Source: Arenibacter nanhaiticus (GTDB taxonomy: Bacteria > Bacteroidota > Bacteroidia > Flavobacteriales > Flavobacteriaceae). Taken from it: a stretch of DNA of 64,000 bases. Shown piece by piece: positions 1 to 64,000 of the stretch; positions within the stretch are counted from its first letter, which is position 1, and the number at the start of each line of letters is the position of its first letter. A program made the translations under genes and the position numbers. The DNA lies in NCBI RefSeq assembly GCF_900141935.1, contig NZ_FQYX01000004.1:70668-134667 (forward strand). Reading direction: 5' to 3'. The notes under the pieces were generated by a model. That model made no database searches, was not told where the DNA came from, and saw nothing but the letters and a program-made list of their open reading frames with translations.

Positions 1-332
1 TCTGGCGGTCTTTTTGTTTTGTTATACGCTTTTACGATGACAAATAAAACGGCGCCTACGATTACCAAGTTGATAATGGAGTTAATCCATTTTCCATATC
101 GGATAGCGCTTTCTGGTTTCTCTACTGTACCATCGGCAGCCATGACTGCCTCTGAAAGAACAATTTGCATGTCCGCGAAATCGACCCCTCCGGTAAAATA
201 TCCAACGATAGGCATCATAATGTCATTTACAAATCCACTGACGACCAAGCCCATGGCGCTTGCCAATAACACCGCAACGGCCAAATCAATGACATTGCCG
301 GTCATAATAAAATTCTTGAATTCTTTAAACAT
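1..332 (-). CDS. mscL: Large-conductance mechanosensitive channel MscL (3' end outside window)
   Basis: Reading leftwards from an ATG at 330-332, 110 codons are visible and the gene runs off the window edge, so the C-terminal tail is missing. The protein begins MFKEFKNFIMTGNVIDLAVA, the characteristic MscL N-terminal helix plus TM1. A small periplasmic loop follows, then TM2 (NSIINLVIVGAVLFVIVKAY) near residues 82-101. MscL forms a homopentameric inner-membrane pore that opens under membrane tension and releases solutes on hypo-osmotic shock. The neighbouring alr is on the same strand and ends 87 bp upstream, so co-transcription is possible but not shown. Family identity is very secure. Confidence 0.93.
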   Translation of the reverse strand, partial: MFKEFKNFIMTGNVIDLAVAVLLASAMGLVVSGFVNDIMMPIVGYFTGGVDFADMQIVLSEAVMAADGTVEKPESAIRYGKWINSIINLVIVGAVLFVIVKAYNKTKRPP

Positions 333-419
333 AGGTATTTTATTTAATTGGTTATTAAGGTATTCACCAATTTAGTAAAAATAACAATGCGTGACAAAAC
401 TTCAAGACCAAGACGTTTA

Positions 420-1535
420 TTATTCGATATATATTCTTTTTACGCGTTGCGAAATCCCCGTAAGCAATTCGTAAGAAATGGTATTGGCAGAAGTTGCCAA
501 CCAATCTGCGGTATTTTCCTTGCCAAAAACAATTACCTCGTCGCCTTCCTTGCACGGAATATCCGTGATATCTATCATAACCATGTCCATGCATACATTG
601 CCAATAATGGGGGCCAATTTTCCATGAATCAATACCTGTCCCACCTTGTTGCCGTATTGTCTTCCAAGACCGTCGGCATGTCCTAAAGGCAGTGTTGCCG
701 TAACCGTAGTTTTTTCTGCTGTAAAAGCCCTGTTATACCCTACGGTATCCTTGGCTTCTATTGTATGAATTTGTGAAATGATTGTTTTTAAGGAAGCCAC
801 TGGTCGTAATTTTTTATCTTCGGAAGCCTCGTTGCCAAATCCGTAAATACCAATACCGCTTCTCACCATATCATATTGGGCATTGGCATAATTGATAATG
901 CCGGAAGTATTTAGCAAGTGTCGCAGGGGCATATACCCTAATTTAGTTTCCAGGTCCTTGGATATTTCTTCAAATCTATGAATCTGTCGCAGGGTAAAAG
1001 CTTTTTCTTCTAGGTCTTCGGAAGCGGCTAAATGCGAAAATATAGACCTGAGCGCAATGGCATTGTTCTGTTTAAGATGGTCGACGATTAAATCGATGTC
1101 TTTTTTTTCGAAACCTATTCTGTTGAGGCCTGTATTGAATTTTAAATGTATCGGATACTCTGATTCTCCAAGCTTGTTGGCAGTTTCTATAAAGGCCGTA
1201 AAAATAGCTAGGGAATACAAACTTGGTTCCAATGATTTTTCAATCATGGTAGCAAAGCTTATTTGTTGTGGGTGTAATACCAAAATAGGCATCTTAATTC
1301 CCGCCTCCCTGAGGGCTACCCCTTCCGAGGTATAGGCCACGGCCAAATAATCTGCTCCCAGAGCTTCTAGTTTCTTGGCAATGGCGACAGAATCGCTACC
1401 GTAAGCAAAGGCTTTTACAACCCCTAGAAATTTGGTGTTGGATTTTATTTTTGTCTTTAAATATTGATAATTGTGTTCCAGGGCTTTTAAATCTATTTCC
1501 AGAACGGTTTCCCCGGCATTAGACATTCTTATCAT
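420..1535 (-). CDS. alr: Alanine racemase
   Basis: A PLP-dependent racemase of 371 residues that interconverts L- and D-alanine for peptidoglycan synthesis in the cytoplasm. The PLP lysine is Lys41 in VVKAFAYG (VVKANAYG in most homologues). The second catalytic residue is probably the Tyr in VGYNRAF near residue 264, and the conserved [11 protein letters not shown] block is present in the C-terminal barrel. Length is standard for a stand-alone Alr, so this is not the MurF-Alr fusion seen in some Bacteroidota. The ATG at 1535 overlaps the upstream tdk stop by 17 bp. A second ATG at 1526 (MSNAGETV) would shorten the overlap and is equally plausible. The overlap indicates a tdk-alr operon with translational coupling. 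Confidence 0.95.
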
Positions 1536-2163
1536 TTTTAGGATGGATAATCTCTTCTGATTTCACATCTAGATTCTTAACTTTTTCTTTTAACATAGCT
1601 TTGTAATAGGCAGCGCGACTAAGGGGTTCGTATTCTTCGGTTTCTCCCAGGAGCACCAAGTTATCATTATTGGATTTTCTAAAACTATAATTGGCAAGGT
1701 TCCCTGTACGGGTGCAAACGGCATGTACTTTGGTAACGTATTCTGCGGTGGCTAACAGGGCTGGCATAGGACCAAAAGGGTTTCCTTTAAAATCCATATC
1801 GAGTCCGGCGACAACCACACGGATTCCTTTATTGGCCAAATCATTACAGACCGATACAATTTCGTCATCAAAAAATTGGGCTTCATCTATACCGACCACA
1901 TCACAGCCATCGGCTAAAAGCCTAATATTGGCCGCAGCGGGAACAGGAGTAGAGCGAATTTCGTTGGCATCATGAGACACCACCATGGATTCGTGGTACC
2001 TGGTGTCTACAATAGGCTTAAAAATCTCAACTTTTTGTTTGGCAAACTGCGCTCTTTTTAAGCGGCGGATCAGTTCCTCGGTTTTACCAGAGAACATAGA
2101 ACCACAAATAACTTCGATCCAGCCGAATTGTTCTTTAGGGTTAACAGTATTTTCGAGAAACAT
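1519..2163 (-). CDS. tdk: Thymidine kinase (type II)
   Basis: Phosphorylates thymidine with ATP to dTMP in the pyrimidine salvage pathway. The 214-residue protein has a P-loop at residues 21-28 (GSMFSGKT), a Walker-B-like GIDEAQFFD block and the lasso-region signature [14 protein letters not shown]. Only one cysteine remains in that region (VCTRTG), where many type II kinases carry two CxxC pairs for structural zinc, so this enzyme probably lacks the zinc site. It is the first gene of the tdk-alr pair. A weak -7-like TACTTTCG lies upstream on the minus strand at about 2178-2185. Confidence 0.95.
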
Positions 2164-2354
2164 TTTGTATTTTTAGACGAAAGTAATTTACTCCCCTTTT
2201 TCTATATAAGGTGGGATAAAATTATTAAAAAAATAATCCTTGTGGTATCATTGTAGGCAAAAGTTAATGGGTAGGGATGCCAATATTTGTTAAAGTACCA
2301 TTTGATGGATTGAGGGATTGCTAAAAACATTTTTTTTAAAAAAGATATGTACCG

Positions 2355-3041
2355 ATGAAAAAGAGACTAAAAGAAGAGTTGAGAAAATTATCGACCGAGA
2401 TTATTTCGTCTAGGAATTTAAATGATATTTCTGCCTTGTACGAAGCGACAAAAGAGCTTTATGAAAAATTGGCAGTTTTAAAATACATAGAAGAATCTTT
2501 AACGACAACAGAGACCAAAAAGCCTAAAAATGTCATTGCCTCAAAATTTGAAAGCATGGCAAACTCCGTGTTAAGGGCTAATTCTTCTGTGCCAGAGAGC
2601 AATCCCCATGAAGAAGATATTATTGTACCGGGAATTGATACGATACGAGATATGGTTTCAGAAATGCCCAGTGCAACAACGATCGAAGAGGTGCTTTCTC
2701 AATTTACCTCCAAACCAGAATTGATGAAAAATGATCGGGACCTCTTTATGCCCAAAGAAGTAACAACCCCGCAAATTCCTGAAATTCGACAGACCACTAA
2801 AGAACCTAAAACCCGAGACATTACCGTGGACCTTAATGATAGGCTGGCTTTTGTAAAGCATCTTTTTAACGGTAGTATGGAAGACTACAATAGGGTTTTG
2901 TCCCAATTGAGGACTATAGACACCGAAGAACGTTCTATTTCTTTTATCGAAAATATGGTAAAACCAGATTATAACCATTGGGAAGGCAAAGAAGACTACG
3001 AAATGCGATTTATGGGGATTATTGCCCGTAAATTTTCTTAG
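2355..3041 (+). CDS. Conserved hypothetical protein, coiled-coil-like
   Basis: I do not recognise a named family. The 228-residue protein is soluble, with no signal peptide or TM segment. Its first 50 residues are strongly helical and charged (KKRLKEELRKLSTEI...YEATKELYEKLAVL), suggesting a helical hairpin or coiled coil. A middle stretch of about residues 80-150 is rich in Pro, Ser and Thr and looks unstructured. A second helical domain ends the protein (VDLNDRLAFVKHLFNGSMEDYNRVLSQL). It stands alone between tdk and rsmI, opposite in direction to tdk, with its own terminator. The ATG follows a very AT-rich leader. It is probably a real flavobacterial gene because frame and composition are normal over 687 bp; its function is unknown. 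Confidence 0.8.
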   Translation: MKKRLKEELRKLSTEIISSRNLNDISALYEATKELYEKLAVLKYIEESLTTTETKKPKNVIASKFESMANSVLRANSSVPESNPHEEDIIVPGIDTIRDMVSEMPSATTIEEVLSQFTSKPELMKNDRDLFMPKEVTTPQIPEIRQTTKEPKTRDITVDLNDRLAFVKHLFNGSMEDYNRVLSQLRTIDTEERSISFIENMVKPDYNHWEGKEDYEMRFMGIIARKFS

Positions 3042-3067
3042 GTAAGTAAGTACTAAGTTGTAATTTT

Positions 3068-3110
3068 GCGCTTTATGGGCTTTTATTGATGACCTTATAA
3101 AGCGCTTTTT
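3068..3110 (+). terminator. Intrinsic terminator after the 228-aa gene
   Basis: GCGCTTTAT at 3068-3076 pairs with ATAAAGCGC at 3097-3105, with a partly paired 20-nt loop, and is followed by a T run. It separates the hypothetical gene from rsmI. Confidence 0.7.
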
Positions 3111-3166
3111 GTATGAAAACTTAGGTACAAGTTGCTTTTCAATAAGGACGGCCTTAATAACAACAG

Positions 3167-3838
3167 ATGGGAAAACTTTACATTGTGCCTACACCAATAG
3201 GTAATTTAGAAGATATTACATTACGCGCTTTAAGGATATTAAAAGAAGTAGATCTTATTTTGGCCGAGGATACGCGTACCAGTGGTAAATTGTTGCATCA
3301 TTATAGCATTGGGACTCCCATGCAAAGTCACCATATGCACAACGAACACAGAACCGTTGAAAACATAGTAAAGAAGCTTCAGGCCGGTGAGAATATAGCC
3401 CTGATTTCCGATGCCGGTACTCCTGCCATTTCCGATCCCGGATTTTTATTGACCCGTGCCTGTGTAGAAAGCGGAATTGAGGTCGATTGTTTACCAGGAG
3501 CCACAGCTTTTGTCCCTGCCCTAGTCAATAGCGGTCTGCCCAATGACAAATTTGTCTTCGAAGGGTTTCTACCCGTAAAAAAAGGGAGACAGACCCGATT
3601 TTTACTATTGGCCGAAGAAACCAGATCAATTATTCTGTATGAATCTCCCCATAAATTGGTAAAGACCTTGTCGCATTTTGTTACCTATTTTGGCCCCGAA
3701 CGCCAAGTATCTGTCTCCAGGGAAATATCAAAAATGTACGAGGAAACCATTAGAGGTACCGCAGCCGAGGTGTTGGAGCATTTTACAAAAACGCCTCCAA
3801 AAGGAGAAATAGTTATCGTCGTAGCCGGTAAAAAATAG
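3167..3838 (+). CDS. rsmI: 16S rRNA (cytidine(1402)-2'-O)-methyltransferase RsmI
   Basis: SAM-dependent tetrapyrrole-methylase-fold enzyme that 2'-O-methylates C1402 in the decoding centre of 16S rRNA. The protein starts MGKLYIVPTPIGNLEDITLR, the diagnostic RsmI N-terminus. It then shows AEDTRTSGKLLHH, the SDAGTPAISDPGFLL loop and PGATAFVPALVNSGLP. At 223 residues it is at the short end of the family. This is usual for Bacteroidota members, which lack the C-terminal extension of the E. coli protein. It stands alone, with the next gene convergent. Confidence 0.95.
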   Translation: MGKLYIVPTPIGNLEDITLRALRILKEVDLILAEDTRTSGKLLHHYSIGTPMQSHHMHNEHRTVENIVKKLQAGENIALISDAGTPAISDPGFLLTRACVESGIEVDCLPGATAFVPALVNSGLPNDKFVFEGFLPVKKGRQTRFLLLAEETRSIILYESPHKLVKTLSHFVTYFGPERQVSVSREISKMYEETIRGTAAEVLEHFTKTPPKGEIVIVVAGKK

Positions 3839-3977
3839 TGTATTCTACCCTTCGCTAATTCGTACCTACCTATATAAAGGATTATCCAAGGGGTCTTGAA
3901 ATATGTATTAAACCAGGATTTAGTGCTAACATATCCCTGTTCTGGGAGGAGGGTCGTATAGGGTAGCAGCATAGTTG

Positions 3978-4568
3978 TTATTGGTGTTTCCCCCGCTCCC
4001 AGCCGTGTTTTCCCAAGTATTGCTCCCCGCTTTCAATGGCATCTTTTTCTAAGGAGGTGCCCATAGAATCGTTCCATCGGTTAAGATATCCAAAGAGAGA
4101 AATAACCCCTAACATTTCCACTATTTCACCCTCGTCCCAATATCGGGTCAAGCGTTGTTTTAATTCGGCATCTACTCCGTTGGGGACTTGGGAAGCCAAT
4201 AGTGAAAAATCCAAGGCGGCACGCTCGGCTTCGGAAAAAGAAGGGTGGGTTCGGTATTCCCAAAGGTTTTCTAATTGTTCCTGGGAAGCACCATAACGTG
4301 CTGCAGCCCTTACGGCATGGGCCTGGCAATAACGGCAGCCAGCAGCATTACTGCTTACCCAGGCCATCATTCTCTTGAGGGCCGAGGTGACCCTGCCTTC
4401 ATTGGCCATTACGGCCTTGTTTAAACGAATAAAGGCCTGGGAGATGGCCGGCCGATGCTGCATGGTCAATACAGAATTGGGGCAAAAACCCAATGTTTCA
4501 TTGAAAAATGCAGCCAGTTCTTTAGTCTCGGCATCTTGTTGGGAATCTAAGGGTTTTACTAAGGGCAT
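3978..4568 (-). CDS. Carboxymuconolactone decarboxylase/AhpD-like peroxidase-related protein
   Basis: An all-helical AhpD-fold protein of 196 residues belonging to the uncharacterised peroxidase-related group. The redox motif is C78-RY-C81 in AGCRYCQAHAVRAA, and Cys/His spacing fits the AhpD active site (CxxC...H). Such proteins reduce or relay electrons to peroxiredoxins; the substrate here is unknown. An in-frame TTG at 4598 would add ten residues. I chose the ATG at 4568 because MPLVKPL is a typical family start and this leaves room for the divergent osmC promoter. It is divergent from an OsmC-type gene, suggesting a joint role in peroxide or thiol stress. Confidence 0.85.
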   Translation of the reverse strand: MPLVKPLDSQQDAETKELAAFFNETLGFCPNSVLTMQHRPAISQAFIRLNKAVMANEGRVTSALKRMMAWVSSNAAGCRYCQAHAVRAAARYGASQEQLENLWEYRTHPSFSEAERAALDFSLLASQVPNGVDAELKQRLTRYWDEGEIVEMLGVISLFGYLNRWNDSMGTSLEKDAIESGEQYLGKHGWERGKHQ

Positions 4569-4586
4569 AGTTGGAGATTTATATTG

Positions 4587-4594
4587 TATTTTTG
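4587..4594 (+). promoter_or_regulatory. -7 box TATTTTTG for the OsmC gene
   Basis: The octamer matches the Bacteroidota -7 consensus TAnnTTTG and lies 28 bp before the ATG at 4622. No clear -33 TTTG is seen at the expected distance. Confidence 0.5.
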
Positions 4595-4621
4595 ACAATT
4601 AAAGTACTAAAAATTCACCTC

Positions 4622-5041
4622 ATGACAAATCACATCACTACGAAATGGCTGGGAAACATGGCCTTTGAAAGTAACAATCCTTCAGGAAACAACCTTATTA
4701 TAGATATCGCGCCAGAGGACGGGGGCGAAGGGCAGGGGTATCGCCCAAAGGCATTGATGTTAGCAAGTTTGGCAGGCTGCTCCGGTTTGGATGTGGCGTC
4801 ATTGATCAAAAAAATGAAATTGGAGGTAGCCGAATTCCGAATAGAGACCATTGCGAATCTTACCGACGAGCATCCTAAATATTACGATCAGGTAACCATA
4901 GAATACCACTTTGCCGGGCCTAATTTAGATGAAAAAAAATTGCAGCGCGCTGTTGATCTTTCCATTGAAAAATACTGTGGCGTGATGGAAATGTTTAGAA
5001 AATTCGCAGCCTTAGATATCAAAACTTACTTTAATAAATAA
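4622..5041 (+). CDS. OsmC/Ohr family peroxide-reducing protein
   Basis: A small thiol peroxidase-fold protein of 139 residues. The two redox cysteines are Cys53 (LAGCSGLDV) and Cys119 (EKYCGVM), in the positions expected for OsmC/Ohr proteins, which reduce organic hydroperoxides. The start is the ATG giving MTNHITTKWLGNM. An upstream in-frame start at 4571 would place the -7 promoter box inside the gene and is rejected. It lies divergent from the AhpD-like gene and 16 bp before the PNGase F-like gene. Whether it is OsmC or a YhfA-type relative cannot be decided from sequence alone. Confidence 0.88.
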   Translation: MTNHITTKWLGNMAFESNNPSGNNLIIDIAPEDGGEGQGYRPKALMLASLAGCSGLDVASLIKKMKLEVAEFRIETIANLTDEHPKYYDQVTIEYHFAGPNLDEKKLQRAVDLSIEKYCGVMEMFRKFAALDIKTYFNK

Positions 5042-5057
5042 ATTGCAAGAATTACAA

Positions 5058-6968
5058 ATGATTAAAAAAGCACTTTTTTTGGTTGGCAGCCTACTTTTTG
5101 TTGGTCAACAGCTACAAGCACAACAAAAAGAACATATTGTTTCCCATAACGAAGCAACTATAGTTACAAATCCGGCATTAGGCGCAAATAGTTATAAGGA
5201 ATGGGCTGTTTTTCCTAAGAAGGACAAGGAAATACGACAAATAATATTAAATCTCACTTTCGAGTGTCCAGACAATATGCGTTGTGCAGACTGGGATTAT
5301 GTAGACCATATAAAAGTACGCCCCAAAAATGATTCTACCTCCTATGAAATAGCCAGAATGTTGACTCCCTACGGAGGAAGATTTCAAGAAGACTGGAGGT
5401 TCGATTGGAAAGTAGATATTACCGATTTTAGTCCTATCCTAAGAGATAGTTTGGTGGTCGATTATATTCATACTGGTTATGAAGACAATAAAACCAGAGG
5501 GTGGAAAGTAACGGTAGATTTCGAGATCACCTACGGAAAACCCGTGGTAGAGCCTTTGGCAGTGCATAAAATTTATGATGGGAATTATAATTATGGCGAC
5601 AAAAATGATCCGATAGAGAATCATTTGGTTCCTGTTAATTTAAAACCAGATGCCGCTGCTACCTTCGGAAAGATTAAAATTCTCCAAACCGGACATGGTA
5701 TGGATGCCAATGGTTGTGGCGAGTTTTGTGATAAATACCGTGAAATTCTTGTCGACGGAAAGGTAATAGATGCCAAGCAACTGTGGATGGAATGTGGGGA
5801 TAACCCCTTATATCCACAGGCAGGAACCTGGATATTCGACAGGGCAAATTGGTGCCCAGGTTACCTACTGCAGCCAGATGAGGTGATGTTCGATATTAAA
5901 ACTGGAACAGCCTATACGGTCAATGTAGATATGGAGCCCTATGAAACCGAAAACCCAAGTGCCAAAGAATTGTTGGTAGCCTATGTGATGGAATTCGGAA
6001 AGATCAATTCCTCCAACGATGTTACCTTGGTAGATATTATTTCCCCATCGACCGAGGAGATTTTTAGTAGAAAAAATCCCTTGGGAAGTTTAGCCGTAAT
6101 CAGGATCAGGAATAACGGTAGCGAAAATCTTAAATCTTTGGTGGTGAAGTACGGTCTAGAAGGTCAAAAAACAAATACCTTTAAGTGGAAGGGTGACATT
6201 CCGTATGGCGAATCGGCTTTAATAAGCTTGCCGAAAGAAATATACAGCGATAAGGAAACGGTACCATTCCATGTAGAGTTAAAAAATCCAAACGGTAAAA
6301 AAGACGGGTATAAGGCGGACAACAAAAAGAGCTCGCAGTATACACGCCCAAATATTTTACCAGAAAACAGTATAATCTACTTTAAAACGAACAACAAACC
6401 AGGTCAGAACTCGTACAAGGTTACCAATAGCTTAGGTGATATTGTCTTTAAAAAGGACAGTTTGGAGCTACAGCCAAATACGGTTTATAGGGACACCTTA
6501 CAACTGCCAGAAGGGAGTTATACCTTTACCGTTGAAGACAAGGGCGGCGATGGACTAGAATTTTGGTACAAGGCCAAGGATGGTCGTGGAGATGTAAAAC
6601 TATTGGATACCTTAGGACGTGCTATAAAACATTTTAATTCCGATTTTGGAAGCCATATTAGATACGATTTTAGGGTAAAGCCAACAGCAGAATATCATTT
6701 AGATAATATCCCTTCTATTACGATGTTTCCGTCGAGAACAGAAGGACCTATCATCTTGGATTATTTTGCCAACGATGCCAAAGATGTTCAGGTGATTATA
6801 ACCCAACAAGAAGACGAATCTAAAATAGTAGAAAACCATTCTTATATAGGGTTTCAGAAGGGTATCCTTACTTACGACCTGTCATACTTGCCTAAAATGC
6901 GCTATTATTTAAAGGTGATCGTTGATGGAGAAGAAATATTTAAGAATAGAATAAGGCTAAAAGAATAA
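5058..6968 (+). CDS. Secreted peptide-N-glycosidase F-related protein
   Basis: A 636-residue exported protein. The ATG at 5058 gives a clean signal peptide (MIKKALFLVGSLLFVGQQLQ, cleavage near AQA/QQ); the in-frame TTG at 5043 is rejected. The N-terminal half resembles PNGase F, an amidase that releases N-glycans from asparagine. It has the CADWD motif at residues 76-80, whose Asp is the candidate catalytic residue, followed by beta-rich jelly-roll-like sequence (GHGMDANGCGEFCDKY, WCPGYLLQPDE). The protein is nearly twice the size of classical PNGase F. Residues 340-450 look like an Ig-like/CARDB segment and 470-550 like a second beta domain. The last 80 residues resemble a degenerate type IX secretion sorting domain (ITMFPSRTEGPI at the start, YLPKMRYYLKVIVDGEEIFKN near the end). 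The catalytic assignment is an inference. Confidence 0.82.
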   Translation: MIKKALFLVGSLLFVGQQLQAQQKEHIVSHNEATIVTNPALGANSYKEWAVFPKKDKEIRQIILNLTFECPDNMRCADWDYVDHIKVRPKNDSTSYEIARMLTPYGGRFQEDWRFDWKVDITDFSPILRDSLVVDYIHTGYEDNKTRGWKVTVDFEITYGKPVVEPLAVHKIYDGNYNYGDKNDPIENHLVPVNLKPDAAATFGKIKILQTGHGMDANGCGEFCDKYREILVDGKVIDAKQLWMECGDNPLYPQAGTWIFDRANWCPGYLLQPDEVMFDIKTGTAYTVNVDMEPYETENPSAKELLVAYVMEFGKINSSNDVTLVDIISPSTEEIFSRKNPLGSLAVIRIRNNGSENLKSLVVKYGLEGQKTNTFKWKGDIPYGESALISLPKEIYSDKETVPFHVELKNPNGKKDGYKADNKKSSQYTRPNILPENSIIYFKTNNKPGQNSYKVTNSLGDIVFKKDSLELQPNTVYRDTLQLPEGSYTFTVEDKGGDGLEFWYKAKDGRGDVKLLDTLGRAIKHFNSDFGSHIRYDFRVKPTAEYHLDNIPSITMFPSRTEGPIILDYFANDAKDVQVIITQQEDESKIVENHSYIGFQKGILTYDLSYLPKMRYYLKVIVDGEEIFKNRIRLKE

Positions 6969-6973
6969 ACGCA

Positions 6974-8665
6974 ATGCGTTGGACCGTAAAACCAAAATCC
7001 GAGCAGGCTCAGGTCGATGCACTGGCCAAAGCGCTTAATGTAGAGGACTTAGTGGCCGAATTGTTGCTCCAAAGAGGTATAAGGACCTTTGAGGAGGCCA
7101 AACAATTTTTTAGACCCCAGTTGTCCCAATTGCACGATCCTTTTTTAATGAAGGATATGGGTGCAGCGGTGCTTAGGATAGAACAAGCCATGGGGTGCGG
7201 AGAAAATATTTTGGTCTATGGGGATTATGATGTCGACGGTACTACGGCGGTAGCCTTAGTATCGTCGTATCTCGAAAGCTATTACCCCAATGTAGCCACG
7301 TATATTCCAGATCGTTATAAGGAAGGTTATGGGGTTTCTTTTCAGGGTATAGATTTTGCCGAAGACAACGAGTTTTCATTGATCATCGCATTGGATTGCG
7401 GTATAAAAGCCATTGATAAAGTCGCGTATGCCAAGGAAAAAGGAATAGATTTTATTATTTGTGATCACCACAGGCCAGGAAATGAAATTCCAGCCGCTGT
7501 GGCAGTCTTAGACCCCAAAAGGGAAGATTGTAGCTATCCCTATGATGAGCTATGTGGATGTGGGGTCGGATTTAAACTGATTCAGGCCTTGGGCAGCCGA
7601 AATGGGGAAACCATAGAAGACCTAATCCCATATCTAGATCTGGTGGCTACGGCTATTGGTGCCGATATTGTTCCGATTACAGGAGAGAACAGGGTGTTGG
7701 CCTTCTGGGGGTTAAAAGTGATCAATAGTCGTCCTAGAGCTGGCTTTCAGGCAATTATCAATCAATTAAAAAAGCAAACCCTAACCATCACCGATGTGGT
7801 CTTTGTAATTGCCCCAAGGATTAATGCCGCAGGACGCATGGAACACGGACAACATGCGGTGAATTTATTGAAGGTCACGGATTTGCCACAGGCCGAAAAA
7901 TTTGCCGCTGAAATAGAAAATTATAACACCGATAGAAGAAGCCTAGACCAAGAAATTGCCCAAGAGGCCTTATTGCAAATCCAGGAAAATGAAGAACAAG
8001 ATGGGTGTACCTCGGTTGTTTATAAAGCTACTTGGCACAAAGGGGTGATCGGAATTGTGGCTTCACGACTTATAGAAACCTATTATAGGCCCACCTTGGT
8101 ATTTACTAAAAGCGGGGAGAAATTGGCCGCATCGGCACGTTCGGTAAAGGGCTTCGATGTTTACAAAGCCTTGGAAGGTTGTGCCGAGACTATTGAGCAA
8201 TTTGGGGGACATAAATACGCAGCCGGACTCACCCTATTAGAGGAGAATTATGAGGCATTTAAGGCTAAGTTCGAAGAAGTGGTTTCCCAAACCATAGATC
8301 CAAAGCTATTGACACCTGAAATTTTGATCGATGCTCAAATAAGCCTAGAGGAAGTGACTCCAAAATTATTGCGTATCATTAAACAGTTCGAACCTTTTGG
8401 CCCGGGAAATCCGTCTCCGGTATTTATGGCAGAAAACCTTAAAGATAACGGGTATGCCAAGGGGGTAGGGCAAGATGAGAGCCACCTTAAAATGGCCGTT
8501 ACCCAAAATGGAACTCCCCCAATAGGATGTATAGGTTTTAACTTGGGTAATAAATTAGAGATAGTGACCAATGAAGAGCCCTTTAGTGCTGTTTTCGCCC
8601 TCGATGAAAATGAATGGCAGGGAAACGTTTCTTTGCAATTGAAAATTAAAGACATAAGGCCGTAA
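6974..8665 (+). CDS. recJ: Single-stranded-DNA-specific exonuclease RecJ
   Basis: A 5'-3' ssDNA exonuclease of the DHH superfamily that works in RecF-pathway recombination, mismatch repair and base excision repair. Key motifs are DYDVDGTT (Asp84, Asp86, Asp88), the metal-binding DCG near residue 141, CDHH (Asp164-His166), and the DHHA1 part with GGHKYAAGLTL. The C-terminal OB-like domain includes FEPFGPGNPSPVF. A length of 563 residues is normal. The ATG lies 5 bp after the PNGase F-like stop, so the two are probably co-transcribed without any obvious functional link. A strong terminator follows. Confidence 0.96.
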   Translation: MRWTVKPKSEQAQVDALAKALNVEDLVAELLLQRGIRTFEEAKQFFRPQLSQLHDPFLMKDMGAAVLRIEQAMGCGENILVYGDYDVDGTTAVALVSSYLESYYPNVATYIPDRYKEGYGVSFQGIDFAEDNEFSLIIALDCGIKAIDKVAYAKEKGIDFIICDHHRPGNEIPAAVAVLDPKREDCSYPYDELCGCGVGFKLIQALGSRNGETIEDLIPYLDLVATAIGADIVPITGENRVLAFWGLKVINSRPRAGFQAIINQLKKQTLTITDVVFVIAPRINAAGRMEHGQHAVNLLKVTDLPQAEKFAAEIENYNTDRRSLDQEIAQEALLQIQENEEQDGCTSVVYKATWHKGVIGIVASRLIETYYRPTLVFTKSGEKLAASARSVKGFDVYKALEGCAETIEQFGGHKYAAGLTLLEENYEAFKAKFEEVVSQTIDPKLLTPEILIDAQISLEEVTPKLLRIIKQFEPFGPGNPSPVFMAENLKDNGYAKGVGQDESHLKMAVTQNGTPPIGCIGFNLGNKLEIVTNEEPFSAVFALDENEWQGNVSLQLKIKDIRP

Positions 8666-8698
8666 CTATCCTATAGCGAGCCTTTATGGTAACTTTAC

Positions 8699-8737
8699 AC
8701 AAATGCCCGAACAATACTGTTTGGGCGTTTGTTTTTT
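8699..8737 (+). terminator. Strong intrinsic terminator after recJ
   Basis: A 15-bp stem (8699-8713 with 8718-8732, including G-T pairs) closes a 4-nt ATAC loop and is followed by TTTTT at 8733-8737. Confidence 0.88.
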
Positions 8738-8855
8738 ATGCCATTGCGACCAAAATATATGATTATCATGTAGCGTGCCTGGCCTGATGTCCTTTTAAGA
8801 GCGTAGTTGCATTTCCTAAGAGTGACCACTTATAAACTGAGAATCGGTAGAAGGA

Positions 8856-9623
8856 TTATTCGCCCTGTTTTTTAAGCGAAAGGCGACCCTCTGTAAACAC
8901 CCCATACGTATAATAGGAAATCCAATCGCCTAGGTTTGTGTAAGTCGATTTTCCATTGAGGTCAATTTCTAAAGGTAGATGGCGGTGTCCAAAAACAAAA
9001 TAGTCGTAGTGCTGTTTTTCTAGTTTACGTTTGCAATATTGTACCAACCATTCTTTATCCTCGCCTAAAAACTTTATATCCTCATCTCCGGAGATCATTT
9101 TGTTTTTTACCGATAGGTATTGTCCCAATCGCACGCCCAGGTCTGGGTGAAGCCATCGAAACAACCATTGAAAAAAAGGATTGGTAAACACTTTCTTCAT
9201 GCGTTTGTATCCTATGTCGTGTGGACCTAGACCATCTCCATGGCCGATAAAGAAAGAAGTCTCATTAATTTGAAATTCTTGGGGTTTATGAAAGACCGTA
9301 ATATTTAATTCCTTCTCAAAATATCCGTTCATCCATAGATCGTGATTCCCTACAAAAAAGTAGATAGGAATACCCGAATCGGTTATTTCGGCTAATTTAC
9401 CCAAGGTCCGTGTAAAACCTTGGGGTACTACCGTTTTATATTCGAACCAAAAGTCGAACAAATCTCCCAAGAGAAAAATGGCCGCTGCGTCTTTTTTTAC
9501 TTCGTCTAACCAGGCGACAAACTTTTTTTCCCTGACCAGGCTCGCCTCCATGGTAGGGGCCCCAAGGTGCTGATCGCTGGCGAAGTATATGTTTTTTCCT
9601 TTTGGAACGGTAATTTCTATCAT
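8856..9623 (-). CDS. lpxH: UDP-2,3-diacylglucosamine diphosphatase LpxH
   Basis: Calcineurin-like metallophosphoesterase that hydrolyses UDP-2,3-diacylglucosamine to lipid X in lipid A synthesis. It is 255 residues from the ATG at 9623; an in-frame TTG at 9644 would add seven residues and is less likely. Metal-site motifs are Asp17/His19 (SDQHLG), Asp54 (GDLFDFW), GNHD (residues 92-95), GHGDGLG and the C-terminal GHRHLP. It follows queD by 47 bp on the same strand and is probably in the same transcript. Distinction from LpxG-type enzymes rests on motif order and is good but not absolute. Confidence 0.92.
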   Translation of the reverse strand: MIEITVPKGKNIYFASDQHLGAPTMEASLVREKKFVAWLDEVKKDAAAIFLLGDLFDFWFEYKTVVPQGFTRTLGKLAEITDSGIPIYFFVGNHDLWMNGYFEKELNITVFHKPQEFQINETSFFIGHGDGLGPHDIGYKRMKKVFTNPFFQWLFRWLHPDLGVRLGQYLSVKNKMISGDEDIKFLGEDKEWLVQYCKRKLEKQHYDYFVFGHRHLPLEIDLNGKSTYTNLGDWISYYTYGVFTEGRLSLKKQGE

Positions 9624-9670
9624 GCGTGGGTTGTATACGATCAAAAGCCCATAAGAAGCCTTATAGGGGA

Positions 9671-10120
9671 TTAATTATCGGAAGCATACCATTCTGCAAA
9701 CGAGGTATCGGTTTCTTGTAGTCTTAAGGAATGTAATTTGATGTTTTCGGGAAGTCTGGCCTTTATTTTATCAGCAAAACTCAGCACCATGTTTTCACTG
9801 GTAGGCTGGTAGTCGGCCAAAATTACACTGTGCCCTCTATCCGTTAGCTCTTTCGCCAACTCTACATGGGGAGTGTGTTTGTTAAACACGGTAGCATGGT
9901 CAAATACATCAACGATTTCTTCCTTGACAATCTTTTTTAGATCGCCAAAATCTATAACCATACCTAATTTAACATGAGTTGTATCGGTAATTGGAGTACC
10001 TATTACCGTCACGGAAAGTTTATAGCTATGCCCATGTACGTTTCTGCATTTGCCGTCGTAGCCGTATAATGCATGTCCAGTTTCAAAATTAAACTGCTTG
10101 GTAATACGAATGTTGCCCAT
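9671..10120 (-). CDS. queD: 6-carboxytetrahydropterin synthase (QueD/PTPS family)
   Basis: A zinc enzyme of 149 residues acting on dihydroneopterin triphosphate. The zinc ligands are His16, His29 and His31 (GHALYG, NVHGHSY) and the catalytic Cys is Cys25 (GKCRNVHGH). QueD performs the first committed step towards queuosine; PTPS-like activity in biopterin synthesis is the alternative. The C-terminal LQETDTSFAEW block fits 6-carboxytetrahydropterin synthases. It is the first gene of a probable pair with lpxH. Confidence 0.9.
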   Translation of the reverse strand: MGNIRITKQFNFETGHALYGYDGKCRNVHGHSYKLSVTVIGTPITDTTHVKLGMVIDFGDLKKIVKEEIVDVFDHATVFNKHTPHVELAKELTDRGHSVILADYQPTSENMVLSFADKIKARLPENIKLHSLRLQETDTSFAEWYASDN

Positions 10121-10340
10121 AATGTTTGTTTGCCCTGCAAAGGTAGTTAATTTGTAAAACCTATGTATATATTGATTCGCGCTAAATTTTTAATTCAATT
10201 TATATCGAAGGGATTGGATGGAAGCCTTTTGTTAAATCACTAAAAATAAGGAAGTTTTTATCCTTCTTTTAAAAGTAAAGGCCCTAAGCCAATGTATAGG
10301 AGAGGGTTAGAAGAAAAAAAATATCATTTTTATGATTGGC

Positions 10341-10374
10341 TTTGTTTTTCAAAACCGATTTTGAACTACATTTG
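10341..10374 (+). promoter_or_regulatory. Promoter (TTTG ... TACATTTG) for the 2OG oxygenase
   Basis: TTTG at 10341-10344 and the perfect -7 box TACATTTG at 10367-10374 are separated by 22 bp. Transcription would start near 10381, about 20 nt before the GTG start at 10402. Confidence 0.6.
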
Positions 10375-10401
10375 TCGGCTTTCTAAATGGCAACGATATA
10401 A

Positions 10402-11046
10402 GTGAAAGAACTTTATGAGCAATTAGATTTTAAAGAAAATCTACTTTTTGAAAAAGTGATAGCTGATATTTCGGAGACGAAATACAGTATTATCGATGAT
10501 TTCTTTACAGAAGAAGAGGTGGCGGTCCTACGAAATTCTCTTCTGACAAAATACGAGGAAGAGCAGTTTAAAAAAGCAGCTATTGGCAATCGGGTCAATG
10601 CCCAAATAGAGAAAGCTATTCGTGGCGATTTCATCTTGTGGATAAATGAAGATAGCCATGATGTTTTGGAACAGCGGTTTTTTGATAAAATCAACGAACT
10701 AGCCAATTATTTAAACAAAACTTGTTTTATGGGAATTCTCTATAAAGAGTTCCATTATGCCATTTACCCGGAGGGCACCTTTTATAAAAGACATTTAGAT
10801 ACCTTTAAGAACGATGACAGACGAAAGCTGTCAATGGTGTTCTATCTGAATGAGAATGATTGGATTCCCGAAACCGATGGTGGAGAACTGGTATTGTACC
10901 TTTCTGAAGACGGCAAAGAAGGAACCAAGACTATAACCCCATTTCCTGGCAGGGTAGTGATATTTGAAAGTCAGGAATTGGAACACGAAGTAAAACCCGT
11001 AAAGCGCGAAAGACTGAGCATTACGGGATGGTTAAAGACAAGGTAG
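10402..11046 (+). CDS. 2OG-Fe(II) oxygenase, prolyl-4-hydroxylase type
   Basis: A 214-residue double-stranded beta-helix dioxygenase. The Fe(II) triad is His131-x-Asp133 (KRHLD) and His195 (ELEHEV), and Arg204 (RERLSITGW) is the likely 2-oxoglutarate ligand. Such enzymes hydroxylate prolyl or related residues in proteins or peptides; the substrate here is unknown. The start is a GTG. The frame upstream is closed by TAA at 10399-10401, and no ATG occurs before residue 110, so GTG is effectively forced. A good promoter sits just upstream, so the gene is probably monocistronic. The next genes are convergent. Confidence 0.88.
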   Translation: MKELYEQLDFKENLLFEKVIADISETKYSIIDDFFTEEEVAVLRNSLLTKYEEEQFKKAAIGNRVNAQIEKAIRGDFILWINEDSHDVLEQRFFDKINELANYLNKTCFMGILYKEFHYAIYPEGTFYKRHLDTFKNDDRRKLSMVFYLNENDWIPETDGGELVLYLSEDGKEGTKTITPFPGRVVIFESQELEHEVKPVKRERLSITGWLKTR

Positions 11047-11050
11047 TCAA

Positions 11051-11164
11051 CTACCTTTTAAATTTTTTTTTGTTCCTTATTTTATTGACAAAATAAACGA
11101 CAAATAATACTACGGCTAATATTAGGAAAATAAAGTTCCCGTTTAAGATTGATGACATATCCAT
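11051..11164 (-). CDS. Small single-pass membrane protein, 37 residues
   Basis: The ATG is at 11162-11164 and the TAG at 11051-11053. The start is MDMSSILNGNFIFLILAVVL. A hydrophobic helix covers residues 11-26, followed by a very basic tail (VNKIRNKKKFKR). Topology is probably N-out/C-in under the positive-inside rule. It begins 18 bp after the DUF4199 stop on the same strand and ends 4 bp from the convergent oxygenase stop, so it is the last gene of the DUF4199 operon. Length and layout match small membrane proteins that gene callers miss. There is no sequence family I can name. Confidence 0.6.
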   Translation of the reverse strand: MDMSSILNGNFIFLILAVVLFVVYFVNKIRNKKKFKR

Positions 11165-11182
11165 TTTTATAAGTGTTAGGTT

Positions 11183-11683
11183 TTAATGTTTACCGTTCGG
11201 GTTTTCAGTAGTGTTTTTGACAAAAAAGGCAACAAAGGCCGCCGTGACTATACCCATGGTAAGGGCGCCAAAGGCACTCTGTAGCATATAGCTCTTGAGG
11301 TTAAAGTAGGCTTCTGCTGCTTCCTGTGTCATTCTCCCGTTATTCACCACAAAATTGATAATATTGGTAAAATAATCGGGCGTTATGATGGTGCTGGTAA
11401 TAAATTGGGTAATCGGACTTAATGCAGCAATAATAACACTGAGTGCAACACCGCTGATGAAGCCTTGTTTCCAGGTCATTTTACCGTTAAAGACCGTTTT
11501 CCGCTTATCGAGAAGGGCAAAAACATAGACGGCAATGGCGACAAGGGCAAAAAAGTTGGTGTAAAGGGCGTGTTTTCCTATATGGACATCGTGCCAGCCC
11601 ATTGCTTTTTCAAAAGTCATCCAGACCAATACTGTGGCGGAGAATATGATGGCCCATTTTATTTCGAGGCGAAATTTATTCAT
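11183..11683 (-). CDS. DUF4199 family membrane protein
   Basis: 166 residues with four predicted TM helices (about residues 8-24, 42-58, 74-94 and 136-154). The first loop contains MGWHDVHIGKHALYTN and the protein has the MTQEAAEAYF segment before the last helix, both typical of Bacteroidota DUF4199 proteins. Function is unknown. The upstream crotonase stop is 18 bp away, and the 37-aa membrane protein follows 18 bp downstream, giving a compact minus-strand operon. Confidence 0.82.
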   Translation of the reverse strand: MNKFRLEIKWAIIFSATVLVWMTFEKAMGWHDVHIGKHALYTNFFALVAIAVYVFALLDKRKTVFNGKMTWKQGFISGVALSVIIAALSPITQFITSTIITPDYFTNIINFVVNNGRMTQEAAEAYFNLKSYMLQSAFGALTMGIVTAAFVAFFVKNTTENPNGKH

Positions 11684-11701
11684 AAAAGAAGGTATATAAT
11701 A

Positions 11702-12469
11702 TTATTTTTTGAATTTTTTCAAGGCCTTTTTAGTCTCTTCGGATAGAACCAACTTCCCCGTAATTTCTGCTCTGTTTATCAGTAAGGTGTCCCAGTGTTC
11801 GGTGTCTTCCCACAATACTTTTTTCCATTGCGATAGGGCTTCCGGATTATAGGTTGCCAAGGTTTCGCTTAAAATAGACACTTGTTTGTCCATATCCTTA
11901 AGGCTTGTAAACACTTTGGAAAATAATCCTTTTTCCTGTGCCCAATAAGCATTTTTCCATTCCGTAGGAGCTAAGGACAAATCAGAAAGGGCTGCGGTGC
12001 CAATTTTCCGTTTTACTGCAGGAGCAATTACCAAGGGTGCAACCCCTATGGAGAGTTCGGATAACCTGATGGCGGCAGCTTCTGCGGCAAAGACATAATC
12101 ACAAGCTGCGATCAGTCCAATACCTCCGCCAACAGCCTTCCCTTGAACACGTCCTATAATAACCTTTGAACAGCTTCTCATAGCATTGATAACGTTGGCA
12201 AAACCGCTGAAAAACACTTTGCCTTCTGCTAAATTTTCTATCGCCACCAGTTCATCAAAGGAAGCGCCAGCACAGAAGGTACCTTCCCCTTCAGATTTTA
12301 AAACAATAACGGAAACCTCTGGGTTTTCCGAAAGTTGGTCAAGGGTAGCGGTAAGACGCTCTAAAAGCTCTAAAACAAAGGAGTTGCTAGCCGGATGTCC
12401 AAATTCTACCGTTGCCACCTTATCGACAATTTTGGTGTATAAACTTCCATTAGGTCTTGTAGTTTCCAT
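11702..12469 (-). CDS. Enoyl-CoA hydratase/isomerase (crotonase) family protein
   Basis: A 255-residue crotonase-fold protein acting on an acyl-CoA thioester. The oxyanion-hole regions are visible as GTFCAGASFDEL near residues 63-74 and the glycine-rich GKAVGGGIGLIAACDYVFA near 109-127. RLSELSIGVAPLV follows and contains one candidate catalytic Glu. The second crotonase Glu is not obvious, so hydratase versus isomerase activity is unresolved. No other beta-oxidation genes lie nearby. It heads the short operon with the DUF4199 gene. Confidence 0.85.
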   Translation of the reverse strand: METTRPNGSLYTKIVDKVATVEFGHPASNSFVLELLERLTATLDQLSENPEVSVIVLKSEGEGTFCAGASFDELVAIENLAEGKVFFSGFANVINAMRSCSKVIIGRVQGKAVGGGIGLIAACDYVFAAEAAAIRLSELSIGVAPLVIAPAVKRKIGTAALSDLSLAPTEWKNAYWAQEKGLFSKVFTSLKDMDKQVSILSETLATYNPEALSQWKKVLWEDTEHWDTLLINRAEITGKLVLSEETKKALKKFKK

Positions 12470-12553
12470 AATAATCAGTGCTATAGTTAATAGATAGGTT
12501 TAGATTTTCATTCGGCCTTTTCTGCCTTTAAAAAGGTTTTGGTATTCTCAAAA

Positions 12554-13891
12554 TTAGGTGTTTTGTAAGAGCGGACGAAATTTTCGTCTAAATTTCCAAA
12601 CCAAGGCCGCTCCCCTAAGAAGCATCCATAGGGTAAAAGATGCCCAAATGCCATAGAGGTCCCATTGTAAATATTTACCGAGGAACAACAGAGGGACAAA
12701 GCCAAGAAAAGTAGCTAAGAGCAAAACATTCCTCAAATATTTCATCTCTCCCAATCCTTTAAAAAGTCCATCTAATACAAAGGCCACCATATTTATGGGA
12801 AGTCCAATAATGATGATAAAGAATATGGCGTAAAAAGCGTTTAATATATCGGGTTCCTTAGAAAACAGTAGCCCTATAGGTTGGTAAAACAAGACGCCCA
12901 TTCCCATTAAAATTAGGCTGATTACAAGGCCGTATTTTATAATGTTTTTTGCCAGTAGCCATAGTCCATCGTAGTTTTTGGCCCCTAAAAGTTTTCCTCC
13001 CATAATATTACCGGCAGCGCCATATCCGTCAATAAAAAAGGAAGTGAAGAGCCAAATGTTGATGGCGATGGTATGGGCTCCTATATATTGGTCCCCCAAA
13101 GCGGTGGCCTCCCTGACCGCTAGGATAAGGGCGGTGTTTAAAGCCAAGGCACGGACAAATAAATTTAGGCTCATCCCAACTAATCTGCCTAATTCTGGAT
13201 GCAAGGGTAATTTTAAGGATAGGCTGATATCGGTCTTGGTTACCAAAAGGACAAAGGCCATAATAGCCATAACCACTTGAGCAATTAAACTGGCATAAGC
13301 GGCACCTTCCAAATACATAGGGCTGAGAAGGTCTTCTATACCATATACGAATATAAAATCGAGCACAATATTCAAAACCGCCCCGGTTATCGCAATTAAC
13401 ATAGGGTAGTAAGTGTTTTGTAGCCCACGGAAAATGCCCATGACGGCAAATACGAAAAGGGTTAAAGGAAAGCCCCAAACGCGAATTGAATAATAAGAGA
13501 CACAGAGGTCCAAAATTTTTCCCGAGGCATTTAAAAGCATAAAAATATCCTCTATAATAAAGATCGTAGAAAAAAGAACAAGCACGCTTAGTCCAATATT
13601 TAAATAAATGGCCTGTGCCGGCAGCGTTTTTACTTCCGATAATTTTCCGGCACCCAAATATTGGGAGATAATGGCAGAAATAGCACTTCTAGTTTGCCCC
13701 AAAATCCAAATGATCATCGATAAAAATGCCCCTACAATACCGGCCGCGGCTAATGACTCCACGCCATTTACGGGAATATTGCCCACAATGGCCGTGTCGG
13801 TGATAGATAATATAGGTTCGGCTATTCCGGCAATGGTAGCAGGAATGGCGAGTTTGTTAATGCTTTTAAAACTAATGATGGTTTTCAACAA
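12554..13891 (-). CDS. MATE family efflux transporter
   Basis: A 445-residue inner-membrane antiporter with about 12 TM segments that exports organic cations or drugs using Na+ or H+. The N-terminal block LAIPATIAGIAEPILSITDTAIVG is cut here at the motif PILSITDTAIVG, and the two halves show the MATE pseudo-repeat (a second GYGAAGNIMGGKLLGAKNYDG motif in the C-half). No ATG is available: a TAG stop lies immediately upstream of a TTG TTG pair at 13886-13891, so TTG is the start. It follows the GNAT gene by 9 bp and is probably translated from the same mRNA. It is a DinF-like/NorM relative rather than a firmly named transporter. Confidence 0.9.
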   Translation of the reverse strand: MLKTIISFKSINKLAIPATIAGIAEPILSITDTAIVGNIPVNGVESLAAAGIVGAFLSMIIWILGQTRSAISAIISQYLGAGKLSEVKTLPAQAIYLNIGLSVLVLFSTIFIIEDIFMLLNASGKILDLCVSYYSIRVWGFPLTLFVFAVMGIFRGLQNTYYPMLIAITGAVLNIVLDFIFVYGIEDLLSPMYLEGAAYASLIAQVVMAIMAFVLLVTKTDISLSLKLPLHPELGRLVGMSLNLFVRALALNTALILAVREATALGDQYIGAHTIAINIWLFTSFFIDGYGAAGNIMGGKLLGAKNYDGLWLLAKNIIKYGLVISLILMGMGVLFYQPIGLLFSKEPDILNAFYAIFFIIIIGLPINMVAFVLDGLFKGLGEMKYLRNVLLLATFLGFVPLLFLGKYLQWDLYGIWASFTLWMLLRGAALVWKFRRKFRPLLQNT

Positions 13892-13900
13892 CTAAAAAAA

Positions 13901-14401
13901 TTAAAGTACAAGTTCGTAACAATGAAAGGGGAATTCGCTTTTATGGGGGAAATAGATATCCTCTTTTTGCTGGTATCCCCTGGCTGTATAAAAAGATATA
14001 TTGCGTTTATTTTTACTTAAGGTGTCAAGACGTATAGATAGAAAATTATGGGTTTTGGCCAAATCCTCGGCAAAATCCATCAGTAAACTTGCATATCCCT
14101 TTCCCTGATGGTCAGGATGAACCGCCAATCGATGAATGTACATATTCTTGGTATTTGGGGTGTCCCAGTGTATCGGAATATATTCTTTGTCCATAAAGTC
14201 CGAAATAACAATGCATCCTATTATGATTTCGTTTTTTTCTAGAACATAGAGTTCGTTTCTATCTAGGTCTCTTTCAAAGGCTTCTCTAGAGGGGTAATTT
14301 TTGTTCCATTGGAAAATACCCTTTTTAATCATATCTTCTGCACAGGAATTGGTTATGCCGAGGATGTCGGTAATTTCATGTTTTTTTGCCCGCCTAATCA
14401 T
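13901..14401 (-). CDS. GNAT family N-acetyltransferase
   Basis: A 166-residue acetyl-CoA-dependent transferase. The acetyl-CoA-binding motif A is clear (RLAVHPDHQGKGYASLLMDF, containing Q/R-x-x-G-x-G/A as QGKGYA), followed by IRLDTLSKNKRNISFYTARG typical of motif B. The substrate is unknown. It is the first gene of a two-gene unit with the MATE transporter, so a role in resistance or detoxification is possible but speculative. Confidence 0.9.
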   Translation of the reverse strand: MIRRAKKHEITDILGITNSCAEDMIKKGIFQWNKNYPSREAFERDLDRNELYVLEKNEIIIGCIVISDFMDKEYIPIHWDTPNTKNMYIHRLAVHPDHQGKGYASLLMDFAEDLAKTHNFLSIRLDTLSKNKRNISFYTARGYQQKEDIYFPHKSEFPFHCYELVL

Positions 14402-14655
14402 GTATCGTTTTTTTTAAAATGGTAAATTTAAGCCAATAATCAAGAATAGTCTTGTAACCGACCCATTAAAACTGCCTTCCAAAGATTGAGGATTGCTTTA
14501 AGGAAATTCTGAAATCACCAAAGGACTGTAATTGAAAAAAACTAAAAGCCAATAAACCATTTTTATGAAATGAGCATGTCTGAAAACTGGTCGCAGCCAC
14601 GAATGCAGCTATGCGAATTACATATGACCGTAAAAAAACCATTAAATAAACACTT

Positions 14656-15453
14656 ATGAAAAATATCCTCGTTCCTATTGGCACTGCGGAAGATGCGCAT
14701 GAAACACTTCAATACGCGGTGGACTTTGCCGCTGAATTCGGTAGTAAGGTGTATGTGATGGAAGTTTACAATATTAGGGCCGTCGCCGGCGATTTGGCAA
14801 ATATTGATGAAATAGTTGCCGAAAGAAGCAGGGAACATCTAAAGAGGGTTATAGAGAAGGTGGCAGCTAAAGGAGTAGACATAACAATTGCTACTTATAA
14901 TGGCGGAATCATAGAGGGGTTGAAGAGTATTGAAAAGGAACTGGGCCTGGACCTCATTGTTTTGGCGCCAAGAAGTAATGATAATAGGGAGGAACTCTAT
15001 TTGGGAAATGTTTCTGGAAAAATTGTAAAACGCACCAATATTCCCACCCTAATAGTACCTAAAGGGACGGTTTTTAAACCTTTCACGGATATTTTGACGG
15101 CCTTTAAATCTGGCGTGTTAAAAGACAAAAGAATATTAAACCCCTTGTTGTTTATCAAAGAAAAATTTAATTCGAATATTAGCTTGTTGTTTGTGAAAAC
15201 CCCTGGCTATACCAAGGAAGACCTTAAAATTAATATGGCCTTAATGAATTTAAGTGAGAACCTTACTTTAGCCGAAAACACCACTACTTATTTGGGCGTA
15301 TTGCAACATTTTGAGACACAACACCCCGATTTGCTTTGTGTCTTTAGAAGAAAAAGAGGCTTCTTTAAAAAATTATGGGAGAGGAACACCATTCCCAAAT
15401 CGGAATTCTTTGCTCCGGTACCAGTTCTGGTTCTCAGTGTAAAAAAAGATTAA
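14656..15453 (+). CDS. Universal stress protein (UspA family), tandem-type
   Basis: A 265-residue cytoplasmic stress protein. The first domain (1-140) starts MKNILVPIGTAEDAHETLQY and ends with the nucleotide-binding-loop region (LGNVSGKIVKRTNIPTLIVP), where GNVSGKIV fits the G-2x-G-9x-G(S/T) ATP motif only loosely. The second half (about 150-265) is Usp-like but lacks an obvious ATP motif. Tandem Usp proteins of this size are common in Flavobacteriaceae. It stands alone upstream of tRNA-Ala; no good -7 box was found in its 254-bp leader. Confidence 0.85.
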   Translation: MKNILVPIGTAEDAHETLQYAVDFAAEFGSKVYVMEVYNIRAVAGDLANIDEIVAERSREHLKRVIEKVAAKGVDITIATYNGGIIEGLKSIEKELGLDLIVLAPRSNDNREELYLGNVSGKIVKRTNIPTLIVPKGTVFKPFTDILTAFKSGVLKDKRILNPLLFIKEKFNSNISLLFVKTPGYTKEDLKINMALMNLSENLTLAENTTTYLGVLQHFETQHPDLLCVFRRKRGFFKKLWERNTIPKSEFFAPVPVLVLSVKKD

Positions 15454-15480
15454 TTTTTTTTAAAATAATCAGCAAAAGTA

Positions 15481-15512
15481 TTTTGATAGTCAAATAAAAA
15501 GTAGTTTATTTG
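15481..15512 (+). promoter_or_regulatory. Promoter of tRNA-Ala (TTTTG-N19-TTTATTTG)
   Basis: TTTTG at 15481-15485 and TTTATTTG at 15505-15512 are exactly 19 bp apart. The -7 box differs from TAnnTTTG at one position. The predicted start falls near 15519, just before the tRNA at 15528. Confidence 0.55.
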
Positions 15513-15527
15513 CATCTTGAAATAAAC

Positions 15528-15603
<76 letters not shown>

Positions 15604-15604
<1 letters not shown>

Positions 15605-15634
15605 AAAACCATCACTTTCGTGATGGTTTTTTTG
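15604..15634 (+). terminator. Intrinsic terminator of tRNA-Ala
   Basis: AAAAACCATCAC (15604-15615), loop TTTC, then GTGATGGTTTTT: a perfect 12-bp stem running into a T run. Confidence 0.9.
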
Positions 15635-15675
15635 TTTTAAAGGCTTTTCGTAATTCTTTTCCTTGTTTATCAAAA

Positions 15676-15740
15676 ATGATACCCAAGAGCGCTTTTATGC
15701 TGTACCTGATCCGGATAATACCGGGGTAGGGATTTTATGT
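15676..15740 (+). repeat. Truncated TPP-riboswitch remnant; left 65-bp direct repeat
   Basis: These 65 bases match 21548-21612 with only two substitutions (at 15720 and 15725). They contain the 3' half of a THI box, including the CCTGATCCGGATAAT segment and GTAGGGA. The 5' half (GGGGTGC and GCTGAG parts) is absent, so no functional aptamer can form. The strand downstream holds only a convergent gene, so it regulates nothing evident. It marks the left edge of the cytochrome/DUF1501/DUF1553 cluster. Confidence 0.85.
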
Positions 15741-15762
15741 TCGATCATCGATCGGTTAGCTT

Positions 15763-17187
15763 TTATTTTATTGAATCAGTAGCCAAAAAGAAGGCCTTGG
15801 TATCCCCATTGATGCCGTTATTGATTAGTAACCCGGGATTTGATTTCCGTAATCCAGCCAATGCCCTATCGGAAATATCCGTTCCCCAGAGATAAAGGCT
15901 TTTTAAATTAGGAAGGTCTTTAAATGTCGAAATACTCAGATCGGTGATAGGAGTCTCATAGATCTTCAAAAATGACAGGTTTTTAAGGTTGATGAGGTTC
16001 TCGATTTCCCTATCGGTAAGCGGGGTTTTGTCTAGTTCAAGCCACTCCAAATTGTGGCAAGCGAAAACAAGGGTCATTTCATCTTGACCTATGGGCAACC
16101 CGCTAAGATCTAATTCTATGATGTTTTTGGCAACGCGCTTTAGGTTCATAATCGGTTTCGGATCGTATTCGGGGGCAAGGTAGATATCGACACTCAAGGC
16201 ATCTGAGTTACTGGCCAGGCGTTCTATTGTCAGATAATCGGAAGATAGATTTTTCAGGGTACTGTCTGCCACGGTAGGCAATTTTGACCATTTTTCCACG
16301 GGATCCGGAACCATCATTTCTTTTACAAGGGCCACGAGCGATTCGTTTTTATCAAGTTCGTCCAAACGTTGGCTTCCCGAGGCCCCCAAGGCTATCCAGC
16401 GTTCCAATATAGCAATTTCGTTGTCGTTCAAAGGGGTTTTTCCTTCCGGGGGCATACGTTCTTCGTCTTCCATGGGCAAGTGAAGACGCCTGATGAGTTC
16501 ACTTTGTTCAGGTTCTCCCGGAACCAGGGTGTTCCCACTTTTTCCTCCCTTAAACAGTTCGGCTAAATTAGTCATCAATAATTCCCCTTTTTGTTTGTTG
16601 GGGTTATGGCAGGAAACGCATTTGTCATCCAAAATTCGCGACACAATATCTTTATAAATAATGGGGTTTTCAGGAATCTTCTCTTGCTGTTTTTCCATGG
16701 GAAGCGCCAAAAAATCTTCTCCATGGGTTACCATGCCCCCATAATGGCCTGCAAGAGCAACCAGCCCTATCATGATTACTTGAATTCCTTTGGTATATAT
16801 TTTTTGGTCGAGCTGCACCTGTGACAAAGCATACCAAAGGGCTGCAAACAAGGCAACCCCCGCGCCCAACCATTGGTGCCAAAACAACAGCTCGCCTTTG
16901 ACCGGAGTCTCCTTCCCTAGAAAAAATCCGGAAACAGCCGTTACCAAGGCAGAGAGCACCCCAACGGTCAAAAGTAAATTAGGAACTTTCTTTCCTGTTA
17001 GTCCCAAAAATATAGCCATTAACAAAAGAACTATCGGAAAATGAAGTACTAAGGGATGCCATCTTCCTAGCCAAGAAACCAAGCTGGGGAGTTCGATATA
17101 GGGCTCAAAAACCAGGCAAAAAACTAGGAATACGGAAAGGGCCAAAACCCAATAATCAGCCCATCGATTTTTTGAAGTGTATGTCAT
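15763..17187 (-). CDS. Membrane protein with c-type cytochrome domain and leucine-rich repeats
   Basis: A 474-residue protein. The first 150 residues carry about four to five TM helices (DUF2231-like, with HPLVLHFPIVLLLMAIF). A planctomycete-type cytochrome c domain follows with heme motif CVSCH near residue 192 (DDKCVSCHNPNKQKGELLM) and a likely axial methionine in ERMPPEGKTPL. The C-terminal 150 residues are leucine-rich repeats (LEWLELDKTPLTDREIENL, LKSLYLWGTDISDRAL). It probably sits in the inner membrane with heme and LRR parts in the periplasm. It starts 4 bp after the DUF1501 stop, as the last gene of a three-gene operon. Function is unknown; electron transfer linked to its two neighbours is an inference. 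Confidence 0.85.
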   Translation of the reverse strand: MTYTSKNRWADYWVLALSVFLVFCLVFEPYIELPSLVSWLGRWHPLVLHFPIVLLLMAIFLGLTGKKVPNLLLTVGVLSALVTAVSGFFLGKETPVKGELLFWHQWLGAGVALFAALWYALSQVQLDQKIYTKGIQVIMIGLVALAGHYGGMVTHGEDFLALPMEKQQEKIPENPIIYKDIVSRILDDKCVSCHNPNKQKGELLMTNLAELFKGGKSGNTLVPGEPEQSELIRRLHLPMEDEERMPPEGKTPLNDNEIAILERWIALGASGSQRLDELDKNESLVALVKEMMVPDPVEKWSKLPTVADSTLKNLSSDYLTIERLASNSDALSVDIYLAPEYDPKPIMNLKRVAKNIIELDLSGLPIGQDEMTLVFACHNLEWLELDKTPLTDREIENLINLKNLSFLKIYETPITDLSISTFKDLPNLKSLYLWGTDISDRALAGLRKSNPGLLINNGINGDTKAFFLATDSIK

Positions 17188-17191
17188 TTCA

Positions 17192-18679
17192 TTAAATTAA
17201 AAGATCTTTTACTACATGACCAGCAACATCGGTTAAACGAAATCGACGACCTTGGTGTTTGTAGGTCAATTGTTCATGATCGAGGCCCATGGCATGCATC
17301 AAAGTAGCGTGGAAATCATTGATATGCACAGGGTTTTCAATTACGTTGTATCCAAATTCATCGGTCTTTCCATAATTAAGTCCGGGTTTGATACCTCCAC
17401 CTGCCATCCAAACACTAAAGGCCCGGGGGTGATGGTCACGTCCGTAGTTCGTTGGATCAAACTTTCCTTGACAGTAATTGGTACGGCCAAACTCACCCCC
17501 CCAAACTACCAAGGTGTCTTCTAACATGCCCCTTTGTTTTAAATCCATGACCAAAGCCGCGGATGCTTTATCAACATCCTTGGCCTGACCGGCCATTTCG
17601 TTGGGTAAATTCCCATGTTGGTCCCATCCCTGATGGTACAATTGTATAAAGCGAACACCATTCTCGGCCAATCTTCGGGCCTGCAGCGCATTGGCGGCAT
17701 AGGTACCTGGAACCTGACAATCCTCGCCGTACAATTTGATGATAGACTCCGGTTCCTTGGAAATATCCATTACATCGGGGACCGACATCTGCATTCGGTA
17801 TGCCATTTCATATTGAGCAATGCGCGATTCGATCTCATCATCGCCCGTTTCGAGATGATGTAATTTGTTCAAGGATGATACATGGTCTAATAAATGCCTT
17901 TTATCCGAGCGTGATATTCCGTCGGGATCGTTCAGATACAACACGGGGTCTTTCCCAGATCGCAATAACACCCCTTGGTGTTTGGAATCTAAAAATCCAC
18001 TAGACCATAGTTTTGAATACAGGCCTTGGCTATTTCCTTTACCTCTAGAGGTCAAGACCACAAAAGAAGGTAGGTTTTTGTTCTCGCTTCCAAGGCCATA
18101 GCTCAACCAAGACCCCATACTAGGGCGGCCGGAAATTTGACTGCCTGTTTGAAAGAATGTAATGGCTGGGTCGTGGTTGATTGCCTCGGTTTGCATACTT
18201 CTGACCACGGTAATCTCATCTGCTATTTTGGCGATATGTGGAAAATAATCACTGATCCAAGTTTGGCTTTCTCCATGTTGGCGGAATTTTACAGCGGAGG
18301 GCATCAGAGGAAAACTATCCTGTCCAGAGGTCATTCCCGTCAGTCGTTGTCCAGCTCTTATCGATTCGGGCAGGTCTTCACCCATCCGTTTTTGTAGGGT
18401 TGGTTTATAATCAAAAGATTCCAGTTGGGAAGGCCCCCCGGCCTGAAAGAGATAGATAATGCGTTTGGCCTTCGGAGCAAAATGGGCGATACCCAAGGGT
18501 TGGTTCATTAATTTTTCGGCGCCTCCCTTAAACAGATCAGGAATCAAAAGCGATCCCAATGCCAATGAGCCTATCCCAACGCTTAGCTGTGAAAAGAAAT
18601 GGCGTCTGTTGGCCTTTAATGGATTTTCATTGTTGTTTTTATCTTCTTCCATAACCTTATTCTTTGGTGATCGTTTCAT
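17192..18679 (-). CDS. DUF1501 family protein with Tat signal
   Basis: 495 residues. The N-terminus carries a twin-arginine signal (NRRHFFSQLSVGIGSLALGS), implying export of a folded, possibly cofactor-bearing protein. The DUF1501 region shows sulfatase/alkaline-phosphatase-like motifs: QAGGPSQLESFDYKP, VVWGGEFGRTNY and GRDHHPRAFSVWMAGGG. The substrate is unknown. The ATG at 18679 overlaps the upstream gene by 23 bp. An ATG at 18652 (MEEDKNNNENP) sits 4 bp after that stop and may be the true start. DUF1501 genes are typically paired with DUF1549/DUF1553 genes in Planctomycetes and some marine Bacteroidota, as here. Confidence 0.88.
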   Translation of the reverse strand: MKRSPKNKVMEEDKNNNENPLKANRRHFFSQLSVGIGSLALGSLLIPDLFKGGAEKLMNQPLGIAHFAPKAKRIIYLFQAGGPSQLESFDYKPTLQKRMGEDLPESIRAGQRLTGMTSGQDSFPLMPSAVKFRQHGESQTWISDYFPHIAKIADEITVVRSMQTEAINHDPAITFFQTGSQISGRPSMGSWLSYGLGSENKNLPSFVVLTSRGKGNSQGLYSKLWSSGFLDSKHQGVLLRSGKDPVLYLNDPDGISRSDKRHLLDHVSSLNKLHHLETGDDEIESRIAQYEMAYRMQMSVPDVMDISKEPESIIKLYGEDCQVPGTYAANALQARRLAENGVRFIQLYHQGWDQHGNLPNEMAGQAKDVDKASAALVMDLKQRGMLEDTLVVWGGEFGRTNYCQGKFDPTNYGRDHHPRAFSVWMAGGGIKPGLNYGKTDEFGYNVIENPVHINDFHATLMHAMGLDHEQLTYKHQGRRFRLTDVAGHVVKDLLI

Positions 18680-20999
18680 CTAAATTGTAAATCGCCTGTG
18701 CAGTAAGCATGAGGGCAGCCGTTTTCGCAACATCCGTGTCTAATTGTTCATAATCTCCTACTGCGATCAATTTTTGGGCATCTTCGGTATTGTTTTTATA
18801 AAGTTTCAGCGCATCTTGATAATAACTGTCAAGGATCAATAGCTCCTTCTTTTTAGGAGCGCGTATCAAAATGCGTTTAAAAACATCCGTCACCAAATCG
18901 GTATTATTTGGTTTCTCCATGATCATCCGTTGTGCCATTACACGTGCCGCCTCTAATATTTGCACATCGTTTTGAAGTACTAGGGCCTGTAAGGGAGTAT
19001 TGGTCTTTTGGCGGCGCACCTCTGAAAAATCTCTAGTGGGTGCATCAAATATGGTCATGTTCGGAGGGGGCAGGGTTCTTTTCCAAAGGGTATATAGGGA
19101 GCGTCGATAAAGGTCGTCGCCCTCATCGGGAATATATTTGGTCAAAACCCCACGATTACCGCCCGCATTAGTTTCCTCCCAAAGACCTGCAGGCTGGTAG
19201 GGCTTTACACTTGGCCCACCGATCTCAGGGTTGAGCAATCCGCTTGTAGCCAGAATATAATCTCGGATCATTTCACCGCTCATACGAAAGCGCTCGGCTC
19301 TGGCCAATAGTTTGTTATCGGGGTCGACCTTTTTTAGGTCCGGTCTCAATTCGGACTTCTGCTGATAGGTGGCAGAGAGCATTATCTTTTTGAGCAGGTA
19401 CTTGGTATCCCAGCCGTGCTCCATAAAATCAACAGCCAACCAATCGAGTAGTTTGGGGTGGGTCGGGAGGCTTCCTTGTACCCCGAAGTCCTCAGACGTT
19501 TCTACAAGGCCCTTTCCGAATAGCATGGCCCAAATGCGATTAACGTGGACTCTTGCCGTCAAAGGGTTTTTGGTGTCCGTCAACCATTGGGCAAGCCCCA
19601 AACGATTTTTTGGAAGTTTTTCCGAAAAAGGAAAAATTGCTTCCGGGGTAGCAGGCTGCACCGAGTCGGTAGGCTGGTCATATTCGCCCCGATTAAGTAT
19701 ATAGGTTGTTTTGGGTGCTGAGTCGTTCATGACCATTACCTTTATTTCCGGCGTTTTTTTCATGTTGATAAATGAGAGGACATCATCACTCTCTTCCTTG
19801 GAAATTTCTATATAGGGAGGATCGGCGAAGAATTTTTGGTTTTTTGCCTGGACGGCATCCAATTGTAGCCCTTTTTCGTTTACTTGATTAAAAAATGCAA
19901 AAAATTCAAAATAATTTCTTTGTGAAATGGCGTCATACTTATGATCATGGCACTGGGCACATTCTAGGGTAATCCCTAAAATTCCCTTACCGAGGGTATT
20001 GGTCCTGTCCAACACATAATTAGTACGGTATTCTTCCTGAATGACACCACCTTCTTGGGTGATGGGATGGTTTCGGTTAAAACCGGTCGCTAATACCTGC
20101 TCCTTTGTGGCGTTGGGAAGCAGGTCGCCCGCCAATTGCCAAGTCAGGAACTGGTCATAGGGCAGGTTGCTGTTGAAGGCATGGATCACCCAATCGCGCC
20201 AAGGCCACATGGTACGATAACTATCATCCTGATATCCGTGGGAATCGGCATATCGGGCTACGTCGAGCCAAGATTGAGTCATGCGCTCCCCATAGGCCGA
20301 GGAGCCCAAAAACGCGTCGATGATCTTTGAGATGTTCTCTTTGGAATCATCAGCAAGAAGTTGCTGGACTTGTGTGGGGGAGGGGGGAAGCCCTGTCAAA
20401 TCTAGGCTAATTCTACGGATAAGCGTTTCCTCAGAAGCCCTTGCTGATGGTGATAGGTTGTTCGCCTCCAGAACCTGTAGCACAAAGGCATCTATTTCGT
20501 TTTCTGCCCAATCGGTCTTTTCTGTCCTAGGAGGTTTGTTTTTCTTAGGCGGAATATAGGCCCAATGTTTCTCAAATTTAGCTCCTTGTTCTATCCATTT
20601 CTTGATGAGCCGTTTTTCGTAGGTATTTAGTGCCAAATTTGAATTTGGTGGTGGCATCAGCACATCGGGGTCGTCTGAAACGATTGCCAGATAGGCCTTG
20701 CTGTTGTGAGGGGCTTTGGAAACGATAGGAAATTCACCTAAACTTTCGGGAAGTTCAGAAAATGCCGTTTCCTCTAGGTCTAATCGAAGTCCCGCTTTAC
20801 GTTTGTTTGCATCGGGACCATGGCAGGTATAACAATTATCGGAGAGTATGGGCTTGATGTGAAAGTTGTAATCAACTATTTCCGGTAATTTTAAAACCGC
20901 ATATTCATCCTTAGGAGCAACGAATACGCCTTTTTTAAAGGCATACAACATGCCAAAGAGTATTGAAAGGATTGTTATTAGAATTGTTTTCTGTTTCAT
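18657..20999 (-). CDS. Planctomycete-type cytochrome plus DUF1549/DUF1553 protein
   Basis: A 780-residue exported protein from the ATG at 20999 (MKQKTILITILSILFGMLYA); an ATG at 21023 would add eight residues. After the signal or anchor come a PSCyt1 cytochrome c domain with heme motif CYTCH (DNCYTCHGPDANKRKAGLRLD, cut here at CYTCHGPDANKRKAGL) and a conserved LMPPP methionine. DUF1549 follows (WLDVARYADSHGYQDD, TLECAQCHDHKYDAI, with a further CxxCH), then DUF1553 (HVNRIWAMLFGKGLVETSED, TPLQALVLQND). It is the first gene of the cluster. The biochemical role of this family is not established; a periplasmic redox enzyme is likely. Confidence 0.9.
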   Translation of the reverse strand: MKQKTILITILSILFGMLYAFKKGVFVAPKDEYAVLKLPEIVDYNFHIKPILSDNCYTCHGPDANKRKAGLRLDLEETAFSELPESLGEFPIVSKAPHNSKAYLAIVSDDPDVLMPPPNSNLALNTYEKRLIKKWIEQGAKFEKHWAYIPPKKNKPPRTEKTDWAENEIDAFVLQVLEANNLSPSARASEETLIRRISLDLTGLPPSPTQVQQLLADDSKENISKIIDAFLGSSAYGERMTQSWLDVARYADSHGYQDDSYRTMWPWRDWVIHAFNSNLPYDQFLTWQLAGDLLPNATKEQVLATGFNRNHPITQEGGVIQEEYRTNYVLDRTNTLGKGILGITLECAQCHDHKYDAISQRNYFEFFAFFNQVNEKGLQLDAVQAKNQKFFADPPYIEISKEESDDVLSFINMKKTPEIKVMVMNDSAPKTTYILNRGEYDQPTDSVQPATPEAIFPFSEKLPKNRLGLAQWLTDTKNPLTARVHVNRIWAMLFGKGLVETSEDFGVQGSLPTHPKLLDWLAVDFMEHGWDTKYLLKKIMLSATYQQKSELRPDLKKVDPDNKLLARAERFRMSGEMIRDYILATSGLLNPEIGGPSVKPYQPAGLWEETNAGGNRGVLTKYIPDEGDDLYRRSLYTLWKRTLPPPNMTIFDAPTRDFSEVRRQKTNTPLQALVLQNDVQILEAARVMAQRMIMEKPNNTDLVTDVFKRILIRAPKKKELLILDSYYQDALKLYKNNTEDAQKLIAVGDYEQLDTDVAKTAALMLTAQAIYNLDETITKE

Positions 21000-21023
21000 T
21001 TGAATTATTTGCCGATAGAACAT

Positions 21024-21500
21024 TAGAGCATACCTATTTCCTAAAAAACAATACTGTTTCCTTCCTCTTAGAAATCGGGTAGTCCCAGATTAGACTTATG
21101 AGGTAAGGTTTTAGGTAAATATATTGTCGTTTATACAAATCCATCCCAATCAATCTGTATATCAATCTGATAAATATAAAAATTTGCATCATTTGGTACT
21201 TTCATTATAGTTGCAAAAATCACCTCTATTTTATCCTTTTTGTATTTTGGATTAAGATTTTAACTAGGGAAAAGTGACATTTAGAAGTGTCTTTTAAAGG
21301 CATGTTTTGCCAACTAAAAAATACCTTATAAAATTTAATGGGTTTTAAAATTTTATCATGAAAGCAATTAATTATGGGAAGAAGGCTGTTAAATGGTGTA
21401 TTTAGAGTTATTTAACCAAAGAAATCAAGATTTTTTAAGACTGTTTTTTTTTGATCATTATTTTCACCATTTCCTTCTTCATATATCGCCATAATAGTCA
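21024..21500 (+). other. Intergenic region, no gene seen
   Basis: This AT-rich stretch of 477 bp lies between the divergent DUF1553 gene and the TPP riboswitch. No credible ORF, tRNA or strong hairpin was found. The promoter of the leftward cytochrome operon should be here, but no perfect TAnnTTTG was identified on the minus strand. Confidence 0.5.
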
Positions 21501-21508
21501 TAGCTTTG
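21501..21508 (+). promoter_or_regulatory. -7 box TAGCTTTG ahead of the TPP riboswitch
   Basis: A perfect TAnnTTTG match. The expected transcription start, about 7 nt downstream, coincides with the first bases of the aptamer. No -33 TTTG at 19 bp. Confidence 0.55.
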
Positions 21509-21510
21509 CC

Positions 21511-21612
21511 AATGAAATGGGGTGCTTGCAAAAATATGTAGGCTGAGATGATACCCAAGAGCGCTTTTATGCTGTACCTGATCCGGATAATGCCGGCGTA
21601 GGGATTTTATGT
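21511..21612 (+). promoter_or_regulatory. TPP riboswitch (THI box)
   Basis: All conserved aptamer blocks are present in order: GGGGTGC (21519-21525), GGCTGAGATGATACCC (21541-21556), CCTGATCCGGATAATGCCGG and GCGTAGGGA (21597-21604). ATGAAAT near 21512 can pair with ATTTTAT near 21604 as P1. It lies 62 bp before the pnuT start, so thiamine pyrophosphate should repress the transporter. The expression platform between 21612 and 21674 is short and has no clear terminator, so control of translation initiation is more likely. Its 3' 65 bp are duplicated at 15676-15740. Confidence 0.92.
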
Positions 21613-21673
21613 AAGGAGCTAAACTTCCGTAATACCTCTCTTAGTTCATCCTCCCTTTTGTAAAAAAATAACA

Positions 21674-22279
21674 ATGATAGAGGATTTTTTCACACATCTT
21701 ACTTGGTTAGAAGCCTTGGGTACAGCCTTTGGAGTTGTACAGGTACTTCTGGCAAGGAATAACAATGTTCATAATTATTTATTTGGGATAATCTCCATTT
21801 TAGTGGGAATATATGTGCTTTACCATTCCCAGCTTTATGCCGATATCTTGTTGAACATGTATTATTTCATAATGAGTATCTATGGTTGGGTATATTGGAA
21901 GTTTGGACGCAAGAAAAAAGAAGCGGCCATTTCGGTATCCGATACCCCCGAGCATTTAAAAGCTATGGGAATTGTATTGGGCTGTTTTCTTTTAATGGCC
22001 TATTGGCTAAGGTACCATACCAATTCCGATGTTCCCTTTTGGGATGCCATTGTAGTGGCATTTGGTTGGGCGGGTATGTGGTTAATGGCCAAAAGAAAGC
22101 TCGAGAACTGGATTTATCTCAATATTAGCAATATCATAGCTATTCCATTGCTGTGTTATAAGGGGTTGTATATATATGCGGGCTTGACGGTTTTTCTATT
22201 TATTGTAGCAACCTCTGGGTATTTAAAATGGCTGTCAATTATTGAAGATGAAAGAAAGCAATCCTATAGAACAACTTAG
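21674..22279 (+). CDS. pnuT: PnuC-family vitamin transporter, probably thiamine (PnuT)
   Basis: A 201-residue inner-membrane protein with about seven TM helices and the PnuC-family signatures TAFGVVQVLLARNNN and NMYYFIMSIYGWVYW. It also carries the conserved late WIYLNISNIIAIPLLCYKG helix, cut here at WIYLNISNIIA. PnuC proteins import nicotinamide riboside. The TPP riboswitch directly upstream assigns this member to the thiamine-importing PnuT subgroup. The 3' end overlaps the next gene by 32 bp, implying translational coupling. Confidence 0.9.
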   Translation: MIEDFFTHLTWLEALGTAFGVVQVLLARNNNVHNYLFGIISILVGIYVLYHSQLYADILLNMYYFIMSIYGWVYWKFGRKKKEAAISVSDTPEHLKAMGIVLGCFLLMAYWLRYHTNSDVPFWDAIVVAFGWAGMWLMAKRKLENWIYLNISNIIAIPLLCYKGLYIYAGLTVFLFIVATSGYLKWLSIIEDERKQSYRTT

Positions 22280-23264
22280 AAATCTTTGTTTAAATGCAAA
22301 GCAGTTTCCTGCCGAAGTTTTAGACTGGATCGCCGTAGAAAATCTCTGGAGCTTATGGGTGCCACAAAAGTACGGGGGATTGGAGTTCCCTTTTACGGCG
22401 GGACTAAACAAACTTAAATCTTTGGCCAAGATAGACGGAAGTCTGGGCTGGACCGTAACCTTGTGCAGTGGGGCCAATTTTTTTATAGGCAATCTGCATC
22501 CGGTTGCTATAGAAGAAATTTTCGGGAAAGGCCAAACACAAGTTTGTTTTGGAGGTAGTGGGGGAGTGTTTGGCAGTGCTGAAAAACAAGGCGATACCTA
22601 TAACATCTCCGGGAAGTGGCATTATGCAACAGGAGCATCGTATCTTACACATTTTACCCTGAATGCCAAGATCATTGAAAATGGCGAAGCATTGCGGAAT
22701 GAAGACGGATCGCCCATGATTCGCTCATTTTTACTTCCAAAGGATAAGGTGGAGATCGTAGAGAATTGGAATACCATGGGATTAAAGGCTTCCGTTACGC
22801 ATTCTTTTGATGTAAAGGAGGTGATCGTAGATAAGAAATACAGTTTTCTTTACAATCGGGTAAACCTTGATTACCCTATCTTTAAAATTCCCTTTTCGGT
22901 TTTTGCAGACCTCACCTTGTGGGTGAACTATATTGGAATGGCCGAGCATTTTTTGGAGGAAGCCGGTAAGCTGATGGCTAAGGAAAGGCTTATAGGATTA
23001 GAAGCGGTTCTTGACGCTGCGAATGGGAAAGTCTTTGACTTTGCCCATGCCATTGAAAAAAGCCTTCAAGGGCAATGGGTCTGTAATGAAGATACCATTG
23101 GACAAATACATTCCGAGGCAGTAGCATCTGTACAGCACATTACAAAAACAATTTTAGAATATTATCCTTTACTTGGGGTCTCGGCAAGTCGGGAAGATCA
23201 TCAGCTCAATCAGATTTTTCGCGATTATTTTACGGCTACCCAACACCATATATTTACGAAATAG
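22248..23264 (+). CDS. Acyl-CoA dehydrogenase-like flavoprotein
   Basis: 338 residues from the ATG at 22248 (MKESNPIEQL); a TTG two codons earlier is rejected. It has the N-terminal helical domain and the middle beta-domain of acyl-CoA dehydrogenases and group D flavin monooxygenases (VPQKYGGLEFPF, DGSLGWTVTLCSGANF, YNISGKWHYATGASYLTHF). The C-terminal helical region is shorter than usual. The canonical catalytic Glu is not obvious, so an oxygenase-type or divergent role is possible. Overlap with pnuT puts it under the same TPP riboswitch, which suggests but does not prove a role in thiamine or thiamine-precursor metabolism. Confidence 0.78.
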   Translation: MKESNPIEQLRNLCLNAKQFPAEVLDWIAVENLWSLWVPQKYGGLEFPFTAGLNKLKSLAKIDGSLGWTVTLCSGANFFIGNLHPVAIEEIFGKGQTQVCFGGSGGVFGSAEKQGDTYNISGKWHYATGASYLTHFTLNAKIIENGEALRNEDGSPMIRSFLLPKDKVEIVENWNTMGLKASVTHSFDVKEVIVDKKYSFLYNRVNLDYPIFKIPFSVFADLTLWVNYIGMAEHFLEEAGKLMAKERLIGLEAVLDAANGKVFDFAHAIEKSLQGQWVCNEDTIGQIHSEAVASVQHITKTILEYYPLLGVSASREDHQLNQIFRDYFTATQHHIFTK

Positions 23265-23351
23265 GCATAAATAAGCAGTGGGTTCCTTGAAAGTTTATAG
23301 CCATAGAAAAACCAATGCTATGGCTGTATTGCTATATGTAGGGTTGAGCAC

Positions 23352-23431
23352 GCGTTAGGGACCGCGGCGGCATCCCCGCAGCAGGGCAAGGGATATAGCC
23401 AAGGGCCCGCCCGACGAAGGAGGGAACGCCC
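23352..23431 (+). repeat. Structured dispersed repeat family 1, copy A
   Basis: 80 bp running from GCGTTAGGGA to GGAACGCCC. It shares with copies at 34463, 35041, 52924 and 53413 the end stem GCGTT/AACGC, the GCGGCATCC...GGATATAGC core hairpin and a C-rich/G-rich 3' hairpin. It is much richer in GC than its surroundings. It occupies part of the 409-bp gap 23265-23673. The rest (23432-23673) holds a GTTGT/ACAAC hairpin near 23472 but no gene I can support. Confidence 0.8.
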
Positions 23432-23673
23432 AAAGAATAATACCAAGGGTTATAAGAACTTGGAAGAGGATCGTTGTTATAACGACAACCCCAGCCTTGT
23501 AACGAGGTCCGAAATAGCCACGGGGGGTGATAATATAACTCGACGCCCAAACAGTGTTATGTGCCATCCTCCTTAGGATTTGCCTTCTGGCATTCTATGA
23601 TTTAAGAAAAAAATAACGCCTTTTCTTTCGGCCTCAACGCATATAATTTTAACTTCACCTAAAACATAAAGCA

Positions 23674-24384
23674 ATGGATTTAGTAGGAAAAGTAGCCTAT
23701 ATAACAGGCGGATCTAAGGGAATTGGTTACGGGGTGGCCAAAAAATTGTTACAAGCAGGGATGAAAGTCGCCATCAGCGGGCGGACCTTGGAAACGGTAC
23801 AGCAGGCAGCGGAAAAATTGGGAAAAACAGATAAAGTGTTGGCAATTGCTTCTGACGTAAGCAAACATGGAGACGAAAAGAAGGCTGTTGCTCAAATTTT
23901 GGCTAAATGGGGCACCTTGGACGTAGTCTTGGCCAATGCCGGGGTAGGACATTTTGCTCCTATAGATGAAATGTCGGATGCGCAATGGCATGCCATGATC
24001 AATACCAACCTTAATGGAGTGTTTCACACGCTAAAAGCTTCTGTAGAGGCCTTGAAAAAGTCTAAAGGGTACTATATTAGCTTGGCTAGCCTTGCCGGGA
24101 CTAACTTTTTTGCCAATGGAGCCGGATATAACGCTACCAAATTTGGCGTGGTTGGCTTTACCCAGGCAGCCATGTTAGACCTAAGGCAGTACGATATAAA
24201 AGTATCTACCATTATGCCAGGCTCGGTAGCGACCCATTTTAATGACCACGAGCCTTCGCCAGAAGATGCTTGGAAAATACAACCAGAAGATATTGGCGAT
24301 TTAGTGCTTAACCTTCTACATATGAATCCGAGGACCTTACCGAGTAAAATAGAGGTACGGCCAACCCGTCCCGATAAGAAATAG
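23674..24384 (+). CDS. SDR family NAD(P)-dependent oxidoreductase
   Basis: 236 residues with a classical short-chain dehydrogenase Rossmann fold: cofactor motif TGGSKGIG (residues 10-17), NAG motif (VLANAGVG) and catalytic Ser/Tyr/Lys (SLASLAG... then YNATK). The Arg in SGRTLE after beta-2 suggests preference for NADP(H). The substrate is unknown. It stands alone, convergent with the AddB-like gene, whose stop is 2 bp away. Confidence 0.9.
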   Translation: MDLVGKVAYITGGSKGIGYGVAKKLLQAGMKVAISGRTLETVQQAAEKLGKTDKVLAIASDVSKHGDEKKAVAQILAKWGTLDVVLANAGVGHFAPIDEMSDAQWHAMINTNLNGVFHTLKASVEALKKSKGYYISLASLAGTNFFANGAGYNATKFGVVGFTQAAMLDLRQYDIKVSTIMPGSVATHFNDHEPSPEDAWKIQPEDIGDLVLNLLHMNPRTLPSKIEVRPTRPDKK

Positions 24385-24386
24385 GC

Positions 24387-27137
24387 TTATACCTCTTTTT
24401 CGGTCAGGGGGATATCGCTATTGCAGATCTCTGTAATTAACTGCTCTAAGGCATTCATAAAAAGGGCCACGGTTTCTTGGGTAATGGATACATCCTTGGG
24501 ACCGTGGCCCTTTTTTTCTTTGGTGGCAAAACTCAAGAGTCCCGCATTTAAATTTTTAAACGAAAATATTCCGGCTTCTATAGTGTCTATAGGCCTAGAA
24601 GCATTATACATGATGGCATAACAGAGCAATTGAAAGGCCTTGCTATAGGTATAATCCTGAACGATATCTTCCCAGTCAATGATTTCTACTTGGCTACTGT
24701 TAACCTTTCCCGTCTTATAATCTATGATGCGCACTACGCCGTCCTTTTCATCTATTCGGTCTAGTTTTCCTTTTAAGGTCACCGGAAATGCTATGCCAGG
24801 AATGCTCAGGCTGATCTTAAGATTTTCTTCAATGCCCAAAATCTTAATCCTATGGTTCTTAATTTCTTTTAGTTCTATTCTAATAAAATTCTCTACGTAA
24901 CGCAATACGACATTGAAGGCCAATAAATTTTTTCCTCTGGTTATATCGCCATCGGCGTAGCTTTTAGCAAAATGGCGCAAGACCGTTGGCTTTATTTTGG
25001 CCTGCATGTTTTTAAGGATCTCCTCGCTTAAAAAACCATTGATATGGGGCCTGTACAAGTCTTCTAGAGTATCGTGTACTATGGTTCCAAAGGTATTGGC
25101 CGCAACGGTTTCTTCTACCTCCACAACATTGTCTATCCCTAATAGGTTTCTTTTGTAAAAATCTAAGGGGTTCCTAATGTAATTACTCAAGGAAGTGGGA
25201 GAAAAGCCCTTTGCCGCATGAGCTTTGATCAGGTCCATTAAGCCTTGGTCTTTATCTATGGTCTGCAGCGTTTTATTGGCCGTGGAAATTGCCGGAGCCG
25301 CGATTTTTTCGGTGATGTCTCCCATTATATTTTCATCTGTCTGCAATTGGGTAAGCAGTCGGCTTTTTTCGCCGCCCTCCAATACATCGGGCTCAGTATT
25401 GTACACCAAATAGATGTTCTTGGCCCGTTGTAATAAACGGTAAAAGTGATAGGTGTATACGGCGTCCTTCTCCTTATAGGTGGGTAGGCGGTATAACTTT
25501 TTTAGATCGAATGGGATAAAGGAATTGTTCGATTTTCCCGAAGGGAGTATGCCTTCGTTCACCGAGGTTAGGATTACGGTTTCAAAATCTAAGGTTCTAC
25601 TCTCTAACATCCCCATTATTTGAAGTCCCTGCAATGGTTCTCCCTGAAAATCTAAGGTTTCGCTTCTCAGGAGATCCAAATAAAGACATTCTAAGGACTT
25701 TAAATCGTTGATATAAGAATGCTTTTCTACCATTTCGTGAAGTTGATTGAAAATGGTGAAAAATTTATATAAATATTCTAATCCCAGGGCATCATTGGTG
25801 TCTTGGAGCTTTTCTTTAAGGTTTTGGACAAGGAGCAGACACCTGTCTAGAAAGACGGTTGCATTGGCATTTTCCTTAAAAAACAATAGTTCTACCAGTG
25901 AAGGATTGACCTTGGATAGGGTCGTTAATTTTTGGGGACTTACGAAGGCCCAATTGTGTTGTTTAATGGCCGTGCTGATAACAAGGGCGGTGTCCTCTTC
26001 GTTTTCGGTCAAAAACAGCTGTATAAACGGATGGGACAAAAAATCGGATACTTGTTGATAGTACCATCCTTGGCTTTCTTTTTTTAAATGCAGGTTTAGG
26101 TATTGTGTGAACAAGCTTGCTAAAGGCGTATTCTTTAAGGGGTATCCCATGGTAATGTTAACGCTGTCTATTTCCGCGGGGATGGCGTTTAACATTGGAT
26201 TCAACAAGGTCTCGTCTCCTAATACCAAGGCGGTGTTTTTAAGGGCTTTTGGATCCTTTTCATAGATTTCGGAGATGAGGTGGCCTACGTATTTAGTCTG
26301 GGATACATTTTTTGGTACCCCAATGATATGAATGTTCTTTTTAGACAAATAATTGGCTTTTACCCCTTTTAGGGGTTGTCCCTTTAGGGCAGGCCAGGTG
26401 TTTTGATGCTGTCTTATAAAGTAGCCGGCATCATGTATAGGATCCTCTAAAAAGTAAGGGTCGCAGTCCCAATAGATATCGGCCTGGGTTTTGCTCAGGA
26501 TTTTTTGGATAATAAAGGATTCGGCCGAGTTTAAGGCATTAAAGCCAATGAAAACATGGGTTTTGTCTGCCGTTTCTGAAATATAATCGTCTAGGTGTTT
26601 GCAAGCGTTCCGGTAAATGAGTCCTTGATGGCCAAGGTCTTTAGTCAACAGTAAATCGTTGAAGGAATGATAGAGGGTGCCTAGGTTATTCCAGAACTTC
26701 ATATAATTCTGGACCATTTCCGATTTCTCTTCGGCCATGGACCAATGGGTGATTTCTTGTATATCGGTGAGATAGGAAAAAATATCCTTTGGATCGATCA
26801 GATAGCGATCAATCTCATTAAAATCCTGTAATAGGGTCTGACCCCATTTGGCGAAAGTAGAAAAAGTATCTTTTTCTCCGCTTCCGGTCTGTAGATAGGT
26901 TTCATAGAGGTAAAACAACTGCTCGGTATTCGTAGCAGCATTTAAATGTGAAATCTGTTCCACAAAGCTTTCTATACTGAATATTTTTGGCGCGAATAAA
27001 TTTCTGTTCGCTGTCTTGGCAATTGCGGTACGCAAAAAGGTACCGGCTCTTTTACTGGGGAGTACTAGGATTAAATCGTCAATGTTACGGTGGGATGCTA
27101 ACAGATCATCTACTACCTCTTGGAGAAAACTTTTCAT
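24387..27137 (-). CDS. PD-(D/E)XK nuclease family protein, AddB-like
   Basis: 916 residues from the ATG at 27137; a TTG two codons upstream is rejected. The N-terminus (LVLPSKRAGTFLRTAIAKT) matches the degenerate helicase-like half of AddB/RexB proteins. The C-terminal 250 residues hold a RecB-type nuclease: [19 protein letters not shown] gives the D...DYKTGK active site, followed by QLLCYAIMYNA. With the AddA-like protein it should form a double-strand-break resection complex that generates 3' ends for RecA. The partner gene lies 2.7 kb upstream on the same strand, separated by ompA-like and kbl genes. The AddB name is by analogy, because sequence conservation in this family is low. Confidence 0.85.
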   Translation of the reverse strand: MKSFLQEVVDDLLASHRNIDDLILVLPSKRAGTFLRTAIAKTANRNLFAPKIFSIESFVEQISHLNAATNTEQLFYLYETYLQTGSGEKDTFSTFAKWGQTLLQDFNEIDRYLIDPKDIFSYLTDIQEITHWSMAEEKSEMVQNYMKFWNNLGTLYHSFNDLLLTKDLGHQGLIYRNACKHLDDYISETADKTHVFIGFNALNSAESFIIQKILSKTQADIYWDCDPYFLEDPIHDAGYFIRQHQNTWPALKGQPLKGVKANYLSKKNIHIIGVPKNVSQTKYVGHLISEIYEKDPKALKNTALVLGDETLLNPMLNAIPAEIDSVNITMGYPLKNTPLASLFTQYLNLHLKKESQGWYYQQVSDFLSHPFIQLFLTENEEDTALVISTAIKQHNWAFVSPQKLTTLSKVNPSLVELLFFKENANATVFLDRCLLLVQNLKEKLQDTNDALGLEYLYKFFTIFNQLHEMVEKHSYINDLKSLECLYLDLLRSETLDFQGEPLQGLQIMGMLESRTLDFETVILTSVNEGILPSGKSNNSFIPFDLKKLYRLPTYKEKDAVYTYHFYRLLQRAKNIYLVYNTEPDVLEGGEKSRLLTQLQTDENIMGDITEKIAAPAISTANKTLQTIDKDQGLMDLIKAHAAKGFSPTSLSNYIRNPLDFYKRNLLGIDNVVEVEETVAANTFGTIVHDTLEDLYRPHINGFLSEEILKNMQAKIKPTVLRHFAKSYADGDITRGKNLLAFNVVLRYVENFIRIELKEIKNHRIKILGIEENLKISLSIPGIAFPVTLKGKLDRIDEKDGVVRIIDYKTGKVNSSQVEIIDWEDIVQDYTYSKAFQLLCYAIMYNASRPIDTIEAGIFSFKNLNAGLLSFATKEKKGHGPKDVSITQETVALFMNALEQLITEICNSDIPLTEKEV

Positions 27138-27150
27138 ATCCAAAAATAGA

Positions 27151-27176
27151 AAAAGCTCCGCAATTGCGGAGCTTTT
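27151..27176 (-). terminator. Terminator between ompA-like gene and addB-like gene
   Basis: A near-perfect palindrome, AAAAGCTCCGCA/TGCGGAGCTTTT, flanked by A and T runs, so it can terminate on either strand. It most likely ends the OmpA-family transcript. Confidence 0.85.
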
Positions 27177-27203
27177 TAAGTATAGTTTTAGGGGTGACCC
27201 GAA

Positions 27204-28544
27204 TTACTTCACTAAGTTAATTTCTACCCTTCTGTTCTGTGCTCTTCCTTTAGAAGTGTTGTTAGAAGCGATAGGCTTGTTTTCTCCATAACCAACGGCT
27301 GATAATCTAAACTCTTCAACACCCTTGTCAACTAAAAATTGTTTTACGGATAAAGCTCTAGACTCAGATAATCTTTGGTTTAAAGAAGCGCTACCTACGC
27401 TGTCCGTATGACCTTCTACAGAGAACTTCGCATTAGGGTACTCATTCAAGATTGTAATAATATCAACCATTACAGCAGTAGATTCTGCTTTGATAGAAGA
27501 TTTCCCAGTATCGAATAAGATAGTTCTAGCATACTCGTTCAATTGTTTTTGAACTTCCGGAGTCACTTCAGGACATCCTTGGTTAGCTACAGTACCGGCA
27601 ACATCTGGACATTTATCATCCTTGTCCAATACTCCATCCCCGTCAGTATCGGGCCATGGGCATCCTTTGTTAGCGGCAGGACCAGCTTGGTTAGGACATG
27701 CATCGTCTTTATCGGCAACACCGTCACCATCAGCATCTGGACAACCTTTTAAAGAAGCAAGACCAGCTACGTTAGGACAAGCATCATCTTTATCGGCAAT
27801 TCCATCTCCATCGGCATCAGGACATCCGTTCATTTCTTTTGAACCAGCTACGTTAGGACAAGCATCTTTGCTGTCTTCTATACCATCGCCATCAGCATCT
27901 GGACAACCGTTGAAAGCTTCCAAACCAGCAATTTCAGGACAAGCATCATCCTTGTCGTATACACCGTCACCATCTGTATCTGTACCACCAAATTTAATGG
28001 CTAGACCAGCTAAGTGCTGAAAATGTTTTACACCGTAATCTTCAAAAGCGTGCTTGTAATTAGACTGTAAGGTAAGGCCAATGTTTTCTGAGAACCACAG
28101 GTTAACTCCAACACCACCGTTTACAGTACCAGCACCGATTTCATCAACCCAAGTGTATCCACCGCCGATTTCAACGAAAGGATCAATTACTGTGTTTTTT
28201 AAGAATCCGTATTTAATAGTTCCATCGACAGCGTAGTGCGATAAATCGTCAACACTAGTATCACCAAACTTGTCAATGCGGTTTAACGAACCTCTGGCAC
28301 CTATAGAAAATCCGTCGCCTACGCTTTTAGATATACCTACGTAAGAGATGGATGGCAGAATATTCCAGTGGTCGGTTGCATTGAAGAACTCATTTCCAAA
28401 GCTGCTAACATCTTCGGTAGGAAACACGTCAATAGCGTTCACACCAAAACTAACCTGCCAAGGGTTGTTCTCGTCTTGCGCTTGTACATTGTTATATCCC
28501 ACAAAAAGTAGAGCAACAACTAATAATTTGCTAAGATGTTTCAT
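27204..28544 (-). CDS. OmpA family outer-membrane protein with TSP type-3 repeats
   Basis: 446 residues from the ATG at 28544 with a signal peptide ([20 protein letters not shown], cleavage near AQA). The N-terminal 200 residues form an eight-strand OmpA-type barrel. A linker of about six calcium-binding thrombospondin type-3 repeats follows (pattern DxDGDGxxDxxDxCPxxAG). The C-terminal OmpA/MotB domain binds peptidoglycan ([20 protein letters not shown] and NRRVEINLV). Such proteins tether the outer membrane to the cell wall and are abundant in Flavobacteriia. It has its own consensus promoter and terminator, suggesting strong independent expression. Confidence 0.93.
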
Positions 28545-28579
28545 GTTCAATTATTTAAGTTATAAGTGTTTATTTCTAA

Positions 28580-28610
28580 CAAATGTAAGTTGTTAAAATT
28601 TATTAACAAA
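28580..28610 (-). promoter_or_regulatory. Consensus promoter of the OmpA-family gene
   Basis: On the minus strand TTTG (28607-28610), exactly 19 bp of spacer, then a perfect -7 box TACATTTG (28580-28587). The start site would be about 28573, leaving a leader of roughly 28 nt. Best Bacteroidota-type promoter in the window. Confidence 0.8.
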
Positions 28611-28657
28611 ATGATAGTCCTATTATTTTAACACTTTAAGGGCGTTAAAACCTACAT

Positions 28658-29851
28658 TTAAACGATGTTAAGTTCTTTTCCCACCTCGGTAAATGCCTTA
28701 ATCGCTCTGTCCAAATGCTCCTTTTCGTGGGCAGCGGAAAGTTGAACCCTAATTCTGGCCTTGTCCTTAGGAACTACAGGAAAGAAGAAACCAATGACAT
28801 AAATTCCCTTTTCCAAGAGCATATTGGCCATCGTTTGGGAGAGCTTGGCATCGTAAAGCATAACAGGTACAATAGCCGAATCTCCGTCTATAATATCAAA
28901 ACCGGCTTTTTTCATTCCCGCTTTGAAATAATTGGTGTTTTCCTCTAATTTATCGCGTAGGGTGGTATCATTTTCGAGCATATCGAAAACCTTAATAGAA
29001 GCACCAACAATGGCAGGAGCCAAGGAATTTGAGAATAAATAAGGTCTTGATCGCTGTCTTAGCACTTCAATAATTTCCTTTTTACCAGTGGTATAACCTC
29101 CCATGGCACCTCCCATGGCCTTACCTAAGGTTCCGGTAATAATGTCTATTTTTCCCATGACCCCTTTCTCTTCCAAAGTTCCTCTTCCCGTAGGTCCTAT
29201 AAATCCGGTCGCATGGCACTCATCTATCATCACCATGGCGTCGTATTTGTCGGCCAAGGCTGAAATTTCGTCCAATGGAGCTACTAAGCCGTCCATTGAA
29301 AACACTCCATCGGTAACGATTATTTTAAAACGAGCATTGTCTTGATTGGCTTGCTGAAGTTGTTTTTCTAAATCGGCCATGTCATTATTGGCATAGCGGT
29401 ATCTTTTCGCCTTGCACAAACGAACTCCGTCTATAATCGAAGCATGGTTTAAGGAGTCGGAAATAATGGCATCCTCCGGCCCTAGTAGAGGCTCAAATAC
29501 GCCACCGTTGGCGTCAAAGGCTGCGGCGTATAGAATGGTGTCCTCGGTACCGTAAAAATCGGCTATTTTCTTTTCTAACTTTTTGTGGATGTCCTGAGTG
29601 CCACAGATAAAGCGCACAGACGACATTCCAAAGCCATGAGTATCCATGGTGTCCTTGGCGGCCTGTATTACTTCCGGGTGGGATGACAACCCTAAATAGT
29701 TATTGGCGCAAAAATTAATCACCTCTTGGCCCGTAGATATCTTAATGACCGCATCTTGGGGAGTAGTGATAATCCGCTCCTCCTTATAAAGTCCAGCCTC
29801 CTTTATTTGGGCCAGTTCGTTTTGTAAGTGTTCTTTAATCTTTCCGTACAT
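28658..29851 (-). CDS. kbl: Glycine C-acetyltransferase (2-amino-3-ketobutyrate CoA ligase)
   Basis: A PLP-dependent alpha-oxoamine synthase of 397 residues that converts 2-amino-3-oxobutyrate plus CoA to glycine and acetyl-CoA in threonine breakdown. Visible motifs are [15 protein letters not shown], the cofactor Asp/His region [20 protein letters not shown], and the PLP lysine in [16 protein letters not shown] threonine dehydrogenase partner is not adjacent. It lies between the AddA-like and OmpA-like genes. 11 bp separate it from the AddA-like stop, so it may be read through from that gene. Confidence 0.93.
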
Positions 29852-29862
29852 GTGATATAGTT

Positions 29863-32800
29863 TTAAATAAATTCTAAGGTAATATCTTCGTTGATATAAA
29901 CAATTATTTTGTGTTCTATTTTATAATCCATCTCAATTAAAACATCGGCATATGCGTATAATTGATGGTAGTAATTTGGATTTCTTTTACCGGTTTTATA
30001 ATCTATGATCGTGGCCTTGTTTCCTTGGATCACCAAACGGTCTGGGCGTAAGATGGCACCTTCTTTGGTTATGATGTCTTGTTCGTTCTTGATGGTATTT
30101 CCATCCTTGTAAAAGGCCTCTAATTTAGGGTGTTGCACAATAGCGTACAACTTGTTTTTTATGATATTGATTTCTGCCTTGGGCAAATCGCCTTTGTTTA
30201 CTGCAATGGCAATAGCATTATCAATATCTTTTTCGGTTTCTATTTCCCCTAATATGTGGTGTATAAGGTTTCCTTTGCTAAGGGCATCTTCTCTGGTAGT
30301 ATCCCATAGGGCACCGGCATTGGTCAGAATATTAAAGCTTTCCCTATCCTTATGGGTATACAAATAAGGGACCGTGGCCTGTGTGTCCTTTTGGTGATCA
30401 GAATCCTCATTGGTTTCAAGGGTTCCAAAGACATAGGAGTATCGGCTGTCTTCCCAAAGGTTCCTTTCCTTTAAATAATGAATAAAAAGTCCGGAGTATA
30501 GGTTGGTTTTATGGTTTCCCCTGGCGTCAACATCTTTTTTAGTAATTACATACAGAGCCTTTTCTGCCCTGGTTAGGGCAACGTACAAAATATTAAAGGC
30601 GTCTAATTCCAATTTATGCTGCTCTTCGTTATAGATGGTTCCGGCCTGTTCTCCGTATTGGAGTACTTCCTGTTTTTTGTTGATCAATATTTCTTCAAAT
30701 CCCCCAAAAGTATCGGGGTCTACCTGAAGCCATAATTTAGCATCAATTTCCTCGTATATATTAGTGTTGGCAAAGGGAAATATTACAATAGGAAACTCTA
30801 ATCCCTTAGATTTATGGACGGTCATTATTTGTACCGCATCCAAGTTTTCCGGTGCGGTAATACTTAAACCTCCCTTTTTCTTTTCCCAATGGGCTAAAAA
30901 TGCCTGACTATGGGTTCCTTCCTTTTGCTCAATTTCGAGCACTACATCCATCAAATAGGTCAAATAGGCATCGGAGGTGTTCGCTAATTGAAATTTCTTA
31001 ATCGCGTATTCCAATCCATCATATACGGAAGAATGCTTTATGATTTCTATATTAAAATTGTATTCTTTTAAGAAAAAAGCTGCTAAATCCTGGAGGTGGC
31101 TGTGTATAAAGCGGTGCTGATGTTCCTTTTCTTCGGATAGAAAACCAAGAATGGAAAAACAAACCTCTAAATCCTCAGGATGGAGGCTATACTGCAATAA
31201 ATTGACCAAAAACCTCACCTTAGGGCTGCTGTTAAGCAGTAAGGTTTCCGAAGATATGATGGGGATGTTCTTTTGTGTTAAAAAGTCGGCCAAAAGCACC
31301 CCGTGCTTGCGTTTCCTGGTCAGGATGCAAACATCTTTTAAAGGGTATTTTTTTTCTAGGACTTCTTCAATGGATTTTAAAACGGCCTCGCAATACACCT
31401 CGTTTTCGTGCCGCTCCTCGTTCTCTTCAATAAAATCCAGTTGCACCACGCCACCCTTTTTGCTGTTGTATTCTTGCTGGTTTCCTTCTAGAAATAAGTG
31501 TTGGTATACCTGGTTTTCCAAAAACTGACTGGTGGTTGTAAAAAAGTCGTTGTTGAATTTAATGACCTCCTCATGGCTTCTGTAATTGGCAGGGAGGTTG
31601 GCCGTTGAGGGCAGAAAAACAAACGGATTTTCGGTTTCACTGATCAGGTTTAGGAATTGTTCTGCTTTTCCGCCCCGCCATCTATAAATGGCCTGTTTGG
31701 CATCGCCCACCAATAGCAAAGACCCTATGTTGTCTTGGTCTTCAAAACCTTCAAGGGCATTGGCGACCAATGGAATAAGGTTGTTCCATTGCATTTCTGA
31801 GGTATCCTGAAACTCATCCACAAAATAGTGGCGGTATTTTTCACCAATACGTTCGTAGATAAAAGGCGCTGGCTGATCCTTGATCTCATTGGAGATAATG
31901 CGGTTAAAAGAGGAGATTGGTAAAATATCTCGCTCTTTTTCCAGGGCTTTTATTTCTTGCTGAATCGCATTCAATACCGTTAAAGGAACAATATTGCTGT
32001 AGCTGTTCTTAACTAAGAACAGGATAACAATGTTTTCCTTTATTTCCTCGAACATCTCCACGAAAGTGGGGTGAAGCCCATCGAGAATATCCTTTATGGG
32101 TTGTTTACAGGTCTTGGTATATAAAGGGTCGGTAGCAAAGTTTTGTTGCCATTGGGCATCAAATTTGTTGACGATAGTCCCTTCGGAAATTTTGATTATA
32201 AACTTAGGGAAATAGCCCCCTTTAAAATTTTTTGTATCTAGAGCGTTATCATTAATGATGTCTAGGATGGCTTTGGCGTCTTCCTGAATTTTTTCCTGAA
32301 GCATCTTAATTTGGGATACCAGAATTTTTTTAAGCCCTAAAAAATCGTCTATACTTTTGCCTTCCAGTTTTTTTAGGTGGTCGGCCTGATTTTCATTAAA
32401 AAGAAGTCGGCCTATTTTGTGCAGGTCCAACGAGACATCCCAGCTTTTGTCGTCGTCAATTTTTTCCAGGGCAAAATCGACCAATACCTTGGTCAATTGT
32501 TTATTGGTGCCCGCCTTGTTAAGGAGTTTGGCAATGGCCTCGTCCAATAGGAGGTCGGTGTCCAACACTACCTCAAAATTTTGTGGCAATTTTAGATCTT
32601 TTGCAAAGGTGCGGATAAGGCGATGGGTAAATTTATCGATCGTAGAAACATCGAAAAAAGCGTAATTGTGTAAAATTTCCTTTAAAGCTTTTTTGGCCCT
32701 TAAGCCAATGGTAATGGCATCGGTGCCCAATTCCTTGGAAATATCGGCAAGCATCGGGGGAATATCCTTATCCTGTGTTACTTGACTAAAAGTAAACAGA

Positions 32801-32982
32801 CTTCCTAAAATACGTTGCTTCATTTCATTTACCGCCTTATTGGTAAAAGTAATGGCCAAAATGTTGCGGTAATTTTGATTGAAATTTGGGGAAAGAATAA
32901 TTTTTAAATACTCTTTGGAAAGGGTATAAGTCTTTCCCGACCCAGCAGAGGCGTTGTAAATTTTATAGGGAGCGTCCTGCAC
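29863..32982 (-). CDS. UvrD-family helicase with RecB-type nuclease, AddA-like
   Basis: 1039 residues. Superfamily 1 helicase motifs: Walker A ASAGSGKT (residues 11-18), [15 protein letters not shown] (Ia), [12 protein letters not shown] (II), [18 protein letters not shown] (III) and [15 protein letters not shown] (V). The C-terminus carries the nuclease active site [13 protein letters not shown]. It combines helicase and nuclease like AddA and should partner the AddB-like protein at 24387-27137. The start is GTG at 32982 ([12 protein letters not shown]); no ATG or TTG lies upstream in frame before the intergenic region. Confidence 0.9.
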
Positions 32983-33057
32983 GATGTTTTGGCTGCAAAA
33001 TAAGCATTATTCAACAGTTCTTAACATATTATTAGTGGAAATTGTTGTTTAAAATTG

Positions 33058-33065
33058 TAGCTTTG
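33058..33065 (+). promoter_or_regulatory. -7 box TAGCTTTG of sodA
   Basis: A perfect TAnnTTTG match 36 bp before the ATG; start predicted near 33072. No TTTG at the ideal -33 distance. Confidence 0.55.
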
Positions 33066-33101
33066 GACTACAACAATATTTAACCTTAAAAAGATACTAT
33101 T

Positions 33102-33710
33102 ATGGCTTTTGATTTACCTAATTTACCATATGCTTACGATGCGCTAGAACCACATGTTGATGCTAGAACAATGGAAATTCACCATTCAAAACATCACAAT
33201 GGATATACTACCAACTTAAACAACGCAATTCAAGGGAGCGATTTGGCAAATAAGTCTATTGAAGATATTTTAACGAACCTAGACATGTCTAATGCCGCTG
33301 TACGAAACAATGGTGGTGGTTTTTACAACCATAGCTTGTTTTGGGAAGTAATGTCTCCAAACGGTGGAGGAACTCCAACAGGAGCCTTGGCAACCGCTAT
33401 TGATGCCGCTTTTGGTTCTTTTGAGGCTTTTAAAGATGCCTTTTCTAAAGCTGCTGCAACAAGATTTGGCTCTGGTTGGGCTTGGTTGTGTGTTCAAAAA
33501 GGTGGGAAAGTAGAAGTTTGTTCTACCGCTAACCAAGACAACCCATTGATGCCAGAAACAGGATGTGGTGGGTTTCCTATCCTAGGATTGGATGTTTGGG
33601 AGCACGCTTACTACTTGCATTACCAAAACAGAAGACCAGATTATATCAACGCATTTTTTAAGGTTGTTAACTGGGAAAAAGTTTCGGCCCTGTACGAAGC
33701 AAACAAATAA
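33102..33710 (+). CDS. sodA: Superoxide dismutase [Fe/Mn]
   Basis: A 202-residue cytoplasmic enzyme that dismutates superoxide to oxygen and peroxide. Metal ligands are His in EIHHSKHH near residue 27, His in [11 protein letters not shown] near 76, and Asp and His in [15 protein letters not shown] near 163-167. The Fe/Mn preference cannot be assigned with certainty. It is monocistronic, with a -7 box and two downstream hairpins. Codon use is strongly biased, as expected for a highly expressed gene. Confidence 0.96.
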
Positions 33711-33764
33711 GAAGTCTTTATTTTAAAGCGTAACATTACCTTAATTTTGGTAATGGTCATACGT

Positions 33765-33796
33765 AAAACCTCTCGATCTTTTCGGGAGGTTTTTTT
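33765..33796 (+). terminator. Intrinsic terminator of sodA
   Basis: AAAACCTCTCGA pairs with TCGGGAGGTTTT over 12 bp (one G-T) around a 5-nt loop, then a T run. A second hairpin, CATTACC/GGTAATG, lies just upstream at about 33734-33755. Confidence 0.88.
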
Positions 33797-33807
33797 GTTT
33801 GCCGTAA

Positions 33808-33881
33808 ATAGAAAAAGGTGGAGAAATCTCCACCTTTTTCATCCCAAATCTTACCATAAACTTAACCTACTTATGCTATGG
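33808..33881 (-). ncRNA. Candidate small RNA, copy 1 (with terminator)
   Basis: Minus-strand unit of about 74 nt. The 39-nt 5' segment (33843-33881) begins CCATAGCATAAGTAGG and is nearly identical in copies 2 and 3. It is followed by a perfect 14-bp hairpin (33811-33840) that runs into a U-rich tail. CCATA and TATGG inside the conserved part can pair. A promoter sits 5 bp upstream. A short ORF beginning ATGGTAAGATTTGGG (MVRFG) is possible, but its continuation differs between copies, so RNA function is favoured. Confidence 0.65.
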
Positions 33882-33886
33882 CATGA

Positions 33887-33918
33887 CTAAAATACTTTGA
33901 TTGTGAGAATAATCAAAA
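33887..33918 (-). promoter_or_regulatory. Promoter of candidate small RNA copy 1
   Basis: On the minus strand TTTTG (33914-33918), a 19-bp spacer, then TATTTTAG (33887-33894), one mismatch from TAnnTTTG. The predicted start is at about 33880, the first base of the conserved segment. Confidence 0.65.
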
Positions 33919-34216
33919 GAAAATCAGGAAAATTATGTTTAAATTAATATTTAAGGAGAAGGTTGTTTTAAGGTCTATAAGGAATTTAATTATAAAGTAC
34001 TGTATTTAAGGTGTTAAGGAGTCGTTTTAAGGAGGTTTGTTTTTTATGAATATAGAAAATAATTGTTTTATGTAACGGAATTCTGACTAATTAGGTTCTT
34101 TTCATAGCTTAAATGGCGATGACGGCCATTGCGCTGCCATGGGAAATATCTAGGGCTGCCAACATTTGGTTTGGGCGGTATACTGCTGTTTTAGAAAGAA
34201 TCTAAGGGGGTGTTAA

Positions 34217-34289
34217 AATTAAAAAGGCAGAGCTGTGCTCTGCCTTTTTCCCCAAATCTTACCATTAACTTAACCTACTTATGCTATGG
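34217..34289 (-). ncRNA. Candidate small RNA, copy 2 (with terminator)
   Basis: The same architecture as copy 1. The conserved 39-nt segment is at 34251-34289 with one substitution relative to copy 1. It is followed by the 13-bp hairpin AAAAAGGCAGAGC/GCTCTGCCTTTTT (34221-34249). The hairpin sequence differs from copy 1 while its position and form are kept. Confidence 0.65.
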
Positions 34290-34294
34290 TCCTC

Positions 34295-34302
34295 CAAAAG
34301 TA
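34295..34302 (-). promoter_or_regulatory. -7 box TACTTTTG of candidate small RNA copy 2
   Basis: A perfect TAnnTTTG on the minus strand, exactly 5 bp from the conserved segment as in copies 1 and 3. Confidence 0.6.
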
Positions 34303-34462
34303 ACGCAAAGGGTCTTTGTGGGGAATACTTTTAGTTGAATGTCGTTGATAATTGGTTGAAATGCTTTTTTAGGAATATTATGTAGGGCATTAAAGGATTA
34401 AGATAGCATTTGGAGGGTATTCTTGGTTAAATTTAATCAGATCGATCCTCTTTTGGGTGTTT

Positions 34463-34542
34463 GGGCGTTCCCTCCTTCGTCGGGCGGGCTTTTGGCTATA
34501 TCCCTTGCTCCGCTACGGGGATGCCGCCGCTATCCCTAACGC
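34463..34542 (-). repeat. Structured dispersed repeat family 1, copy B
   Basis: 80 bp, minus orientation. It matches copy A closely (GCGTTAGGGATAGCGGCGGC at the start, GGAGGGAACGCCC at the end). The inner loop is CCG-TAG-CGG where copy C has CGC-AGCA-GCG, a paired change. It is followed on the minus-strand 5' side by ATTGATTATTGAATGCC, similar to the flank of copy C. Confidence 0.8.
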
Positions 34543-34633
34543 GGCATTCAATAATCAATTAGCAATGTGCCTATATGAGAAAGGGCATAAGAACTACGTA
34601 TATTGGCTATGCCTTCATATATGTATACACTTT

Positions 34634-34651
34634 CAAAGTCGGAAGACTTTG
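34634..34651. repeat. Small hairpin CAAAGTC-GGAA-GACTTTG
   Basis: A perfect 7-bp stem with a GGAA (GNRA-type) loop in the non-coding gap. No gene end is nearby, so it is not an ordinary terminator. Confidence 0.45.
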
Positions 34652-34743
34652 AGGAGTTGGTTATTATTTACGCTTCACCCTTTACTGCTAACTTTTTTTT
34701 ATTGCTAACTACTTAATATTCATTGTAAACCGGCTATTGTCAA

Positions 34744-34793
34744 GGCCAACGCACCAGCTGGCCCCTCCTTGTAAATGCAGATCGATGCATTTT
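34744..34793 (+). repeat. Structured repeat family 2, copy 1
   Basis: About 50 bp: GGCCA/TGGCC hairpin around ACGCACCAGC, a short spacer, then hairpin AAATGCA-GATCGA-TGCATTT. Copy 2 at 34975-35024 keeps both hairpins. Confidence 0.65.
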
Positions 34794-34974
34794 TTGTTAG
34801 GACCTATTGTTAATTGAAATTTTCCTATTCACTCCTTCTCTCTGCTAGCACTCCAATACATATTTATACATTCTTTGTTCTTTTCTCCCTTTTCTTTTAT
34901 CCAATCTCCATGCCTGAATAGCATTAGCCACTTTTAAGCATTGTTTATTGCGAATGGAAAATGTCTACTGCCAT

Positions 34975-35024
34975 GGCCAACGAACCAGCTGGCCCCTTAC
35001 TCCAAATGCAAATCGTTGCATTTT
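34975..35024 (+). repeat. Structured repeat family 2, copy 2
   Basis: GGCCA/TGGCC hairpin around ACGAACCAGC, then AAATGCAA-ATCG-TTGCATTT. The second stem is one pair longer than in copy 1 through a matched change. It lies 16 bp before a family-1 copy. Confidence 0.65.
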
Positions 35025-35040
35025 CCGTGCGGTCCTTTTG

Positions 35041-35116
35041 AAGCGGATCCTTTTTTAGCAGCTTGGTCTGGCTAAAAAAGATACAGCGGAAAGAGCGGCC
35101 CGATTGGGGAACGCCC
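35041..35116 (+). repeat. Structured dispersed repeat family 1, copy D (5' end replaced)
   Basis: It has GCGGATCC, then a long inner stem TTTTTTAG/CTAAAAAA, then GATACAGCGGAAAGAGCGG and the end GGGGAACGCCC. The 5' GCGTTAGGGA part is missing, apparently replaced by family-2 flanking sequence. Confidence 0.7.
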
Positions 35117-35157
35117 AGCTACTATTAGTGCCTTAGGGATCGATCATAAAAATCGGA

Positions 35158-35233
35158 AAATAAAAAAGGCAGAGCTGTGCTCTGCCTTTTTTGCCCCAAA
35201 TCTTACCATAAACTTAATCTACTTATTCTATGG
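35158..35233 (-). ncRNA. Candidate small RNA, copy 3 (with terminator)
   Basis: The conserved 39-nt segment at 35195-35233 has two substitutions relative to copy 1. It is followed by the hairpin AAAAAAGGCAGAGC/GCTCTGCCTTTTTT (35162-35192). This copy is nearest to purF, whose stop lies 108 bp to the right on the same strand. The unit has its own -7 box, but it could also end the purF transcript. Confidence 0.6.
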
Positions 35234-35238
35234 TGACA

Positions 35239-35246
35239 CTAAGGTA
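35239..35246 (-). promoter_or_regulatory. -7 box TACCTTAG of candidate small RNA copy 3
   Basis: One mismatch to TAnnTTTG (the same TTAG variant as copy 1), 5 bp from the conserved segment. Confidence 0.5.
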
Positions 35247-35340
35247 GTGGCAACGTGTAGGTTTATGTTAATAAAGACGGTAATATGTATATATCAACGA
35301 TAAATAACCACGGAATTGTGTAGTTTATCGATAAAATATA

Positions 35341-37239
35341 TTAGTAAGCGCGTTCGTTTTTGCCTTCATAAAAATTGATAAAAGCTCTGTTGACCACTCG
35401 GTTACCCCCTGCTGTTGGGTAGTCTCCGGTGAAATACCAGTCTCCTAAATTCTTAGGACAGGCTTCGTGTAAATTCTCTACCGTTTGGTAAATGATCTTA
35501 ACTTCGGCCTTAATATCTGCAGGACTTAATAATTCACCAATTTTCTCCGAAATTTCTTCAGGAGTAAATGGCGCATAAAAGTCTTTTACATGGTTTACGA
35601 TGTCCTTGTCCAGCATGTTAACCTGCGTAAGACATTTTTGATAAATCTCTTCAACAATGTGCATGGTGTTCCTGTCTTGGTGTAGGGCCAATGCTGCTTT
35701 AAAAGCAACAAAATCTTCCAATTTGGCCATATCTATACCGTAACAATCTGGATAACGTATTTGTGGTGCCGAAGAAACAACGATAATTTTCTTAGGTAAT
35801 AAGCGGTCTAATATTCTTAGAATACTTTTCTTAAGGGTGGTACCCCTAACGATACTGTCATCGATGATGACCAAGTTATCGTCTTTTTTCACAGAACCAT
35901 AAGAAACGTCGTATACGTGGGCCACTAAATCGTCCCTGCTGCTATCTTGGGTAATGAAAGTTCTGAGCTTTGCATCCTTAATAGCTACCTTTTCTATACG
36001 TGGGCGAACCTCTAGTATTTCGTGCAGTTCTGCTGCAGTGATTTCTCTACCGATAGAAAGAATTTGTTCTTCTTTCTTTTTGTTCATATAGTTCTGAGCA
36101 GCTATCACCATCCCGTAAAAGGAAGTCTCCGCGGTATTTGGGATATAAGAAAAAACAGTGTTTTTAATATCCTCGTCTATGGAGTCTAGAATTTGTGGAA
36201 AAAGTAATTTCCCCAACTGCTTGCGCTCTTGGTATATTTCTTTGTCACTACCTCTAGAAAAATAAATACGTTCAAAAGAACACGCCTTTCTTTCTGTCGG
36301 CTCAATTATTTTCTTAAACTTAACGGTACCGTCCTTTTTAATGATAATAGCATGTCCTGGATCTAGTTCCTTCACCTCCTCAAAGGGAACGTTAAAAACG
36401 GTCTGTATAGCAGGTCTTTCAGACGCTACCACTGCAATTTCATCATCTTGGTAGTAGTATGCAGGTCTTATTCCGGCCGGATCCCTCAGTACAAAGGCAT
36501 CTCCATGCCCCAAAAGTCCGGCCATGGCATACCCACCGTCGAAGTTTTTTCCGGCTCTTTTTAAAATTTTACCAACATTTAACCGGTCGGCAATAAGCGG
36601 AGAAGCTTCTCTTTTGCTATATCCTTCCTTTTTAATGTCCTTGTAAAGCTTGGCTACGGCGTCATCTAAAAAATGACCTATTTTTTCCATTACCGTAATG
36701 GTATCTGCCTTTTCTTTAGGATGCTGTCCCAATTGAACAAGGTTGTCAAAAAGTTCATTAACATTGGTCATGTTAAAGTTACCTGCAACGATAAGGTTTC
36801 TGTGCATCCAGTTGTTCTGTCTAAGGAAAGGGTGAACGCTTTCGATGCTGTTTTTTCCAAATGTCCCGTACCTAACATGTCCTAAAAGAACTTCTCCAAT
36901 GTACGGAATATGCTTTTTTTGTTTGGCAACATCATCTGCATATTCCGGATTCTCTTTCATGGAAGAATTGATCCGATCGTTTATTTGGGCAAAAATGTCC
37001 TGTATCGGTTGCTGATCTATGGATCGGACCCTACTCATGTAGCGTTCTCCAGGATCCATGTCTAGCTTTATACTTGCAAATCCAGCACCATCCTGACCAC
37101 GGTTGTGCTGTTTTTCCATCATTAGGTACATTTTATTTACCCCGTAAAAGGCTGTACCGTACTTTTCTTTATAATATTCTAACGGTTTTAATAACCGAAT
37201 TAAAGAAATCCCACATTCGTGCTTAATGGCGTCGCTCAT
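35341..37239 (-). CDS. purF: Amidophosphoribosyltransferase (PurF-type, long Bacteroidota form)
   Basis: 632 residues, larger than the roughly 500-residue classical PurF. The N-terminal class II glutaminase has its nucleophile as Cys9 after processing context HECGISL, with NRGQDGAGFAS and GHVRYGTFG downstream. The phosphoribosyltransferase half shows the PRPP loop LVIIDDSIVRGTTLKKS near residue 465. The enzyme makes phosphoribosylamine, the first step of purine synthesis. A C-terminal extension of about 90 residues has no function I can name. The catalytic Cys is not at position 2, so N-terminal maturation would need to remove eight residues, or this is a diverged paralogue. It follows the PfkB kinase gene after a hairpin. 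Confidence 0.88.
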   Translation of the reverse strand: MSDAIKHECGISLIRLLKPLEYYKEKYGTAFYGVNKMYLMMEKQHNRGQDGAGFASIKLDMDPGERYMSRVRSIDQQPIQDIFAQINDRINSSMKENPEYADDVAKQKKHIPYIGEVLLGHVRYGTFGKNSIESVHPFLRQNNWMHRNLIVAGNFNMTNVNELFDNLVQLGQHPKEKADTITVMEKIGHFLDDAVAKLYKDIKKEGYSKREASPLIADRLNVGKILKRAGKNFDGGYAMAGLLGHGDAFVLRDPAGIRPAYYYQDDEIAVVASERPAIQTVFNVPFEEVKELDPGHAIIIKKDGTVKFKKIIEPTERKACSFERIYFSRGSDKEIYQERKQLGKLLFPQILDSIDEDIKNTVFSYIPNTAETSFYGMVIAAQNYMNKKKEEQILSIGREITAAELHEILEVRPRIEKVAIKDAKLRTFITQDSSRDDLVAHVYDVSYGSVKKDDNLVIIDDSIVRGTTLKKSILRILDRLLPKKIIVVSSAPQIRYPDCYGIDMAKLEDFVAFKAALALHQDRNTMHIVEEIYQKCLTQVNMLDKDIVNHVKDFYAPFTPEEISEKIGELLSPADIKAEVKIIYQTVENLHEACPKNLGDWYFTGDYPTAGGNRVVNRAFINFYEGKNERAY

Positions 37240-37258
37240 TGTCTGATTTAAAATTAAA

Positions 37259-37280
37259 ATGCCCCGTGATTACAGGGCAT
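37259..37280 (-). terminator. Hairpin between the PfkB kinase gene and purF
   Basis: ATGCCC at 37259-37264 pairs with GGGCAT at 37275-37280. On the minus strand it is followed by TTTTAATTTT. It may be a terminator or a partial attenuator ahead of purF. Confidence 0.65.
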
Positions 37281-37284
37281 GTTT

Positions 37285-38211
37285 TTATTGTAGTTCTATG
37301 TCAAATTGAGTTAACTCCTTAAATTGGAGCAATCTTTCGTTTGCCTCGTTTTTTTGTAAATCTTTCATTCGTTCGGTTCCAAAACGTTCTACACAAAATG
37401 AAGCTAAATTTGAACCGTGAATAACGGCGCGCTTTAAGTTGTTAAAACTGATGTTTTCCGTTTCCGTCAAATAGCCTGCAAATCCACCGGCAAAAGAGTC
37501 CCCTGCTCCCGTAGGATCAAAGACTTCTTCTAAAGGTAGGGCGGGAGCAAAAAATACTTCCGTTTTATGAAACAAAAGAGCTCCGTGTTCGCCTTTTTTG
37601 ATCACAACATATTTTGGACCCAATTGCTGAATTTTTTCTGCAGCTTTTACCAAAGAATATTCGTTGGTCAGCTGTCTTGCCTCTTCATCGTTAATGGTAA
37701 TCACATCTATATGTGCTATTACCTCCATAAGTTCTGGTAAAGCATTGTCCATCCAAAAGTTCATAGTATCCAATACTATTAGTTTTGGTCGTTTTGCCAT
37801 CTGATTTATTACACTCATTTGTGTGCTTGGGTGTAAATTTCCCAACATCACTACGTCTGCGTCCTTAAAATCTTCTGGAACTGCCGGTGAAAAATCGGCC
37901 AACACATTCAATTCCGTCACTAGGGTGTCCCTAGAATTTAAATCGTTGTGATATTTGCCTTTCCAATAAAAACTTTTACCTCCTTTAACCACCTCCAAAG
38001 ACGAAACATTTATGTTTTTGTTGGTGAACAAGTCCATATGTTCTTGCGGGAAATCATCTCCAACAACTGATACAATGGCAGATTTTATATTGAATTGTGA
38101 AGCGGCTAGGCTAATATAGGTCGCTGCGCCACCTAGAATTTTATCCGTTTTTCCAAAAGGAGTTTCGATAGCATCAAAGGCAACGGTACCTACAATTAAT
38201 AGTTTACCCAT
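37285..38211 (-). CDS. PfkB family sugar/nucleoside kinase
   Basis: A 308-residue ribokinase-fold kinase. The N-terminal substrate motif is GKTDKILGGAATYISLAASQ, and the C-terminal catalytic and anion-hole motif is FDPTGAGDSFAGGFAGYL, with Asp in GAGD as the catalytic base. It phosphorylates a sugar or nucleoside with ATP; the substrate is not predictable. The position next to purF is a conserved flavobacterial arrangement and hints at ribose or purine metabolism. Confidence 0.9.
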   Translation of the reverse strand: MGKLLIVGTVAFDAIETPFGKTDKILGGAATYISLAASQFNIKSAIVSVVGDDFPQEHMDLFTNKNINVSSLEVVKGGKSFYWKGKYHNDLNSRDTLVTELNVLADFSPAVPEDFKDADVVMLGNLHPSTQMSVINQMAKRPKLIVLDTMNFWMDNALPELMEVIAHIDVITINDEEARQLTNEYSLVKAAEKIQQLGPKYVVIKKGEHGALLFHKTEVFFAPALPLEEVFDPTGAGDSFAGGFAGYLTETENISFNNLKRAVIHGSNLASFCVERFGTERMKDLQKNEANERLLQFKELTQFDIELQ

Positions 38212-38230
38212 TAAGTTTAAAAATTTGCTG

Positions 38231-38238
38231 CAAATATA
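38231..38238 (-). promoter_or_regulatory. -7 box TATATTTG of the PfkB kinase gene
   Basis: A perfect TAnnTTTG on the minus strand, 19 bp before the ATG at 38211. Confidence 0.5.
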
Positions 38239-38301
38239 CGATTTTGAACTACTAATTCCATGAGAATTAGAAGTTCAAAATTCATAAAAATATATTAATA
38301 G

Positions 38302-38937
38302 TTATTTTCGTCCAAAATCAGCCGGAATTTCTCCCCAGGCTTTTGTTTCCCATTTTACGATGGTAGTGGTGTATGTATTGTTGTTAAGCCATGCTGTTGC
38401 CCGCCGCACCAATTCAAAAACATCCTTGTTTTGCTCGGTTTCTTGTAAGAGGGAATTGCATTTCTTTTTGCGCACCCAACTCATGGCGGTTCTAGAATCG
38501 GTATATAGAATACGATTGCTCTGGTGTTTTTTTAAAAAAGCCAATCCGTGGACCAGGGCTAAAAACTCTCCTATATTATTGGTACCCTGTTTAAATGGTC
38601 CTTGTCTAAAGAGTTCTTTTTTGGTTTTAGTATCTACACCTCTATATTCCATGATCCCCGGATTACCACTAGAAGCGGCATCTACGGCAATAGAATTGTA
38701 ATTTGGAGCTCCTATTTTTAAAAGTTGTTCCTTAGACAGGGTAGACCCGGTCGATTTTTTGCCTTTAAAGTCGTCATAATTGCCGTCAAAGGCCTTTTTT
38801 GCCTCTTCTAGGGTAAGAAAAGATTTGTATTGGGCACCTTTATATTCTGAAATGGCGGCCTTGCACTCCTTCCAACTGCGATAAATGCCAGGAGACTTGC
38901 CTTTCCAAACCGTATAGAATTTTGATTTTTTGGACAT
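38302..38937 (-). CDS. rnhA: Ribonuclease H with N-terminal viroplasmin domain
   Basis: 211 residues. Residues 1-50 form the viroplasmin/RHBD domain that binds RNA-DNA hybrids (FYTVWKGKSPGIYRSWKECK and AQYKSFLTLEEAKKAF). The RNase H1 domain follows with catalytic Asp in IAVDAASSGNPG, Glu in NNIGEFLALVHGL and Asp in ILYTDSRTAMSWV. It degrades RNA in RNA-DNA hybrids. Start and purN stop overlap as TAATG, indicating coupled translation. Confidence 0.93.
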   Translation of the reverse strand: MSKKSKFYTVWKGKSPGIYRSWKECKAAISEYKGAQYKSFLTLEEAKKAFDGNYDDFKGKKSTGSTLSKEQLLKIGAPNYNSIAVDAASSGNPGIMEYRGVDTKTKKELFRQGPFKQGTNNIGEFLALVHGLAFLKKHQSNRILYTDSRTAMSWVRKKKCNSLLQETEQNKDVFELVRRATAWLNNNTYTTTIVKWETKAWGEIPADFGRK

Positions 38938-39506
38938 TAATGCTCAAATAATAGATTTTCGATGACCTTAGGGAAATGTTTGTATTCCAATGCGTGTATT
39001 TTTTCGGCAATTGTATCGGGGGTGTCCTGAGGGGCTAAGGCTACCGTAGCTTGTTTAATAATAGTGCCCTCATCGTAATGTTCGTTTACATAATGTATAG
39101 TGATACCGGTTTCGGTTTCCGCATTTTCCTTTACTGCCTTGTGAATATTCATGCCATACATACCCTTGCCACCGTATTTGGGGAGTAATGCCGGATGAAT
39201 ATTGACAATTTGATCCGGGAAAGCCTTAATCAGGTTTTCGGGCACCTTCCATAGAAAACCAGCCAATACTATAAGGTCTGGCTTCATTGCTTTTAAAACA
39301 TCCAAAACGGCTTCAGATTCATAGAACGAATGTCTATTAAAGTAAAAAGCGCTCACATGGAGACGGCTGCAGCGGTCAAAAACCTTGGCATCTTTCTTAT
39401 TTGATAAGACACAAGCGATATGAACTTGAGGATTGTCTTTAAAATGATGAATGATATTTTCAACATTGGAACCAGAGCCGGATGCGAATAGAACAATACG
39501 TTTCAT
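38937..39506 (-). CDS. purN: Phosphoribosylglycinamide formyltransferase PurN
   Basis: 189 residues; transfers formyl from 10-formyl-THF to GAR in purine synthesis. Motifs: phosphate loop FASGSGSNVENI (residues 7-18), catalytic Asn/His/Asp in IVNIHPALLPKYGGKGMYG and VHYVNEHYDEGTII-like (TIHYVNEHYDEGTIIKQATV). Length is normal. It is the first gene of purN-rnhA and divergent from acpP. Confidence 0.95.
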   Translation of the reverse strand: MKRIVLFASGSGSNVENIIHHFKDNPQVHIACVLSNKKDAKVFDRCSRLHVSAFYFNRHSFYESEAVLDVLKAMKPDLIVLAGFLWKVPENLIKAFPDQIVNIHPALLPKYGGKGMYGMNIHKAVKENAETETGITIHYVNEHYDEGTIIKQATVALAPQDTPDTIAEKIHALEYKHFPKVIENLLFEH

Positions 39507-39543
39507 GAGGGATTTAGAGCTTGAAAATGAAAATTATTTTGGG

Positions 39544-39551
39544 CAAAATTA
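39544..39551 (-). promoter_or_regulatory. -7 box TAATTTTG of purN-rnhA
   Basis: A perfect TAnnTTTG on the minus strand, 37 bp before the purN ATG. Confidence 0.5.
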
Positions 39552-39624
39552 ATACTCTTGTGTTTAATTTTATTAATTTAGGACACATTTCGAAGACAAA
39601 TGGTGTTATTATACTAAAGTTTTT

Positions 39625-39632
39625 TATTTTTG
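39625..39632 (+). promoter_or_regulatory. -7 box TATTTTTG of acpP
   Basis: A perfect TAnnTTTG, 33 bp before the acpP ATG. Confidence 0.5.
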
Positions 39633-39665
39633 CCATCAATTTAAATTTTTAAAACAGAAATTATT

Positions 39666-39899
39666 ATGTCAGACATTGCATCAAGAGTAAAAGCTATCAT
39701 CGTAGATAAATTGGGTGTTGATGAGAACGAAGTTGTTACTGAAGCTAGCTTTACTAACGACCTAGGAGCGGATTCATTGGATACTGTTGAGTTGATAATG
39801 GAGTTCGAAAAAGAATTCGACATTCAGATTCCAGACGATCAAGCAGAGAACATTGCAACAGTTGGTCAAGCTATAAGCTATATCGAAGAAGCCAAGTAA
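39666..39899 (+). CDS. acpP: Acyl carrier protein
   Basis: 77 residues, acidic, four-helix acyl carrier. The phosphopantetheine serine is in [13 protein letters not shown] (about residue 38). It carries growing acyl chains in type II fatty acid synthesis. It is followed by fabF and rnc in the usual order. Codon bias indicates high expression, and a hairpin separates it from fabF. Confidence 0.97.
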
Positions 39900-39925
39900 T
39901 TTTATGATTTCTTGTACAAGTTTCA

Positions 39926-39968
39926 AAATTATCCATGCGGTAACAGTGCCACATGGATAATTTTTTTT
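39926..39968 (+). terminator. Terminator or attenuator between acpP and fabF
   Basis: A stem of about ten pairs (AAATTATCCATG with CATGGATAATTT) is followed by eight Ts. Partial read-through would give more acpP than fabF mRNA. Confidence 0.78.
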
Positions 39969-40010
39969 AATTTACACTTAACTTAATAAGTAAACAAAAA
40001 TTTCAGTTCA

Positions 40011-41261
40011 ATGCAGTTAAAGCGAGTTGTAGTTACTGGTCTTGGGGCGTTAACGCCCATTGGCAATAATATATCGGAATATTGGGAAGGCTTAAAGAAC
40101 GGAAAAAGTGGTGCTGCTCCTATCACTTATTACGATGCTGAGAAGTTCAAAGTAAAGTTTGCCTGTGAATTAAAGAACTATAATCCAGAAGATTATTTTG
40201 ACAGAAAAGAGGCACGTAAACTTGATAGGTTTGCACAATATGCCCTTATTTCTTCGGATGAAGCCATAAAGGATTCAGGATTGGATTTAGATAAAATAGA
40301 CAAATTCCGAACCGGTGTAATTTGGGGAGCTGGTATTGGTGGTTTAGAAACTTTCCAGAACGAAGTATTGAATTTCGCTGCTGGAGATGGAACGCCAAGG
40401 TTCAACCCTTTCTTTATACCTAAAATGATCGCAGATATTGCACCTGGGAACATTTCTATAAAATATGGTTTTATGGGACCTAATTATACAACGGTTTCTG
40501 CCTGTGCTTCTTCTGCCAATGCCATGATCGATGCCTTAAATACAATTCGTTTGGGGACTTGTGATGTGGTAGTTACTGGAGGTAGTGAAGCAGCCGTTAC
40601 CATAGCAGGTATGGGTGGTTTTGGAGCCATGCATGCCCTTTCTACACGAAATGAGAGTCCGGAAACTGCATCGAGACCTTTTGATGCTACCCGTGATGGA
40701 TTTGTACTAGGGGAAGGCGCTGGAGCCTTGATCCTGGAAGAATATGAGCACGCCAAAGCAAGAGGCGCTAAGATTTATGCCGAAATAGTCGGTGGTGGAC
40801 TATCGAGTGATGCCTACCATATGACAGCACCACATCCGGAAGGAATTGGGGTGGTTCGCGTAATGGAAAACTGTTTAAGGGATGCTGGATTAAAACCAGA
40901 AGATGTAGATGCTATCAATACACACGGAACTTCTACGCCTTTGGGCGATGTTGCCGAGTTAATTGCCATTTCTAAAGTTTTTGGAGACCATGCACCTAAC
41001 ATCAATATCAACTCTACCAAGTCCATGACAGGTCACTTGTTAGGGGCAGCAGGAGCTATTGAAGCAATTGCTTCTATCTTGGCTATGGAACACAGTCTGG
41101 TACCACCGACTATTAACCATGCTACGGTAGATGATAAAATTGATCCATCTTTTAACCTTACCCTTAATAAAGCCCAAAAAAGAGAAGTAAACGTTGCCTT
41201 GAGCAATACTTTTGGTTTCGGAGGACATAATGCATGTGTGATTTTCAAAAAATTAAGCTAA
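40011..41261 (+). CDS. fabF: 3-oxoacyl-[acyl-carrier-protein] synthase II
   Basis: 416 residues. Elongating condensing enzyme of fatty acid synthesis. The Cys-His-His triad is clear: Cys in TTVSACASSANAMIDA (about residue 165), His in AINTHGTSTPLGD (about 305) and His in KSMTGHLLGAAGAIEA (about 342). The GFGGHNA C-terminal motif is also present. It ends 8 bp before the rnc start. Confidence 0.97.
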   Translation: MQLKRVVVTGLGALTPIGNNISEYWEGLKNGKSGAAPITYYDAEKFKVKFACELKNYNPEDYFDRKEARKLDRFAQYALISSDEAIKDSGLDLDKIDKFRTGVIWGAGIGGLETFQNEVLNFAAGDGTPRFNPFFIPKMIADIAPGNISIKYGFMGPNYTTVSACASSANAMIDALNTIRLGTCDVVVTGGSEAAVTIAGMGGFGAMHALSTRNESPETASRPFDATRDGFVLGEGAGALILEEYEHAKARGAKIYAEIVGGGLSSDAYHMTAPHPEGIGVVRVMENCLRDAGLKPEDVDAINTHGTSTPLGDVAELIAISKVFGDHAPNININSTKSMTGHLLGAAGAIEAIASILAMEHSLVPPTINHATVDDKIDPSFNLTLNKAQKREVNVALSNTFGFGGHNACVIFKKLS

Positions 41262-41269
41262 TTCAAAAG

Positions 41270-42007
41270 ATGAAGTTTCCTGCCAATTTATTTAATTCCC
41301 ATTCTAATAAGGATGGGGATTTTTTTTTGGGTATGAAATCAATCCTTGGGTTTAAGCCCAAAAACTTAGATATTTATAAAAGGGCATTCGTTCACAGATC
41401 GGTCAATAGGAAAGATAAATTGGGCAACCCGATGAATTACGAACGATTGGAGTTCCTGGGCGATTCTATGTTGGGGACCATTATTTCTAAATACCTATAT
41501 GGGAAGGTTCCCGAAGGCGATGAAGGGTATTTAACCAAAATGCGGTCTAAAATCGTGAGTAGAGAGCATTTGAACGAATTGGGAAAAGATCTGAATCTGA
41601 TCCATTATGTCGAAAGCAGAATTCCAAAAGAACGCTTCGGTGAAAATATTCATGGGAATGTTTTTGAAGCTTTGGTTGGCGCCATATACTTGGATAGAGG
41701 CTATGCGTTTTGTGAAAAATTCATCAACAAAAAGGTCATTGGCCCCTATGTAGATATAGAACAATTGGAAGGTAGGGTCATTAGCTATAAAAGCCTAGTG
41801 ATAGAATGGTGTCAGAAGAAGAAGAAATCCTTCCAATACGACGTGTATGATGATACTGGTAACGATGCTGTAAAGCACTTTGCGGTGAAATTGTCCATAG
41901 GAAACAATGTTGTGGCAAAAGCAAGGGCAACCTCGAAGAAGAAGGCCGAAGAAATTGCATCTAAAAGAGCATATTATGCACTACAGGATAAAATCAACAA
42001 GGCTTAA
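41270..42007 (+). CDS. rnc: Ribonuclease III
   Basis: 245 residues from the ATG at 41270. An earlier in-frame ATG at 41234 lies inside fabF and would add an unlikely leader. It processes rRNA and dsRNA. The RNase III domain has the signature NYERLEFLGDSMLGTIIS and the second acidic cluster FEALVGAIYLDRG. The C-terminal dsRNA-binding domain (about 170-240) ends with ATSKKKAEEIASKRAYYAL. It is the third gene of acpP-fabF-rnc. Confidence 0.95.
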   Translation: MKFPANLFNSHSNKDGDFFLGMKSILGFKPKNLDIYKRAFVHRSVNRKDKLGNPMNYERLEFLGDSMLGTIISKYLYGKVPEGDEGYLTKMRSKIVSREHLNELGKDLNLIHYVESRIPKERFGENIHGNVFEALVGAIYLDRGYAFCEKFINKKVIGPYVDIEQLEGRVISYKSLVIEWCQKKKKSFQYDVYDDTGNDAVKHFAVKLSIGNNVVAKARATSKKKAEEIASKRAYYALQDKINKA

Positions 42008-42120
42008 TTGTTAAAAGTAATGAAACTCTAACGTTTTCGTAGTATTATCTAAATTTTTGCGCTGGCAGGAAGTAGGCTAATTTCGTTATTAACCTTATAT
42101 TTACCCCTTTCACGGAAGGT

Positions 42121-42585
42121 ATGGCAGCGATATACAAAATTTCGGAAGACTTTTATGAGGATACTTTTACTTTAATCGCCTTGCACAGTAGTTTAGAAGA
42201 CTATGCATTGGTCTATGCCTTAAACCGTTGTTTGAAATCAAATTTAAAAAGAACTAAATTCGATCTAGAGATAGCCAAGAGTGGTTATTTTCCTATTTTT
42301 GAGTGGCGAGATCAAGTAAACGACCGATATTATACACTTATTAGCAACATAGGTATCAAGGAACAAGAATTGGTGATGGGCGACCTATTTCAGAGTCAAC
42401 CCTCCTATTCAACGCCTGTTTTGATACCCGAATATAGAGAAGTCGACTACTTTTTTAAAGTAGAGCACGACGAACCGGATGCAGAAGAAGTGATTTTCAA
42501 ATCCGTGTTGTCCATTCCAAGGGTTATTACTGCCTACAGCTTGGACGCGAACAAACTAAAATCTAAAAACAATTTAATTTTTTAA
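42121..42585 (+). CDS. IPExxxVDY family protein
   Basis: 154 residues, soluble, function unknown. The defining motif is LIPEYREVDYFFKVE near residues 101-115. This family is confined to Bacteroidota and is regularly found just upstream of the pyruvate kinase gene, as here (4 bp gap), so it may be co-translated with pyk. Confidence 0.9.
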   Translation: MAAIYKISEDFYEDTFTLIALHSSLEDYALVYALNRCLKSNLKRTKFDLEIAKSGYFPIFEWRDQVNDRYYTLISNIGIKEQELVMGDLFQSQPSYSTPVLIPEYREVDYFFKVEHDEPDAEEVIFKSVLSIPRVITAYSLDANKLKSKNNLIF

Positions 42586-42589
42586 TAAA

Positions 42590-44032
42590 ATGCCAACGAC
42601 AAAAAAGACAAAAATAGTAGCTACTCTAGGGCCAGCTACTAGTAAGAAAAGTGTTCTTAAGGAGATGATGCAGGCTGGAGTAGATGTCTTTAGGATAAAC
42701 TTTTCCCATGCCGATTATAAGGACGTGGCCGAGCGTATCCAAATGATACGTGAACTAAATGAGGAATTAGGGATTAACACTTCTATTCTTGCAGATTTAC
42801 AAGGTCCAAAACTTAGAGTCGGTGTCATGGCCGGGGAAGTGGTCGTAGCCCCTGGTGATGAGATAACTTTTGTAACCGGAAAGCCTTTTGAAGGTACTGC
42901 CGAAAAGGTATATATGAACTATACCAATTTTCCACAGGATGTGCAGGCAGGAGAACGTATTCTTTTGGATGACGGAAAATTGATGTTCGAGGTGCTTTCC
43001 ACCAATAAAAAAGATCAGGTAAAGGCTAAGGTAATCCAAGGAGGACCTTTAAAGTCTAAAAAAGGGGTGAACCTTCCTAATACGAATATATCCTTGCCAG
43101 CCTTGACTAAAAAGGATGTTGAGGATGCTATTTTTGCGATTTCTCAAAATGTAGATTGGATAGCACTTTCTTTCGTAAGATTCAGTCAGGATCTAATAGA
43201 TCTTCAGAATATTATCAAAGAACATTCAGAGCACAAGATTCCGATCATTGCTAAAATAGAAAAACCGGAAGCAGTAGAAAACATCGATAAGATTGTAGCT
43301 TACTGCGATGGTTTAATGGTGGCTAGGGGCGATTTAGGAGTGGAAGTTCCTGCACATGAAGTACCTTTGATCCAGAAACAATTAGTATTAAGAGCTAAAA
43401 AAGCTAGGATTCCAGTGATCATCGCTACCCAAATGATGGAAACGATGATTACTAGCCTTACTCCAACCCGTGCCGAGGTAAACGATGTTGCCAACTCGGT
43501 GATGGACGGTGCTGATGCAGTAATGCTTTCTGGTGAAACTTCTGTTGGGAACTACCCAGTGCAAGTAATCGAGAAAATGAGCAGCATTTTAAGGAGCGTA
43601 GAAAATTCTGAACTTATTAAAGTGCCATTAGCGCCACCACAAATTAGAACCAATAGATATATTACCAAATCGGTATGTTATCACGCTGCTATAATGGCCA
43701 ATGAAATTAAGGCTAAGGGTATTTCAACACTTACCAATAGTGGATACACGGCCTTCCAAATCTCGGCTTGGAGACCAAAGGCACATATTTTGGTATTTAC
43801 TTCTAACAGAAGAATTTTAACGCAGTTGAACCTTCTTTGGGGAGTTAAAGCATTTTATTACGACAAGTTTGTATCTACAGACGAAACCATAGAAGATGTA
43901 AACAGAATGGCATGTGAAAAAGGCTTCTTGGAAGTAGGCGATATGCTAATTAGTTTGGCCGCAATGCCTATAAAAGATAAGGGGATGGTAAATACCCTAA
44001 GAGTTTCTGAAATAGGAGCTACTGACTTTTAA
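42590..44032 (+). CDS. pyk: Pyruvate kinase
   Basis: 480 residues; converts PEP and ADP to pyruvate and ATP. Signatures: KIVATLGPATSKKS at the N-terminus, FRINFSHADY, catalytic Lys in IPIIAKIEKPEAVENIDKI, MVARGDLGVEVPAHEVPLIQ and MLSGETSVGNYPVQVIEKM. The C-terminal allosteric domain is complete. It is co-transcribed with the IPExxxVDY gene and ends before a terminator. Confidence 0.97.
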   Translation: MPTTKKTKIVATLGPATSKKSVLKEMMQAGVDVFRINFSHADYKDVAERIQMIRELNEELGINTSILADLQGPKLRVGVMAGEVVVAPGDEITFVTGKPFEGTAEKVYMNYTNFPQDVQAGERILLDDGKLMFEVLSTNKKDQVKAKVIQGGPLKSKKGVNLPNTNISLPALTKKDVEDAIFAISQNVDWIALSFVRFSQDLIDLQNIIKEHSEHKIPIIAKIEKPEAVENIDKIVAYCDGLMVARGDLGVEVPAHEVPLIQKQLVLRAKKARIPVIIATQMMETMITSLTPTRAEVNDVANSVMDGADAVMLSGETSVGNYPVQVIEKMSSILRSVENSELIKVPLAPPQIRTNRYITKSVCYHAAIMANEIKAKGISTLTNSGYTAFQISAWRPKAHILVFTSNRRILTQLNLLWGVKAFYYDKFVSTDETIEDVNRMACEKGFLEVGDMLISLAAMPIKDKGMVNTLRVSEIGATDF

Positions 44033-44052
44033 GCCATCTCAAAATTTCTAAT

Positions 44053-44092
44053 AAAGCCTTGTAGGGAACAGCTCCTTGCAAGGCTTTTTTTA
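44053..44092 (+). terminator. Intrinsic terminator of pyk
   Basis: AAAGCCTTG at 44053-44061 pairs with CAAGGCTTT at 44079-44087, followed by more Ts. Confidence 0.82.
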
Positions 44093-44189
44093 TTTCCCTA
44101 GACAAGGAAACTCAAATGCTTTCCCGCAGTAATTACCTCCCCACAACCTTATCTTCCTGATATTGATACGGATGTATGGCCCCGTGATG

Positions 44190-45287
44190 CTAAAAATCGA
44201 GTTTTAACTGAATGCTGATGGTTTTTTTACCGGAAGCAGCTTTCTTGTCGGTATTTAAATTGGAGAGGGAAATCCCTAATAAACGCACAGAATTCCCCAT
44301 TTTTTCTTGGTAAAGGAGTTCTTTGGCCGTTTCTAGGATAAGGCTTTTTTCGGCTATGAAATAAGGCAGGGTCTTGCTTCGGGTCTGTTGCGAGAAATCA
44401 CTGTACTTAATTTTTAAGGTCACCGTTTTTCCGGCTATGGTCGATTTTTTAAGGCGCTTCTCTAGTTCAAAGGCTATGTTTTCTAGCTTTTTCAACATAA
44501 AAATTTCACTGCTTAAATTTTCGTCAAAAGTACGTTCGGCCCCTATCGATTTTGGAATCCTATTGGGTTTCACTTCACTGGTATGGATGCCACGGACCAC
44601 TTGATAATAATAGGCACCACTTTTTCCGAAGTGCTCGGTTAAAAATTCGGTAGATTTTCCCTTGAGATCCTTTCCCGTAAAAATACCCAATTGGTACATT
44701 TTTTCGGCCGTCACTTTTCCTACCCCATAGAATTTCCTAATGTCCAAATTCTCTAAAAACGGCAGTACTTCCTCCGGATTTACCGTTTTCTGGCCGTTGG
44801 GCTTGTTGTAATCACTGGCAACCTTGGCGATAAATTTGTTGATGGATATCCCTGCCGATGCCGTTAAGCCCACTTCCTTAAAAATACGATCCCTTATTTC
44901 TTCGGCGATCTGCGAGGCCGAAGGGTTGCCTTTTTTGTTCGTGGTAACATCTAAATAGGCTTCATCCAAGGACAGGGGCTCTACCAGGTCGGTATATTCG
45001 TAAAAAATAGCCCTTATTTTAAGGGAGATTTCCTTGTAGCGGTCAAAGCGTGGCTTCACAAAAATAAGGTCGGGACATAGTTTTTTGGCCAAAGCACCAC
45101 TGATGGCACTTCGGATACCATATTTACGGGCCTCATAACTCGCGGCAGCAACCACACCACGCTTTTCAGAGCCTCCCACGGCTACCGGTTTTTCTTTTAG
45201 GCCTGGATTGTCCATTTGCTCTACGGATGCGTAAAAGGCGTCCATATCGACGTGGATAATTTTTCGTAAAGGAAAATCCATTTTCAT
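44190..45287 (-). CDS. dinB: DNA polymerase IV (Y family)
   Basis: 365 residues; error-prone translesion polymerase. Catalytic carboxylates are in HVDMDAFYASVEQ (residues 13-25) and SLDEAYLDVTT near 105. The YKEISLKIRAIFYEYTDLVE palm region, thumb (FYGVGKVTAEKMYQLGI) and little-finger domain are complete. An ATG two codons downstream (45281) is an alternative start. It stands alone, convergent with pyk. Confidence 0.94.
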   Translation of the reverse strand: MKMDFPLRKIIHVDMDAFYASVEQMDNPGLKEKPVAVGGSEKRGVVAAASYEARKYGIRSAISGALAKKLCPDLIFVKPRFDRYKEISLKIRAIFYEYTDLVEPLSLDEAYLDVTTNKKGNPSASQIAEEIRDRIFKEVGLTASAGISINKFIAKVASDYNKPNGQKTVNPEEVLPFLENLDIRKFYGVGKVTAEKMYQLGIFTGKDLKGKSTEFLTEHFGKSGAYYYQVVRGIHTSEVKPNRIPKSIGAERTFDENLSSEIFMLKKLENIAFELEKRLKKSTIAGKTVTLKIKYSDFSQQTRSKTLPYFIAEKSLILETAKELLYQEKMGNSVRLLGISLSNLNTDKKAASGKKTISIQLKLDF

Positions 45288-45364
45288 GCCGTAAATTTAT
45301 AACAACTAATTTGGATCGTAACCAATAGCGAGGTTCAAAACATATATTGATAGAAGCGATAAGG

Positions 45365-46042
45365 ATGAAAAAACAAGATAAAATAGCCATTGTTTTAGGG
45401 GCGACAGGTTTAACGGGGTCTTTCTTGGTGAAGGAACTATTGGATGATCCGAGGTATGCCAAAGTGAAGCTTTTTTCGCGGTCTAAAATTGGTTTTTCAC
45501 ATCCCAAATTAGAAGAGCATTTGGGCGATGTGCTAGATCTTAAGAGTTTTAAAACTTTTTTTGTGGCCGATGAAGTATTTTGTTGCATAGGGACTACCAA
45601 AGCTAAAACTCCAGATAAAGATTTGTACCATCAAATAGATTGTGGAATTCCCGTAAAGGCTGCTCAACTCTGTATGGAAAATGGGATTACCACCTTTATC
45701 GTAATTTCTGCCTTGGGTGCCAATCCCAAAAGCAAGGTTTTTTACAATAAGACCAAAGGAATTATGGAGGAGGAGGTGGTAAAGTGCAAGATCAAAAAAA
45801 CCCATATCTTGCAGCCCTCCTTAATAGGAGGTAGGAGAGAAGAGAAACGATTTGGGGAGTGGTTTGCCAAACAGCTATTAAAAATATTTAATTTTGCCAT
45901 GATAGGGCCTTGGCAAAAATATAAAACCATCCATCCAGCGGCCATCGCAACGACCATGGCTTGGCTGGCCAACAATAAATATCATAAGATATATATTGAG
46001 TCTGACGAAATTAAGACCATAAACCAGGATTGTAAAGGGTAA
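45365..46042 (+). CDS. NAD(P)-binding oxidoreductase, atypical SDR (HTATIP2-like)
   Basis: 225 residues from the ATG at 45365 (MKKQDKIAIVLGATG); a TTG at 45347 is rejected. The cofactor motif is LGATGLTGSFLVKELL. The ISALGANPKSKVFYNKTKG segment provides the S...YxxxK-like active-site arrangement. Substrate unknown. It is divergent from dinB and followed by the CYTH gene. Confidence 0.85.
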   Translation: MKKQDKIAIVLGATGLTGSFLVKELLDDPRYAKVKLFSRSKIGFSHPKLEEHLGDVLDLKSFKTFFVADEVFCCIGTTKAKTPDKDLYHQIDCGIPVKAAQLCMENGITTFIVISALGANPKSKVFYNKTKGIMEEEVVKCKIKKTHILQPSLIGGRREEKRFGEWFAKQLLKIFNFAMIGPWQKYKTIHPAAIATTMAWLANNKYHKIYIESDEIKTINQDCKG

Positions 46043-46089
46043 GAACTATTAAAAACCCCTTGTTGGGCGAAGTAATGAAAGAAGCATCG

Positions 46090-46557
46090 ATGATTGAAAT
46101 AGAACGCAAATTTTTAGTGAATTCCAAAGCCTATAAGGATCAGGCAAGCAGTAAAACACGAATAGAGCAGGGGTTTTTAAATACTCATAAGGAACGTACC
46201 GTACGGGTCAGGATTATGGGCGATCAAGGCTTTATTACTGTCAAGGGTATCTCTAATGCCTCGGGGACTTCTCGCTTCGAATGGGAAAAGGAAATACCGG
46301 TGGCAGAGGCATCTTCCTTACTCAAGATCTGTGAAAAGGGCATTTTACAAAAGTATCGCTATTGCATTCCCTCTGGGGAGCATGTTATTGAAGTAGATGA
46401 GTTTTTAGGAGAAAATCAAGGCCTGGTAGTGGCCGAAATAGAATTGAAGTCCGAAGAGGAAAAATTTATAAGGCCCGATTGGCTAGGAGAAGAGGTTACG
46501 GGAGATATCAAGTATTACAACTCCCAATTGAGCAAACATCCTTTTAAAGAATGGTAA
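46090..46557 (+). CDS. CYTH domain protein (triphosphate tunnel metalloenzyme)
   Basis: 155 residues from the ATG giving MIEIERKFLV, the diagnostic ExExK start of CYTH proteins. Earlier in-frame starts at 46060 (TTG) and 46075 (ATG) are possible but less family-like. Charged tunnel residues are visible (RTVRVRIMGDQGFITVKG, VIEVDEFLGENQGLVVAEIE). Members hydrolyse inorganic triphosphate or act as adenylate cyclases; the single-domain bacterial form suggests a triphosphatase. Confidence 0.85.
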   Translation: MIEIERKFLVNSKAYKDQASSKTRIEQGFLNTHKERTVRVRIMGDQGFITVKGISNASGTSRFEWEKEIPVAEASSLLKICEKGILQKYRYCIPSGEHVIEVDEFLGENQGLVVAEIELKSEEEKFIRPDWLGEEVTGDIKYYNSQLSKHPFKEW

Positions 46558-46561
46558 AGTA

Positions 46562-46587
46562 AAACGCCTCCCGAAAAGGAGGCGTTT
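46562..46587. terminator. Bidirectional terminator between CYTH gene and efflux operon
   Basis: AAACGCCTCC-CGAAAA-GGAGGCGTTT, a perfect 10-bp stem between the two convergent stops. Confidence 0.85.
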
Positions 46588-46593
46588 ATAGTA

Positions 46594-47994
46594 TTATTGC
46601 CAACCCCCACCGAGAGCCTTGTAAAGGGCAACCTTGGATTGCAACTGTTGCAATTGGTTTTCAATTAAATTAATTTCTGCATTCAGTGCATTTTGCCTGG
46701 CAGTTAGTAGATCTAAATAAGTTCCAAAACCATTGTTCAATAAGACTTCAGAATTAGATTCTGCCGTGCGAAGTGCCTGAACTTCGTTATTTCTATACGC
46801 GTACTTCTTTACTTCTGAGGTATATTCAAACAGCGCATTGGAAACTTCCTGACCGGCTATCAGCACCGTCTTTTCAAAATTGGCCAGGGCCTGTTCTTTC
46901 TGCGCCAAAGCCACCTCGTATTGTGTTCTTATCTTTCTATTATTAAAAATAGGTTGGGTAAGTCCGCCTAGCAAAGAGGAAAATAAAGAACTAGAATCGA
47001 ACCAGTTTTTAAAGTCCAAACTTTGAAAACCAGCTGTCCCAGTTAAGGTAAAGGAGGGGTAAAAATTGCTTTTGGCAACATTGGTCAATTCAAAAGTGTT
47101 CACAAACTGGTATTCTGCGGCAATCACATCTGGCCGGTTTCTAAGGAGTAACGAAGGGATCCCTAGTTGTAGCTCCTCACCAAGGGTTTGTGCCGTTAAA
47201 TCGCCTCTTTCAATGTTTTGCGAGGGCCTAGCTAGAAGAAGACTCAGGGTATTTTCGGTTCTAAAGATATTTTTCTCAATATCGATCAACAGCGCCTGGG
47301 CATTATATAACTGGGCCGAGGTCTGGTCGACCGCCACCTGGGTTACGTTCCCCGCTTCCTTTAGGGCTTTTATGGTTTCTAGACTGTTTTCCCGGTTGGT
47401 GATGGTCTTTTCCGTGATCTCCTTTTGTCGGTCCAAGGCCAATAATTGGTAATAGGTGCTGGCTATTTGCGCTACAAGCTGACTTTTTACGGCCTTATGT
47501 GCGGCCATGGTCTGTAAATAACCTGCTTCCGTGGCCCTTTTGTTACTTCTTATTTTACCCCAAATATCGGCCTCCCAACTCAGGGCGGTAGAAAATTCAT
47601 AGAGATTGATACTACCTTGCGATATGCCGGAGAACTGTCCGTTTTCCGAGGCGTTTTGCTGCATCGCGGAGCCCTTAGCGGACAAAGAAGGCAAATACCC
47701 CGCCTTCCCTTGCTTTAAATAGGCTTCTGCTGCATTTATCTGTTGCAGGGCAATCCTAATGTCCAAGTTCTTTTGTAGGCCTTCCTCAATATAGGCAGAC
47801 AAGAAGGGGTCCTTAAACATAGCTCGCCAAGAAATAGTAGCCATAGAACTACTGTCCGTTGGTACTTGGGAAGTTCTGTATAAGGAGTCCGTTTCTAAAT
47901 CGGGACGGTCATAATTTTTTGCCACAAAGCAAGATTGTAGGCAAAGGCCCATAAAGGCAAAAAGGAATGTTTTATACAATAGCGTTTTTTTCAT
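46594..47994 (-). CDS. TolC-family outer-membrane efflux lipoprotein
   Basis: 466 residues with a lipoprotein signal (LFAFMGLCLQSC, lipidated Cys near residue 22). Two OEP repeats are seen, with typical helical and periplasmic stretches (AVKSQLVAQIASTYYQLLAL; LLLRNRPDVIAAEYQFVNTF). It is NodT-like and forms the outer-membrane exit duct of the tripartite RND pump. It is the last gene of the operon, 8 bp after the RND gene. Confidence 0.92.
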   Translation of the reverse strand: MKKTLLYKTFLFAFMGLCLQSCFVAKNYDRPDLETDSLYRTSQVPTDSSSMATISWRAMFKDPFLSAYIEEGLQKNLDIRIALQQINAAEAYLKQGKAGYLPSLSAKGSAMQQNASENGQFSGISQGSINLYEFSTALSWEADIWGKIRSNKRATEAGYLQTMAAHKAVKSQLVAQIASTYYQLLALDRQKEITEKTITNRENSLETIKALKEAGNVTQVAVDQTSAQLYNAQALLIDIEKNIFRTENTLSLLLARPSQNIERGDLTAQTLGEELQLGIPSLLLRNRPDVIAAEYQFVNTFELTNVAKSNFYPSFTLTGTAGFQSLDFKNWFDSSSLFSSLLGGLTQPIFNNRKIRTQYEVALAQKEQALANFEKTVLIAGQEVSNALFEYTSEVKKYAYRNNEVQALRTAESNSEVLLNNGFGTYLDLLTARQNALNAEINLIENQLQQLQSKVALYKALGGGWQ

Positions 47995-48002
47995 AATATG
48001 GG

Positions 48003-51000
48003 TTATGCTTTTTCCGTGTTCGTATCAGGTTGTGGGGTTTCGGAAACTTTTTCCTGTAACCATTGAAAAACAATGAAGAGGACGGGGATAATAAATACGC
48101 CTAGAATTGTCCCTATGAGCATACCTCCAGCCGCCCCGGTTCCAATGGCATTGTTTCCGGCGGCACCCACACCCTTGGCAAGCACTAAAGGCATAAGCCC
48201 TAAGATAAATGCAAAAGAGGTCATTAAGATAGGACGTAATCTTGCTCTTGCAGCCTGTATGGCGGCTTCTGGAATAGACAGTCCCTGTCTTCTTCGTTGT
48301 ATCGCAAACTCTACGATTAGAATGGCGTTCTTGGCCAAAAGACCAATCAGCATGATAAGCGCGATCTGGAAATAGATGTTGTTTTCCAAGCCTAAGAATT
48401 TAGTAGATAAATAGGCGCCGGAAACCCCAACGGGCAAAGAGAGCAATACCGCAAAAGGAAGCAAATAACTTTCGTATTGTGCGGCAAGGAAAAAGTAAAC
48501 AAAAACAATACTCAATAAAAATATGATTCCGGATTGACCGGCAGAGGCAATTTCTTCGCGGGTAATTCCAGAGAATGCCACTTCATAATTTTTAGGCAGT
48601 TTTTCTTCAGCGACTTCGTTGACGGCTTTGATGGCATCTCCTGAACTAAAGCCAGGGGCCGCGGAGCCGTTGATGGTAACCGAATTGAAAAGGTTGAACC
48701 TGTTGATGGTCTGAGGTCCGTAAACACGGCTTAGGGTCACAAATTGCGATACCGGCGCCATATCGCCATTGCTGTTCTTTACGAACATGCTATTAAGGCT
48801 TTCTACGTCCCTTCGGTCTTCGGGCTCTGCTTGTACAAAAACCCTGAACTGTTTTCCAAACCTACTGAAATCTGCCGCGTAATAACCGCCAATATAGCCC
48901 TGTAAGGTGGCTAGGATATCTTTTATGTTTACGCCGGCTTCCTTGGCCTTAGGAATATTGATGTCCATTTGCAACTGGGGGAAATTGGTACTGAAGGAGT
49001 TTGAGGCATAAGCAACTTCTGGGCGTTGAATAAGGGCAGAAACAAAATCATTGGCCGTATTGTCCAAGGCCTTTAATTCGCCCGAACTACGGTCTTGTAA
49101 CTGCAATTCAAATCCGTCCGAGGAACCAAAACCAGGAATACTCGGAGGGGTAAAGAAAATAATTTTAGCATCGGAAATAGCGGCCGCTTTTTTATTTAGG
49201 GCTCCTATGATAGCGCCTATTTCCGTAGCATCCGTATCCCTGTCTTCCCAGCTCTCCAAAATGATAAAGCCCATTCCATAGGAACTTCCTGCTCCAGAGA
49301 AAAAGTTGTTCCCATTAATTATAGAAGCGGTTTTTATGCCCTCGATGGTGTTTATGGTCTGATAGAGCTCTTGGGTAATGCTATAAGTCCTGTCCAAGGA
49401 CGCTCCTTGAGGGAGTTCTATGTTCATAAATATCACCCCTCTGTCCTCTGCAGGTACAAAACCACTAGGAGTAGTGCTGTTGGCCCACCAAATAGAACCG
49501 GCAGCGAGCAGCAATATGGCTGCGGTTACCCATTTGTGTTTCACTAAAAAGTACAAGGACTTGACATATTTTTTGGTACTGGCTTCAAAAGCGGCGTTAA
49601 AAGCTGTATAAAAACGTTGTAAAAGGCCCTTTTTCTGGTCTCTCCCATGGTGTGGTTTAAGGAATATAGCACATAGAGCCGGACTTAAGGTTAAAGCGTT
49701 AACGGCTGAGATTAAAATTGCAATAAGCAAGGTTACCCCAAATTGCTCATAGAAAACTCCAGAAGGTCCCTTTATAAAGGTAATGGGAATAAATACCGCG
49801 GCCATCACCAGGGTTATGGAAACAATGGCTCCGCTAATTTCGCTCATGGCACTTACCGTGGCTTCCTTGGCAGAATCATACCCTTCTTCTAATTTGGCAT
49901 GTACGGCTTCTACAACAACAATAGCATCATCTACGACGATCCCAATCGCCAAAAGAAGCGCAAATAGGGTTAGTAAATTCAGGGAATAGCCAAATAAATT
50001 AAGGAAGAAGAAAGTACCGATGATAGATACCGGAACGGCAATCGCCGGAATTAAGGTCGATTTAAAATCTTGAAGAAAGATAAAAACCACTAAAAATACC
50101 AATAAGAAGGCTTCTATAAGGGTGTTTTTTACCTTGTTCATGGAGGCCGTTAAAAACTTATTGGTGTCGTAATTAATAAGGTATTCCACGCCTTCTGGAA
50201 ATTGCTCTTTTAGATCCTCTAATTTTACATACAGATTTTCAATAATTTCCTGGGCATTAGAGCCTGGGGTCTGAAAAACACCGAAGTTAACTCCTGGGTT
50301 TCCCTTAGAACGCGAGAGAGAGGTATAGGAAAAAGCACCTAGTTCTACTTTGGCCACATCTTTTAGTCTTAGGATCTCTCCATTGCCCAAAGATTTAATG
50401 ATGATATCGCCATATTCTTCGGCCGTTTTATAACGGCCCTTATACTTGATTACGTATTCAAAGGATTCCCCCGAATTTTGACCTAAGGAACCTGCTGCGG
50501 CTTCCAAACTTTGTTCCCCAATTGCACTCACCACTTCTGTGGTGGAGAGCTTATAAGCAGCCAATTTTGAAGGATCTAACCATACGCGCATAGAATAATC
50601 CTTGCTGCCAAACACATTGACGGCGCCAACACCCTTTACACGCTGTAACTCTGGTTTGATATTGATGTTCAGGTAATTTTGAACAAAGGTATCGTCATAG
50701 TCGGGATTAGAAGAAAACAAGGCCACGTACATTAGGGCAGAACTTTGTTGTTTTTGGGTCGTAATGCCGGCTCTTATCACTTCTGCTGGCAATAAGGCAT
50801 TGGCCCTAGACACCCTGTTTTGAACGTTTACCGCGGCAATATCAGGATCGACTCCTTGTTCAAAAAAGACCGTAATATTGGCACTTCCCGAGTTACTGGC
50901 CGTAGAAGTCATATAGGTCATGCCTTCTACACCATTAATTTGCTCCTCTATAGGCACAATTACACTTTCTAATATGGTCTCGGCGTTGGCACCAGGATAA

Positions 51001-51143
51001 CTGGCACTAATAGAGACCGTAGGAGGGGCTATGTCCGGGTATTGGGTTACCGGTAGTTCAGAGAGACCCAACCCCCCCAATAATAAGATAATAATGGATA
51101 TGACGGTAGATAATACCGGCCTTTCTATAAATGTTTTTAACAT
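48003..51143 (-). CDS. RND multidrug efflux permease, HAE1 family
   Basis: 1046 residues, full length for AcrB-type pumps, with 12 TM helices and two large periplasmic loops. The N-terminus MLKTFIERPVLSTVISIIIL is family-typical. The proton-relay Asp pair is in GIVVDDAIVVVEAVH near residue 405, and the second-half motif LLAKNAILIVEFA is present. It exports hydrophobic compounds using the proton gradient. The operon order is regulator, adaptor, permease, outer-membrane factor. Confidence 0.96.
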   Translation of the reverse strand: MLKTFIERPVLSTVISIIILLLGGLGLSELPVTQYPDIAPPTVSISASYPGANAETILESVIVPIEEQINGVEGMTYMTSTASNSGSANITVFFEQGVDPDIAAVNVQNRVSRANALLPAEVIRAGITTQKQQSSALMYVALFSSNPDYDDTFVQNYLNINIKPELQRVKGVGAVNVFGSKDYSMRVWLDPSKLAAYKLSTTEVVSAIGEQSLEAAAGSLGQNSGESFEYVIKYKGRYKTAEEYGDIIIKSLGNGEILRLKDVAKVELGAFSYTSLSRSKGNPGVNFGVFQTPGSNAQEIIENLYVKLEDLKEQFPEGVEYLINYDTNKFLTASMNKVKNTLIEAFLLVFLVVFIFLQDFKSTLIPAIAVPVSIIGTFFFLNLFGYSLNLLTLFALLLAIGIVVDDAIVVVEAVHAKLEEGYDSAKEATVSAMSEISGAIVSITLVMAAVFIPITFIKGPSGVFYEQFGVTLLIAILISAVNALTLSPALCAIFLKPHHGRDQKKGLLQRFYTAFNAAFEASTKKYVKSLYFLVKHKWVTAAILLLAAGSIWWANSTTPSGFVPAEDRGVIFMNIELPQGASLDRTYSITQELYQTINTIEGIKTASIINGNNFFSGAGSSYGMGFIILESWEDRDTDATEIGAIIGALNKKAAAISDAKIIFFTPPSIPGFGSSDGFELQLQDRSSGELKALDNTANDFVSALIQRPEVAYASNSFSTNFPQLQMDINIPKAKEAGVNIKDILATLQGYIGGYYAADFSRFGKQFRVFVQAEPEDRRDVESLNSMFVKNSNGDMAPVSQFVTLSRVYGPQTINRFNLFNSVTINGSAAPGFSSGDAIKAVNEVAEEKLPKNYEVAFSGITREEIASAGQSGIIFLLSIVFVYFFLAAQYESYLLPFAVLLSLPVGVSGAYLSTKFLGLENNIYFQIALIMLIGLLAKNAILIVEFAIQRRRQGLSIPEAAIQAARARLRPILMTSFAFILGLMPLVLAKGVGAAGNNAIGTGAAGGMLIGTILGVFIIPVLFIVFQWLQEKVSETPQPDTNTEKA

Positions 51144-51153
51144 GCTAGCTAGA

Positions 51154-52263
51154 TTATTTGAAAACCGTGTTAAACGAATTGATGATTTCGTCGAAAGAAG
51201 TTAATTCCGGTACTATTTGGGTGCCAGCCTTTACTTTTCCGAGGCCTTTGGCCAAAATTTGCTGGCCTTCCTCAATGCCCTCGACAACTGAAATGCCGTC
51301 AACTTCTGCCAGTAGGGTAACAGCTCTGGGGACCAGCGTATCTCCTTCGACCAAGTAGACAAATTTTTTGCCCTGTTGTTCGTAGGTAGATAAAGATGGG
51401 ACAACCAATACATCGTTCATTTCTGAAGGAAGGATAATCGTTCCGCTACTGCCGTTTCGTAAGAGCCCCGTTTGGTTGGGAAAGGTTGCTCTGAATTTGA
51501 CCGTTCCCGTGGCCGGATTTACTTCTCCCGTAATGGTTTCTATCTTGCCCGAGTGCTCGTAAAGCGATCCGTCGGCCAATAATAGCTGTACCTCTGGTAG
51601 ATTCCTGGCTTTTTCTTCTTGTGTTTTTCCATCGGTTTCGCGTAAAAATTTAATAAGCTCCTTTTCGTTCATGGAGAAAAATGCATATACATTTTCAATG
51701 CTCGAAATGGTGGTCAGTGGAACGGCATCTTGGGCACTTACCAAATTTCCCTTTCTATAAGGAACGGCACCTACAACTCCATCGACCGGACTAATGATGT
51801 TGGCATACCCAATATTGGCAGCAATACTTTGGTAATTGCTTTTTGCCTGCTCTAAATTGGCCTTGGCAGTCTCTAATTGTACCTGGCTTATAATATTTTT
51901 TGCAACCAAGGGGCGTAATTTGTCAACCTCTAACTGGGCTACATTTATTCGGGCCTTGGCAGCGCTGGCATCTTGGGATAGGGATTGGGTTTCTAGCGTA
52001 AATAAAAGTTGTCCCTTTTTTACCTGCTGGCCTTCGTCTATCAGTACTTCCTGTATGTAGCCCGATACTTTTGCCCTTACCTTGCTATTGATCATTCCTT
52101 CGATACTCGCTGGATATTTGGATAGGTTGTTCACGGATCTTTTTTCTACTTTAACCGTAGGCAACGACATGGCCGATGGTCCTTTAGGGGTAGCGGCAAC
52201 CTCGCCACAACTGTGTAAAAGGGAGAAACATATCGGGACAAGAAGGAAGAATACTTTTTTCAT
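51154..52263 (-). CDS. RND periplasmic adaptor (membrane fusion) lipoprotein
   Basis: 369 residues. Lipobox FSLLHSC with the lipidated Cys near residue 19. Barrel-sandwich hybrid motif (VSGYIQEVLIDEGQQVKKGQ), helical hairpin (SAAKARINVAQLEVDKLRPL) and beta-barrel (FSMNEKELIKFLRE) follow in order. It bridges the permease and the TolC-like duct. It starts 8 bp after the regulator stop. Confidence 0.94.
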   Translation of the reverse strand: MKKVFFLLVPICFSLLHSCGEVAATPKGPSAMSLPTVKVEKRSVNNLSKYPASIEGMINSKVRAKVSGYIQEVLIDEGQQVKKGQLLFTLETQSLSQDASAAKARINVAQLEVDKLRPLVAKNIISQVQLETAKANLEQAKSNYQSIAANIGYANIISPVDGVVGAVPYRKGNLVSAQDAVPLTTISSIENVYAFFSMNEKELIKFLRETDGKTQEEKARNLPEVQLLLADGSLYEHSGKIETITGEVNPATGTVKFRATFPNQTGLLRNGSSGTIILPSEMNDVLVVPSLSTYEQQGKKFVYLVEGDTLVPRAVTLLAEVDGISVVEGIEEGQQILAKGLGKVKAGTQIVPELTSFDEIINSFNTVFK

Positions 52264-52271
52264 ATAGAATG

Positions 52272-52763
52272 CTAGTTAAGGGTGTTTTGTAAGTTGTTTT
52301 TGAGGGTTTTTAAATTTTCGATGAAATCGTTTATAAACAATGCATAATTTTTAGTGTATTGCAGCCCCGGCAAATTTTCATCATACTTATTATGGGCTTT
52401 ATACAAGTTCGTTTTAAAAGCAAAAAGTTTTTCATGTAATTGCTTTTCTTGTTCCCATTGTGCGATTTTTTTATCCAACTGGACAATAATATCATTGGGA
52501 GCTGCCCTAAAATAACGTTTTCTATCGCCCAGTTTGGTAAAGTAGGTCACTCGCCCAGTATTTTGCAGCAATTTCAAATTTGTAGAAACAGAACTCTTAC
52601 TAGCGTTTAAAGTCGTTACCAATTCGTCAAAACTGGTGCCGTCCTTTTCGGTCAGTATAAGCAGCGAAAAAATCCGGGCGGCTAAATGAGAAAGTATTTT
52701 GTTGGTCTCAAAATAGACCCCCAATTCTTCTATAAGTTCACTTTTTTCTATCTCTAAATCCAA
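52272..52763 (-). CDS. MarR/GbsR-type transcriptional regulator of the efflux operon
   Basis: 163 residues with a winged helix-turn-helix at about 40-95 (RIFSLLILTEKDGTSFDELV, NASKSSVSTNLKLLQNTGRV, YFTKLGDRKRYFRA) and a C-terminal helical dimerisation part. No ATG is present at the N-terminus; the start is a TTG at 52763 (MDLEIEKSEL). It is the first gene of the efflux operon, so autoregulation and drug-responsive derepression are likely by analogy. Confidence 0.86.
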   Translation of the reverse strand: MDLEIEKSELIEELGVYFETNKILSHLAARIFSLLILTEKDGTSFDELVTTLNASKSSVSTNLKLLQNTGRVTYFTKLGDRKRYFRAAPNDIIVQLDKKIAQWEQEKQLHEKLFAFKTNLYKAHNKYDENLPGLQYTKNYALFINDFIENLKTLKNNLQNTLN

Positions 52764-52923
52764 AATATCGTTTAAAAAATTTTTTTTAAAGATACAATTG
52801 GTTCGGGTTTTGCCGAACTAAGGGAGGGTTAATGTTGCGTTAAAAAAAACGAATAGGAACGTGTAATACCCATGTTGTAAAGCTGAACAGTTAGGAAGGC
52901 CTTGGCCCTTAGCGTCCTAACGT

Positions 52924-53003
52924 GGGCGTTCCCTCCTGCGTCGGGCGGGCTCTTCGCTGTATCCCTTGCGCTGCTGCGGGGATGCCGCTGCGATCCCTAA
53001 CGC
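52924..53003 (-). repeat. Structured dispersed repeat family 1, copy C
   Basis: 80 bp, minus orientation, starting GCGTTAGGGATCGCAGCGGC and ending GGAGGGAACGCCC. The inner hairpin is CGC-AGCA-GCG. The flank on its 5' side (ATTGCTGATTGATTATTG) resembles the flank of copy B. Confidence 0.8.
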
Positions 53004-53251
53004 GGAAATCAGTGAACAATAATCAATCAGCAATGAACCATGAAAAAAAAGCCGTACTGCTCCGATGAACGTTGTCCGGTTTTTGGCATTGATTTCAGAA
53101 TAAAAGGTCTGCTTTTGTTAATTATTGTTTAAAGACTCACGATTTAAAAGGGTATTCTTAACCAAAAGCCAAAAACTATCACAACTGACTTTTAAGAGGT
53201 TTATTAAAGGTTTCTAGAATGGTAGATACTGTTTTCGGCCGCTAGCGCGAG

Positions 53252-53267
53252 GGGCACGCTCGTGCCC
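53252..53267. repeat. Perfect hairpin GGGCACG-CT-CGTGCCC
   Basis: A GC-rich 7-bp inverted repeat in AT-rich DNA, preceded by GCTAGCGCGA. No T run, so not a typical terminator. Confidence 0.5.
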
Positions 53268-53412
53268 GTACAGAAAAGAACGGGCTGGCAACAATAATTT
53301 TGATGGAGCCTATTTTTTATATATCGGATAGTGACTTTTAGCAGGGCGTTTACTTTTTAGTGCTCAGCCTATATCAGGGACGTACATTATTGCTAACTGT
53401 TCGTTGTAACCC

Positions 53413-53502
53413 GCGTTAGCTATTGCAGCGGCATCCTTTTTTAGGGGGCCGGCACCCTAAAAAAGATATAGCGGAAAGAGCGGCCCCGATAGGGGAACGC
53501 CC
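53413..53502 (+). repeat. Structured dispersed repeat family 1, copy E
   Basis: 90 bp starting GCGTTAGCTATTGCAGCGGC. It has the longer inner stem TTTTTTAGGG/CCCTAAAAAA, GCTAT/ATAGC pairing, and a 3' hairpin CCCC-GATA-GGGG before AACGCCC. Confidence 0.8.
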
Positions 53503-53735
53503 AAATAAAACATGGAGGCTTAAATCAATTTTAAAATGGATTCACCCGCCTATTAAACAAGGATTCATTGTTCAGATATAGAAAGAAATTGAGGTTTAAG
53601 AACAAGAATGGTATTCGTTTGATACCTGGAAAATGAAAAATAGGGCGGTTAGAGCCTATTCGTGATCGTTTACAATCGGTACCTATTTTGGGATATATCC
53701 TCTTTACAATAGGGGGATAGGAATGCTAAATAATA

Positions 53736-53756
53736 AAACCCCTAAAAAAGGGGTTT
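53736..53756. terminator. Hairpin AAACCCC/GGGGTTT
   Basis: A 7-bp perfect stem with a 7-nt loop, 45 bp beyond the stop of the leftward 131-aa gene. Weak U tail. Confidence 0.5.
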
Positions 53757-53786
53757 AAACTTTAAAATATATTTTGGGGCAAAACG

Positions 53787-53810
53787 GGCCGTTTTTAAGA
53801 TTAAACGGCC
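53787..53810 (-). terminator. Terminator overlapping the end of the 131-aa gene
   Basis: GGCCGTTT/AAACGGCC, an 8-bp stem that includes the stop codon at 53801-53803. On the minus strand it is followed by CGTTTT. Confidence 0.65.
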
Positions 53811-54196
53811 AATATGCCTTCTTGTTCCAATACGGGAAGAGGTCTAAAATTAGCTTCGTTAATGCTGTTTTTTTCGAAGATAAATCGCTTTTCATAAAGT
53901 TTGTTATCGGCGAAAAAAGTAACGAAGAACTCATTGGTAAAGGCTAAGATATCTTCCTGAAGCTCTTCTATTTTCTTAAAATCCTTGCCTTTGATATCGC
54001 CTAAGCCATGGCGCATCGTAGATGTTTTTCTATCGCCTTCGTAACCTTTAGATACGGCAATAGCAGCTTCGATAGTGTTTTCCCTATCGTTTATAAGGTA
54101 TACATTCCAATTTTTTTCCAAAAACTCTTCGTTCCATTCGTGGATAACAGCAACATAAACCTGTTCTGCAATAGGAATTTCAATATCTTTTTTCAT
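53801..54196 (-). CDS. Conserved hypothetical protein next to pheS
   Basis: 131 residues, soluble, acidic, with alternating strands and helices (VYVAVIHEWNEEFLEKNWNV, ELQEDILAFTNEFFVTFFAD). It has no aminoacyl-tRNA synthetase motifs. It may be mislabelled as a PheS subunit in databases because of its position; that is my suspicion, not something the sequence shows. It follows pheS by 56 bp on the same strand and ends in a terminator, so it is probably the last gene of a pheS operon. Function unknown. Confidence 0.82.
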   Translation of the reverse strand: MKKDIEIPIAEQVYVAVIHEWNEEFLEKNWNVYLINDRENTIEAAIAVSKGYEGDRKTSTMRHGLGDIKGKDFKKIEELQEDILAFTNEFFVTFFADNKLYEKRFIFEKNSINEANFRPLPVLEQEGILAV

Positions 54197-54252
54197 ATAT
54201 AGTTTAGAATCTTTAAAGGGAAATATAAGCTTTGGCCTGTTGGAATAAAGCT

Positions 54253-55272
54253 TTAATAAGCGTTTTTAAATTGCTCTAAAAATCGCATATCGTTTTCGCT
54301 CAATAATCTAATATCGGAAATCTGGTGTAATAATAAGGCAATACGGTCTATCCCCATTCCAAAGGCAAAGCCAGAGTATTCGTTGGGGTCTATACCGCAA
54401 TTGGCAAGTACATTAGGGTCTACCATACCACATCCCATGATTTCCAACCAACCGGTACCTTTGGTCATTCGATAATCGGTTTCCGTTTCTAAGCCCCAGT
54501 ATACATCTACTTCTGCGCTAGGCTCCGTAAAAGGGAAATAAGAAGGCCTTAACCTGATCTTTGATTTTCCAAAAAGCTCCGTAGTAAAAAACTGAAGGGT
54601 CTGTTTTAAATCGGCAAAGGAAACGTCCTTGTCAATATAAAGACCTTCTACCTGATGGAAAAAACAATGGGAACGCGAGGAAATGGCCTCGTTTCTATAG
54701 ACTCTCCCCGGAGAAATCGTTCTAATAGGAGGGGTGTTGTTTTCCATATAACGTACCTGTACCGATGAGGTGTGGGTACGTAATAATATGTCCGGATCTG
54801 TTTGTACAAAGAAGGTGTCCTGCATGTCCCTTGCCGGATGGTATTCTGGAAGGTTCAATGCCGTAAAATTATGCCAATCGTCTTCAATTTCAGGTCCTTC
54901 GGATACATTAAACCCAATTCTTGAAAAGATTTCGATGATCTGGTTCTTAACAATGGAAATCGGATGCCTTGACCCCAAGGGTAAAGGTTCGCCCGGCCTT
55001 GTTAAATCGCCATAAACTCCTTTTTCTTCAACACTATTTTCAAGGGTATCTTTTAAAAAGGCTACCTTTTCGGTAACAATCGTTTTAAGTTCATTGATAG
55101 TTTGTCCAAATTCCTTTTTCTGTTCTTTGGGAACATTCTTGAAATCGGCGAAAAAATGATTGAACAATCCTTTTTTTCCTAAATACTTAATACGAAAAGC
55201 CTCAATAGCTTCTTTATCATTGGATGAAAACTTTTCAACCTCTTGGATATGCTCTTTTATTTGTTCTATCAT
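54253..55272 (-). CDS. pheS: Phenylalanyl-tRNA synthetase alpha subunit
   Basis: 339 residues from the ATG giving MIEQIKEHIQ; in-frame ATG (55278) and GTG (55281) upstream are alternatives. Class II synthetase motifs: motif 2 (RVYRNEAISSRSHCFFHQVE), motif 3 (SGFAFGMGIDRIALLLHQI), and the phenylalanine-binding HTSSVQVRYM region. The N-terminal coiled coil binds tRNA. It charges tRNA-Phe together with PheT, which is not in this window. Confidence 0.96.
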   Translation of the reverse strand: MIEQIKEHIQEVEKFSSNDKEAIEAFRIKYLGKKGLFNHFFADFKNVPKEQKKEFGQTINELKTIVTEKVAFLKDTLENSVEEKGVYGDLTRPGEPLPLGSRHPISIVKNQIIEIFSRIGFNVSEGPEIEDDWHNFTALNLPEYHPARDMQDTFFVQTDPDILLRTHTSSVQVRYMENNTPPIRTISPGRVYRNEAISSRSHCFFHQVEGLYIDKDVSFADLKQTLQFFTTELFGKSKIRLRPSYFPFTEPSAEVDVYWGLETETDYRMTKGTGWLEIMGCGMVDPNVLANCGIDPNEYSGFAFGMGIDRIALLLHQISDIRLLSENDMRFLEQFKNAY

Positions 55273-55281
55273 GCTCATCAC

Positions 55282-55618
55282 TTGGCTTGTGTTTGTCCTG
55301 AAAATAGGAAGTGCAAATTTAAAACTTTTATGGCAAGAGGCATGATTTTTATGGAAATAAAAAATGGGCCTTATAATTTTTCAGGCGCGTTTTTAGAAAA
55401 CCTTCTTGTTTAGCCCGAATTTGTCTGAGGGCTATAGGAGGTGTTTGGTCAATTTGTCTGCTACATCAGAAGTAAGCAAGCAACCTATGGCTCTAATACT
55501 GCAAGGGATAATAAAGCTTTCCAAGGAATCAGATAGGATTCTTTGGAATTTAAAATAAGGGTAGCCATCTCCTATAGAGAAAGCTACCACTTATAAAACA
55601 GAAATGTAGAAGGCAGAT
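55282..55618 (+). other. Intergenic gap between pheS and carbonic anhydrase gene
   Basis: 337 bp without a gene. It contains the pheS -7 box at 55314-55321 and a hairpin GGTAGC/GCTACC near 55562-55590, which could weakly terminate the leftward carbonic anhydrase transcript. Confidence 0.5.
55314..55321 (-). promoter_or_regulatory. -7 box TAAATTTG of pheS
   Basis: A perfect TAnnTTTG on the minus strand, 41 bp before the chosen pheS ATG. Confidence 0.5.
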
Positions 55619-56248
55619 TTAATCTAGGTGGTAAATCTCCATGATGTTTTCAAGAATACCCTTAAAATCGATTTTAAGGTCTATCAGTTTTCCGGTATGC
55701 ACATCAAAAACCCAACCGTGTACCTTTAAGCCACGGTCTCTGTATGCCTTTTGAACGGCGGCGGTTTTGATAAGGTTTACACACTGCTCCTGAACATTGA
55801 GTTCTACAAGACGATCGTATTTTTTATCCTCGTCCTCTATAGCGTTCAGTTCATTGGAATGAATCCTGTACACGTCGCGGATATTTCTGAGCCATGGGTT
55901 CAAAATACCCAAATCTGCCGATTGCATCGCGGCCTTTACCCCCCCACAGGCGTAATGCCCGCAAACAACAACGTGGTTTACCTTTAAATGGTCTACGGCA
56001 TAATTTATGACAGACATCGCATTAAGGTCAATACTGATGACCATATTGGCAATATTCCTGTGTACAAAAACATCCCCTGGGCCAAGGCCCATTAATTCCT
56101 CCGCGGTAACCCTACTGTCCGAACATCCAATATAAAGGATTTCTGGCTTTTGGCCTTTTCCTAGTTCGTTAAAGAAACTTGGATCGGTTTGTAATTTTTC
56201 CTCGATCCATTTTTCGTTGTTCTCCAAAACTTTATCTAGATTTTTCAT
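55619..56248 (-). CDS. can: Beta-class carbonic anhydrase
   Basis: 209 residues; interconverts CO2 and bicarbonate in the cytoplasm. Zinc ligands are Cys and Asp in GCSDSRVTAEEL (about residues 42-44) and His and Cys in VVCGHYACGGVKAAM (about 97-100). An Asp-Arg dyad is present. Length and motif spacing fit the E. coli Can type. Monocistronic. Confidence 0.95.
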   Translation of the reverse strand: MKNLDKVLENNEKWIEEKLQTDPSFFNELGKGQKPEILYIGCSDSRVTAEELMGLGPGDVFVHRNIANMVISIDLNAMSVINYAVDHLKVNHVVVCGHYACGGVKAAMQSADLGILNPWLRNIRDVYRIHSNELNAIEDEDKKYDRLVELNVQEQCVNLIKTAAVQKAYRDRGLKVHGWVFDVHTGKLIDLKIDFKGILENIMEIYHLD

Positions 56249-56456
56249 GTGTTTTGTAATGCTTAATTTAGTTGTAAAGATTAATTTTTTCTCGGGGCAT
56301 ACTTTTATATTTCTTTTTCTTAAAGAATATCGTAGTATTACTCTAAATCTTGACTATCGGTATTTTAGAATTACCGTGCCTGGTGTGTTGTGTTTGCCTA
56401 TTTTTGAATAGTATTTAATTTATGACTGCAAAAAATAACGCTAAAACAGGTTTTAA

Positions 56457-56753
56457 CTAAGAAAGCAACTCGGGGGGAGGAAGGGCAATATCCATTATAA
56501 AATTGGAGGTACCCCATTGGTAAGCAGTTTGATTATTGGGTTTTTTTTCGAATAAAGAAAGGAAATAATTGCCATTTGCATGGGTTACAAGCAGTTTTTC
56601 TCCCATGTCCTGTTTTCCCTTTGGGTGATTTTCCTCCTCTGTTATATTGGTCATTACTACCACGGATTCCCCATTTACCAGGGATATCACATAGGGAGTG
56701 AATATGGAGAAAATCCATAAAAACAATAATAGGTACAGGAAGGTTTTCCTCAT
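56457..56753 (-). CDS. Small exported or membrane-anchored hypothetical protein
   Basis: 98 residues. The N-terminal hydrophobic stretch (KTFLYLLLFLWIFSIFTPYV) is a signal peptide or anchor. The remainder is a short polar domain without cysteines or known motifs. It lies 60 bp upstream of nothing on its own strand except the gap to carbonic anhydrase, and 60 bp after the batE stop. A distant link to the Bat operon is possible but unproven. I do not recognise a family. Confidence 0.6.
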   Translation of the reverse strand: MRKTFLYLLLFLWIFSIFTPYVISLVNGESVVVMTNITEEENHPKGKQDMGEKLLVTHANGNYFLSLFEKKPNNQTAYQWGTSNFIMDIALPPPELLS

Positions 56754-56813
56754 ATAATGCGCTATAGAAGGTAAATATAAGGGGTAAGCTTTTTTTAAAA
56801 TGTTAAATTATAA

Positions 56814-57575
56814 TTAAAAATCTTTTATATCCTTAATTTCCTCGGCAGGTACCCAACCAGTTTTGCCGTTGATAAGGGCTATTTTTTTCCAGTCGTTTAA
56901 TTGGTTCAGTACATTGACCTTGGTCCCCGCATGTAAAACAAATACTTCCTGACTTCTGGCATTGGGTTCGGATTTAATGCTGATTTCCTCTGCAAATACA
57001 ATGGCAGGTTGGTCTGCTTCAAAGTCGGAATATTGCACGTAGGCGAATATAAAACTTCCTATAGAAAATACAAAAAAGACAAGTGCACTTATAAAAGCCA
57101 CTCGCTTTTGGGCAGCATAGGCCAAGAAGTAAAAAAGAATGTACAAGGCAACAAATAAGATCATGAAAATAACGGCCAAGTAGGCCCACTGATCAAAGGA
57201 AAAGAAAGAAGTAACTGTCTTATAAAACCTGGAAATACCAGCTTGAGGCAAGGTTTCTATATCGTCCAAGGTCATGTTCTGGGCAAAAGCCAAATTGTTT
57301 TTTACGTCCCCATCGTTTGGGTTTAGCAATAAGGCTTTTTCGTAGTAGAAAATACTGGGGGCAATCTCATTTAATTTGTAATAAGTATTTCCCAGGTTAA
57401 AATACAATTCGGCAGAATGTTCCCCGTTTTCTAGTATGGCCAAGTACTTTTCAGCAGCTTCATCAAACTTGCCTTCGTTGTAAAGGGAGGTAGCCTGGTT
57501 AAATAAATCCTGGTTTTGGGAAATTCCCAAGCTGCATATCAAAAAAAATAAAATATATAATCCGCGCTTCATCAT
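56814..57575 (-). CDS. batE: BatE: TPR and SH3-domain protein
   Basis: 253 residues with a signal peptide (LYILFFLICSLGIS). TPR repeats lie at about 25-100 (ATSLYNEGKFDEAAEKYLAI, AELYFNLGNTYYKLNEIAPS), two TM helices at 130-175, and a bacterial SH3 domain at the C-terminus (KSEPNARSQEVFVLHAGTKV...GKTGWVPAEEI). It is the last gene of the Bat operon, directly abutting batD. Bat proteins are linked to aerotolerance and envelope stress in Bacteroides; the exact role is unknown. Confidence 0.88.
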   Translation of the reverse strand: MMKRGLYILFFLICSLGISQNQDLFNQATSLYNEGKFDEAAEKYLAILENGEHSAELYFNLGNTYYKLNEIAPSIFYYEKALLLNPNDGDVKNNLAFAQNMTLDDIETLPQAGISRFYKTVTSFFSFDQWAYLAVIFMILFVALYILFYFLAYAAQKRVAFISALVFFVFSIGSFIFAYVQYSDFEADQPAIVFAEEISIKSEPNARSQEVFVLHAGTKVNVLNQLNDWKKIALINGKTGWVPAEEIKDIKDF

Positions 57576-59354
57576 CTATATCTGTTTATCCAATTGGGAA
57601 ATTACTTCACTGGCAGTATTGTAGTCTTGTTGCATTTGTACCACGGAAAATGGACTGTAGCGGGCCATTTCACAATTTTTCAACAAACCGATAAAACCTT
57701 CGTTGGTAGCAAGGTCAACATTTTTTTCTGACAATAAAGTGGTTATCTTGTCCTTGCTGAATTCGGAGGTCTCTATCTTTAATTTAGCCTTTAAATAGTT
57801 GTGCAGGGCCTTTTCCAAGGCTATATAAAACGCATCCTTGTCGCCCAAGGTCTTCTTGGCGGCAGAAAGGTATTTTTTCGCTAATTTATTGGCCCTTTTA
57901 ATCTTGTTTCCTTCTACATCGCTCGAGATGGCTTCTCGTTTTTTACCAAGAAGGATGGCCAATGGAATGAATAGGATAGGTAGTAACCACCATAGGAAAA
58001 AACGATTACTGCCAAAAAAGTAATTGGTTTCTTTAGGAGTTAAATTAGGGGTTAATTTGTTAAACACAAATTGGTTGCCAGTGGCAGCTATTGTTTGTTT
58101 GTTTAAGGCAGCACCGCCTCTCGTATTTACGGTGCCGCTAGAAGGGCCTTCGATAACGTTGATCAGTATTTCCTCGGAATTTAAGGTGTGATATTTTTCT
58201 GTTTTAGGGTTAAAATAGCTGAACGATATGCTAGGGATGGGGTACTTTCCTTTATAGGTAGGTACCACAGTATAGCTATTGTTGATCGTTCCCTCCATTC
58301 CCGAAAGGTTGGTACGGATATTTTCGTTAAACTCTGGTTCGTAAACTTCTAAGGAACTGGGCAAATTTAATTTTGGAATTTCAAATAATTTTAAATTTCC
58401 TTTTCCACTAATGCTCACTACTGCCTGTAGGGACTCCGAGGCATTTAGACTCGTCTTGCTAGTGGTAACCGAAAATTTGAAATCGCCTACTGCCCCACTA
58501 AAATTAGCAGGCTTTTCTTCTGTTGGCAAAGCTTTGACGGCAATGGTTCGCTTTCCGGCAGAAACCGTCTTGCTGGCCTGGGCAAAAATACGGCCCCCAA
58601 AAAAATCGCGCCTGTTGGTAGGAACTTGTAAACTGACATCCAAGGATAAAGGCTCTATTTCTAATTCACCTGTTTTCTGGGGATACAGTACCACCCTTTT
58701 TAAAATAACCGACCTGTAGGCCTGTCCCTTAAAAGTAGTATTCTCGGTAGTGTACTTGCTAATGGGCATATCCTGACTCCAAAAATCGTTGTATTTAGGG
58801 TTGTCCAACGCTCTAAAATTGGTGACATCTATGGTCGGACTTACGTATAATTTGTACACAACGGTAACCGCTTCATTGAGGTAGGGGGTAGGGTTAGATA
58901 GTTCTGCGACCAAATGCAGGCTTTCATCGGCCACATCGTCAACCGTTTTTTCGGCATCGGGTTTGTCCACTGCAGCAGTGACTTCAATGTCTTGGGGAAG
59001 CGATTTGTAGGTTTCTCCATCGATAACAATGGTCGCTTGTTTAATGGTGAATATGCCCCTGCCCGTAGGTGCTAAGGTATAAGAATAGGTTTTCGAAAAA
59101 CTACGGACCCCGTTGATCCAAGAGGAACTAATAGATTGTGAAGGCCCCATTAATACTCGGAAACCATCAAAATCCGGAGGGGTAAAATTGTCGCCATCCT
59201 TGTTCATCGTAAAATCTACCCGTATGCGCTCGTTAAGGCCAAGTTTGGTCTTGCTGGGTTTCATCTCAAAGGTTACCGCATCATTCCCTTGGGCCTTTAC
59301 CAAAAAACATAGGAAAAGCAAGGGTAAAACCGAAATGTATTTTTTTATGTTCAC
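57576..59354 (-). CDS. batD: BatD family protein
   Basis: 592 residues from a GTG at 59354 giving a good signal peptide (MNIKKYISVLPLLFLCFLVK); a TTG at 59366 overlaps batC, and no ATG is available. The protein has several beta-sandwich repeats (FEMKPSKTKLGLNERIRVDF, SVTTSKTSLNASESLQAVVS), one TM helix near 465-485 and a cytoplasmic helical tail. It should be a periplasmic scaffold of the Bat complex. Confidence 0.88.
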   Translation of the reverse strand: MNIKKYISVLPLLFLCFLVKAQGNDAVTFEMKPSKTKLGLNERIRVDFTMNKDGDNFTPPDFDGFRVLMGPSQSISSSWINGVRSFSKTYSYTLAPTGRGIFTIKQATIVIDGETYKSLPQDIEVTAAVDKPDAEKTVDDVADESLHLVAELSNPTPYLNEAVTVVYKLYVSPTIDVTNFRALDNPKYNDFWSQDMPISKYTTENTTFKGQAYRSVILKRVVLYPQKTGELEIEPLSLDVSLQVPTNRRDFFGGRIFAQASKTVSAGKRTIAVKALPTEEKPANFSGAVGDFKFSVTTSKTSLNASESLQAVVSISGKGNLKLFEIPKLNLPSSLEVYEPEFNENIRTNLSGMEGTINNSYTVVPTYKGKYPIPSISFSYFNPKTEKYHTLNSEEILINVIEGPSSGTVNTRGGAALNKQTIAATGNQFVFNKLTPNLTPKETNYFFGSNRFFLWWLLPILFIPLAILLGKKREAISSDVEGNKIKRANKLAKKYLSAAKKTLGDKDAFYIALEKALHNYLKAKLKIETSEFSKDKITTLLSEKNVDLATNEGFIGLLKNCEMARYSPFSVVQMQQDYNTASEVISQLDKQI

Positions 59355-59359
59355 TGTTG

Positions 59360-60238
59360 TTACCAATCTTTTTCATTTTTAACCTTAGCACCTTTTACCT
59401 TTTGGGCATCCAATTTTTCCTGTACCTTTTTCTCCTCGTTCTGCATGGCCTCTAACAAATTTTTCACCTGTTGAGGGGATAATTGGTTGGGTTTGGGTTG
59501 CTGTTGTTGATTGTCGTCCTGTTGATCTCCTTTGTTGGGCTGCTGCTCCTTTTCTTCTTTATCGTCCCCTTCACCTTCTTTATTCTCTTCTTTCTTTTCG
59601 TCGCCCTTATCTCCTTCGTCTCCTTCTTCCTTCTTTTGGTCTTCGTTTTCGGTATCCTCTCCCTTGTTTTTGTCTTGGTTCTCTCCTTCTTTTTTATCCT
59701 CGTTCTTGTCCTGTTTGTCCTGCTGGTCCTTATTGTCCTTGTCGTCCTTGTTTTGATCGTTTTTTTGTTCCTCCTGCTGTTTTTTAAGCAGTTCTTTTGC
59801 CAAGGCCAAATTGTAGCGGGTTTCTTCGTCGCTAGGATTGTTTCTCAGGGCTTCCTTATAAGCATCTACTGCTTTTTGGTATTCCTTGTTTTTCATAAAT
59901 ACATTGCCCATATTGTGATAGGCCTTGTGCTTGTCTTCCTTATTGGTCGATACTTCGCCAGCTTGCTTATAACGTCCAAAGGCTTCACTGTAATTTTCGT
60001 TCTGGTAATAGGTGTTCCCTAAATTGTATGGGGCTATACCGTTATCGGCACTCTTGGAAATAGCTTTTCGGTAATTGGCTTCCGCATTGACAAAGTCGCT
60101 TTTTTCCAAGTCTTTGTTGCCTTCCCAAATATAATTGGTAGCGGAGAGAAGCGACTGCTTCTTTTCTTTATCCTTCTCCTTGTCCTGTGCATACGAAAAA
60201 CACCCTATCAATAAGAGTACATACATGATCTTCTCCAT
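59360..60238 (-). CDS. batC: BatC: TPR protein with charged low-complexity tail
   Basis: 292 residues with a signal peptide (MEKIMYVLLLIGCFSYAQ). TPR units lie at about 30-150 (YNLGNTYYQNENYSEAFGRY, HNMGNVFMKNKEYQKAVDAY). Residues 155-255 are a run of Lys, Glu, Asp, Gln and Asn, followed by a short conserved helix (SPQQVKNLLEAMQNEEKKVQ). The low-complexity part produces long spurious ORFs on the opposite strand. Confidence 0.88.
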   Translation of the reverse strand: MEKIMYVLLLIGCFSYAQDKEKDKEKKQSLLSATNYIWEGNKDLEKSDFVNAEANYRKAISKSADNGIAPYNLGNTYYQNENYSEAFGRYKQAGEVSTNKEDKHKAYHNMGNVFMKNKEYQKAVDAYKEALRNNPSDEETRYNLALAKELLKKQQEEQKNDQNKDDKDNKDQQDKQDKNEDKKEGENQDKNKGEDTENEDQKKEEGDEGDKGDEKKEENKEGEGDDKEEKEQQPNKGDQQDDNQQQQPKPNQLSPQQVKNLLEAMQNEEKKVQEKLDAQKVKGAKVKNEKDW

Positions 60239-60248
60239 AATCTTTCCT

Positions 60249-61286
60249 TTATCGTTCGTTAAACAAATTGAGCTTTTTAAGCCATTTGGTTTTTCGGTCC
60301 AGTATAAAGAGGTCTAAAAATAACAATAAAAGGGCAATCGCCAAAAACCATTGAAACTGGTCTTTGTATTCGGCAAATTGTTTGGCCTCAAACTCTTTTT
60401 TGTCCATTTCGTTTAACCGTTCTTTGATGAACGCAACCGCCGTTTCGGTGTTCTCTCCATTGATATACTCCCCATTGCCCTGGTTGGCAATATCAATAAG
60501 GGTCTCTTCGACTAGTTTGGTAATGACGACCTCTCCGTTAGAGTCCTTTTTAAGGGTTTCTAAGACACCTCTTCTTTTTATGGGAATAGGCGCTCCCTTT
60601 GTTTTTCCTACCCCAATGGTAAAGACGCGTATTCCTTCCTTGGTCGCATCTTCTATTGCTTGTGTGATAGAACCTTCGGAATGATCTTCCCCGTCCGAAA
60701 GTATGAACAATACCCTATTGGTTTGCTCATCGTCATTGTAATAGGTCGATGCTAATGCTATGGCCTGGTCGATAGCGGTACCTTGAGATGAAAGCATATC
60801 GGTGTTCATACTCTGTAAAAACATTTTGGCGGCACCGTAATCTGTCGTGATGGGCAATTGTGGAAACGCCTGGCCGGCATAAGCAATAATCCCAATTCGG
60901 TCGCTAGCCAGTTGATTGATGATCTCGGAAACCAATCGTTTTGATTTCTCCAATCTGTTGGGAGCAATATCTTCGGCCAACATACTCTTGGAAACATCAA
61001 CCGCAAAAACAATATCGACCCCTTCGCGTTTGACCGTTTCTAATTTTGTCCCAATTTTCGGATTGGCCAGGGCCAAGGCTAAAGAGGCCACCCCCAATAA
61101 AAGAACAATTAATTTTAAAGTAGCCTTAAAGTCCGATTTATCGGGCGTTAATCGCTTTAATAAAGCGAGGTCCGCAAATTTCCTTTGGGTCCTTTTTTTC
61201 CATATTTGAAGCAATACAAAAAAGACAATTACCACAGGAATTATGAACAACAGGTATAGGTATGTTTTTTCGTCTAATTGAATCAT
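60249..61286 (-). CDS. batB: BatB: von Willebrand factor A domain membrane protein
   Basis: 345 residues. Two N-terminal TM helices, a VWA domain with MIDAS motif DVSKSML (about residue 94) and the VLFILSDGEDHSEGS segment, and a C-terminal TM helix (FQWFLAIALLLLFLDLFIL). It binds a divalent metal and probably a partner protein at the periplasmic face. It lies 44 bp after batA. Confidence 0.92.
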   Translation of the reverse strand: MIQLDEKTYLYLLFIIPVVIVFFVLLQIWKKRTQRKFADLALLKRLTPDKSDFKATLKLIVLLLGVASLALALANPKIGTKLETVKREGVDIVFAVDVSKSMLAEDIAPNRLEKSKRLVSEIINQLASDRIGIIAYAGQAFPQLPITTDYGAAKMFLQSMNTDMLSSQGTAIDQAIALASTYYNDDEQTNRVLFILSDGEDHSEGSITQAIEDATKEGIRVFTIGVGKTKGAPIPIKRRGVLETLKKDSNGEVVITKLVEETLIDIANQGNGEYINGENTETAVAFIKERLNEMDKKEFEAKQFAEYKDQFQWFLAIALLLLFLDLFILDRKTKWLKKLNLFNER

Positions 61287-61330
61287 TTTGTTTTCTTCAT
61301 TTATGATCGGTAAAGATCAATTTCTTTCGG

Positions 61331-62329
61331 TTATATAAAGCTTCTAAACAAGGTGTTGCGCACGAACCACTCTACGCAAAGCAGCCCTAGGGCCAAAAGA
61401 ACCCAAGGTCTGAATTTTTCTTCGTACTTGTAGTATTTAAATTCTTCGATTTCTGTTTTTTCAAGCTTGTTTATTTCGTCATAAATAGCTTCTAGTTTCT
61501 TGTTGTCCGTAGCCCTAAAATATTTTCCTCCGGTAGCCCCGGCGATGTCCTTCAGTAATTGCTCGTCTATTTCAACTTTTTGCATGGCATACCTAAAAGA
61601 ACCGTCGGAATTATAGGCGACAGGGGAAAGGGCCGTACCATTGCTCCCCAAGCCAATTGTATAGGTTTTTATCCCGAATTCAACTGCCAAATCAGCAGCG
61701 GTCTTTGGTTCTATAAAGCCCGAATTGTTTACCCCATCGGTTAATAGGATAATGACCTTGCTCAAGGCTTTGCTGTCTTTTAATCGGTTTACGGATGTGG
61801 CCAACCCCATACCAATGGCCGTACCGTCGGTAAGTTTGCCATAAGTGACGTCCTCTAAGGCCCTTAAAACAATAGCCTTGTCACTGGTAATAGGGGTTTT
61901 GGTATAACTTTCTACGGCGTATTCTACCAATCCTATTCGGTCATTGGGACGTTGCTTAATAAAATCGCCAGCAACCTCTTTTAAAGCTGCCAAACGATTT
62001 GGTTTTAAATCCCTGGCCAGCATACTAGAAGACACATCTATGGCCATAACAATATCTATTCCCTTGGTAGTCTTTGTTTTGGTAGAGATCTCCTCGGTTT
62101 GCGGTCGCGCCATAGCTACTACGATGGCAGCAAGGGCAATCAGCCGCATAAAGAACAATACAGGTTTTAACTTGGGCAATAGGCTGTCTTGAGAAAAACC
62201 TTTGATACTCGATATGGTCAAAGAGGCACTTTCTTCCTTTCTTTTAAAATAATACCAAAGGATTGCCACTGAGAGCAATAATAGCAACCAGAAAAATTGT
62301 GGGTTGGCAAAAGAAATATTTTCTAACAT
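61331..62329 (-). CDS. batA: BatA: von Willebrand factor A domain membrane protein
   Basis: 332 residues, paralogous to BatB with the same topology: N-terminal TM helices, MIDAS DVSSSMLARDL, KVIILLTDGVNNSGF, and a C-terminal TM segment (FRPWVLLALGLLCVEWFV). The start codon overlaps the preceding stop region, which abuts directly. BatA and BatB form hetero-complexes in Bacteroides, as known for the family. Confidence 0.92.
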   Translation of the reverse strand: MLENISFANPQFFWLLLLLSVAILWYYFKRKEESASLTISSIKGFSQDSLLPKLKPVLFFMRLIALAAIVVAMARPQTEEISTKTKTTKGIDIVMAIDVSSSMLARDLKPNRLAALKEVAGDFIKQRPNDRIGLVEYAVESYTKTPITSDKAIVLRALEDVTYGKLTDGTAIGMGLATSVNRLKDSKALSKVIILLTDGVNNSGFIEPKTAADLAVEFGIKTYTIGLGSNGTALSPVAYNSDGSFRYAMQKVEIDEQLLKDIAGATGGKYFRATDNKKLEAIYDEINKLEKTEIEEFKYYKYEEKFRPWVLLALGLLCVEWFVRNTLFRSFI

Positions 62330-63976
62330 TTATAATGTTGTTTTTACTTCTACGGTGTTTAAAATTTTGTCTACGATCTGTTCGGCATAAGCGTCCTCGG
62401 ATAACCAGCTCAGCATTATATTTTGTTGGAACCCCTTGCCTCCAAAGAAAAGAATAACATACTTTCCATCTACAAGCTCATTGGATTCCGGTACGGAAAA
62501 CTTTCCGCTGCCGTATAATTTGGCGCCTTTAACGCCCGAAACCGAATAGAACTCTTCCTCCTTGGTGGTGATTATTTTATTCCCTTGGGCTTCAAAAGCT
62601 TTCAATAGCTGTTCTGCCGTTTGTTCAAAATTGGGATCTACCGCTTGTGTCAAGGTCATAGAGGTAGTGGCTACCGTAAATAAACCTAAAGAGCTTCTGT
62701 AGGCGAAAGCTTGTATTTCCTTAATATTGGCCTGCGCTTCTGGCGGTAATTTTACCGGCTGTCGCAATAAAACCTTTGGGGTTTGCAAACCGATAGGTGG
62801 ATTCCCATAATCGCTTTGCACCCATTCGCCCTCCAATAATTCTTTGGTGGGGTGTCCTAAAACGGTGTCTTTGACATAACCAAAGCCATAGTATCCTATA
62901 GTGGCCACCCCTGCAATCAAGAGAATGGAAATACCAATGACGGCGGTAAGGACCAATTTTTTCTTCTGGTTCTTTTTTGCCAGTGCCTCTAAATATTCTT
63001 CACGTTGCAACAAATCTTCCTCTGTAGGCTCTGGAATGGCCTCTTTGGTTTTTATAACGATCTGTTCTACCGATTTTCGATCTTGCTCGGCCACCGAAGT
63101 CTCGGGTTTAGACTTGGCAAATTTGACCAAATCGGAGGTTTGTAGTACCTTTTTAAACTGTTTAATAGTATCCTCCTCTAACTTTAGTTGTCCGGCATCC
63201 TTCATCATTTCCAGGGTGTCTATCAACTGGTCTGTGGTGCTTTCCAAGGCCGTTACATGAACTTCTTCTTCCAAATAAGATCGAACAATATCCGTTAATT
63301 CCGAATAATAGGACTTAAAATCGTCCTGAATTAGATATTTTGAGTTTTCTAGTTCTTTTAGCTCTAGGATGGCCCTGTCAAAAGGCGGTAATAGGGCTAT
63401 TTTTTCCGCAGCTGTCAAAGGCTTTTTTCGAAAGACAAACCAATAAACCAATCCGCCCAAAAGAATTAGTACCCCTAATATGCCCAAGATAATTTTCCAA
63501 AGTCCCGAATTGCTCTTTTCTACTTGTATGATGGGTTTAATATCATACAGCTTCTGGGTCAAGGTATCTACCGGAACGTTGGCGACATGGACCTGAATGG
63601 AATCGGTAAAAAAAGATTTTCCGTTCACCACTATATATTGCTTCGGAATGGTATAGGCACCAGAATCGAATTGGGTTAGGGCATATATTCTTTGTAAGCT
63701 AACCCTGTCCTGTTTTTTTACGGTGTCTGTTTTTAAGGCTTCCACGGTTTCCAAAGGAGAAAAGGTCTGCCCCTCGGGAAAAATGACCTGTGCCGACGAA
63801 TCTGCTTCTACCGTAATTTTATACCGTATCTGTTCCCCTATCTTTATAGCAGTAGTGTCTACCGCTGAAGAAACGCTAGGCAGATTTTGCGAAATGCCTT
63901 TGAAACAGAAAAAAAGGATTAATATCAGTGTCCCTAGGGAGATTCTTTTAGGTGAAAATAATTTATAATTGTTCAT
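62330..63976 (-). CDS. Bat operon membrane protein with BatD-like N-terminus
   Basis: 548 residues. Signal peptide (SLGTLILILFFCFKGISQ), then a BatD-like beta domain (AIKIGEQIRYKITVEADSSA), a TM helix near 165-185 and a cytoplasmic helical domain (KSYYSELTDIVRSYLEEEVH). A second TM helix near 345-368 and a C-terminal domain of about 170 residues follow. The C-terminal domain has no name I can give and may be a species- or clade-specific fusion. Its stop abuts batA. A further gene probably precedes it beyond the window edge. Confidence 0.8.
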   Translation of the reverse strand: MNNYKLFSPKRISLGTLILILFFCFKGISQNLPSVSSAVDTTAIKIGEQIRYKITVEADSSAQVIFPEGQTFSPLETVEALKTDTVKKQDRVSLQRIYALTQFDSGAYTIPKQYIVVNGKSFFTDSIQVHVANVPVDTLTQKLYDIKPIIQVEKSNSGLWKIILGILGVLILLGGLVYWFVFRKKPLTAAEKIALLPPFDRAILELKELENSKYLIQDDFKSYYSELTDIVRSYLEEEVHVTALESTTDQLIDTLEMMKDAGQLKLEEDTIKQFKKVLQTSDLVKFAKSKPETSVAEQDRKSVEQIVIKTKEAIPEPTEEDLLQREEYLEALAKKNQKKKLVLTAVIGISILLIAGVATIGYYGFGYVKDTVLGHPTKELLEGEWVQSDYGNPPIGLQTPKVLLRQPVKLPPEAQANIKEIQAFAYRSSLGLFTVATTSMTLTQAVDPNFEQTAEQLLKAFEAQGNKIITTKEEEFYSVSGVKGAKLYGSGKFSVPESNELVDGKYVILFFGGKGFQQNIMLSWLSEDAYAEQIVDKILNTVEVKTTL

Positions 63977-64000
63977 TTTTCTTATCCTCGTCGCTTAAAA

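Follow-up and report, generated by a model that had tools for sequence, protein, structure and literature searches.

Several families of near-identical small RNAs (sRNAs) have been described in bacteria. For example, the FopS RNAs (RF04319) are paralogous sRNAs of Bacteroides thetaiotaomicron, with 14 members in that species (PMC11697453), and the siblings SisA-D of Caulobacter crescentus are opposed by a common sponge RNA, CrfA (PMC12559287). Likewise, LhrC (named in PMC11697453) consists of several near-identical RNAs. Qrr are also multicopy sRNAs with several near-identical members. We claim no sequence relation of either to the RNAs described here. Among flavobacteria, Rfp18 of Flavobacterium psychrophilum is an sRNA that affects the mRNAs of secreted proteases (PMC9723704). 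Small-RNA control in marine flavobacteria is little charted.

We analysed a window (the whole stretch of DNA under study, 64,000 nucleotides) from Arenibacter nanhaiticus, in which a 39-nt segment occurs in three copies on the minus strand between sodA and a GATase_7/GATase_6 gene, which we take to be purF, following the name given in an earlier, sequence-only reading. The features of the array are as follows.

33102..33710, plus strand: sodA (Fe/Mn superoxide dismutase; Pfam PF02777, PF00081), conserved flank by synteny
33808..33881, minus strand: sRNA copy 1 (class I), core 33843-33881 and terminator stem 33811-33840; exact ends inferred
33887-33894, minus strand: -7-like box TATTTTAG of copy 1, ending exactly 5 nt before the segment
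33914..33918, minus strand: TTTTG, -33-like element of copy 1, with a 19-nt spacer
34219..34289, minus strand: sRNA copy 2 (class II), core 34251-34289 and terminator stem 34221-34249; exact ends inferred
34295-34302, minus strand: -7-like box TACTTTTG of copy 2, ending exactly 5 nt before the segment
34333..34360, minus strand: direct repeat TTCAACC / TTCAACT upstream of copy 2, 21-nt period, found by eye; putative regulator site, without binding data
35160..35233, minus strand: sRNA copy 3 (class III), core 35195-35233 and terminator stem 35162-35192; exact ends inferred
35239-35246, minus strand: -7-like box TACCTTAG of copy 3, ending exactly 5 nt before the segment
35276..35303, minus strand: direct repeat TTATCG / TTACCG upstream of copy 3, 20-nt period, found by eye; putative regulator site
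35341..37239, minus strand, as the sRNAs: purF-like gene (Pfam GATase_7, GATase_6), conserved flank by synteny

The sequence-only reading had claimed that the segment is repeated three times on the minus strand with 0-2 substitutions relative to copy 1, that a TAnnTTTG-type -7 box lies exactly 5 bp upstream of every copy, that copy 1 has a TTTTG element at 19-bp spacing, and that each copy is followed by a strong terminator whose sequence differs between copy 1 and copies 2 and 3 while its form is kept. All of these claims held. Copy 2 differs from copy 1 by one substitution and copy 3 by two, and a degenerate search for the 39-mer (<=3 mismatches) in the 4.36-Mb genome returned three matches, all in the array, with none for the reversed pattern. 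Directly after each copy, an inverted repeat forms a hairpin with a T-run, the stem sequence being common to copies 2 and 3 and different in copy 1. For every copy, segment and terminator together folded better than 200 of 200 shuffled sequences (z -3.7 to -4.8), and no open reading frame of >=50 aa was found over the copies. We infer a small RNA of ~72 nt per copy, with the 5' end of an RNA of ~70 nt predicted near CCATAG. Two 86-nt repeats, 76% identical to each other, lie between copies 2 and 3 (34724-34809 and 34955-35040).

The array has a fixed location. Among 188 copy-bearing loci, 123 contained both purF and sodA, and in all 123 the copies lie between these genes on the purF strand; 34 loci contained only purF, 28 only sodA and three neither. 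Loci from different searches may belong to the same genome in this count. In some genomes of the genus the array is split, with one cluster on the side of purF and another on that of sodA. The core (31 nt, <=3 mismatches) was detected in all 18 genus genomes and in 109 of the 299 genomes of the family, representing 90 of 236 genera, without any match for the reversed control. A covariance-model search had also been proposed, and we ran it with a model built from 60 copies on a sample of 395 genomes of the class. Matches passing E 0.01 occurred in 149 of these genomes; strong matches (>=68 bits) were confined to ten, all of them Flavobacteriaceae, and the model extended the sRNA within the family to the genera g126, g128 and g155, again at purF-sodA (L185-L191). 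Outside the family, the best matches in the 395 genomes did not exceed 39 bits, and none of the five loci inspected there looked like this RNA. Viral contigs gave no match for three patterns.

To describe the promoters, we used 368 distinct copies collected from relatives. The box TANNTTNG stands at a gap of exactly 5 nt in 280 of them, compared with 22 at gap 6, 23 at gap 7 and 19 at gap 0. A terminator repeat alone, it had been argued, would not keep such spacing; the box keeps its position in these 280 copies. The sequence-only reading would have been refuted by homologues that carry the 39-nt segment without box and terminator; such homologues were not met as a class, without a dedicated search, and in 88 of the 368 copies the strict box is not seen at the 5-nt gap. 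The letters 3' of the core sort the copies into class I (85), class II (131) and class III (138), with 14 unassigned. Along the direction of transcription the classes follow the order III-(II)n-I, as in 34 arrays of III-II-I, 21 of III-II-II-I and 14 of II-I, other arrangements being fewer; copies 1, 2 and 3 of the window belong to classes I, II and III, respectively. The class I promoter has the consensus TTTgTTATTTc.CACAATACCAGTAaTTTAG. Upstream of the other classes, a loose T[TC][AG][TAC]C motif is repeated most often at 20 nt (87 pairs in class II and 68 in class III), a peak that class I does not have, and a strict TTNAWCGA lies upstream of 95 of 138 class III copies, nine of 130 class II copies and 17 of 86 class I copies (reversed controls 3, 1 and 1). 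Several copies with differing promoters would yield one almost identical RNA, which could let different signals act through a single product.

The RNA itself is strongly conserved. Across 107 copies, variation is absent or nearly absent at most of the 39 positions; at position 24, C occurs in 75 copies, T in 30 and A in two. The same position is T in 85 of 85 class I copies, which suggests that the copies are old orthologues rather than recently homogenised duplicates. A paralogue shorter by one nucleotide (ATGGTAGATTTGGGG) stands beside a standard copy in L036-L038, L042, L043, L050 and L057, and nearly every copy at the g126, g155 and g128 loci (L185-L191) has this form. The terminator helix shows compensatory changes in seven of its 11 pairs. 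No compensatory changes were found for the 5' hairpin, whose fifth pair is non-standard in 44 of 60 copies. The claim that promoter, conserved 5' part and terminator stay linked, as in a multicopy sRNA family, is therefore supported by the spread of the core, the position of the box and the seven covarying stem pairs. The family, its -7-like boxes, terminators, synteny and copy order are facts at the level of sequence; that the copies are transcribed remains an inference from sequence alone.

A rival explanation takes the copies for mobile repeats, of terminator or REP-like type, that have no RNA function. In its favour, a hairpin repeat dispersed in the genus resembles, at its reversed end, the 3' half of the sRNA core; the similarity takes in about half of the core, reading outwards from the end of the repeat. 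The fixed purF-sodA location, the class order, the box spacing and the terminator covariation speak against this explanation, which we hold to be highly unlikely. The dispersed repeat is an intergenic element starting with CCCAAATCTTACC and continuing as ..TGCGC..GGATCCTG.., which accounts, by a letter filter, for 39 of the 82 sites (80 loci) inspected after an exact 11-mer search in the genus. That search gave 190 matches (control 46), of which ~62 are sRNA copies; most of the other inspected sites lie in or against long open reading frames, and the inspection did not cover every place, omitting among others one in G002, one in G012 and four in G013. The genome of the window carries the repeat at C45:3142 (L395) and C72:25445 (L397), with 36 more of the loci L341-L420 also having it. 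We saw by eye no -7 box in front of it, and 11 loci tested had no Rfam match. The element could be mobile or act as one more decoy.

No Rfam family reached threshold on the sRNA copies. Flavo-1 RNA (RF01705) gave nothing on the copies and one sub-threshold match between them (35038-35093); elsewhere in the window, it scored above threshold at 53404-53489 (52 bits). The sRNA could also belong to the Bacteroidaceae FopS family (RF04319) as its Flavobacteriaceae branch, in which case it would repress mRNAs of SusC-like transporters. Both are multicopy RNAs with a 5' part and a terminator, the string UUCAUGGUA(UU)AGAUUU is common to both, and cmscan reports a weak match of copy 3 at 19.9 bits. This score is well short of the gathering score of 56, however, and an equally good alignment was obtained with 38 of 5000 dinucleotide shuffles. 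Moreover, the model found no strong match outside the family in the 395 class genomes, and a rough check of 30 of 55 SusC-like places showed no excess (mean -20.4 kcal/mol versus -20.1 kcal/mol for shuffled RNAs). The latter result is weak because the minus-strand loci were not reversed. We consider a FopS branch very unlikely.

Beyond what had been read from the window, namely the copies and their signals, we found the fixed order of promoter classes, an antisense RNA elsewhere in the genome and a complementary protease leader. The antisense RNA was first met in a search for leaders starting with CCAAATCTTAC, as short units that combine TTGACAACT and a -7-like box with CCCAAATCTTACCAAACTAAACC and a terminator. 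A small RNA complementary to the core is present in 17 of 18 genus genomes (<=3 mismatches; two matches for the reversed control), including that of the window (C80:121192-121214, three mismatches). Its 5' end is predicted near CCCAAATC, giving an RNA of ~65 nt. The ACAACT element is at its usual place in 17 of 17 genus loci and a hairpin with T-run in 15 of 17; the genome of the window and G014 have a longer hairpin without an immediate T-run. In the family, with two mismatches allowed, the motif gave 45 matches in 39 of 299 genomes (control 9), and 36 of these 39 genomes carry the sRNA core (Fisher p 8e-15). We inspected the loci of 31 genomes, comprising 30 motif loci and G018 (L290), and left out those of eight motif genomes. 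The full architecture was present in 24 of the 31, all 24 being sRNA-positive (p 5e-12, counting all other genomes as without the architecture). Of the motif loci, 23 of 30 have it, 22 with a TTKACAACT-type element as scored by script; it is absent from seven (L311-L314, L318, L327, L336), five of which are in sRNA-positive genomes. No antisense match was obtained at two mismatches in 73 of the 109 sRNA-positive family genomes, although other searches found the RNA at least in G000 and G137. It accompanies arrays of three or more sRNA copies (32 of 54 versus 4 of 55 with fewer copies, p 4e-9). The neighbourhood is also conserved: yidC adjoins the antisense RNA in 29 of 32 loci, its identity being confirmed in L302, and the other neighbour is a fasciclin-domain gene in 19 and an mnmA-like gene in 11. 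Four tandem antisense-RNA copies, ~200 nt apart, occur at L280 / L329 (G146:C9:58825-59437). No Rfam family reached threshold for the antisense RNA in the three loci tested.

At loci with the architecture, predicted duplexes between sRNA and antisense RNA reached -25.9 to -47.0 kcal/mol, whereas shuffled sequences averaged -11.7 to -15.6. These energies partly reflect selection, because the loci had been found by complementarity. The pairing is weaker in the genome of the window (-22.9 to -29.0 kcal/mol), where zero to two of 500 shuffles were as good. If a sponge is defined as a separately encoded RNA that is complementary to the sRNA seed and has its own promoter-like element and terminator, the yidC-linked RNA meets this criterion, with the reservation that its -7 box is off consensus: AAnnTTT. 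(AAnnTTTG) or CAnnTT.., at least one letter from TAnnTTTG. The direction in which the sponge would act is inferred.

The likely target is a protease leader. A 23-mer matches the leader of one orthologous gene in six of 18 genus genomes (control 0). The gene encodes an S8 subtilase with an fn3 domain, is present in 15 of 18 genus genomes, and its leader before the ATG can form an uninterrupted run of 21 pairs with the class I RNA. Among the 15 genomes, predicted pairing is -31.9 kcal/mol or better in nine, -27.5 to -22.6 in three and -20.6 to -17.3 in three (G003, G000, G014). The leader has drifted in the genome of the window, where equally good pairing was obtained with 6 to 64 of 500 shuffles. 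When the whole leader pattern (starting with CCAAATCTTAC) was searched, the 32 matches hardly exceeded the 26 of the control; the signal within them is that nine of the 32 are one form before one gene family. These exact TTTGTAGTCCAAATCTTAC leaders were found in nine genomes of nine genera, one of them a congener of the window's species (G015); the S8 genes that follow share 49-89% identity with the query, and all nine genomes are sRNA-positive. The antisense RNA, the protease leader and their complementarity to the sRNA are thus established as sequence. By eye, the protease promoters contain TTCATCGA and, ~20 nt further, a second TTAATCGA-like repeat, as in class III. From this we infer that one regulator may be shared by the protease and class III promoters; that it is of the LytTR type is only a guess.

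We then have to consider whether the direction is reversed, with the multicopy RNA as a decoy and the yidC-linked RNA as the regulator acting on mRNAs. The two RNAs pair either way, and many copies would suit a decoy. However, the S8 leader reads in the same sense as the yidC-linked RNA (CCAAATCTTAC), which leaves the multicopy RNA as the only one of the two with which the mRNA can pair at this site, and the multicopy RNA is found in many genomes without an antisense match. We regard the reversed direction as unlikely. Equally improbable in our judgement is that the sRNA mainly titrates an RNA-binding protein, such as an RRM protein like Bacteroides RbpB, the 39-nt segment being the protein site. 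Near invariance over 39 nt exceeds the need of a seed, and FopS RNAs do bind RbpB (PMC11697453), but titration explains neither the conservation of the antisense RNA nor the protease leader.

Conserved complementarity to target RNAs, taken as a criterion, is met by these observations, though neither a compensatory test nor a target survey came out positive. The compensatory test used genus g128, whose RNA contains ATGGTAGATTTGGGG, and yielded 32 exact matches in 348 genomes against 33 for the reversed control. Of the 30 loci inspected, two (L429, L433) are the sRNA gene read backwards, about ten represent one repeated non-leader context and one (L427) could be a leader. The survey of G049 covered 652 gene starts in 40 stretches ~100 kb apart (0.80 of 3.87 Mb, 21%), two of them chosen to take in the array and the antisense locus. 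At <=-28 kcal/mol it found four real starts versus a control mean of 1.8 (maximum 5), which is no significant excess, and its seed scores equalled those of the controls. Of the top 25 genes, 16 had a signal peptide, where 24 controls gave a mean of 9.0 and a maximum of 14; of the top 40, however, 21 had one, where the control maximum was 24, and we do not rely on this result. At L312 and L313, a leader complementary to the sRNA precedes a 29-codon open reading frame starting MEKVIRSFK, a possible target or small protein.

We consider it likely that the array encodes trans-acting multicopy sRNAs opposed by an anti-sRNA. According to this model, each unit would be the gene for a ~72-nt trans-acting RNA with a single-stranded or weakly folded 5' part, whose segment GGUUAAGU(N)AUGGUAAGAUUUGGG would pair with other RNAs, followed by an intrinsic terminator. 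The sRNA would most likely block translation of the secreted S8 protease by binding the short leader of its mRNA as far as the start codon, and the yidC-adjacent RNA would most likely bind and inactivate the sRNAs as a sponge, relieving the block on the protease. A translational block is the simplest effect for a short leader with a site reaching the start codon, and it is in line with F. psychrophilum, whose 5' UTRs have a median length of 24 nt (PMC9723704). Repression rather than activation is itself inferred. A bolder reading, which we regard only as possible, is a Flavobacteriaceae-wide circuit in which the ordered sRNA array with its different promoters, the yidC-linked antisense RNA and the dispersed hairpin repeats, which would share the pairing sequence, compete for one seed and tune secreted proteolysis, with a regulator common to sRNA and target.

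The sRNA sequence strings were absent from the literature full text searched (supplements and most subscription papers lay outside its scope), a search by topic, mostly of titles and the starts of abstracts, returned no recognisable description of the circuit, and purF and sodA are not named in the main text of the Rfp study (PMC9723704). The array sRNA resembles FopS (PMC11697453) in being multicopy, ~70 nt long and built of a 5' part and an intrinsic terminator, and also in its canonical Bacteroides promoters, its pairing near start codons and the short string UUCAUGGUA..AGAUUU. Unlike the 14-member FopS family, it occurs in one to several copies at purF-sodA, remains below the Rfam threshold and has an S8-protease leader as its likely target; the sections of PMC11697453 considered here mention no antisense RNA. 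Like Rfp18 (PMC9723704), it is a flavobacterial sRNA kept beyond the species and linked to secreted-protease mRNAs, whereas Rfp18 pairs through its third stem-loop and affects metalloproteases. A parallel in arrangement is SisA-D with CrfA (PMC12559287), sibling sRNAs opposed by one RNA in another phylum, where they were found on Hfq. Sibling sRNAs with a sponge are therefore a kind of system already known elsewhere, to which the present locus adds a precise RNA, antagonist and target site conserved across several genera, so that the circuit is directly testable with seed and site mutations.
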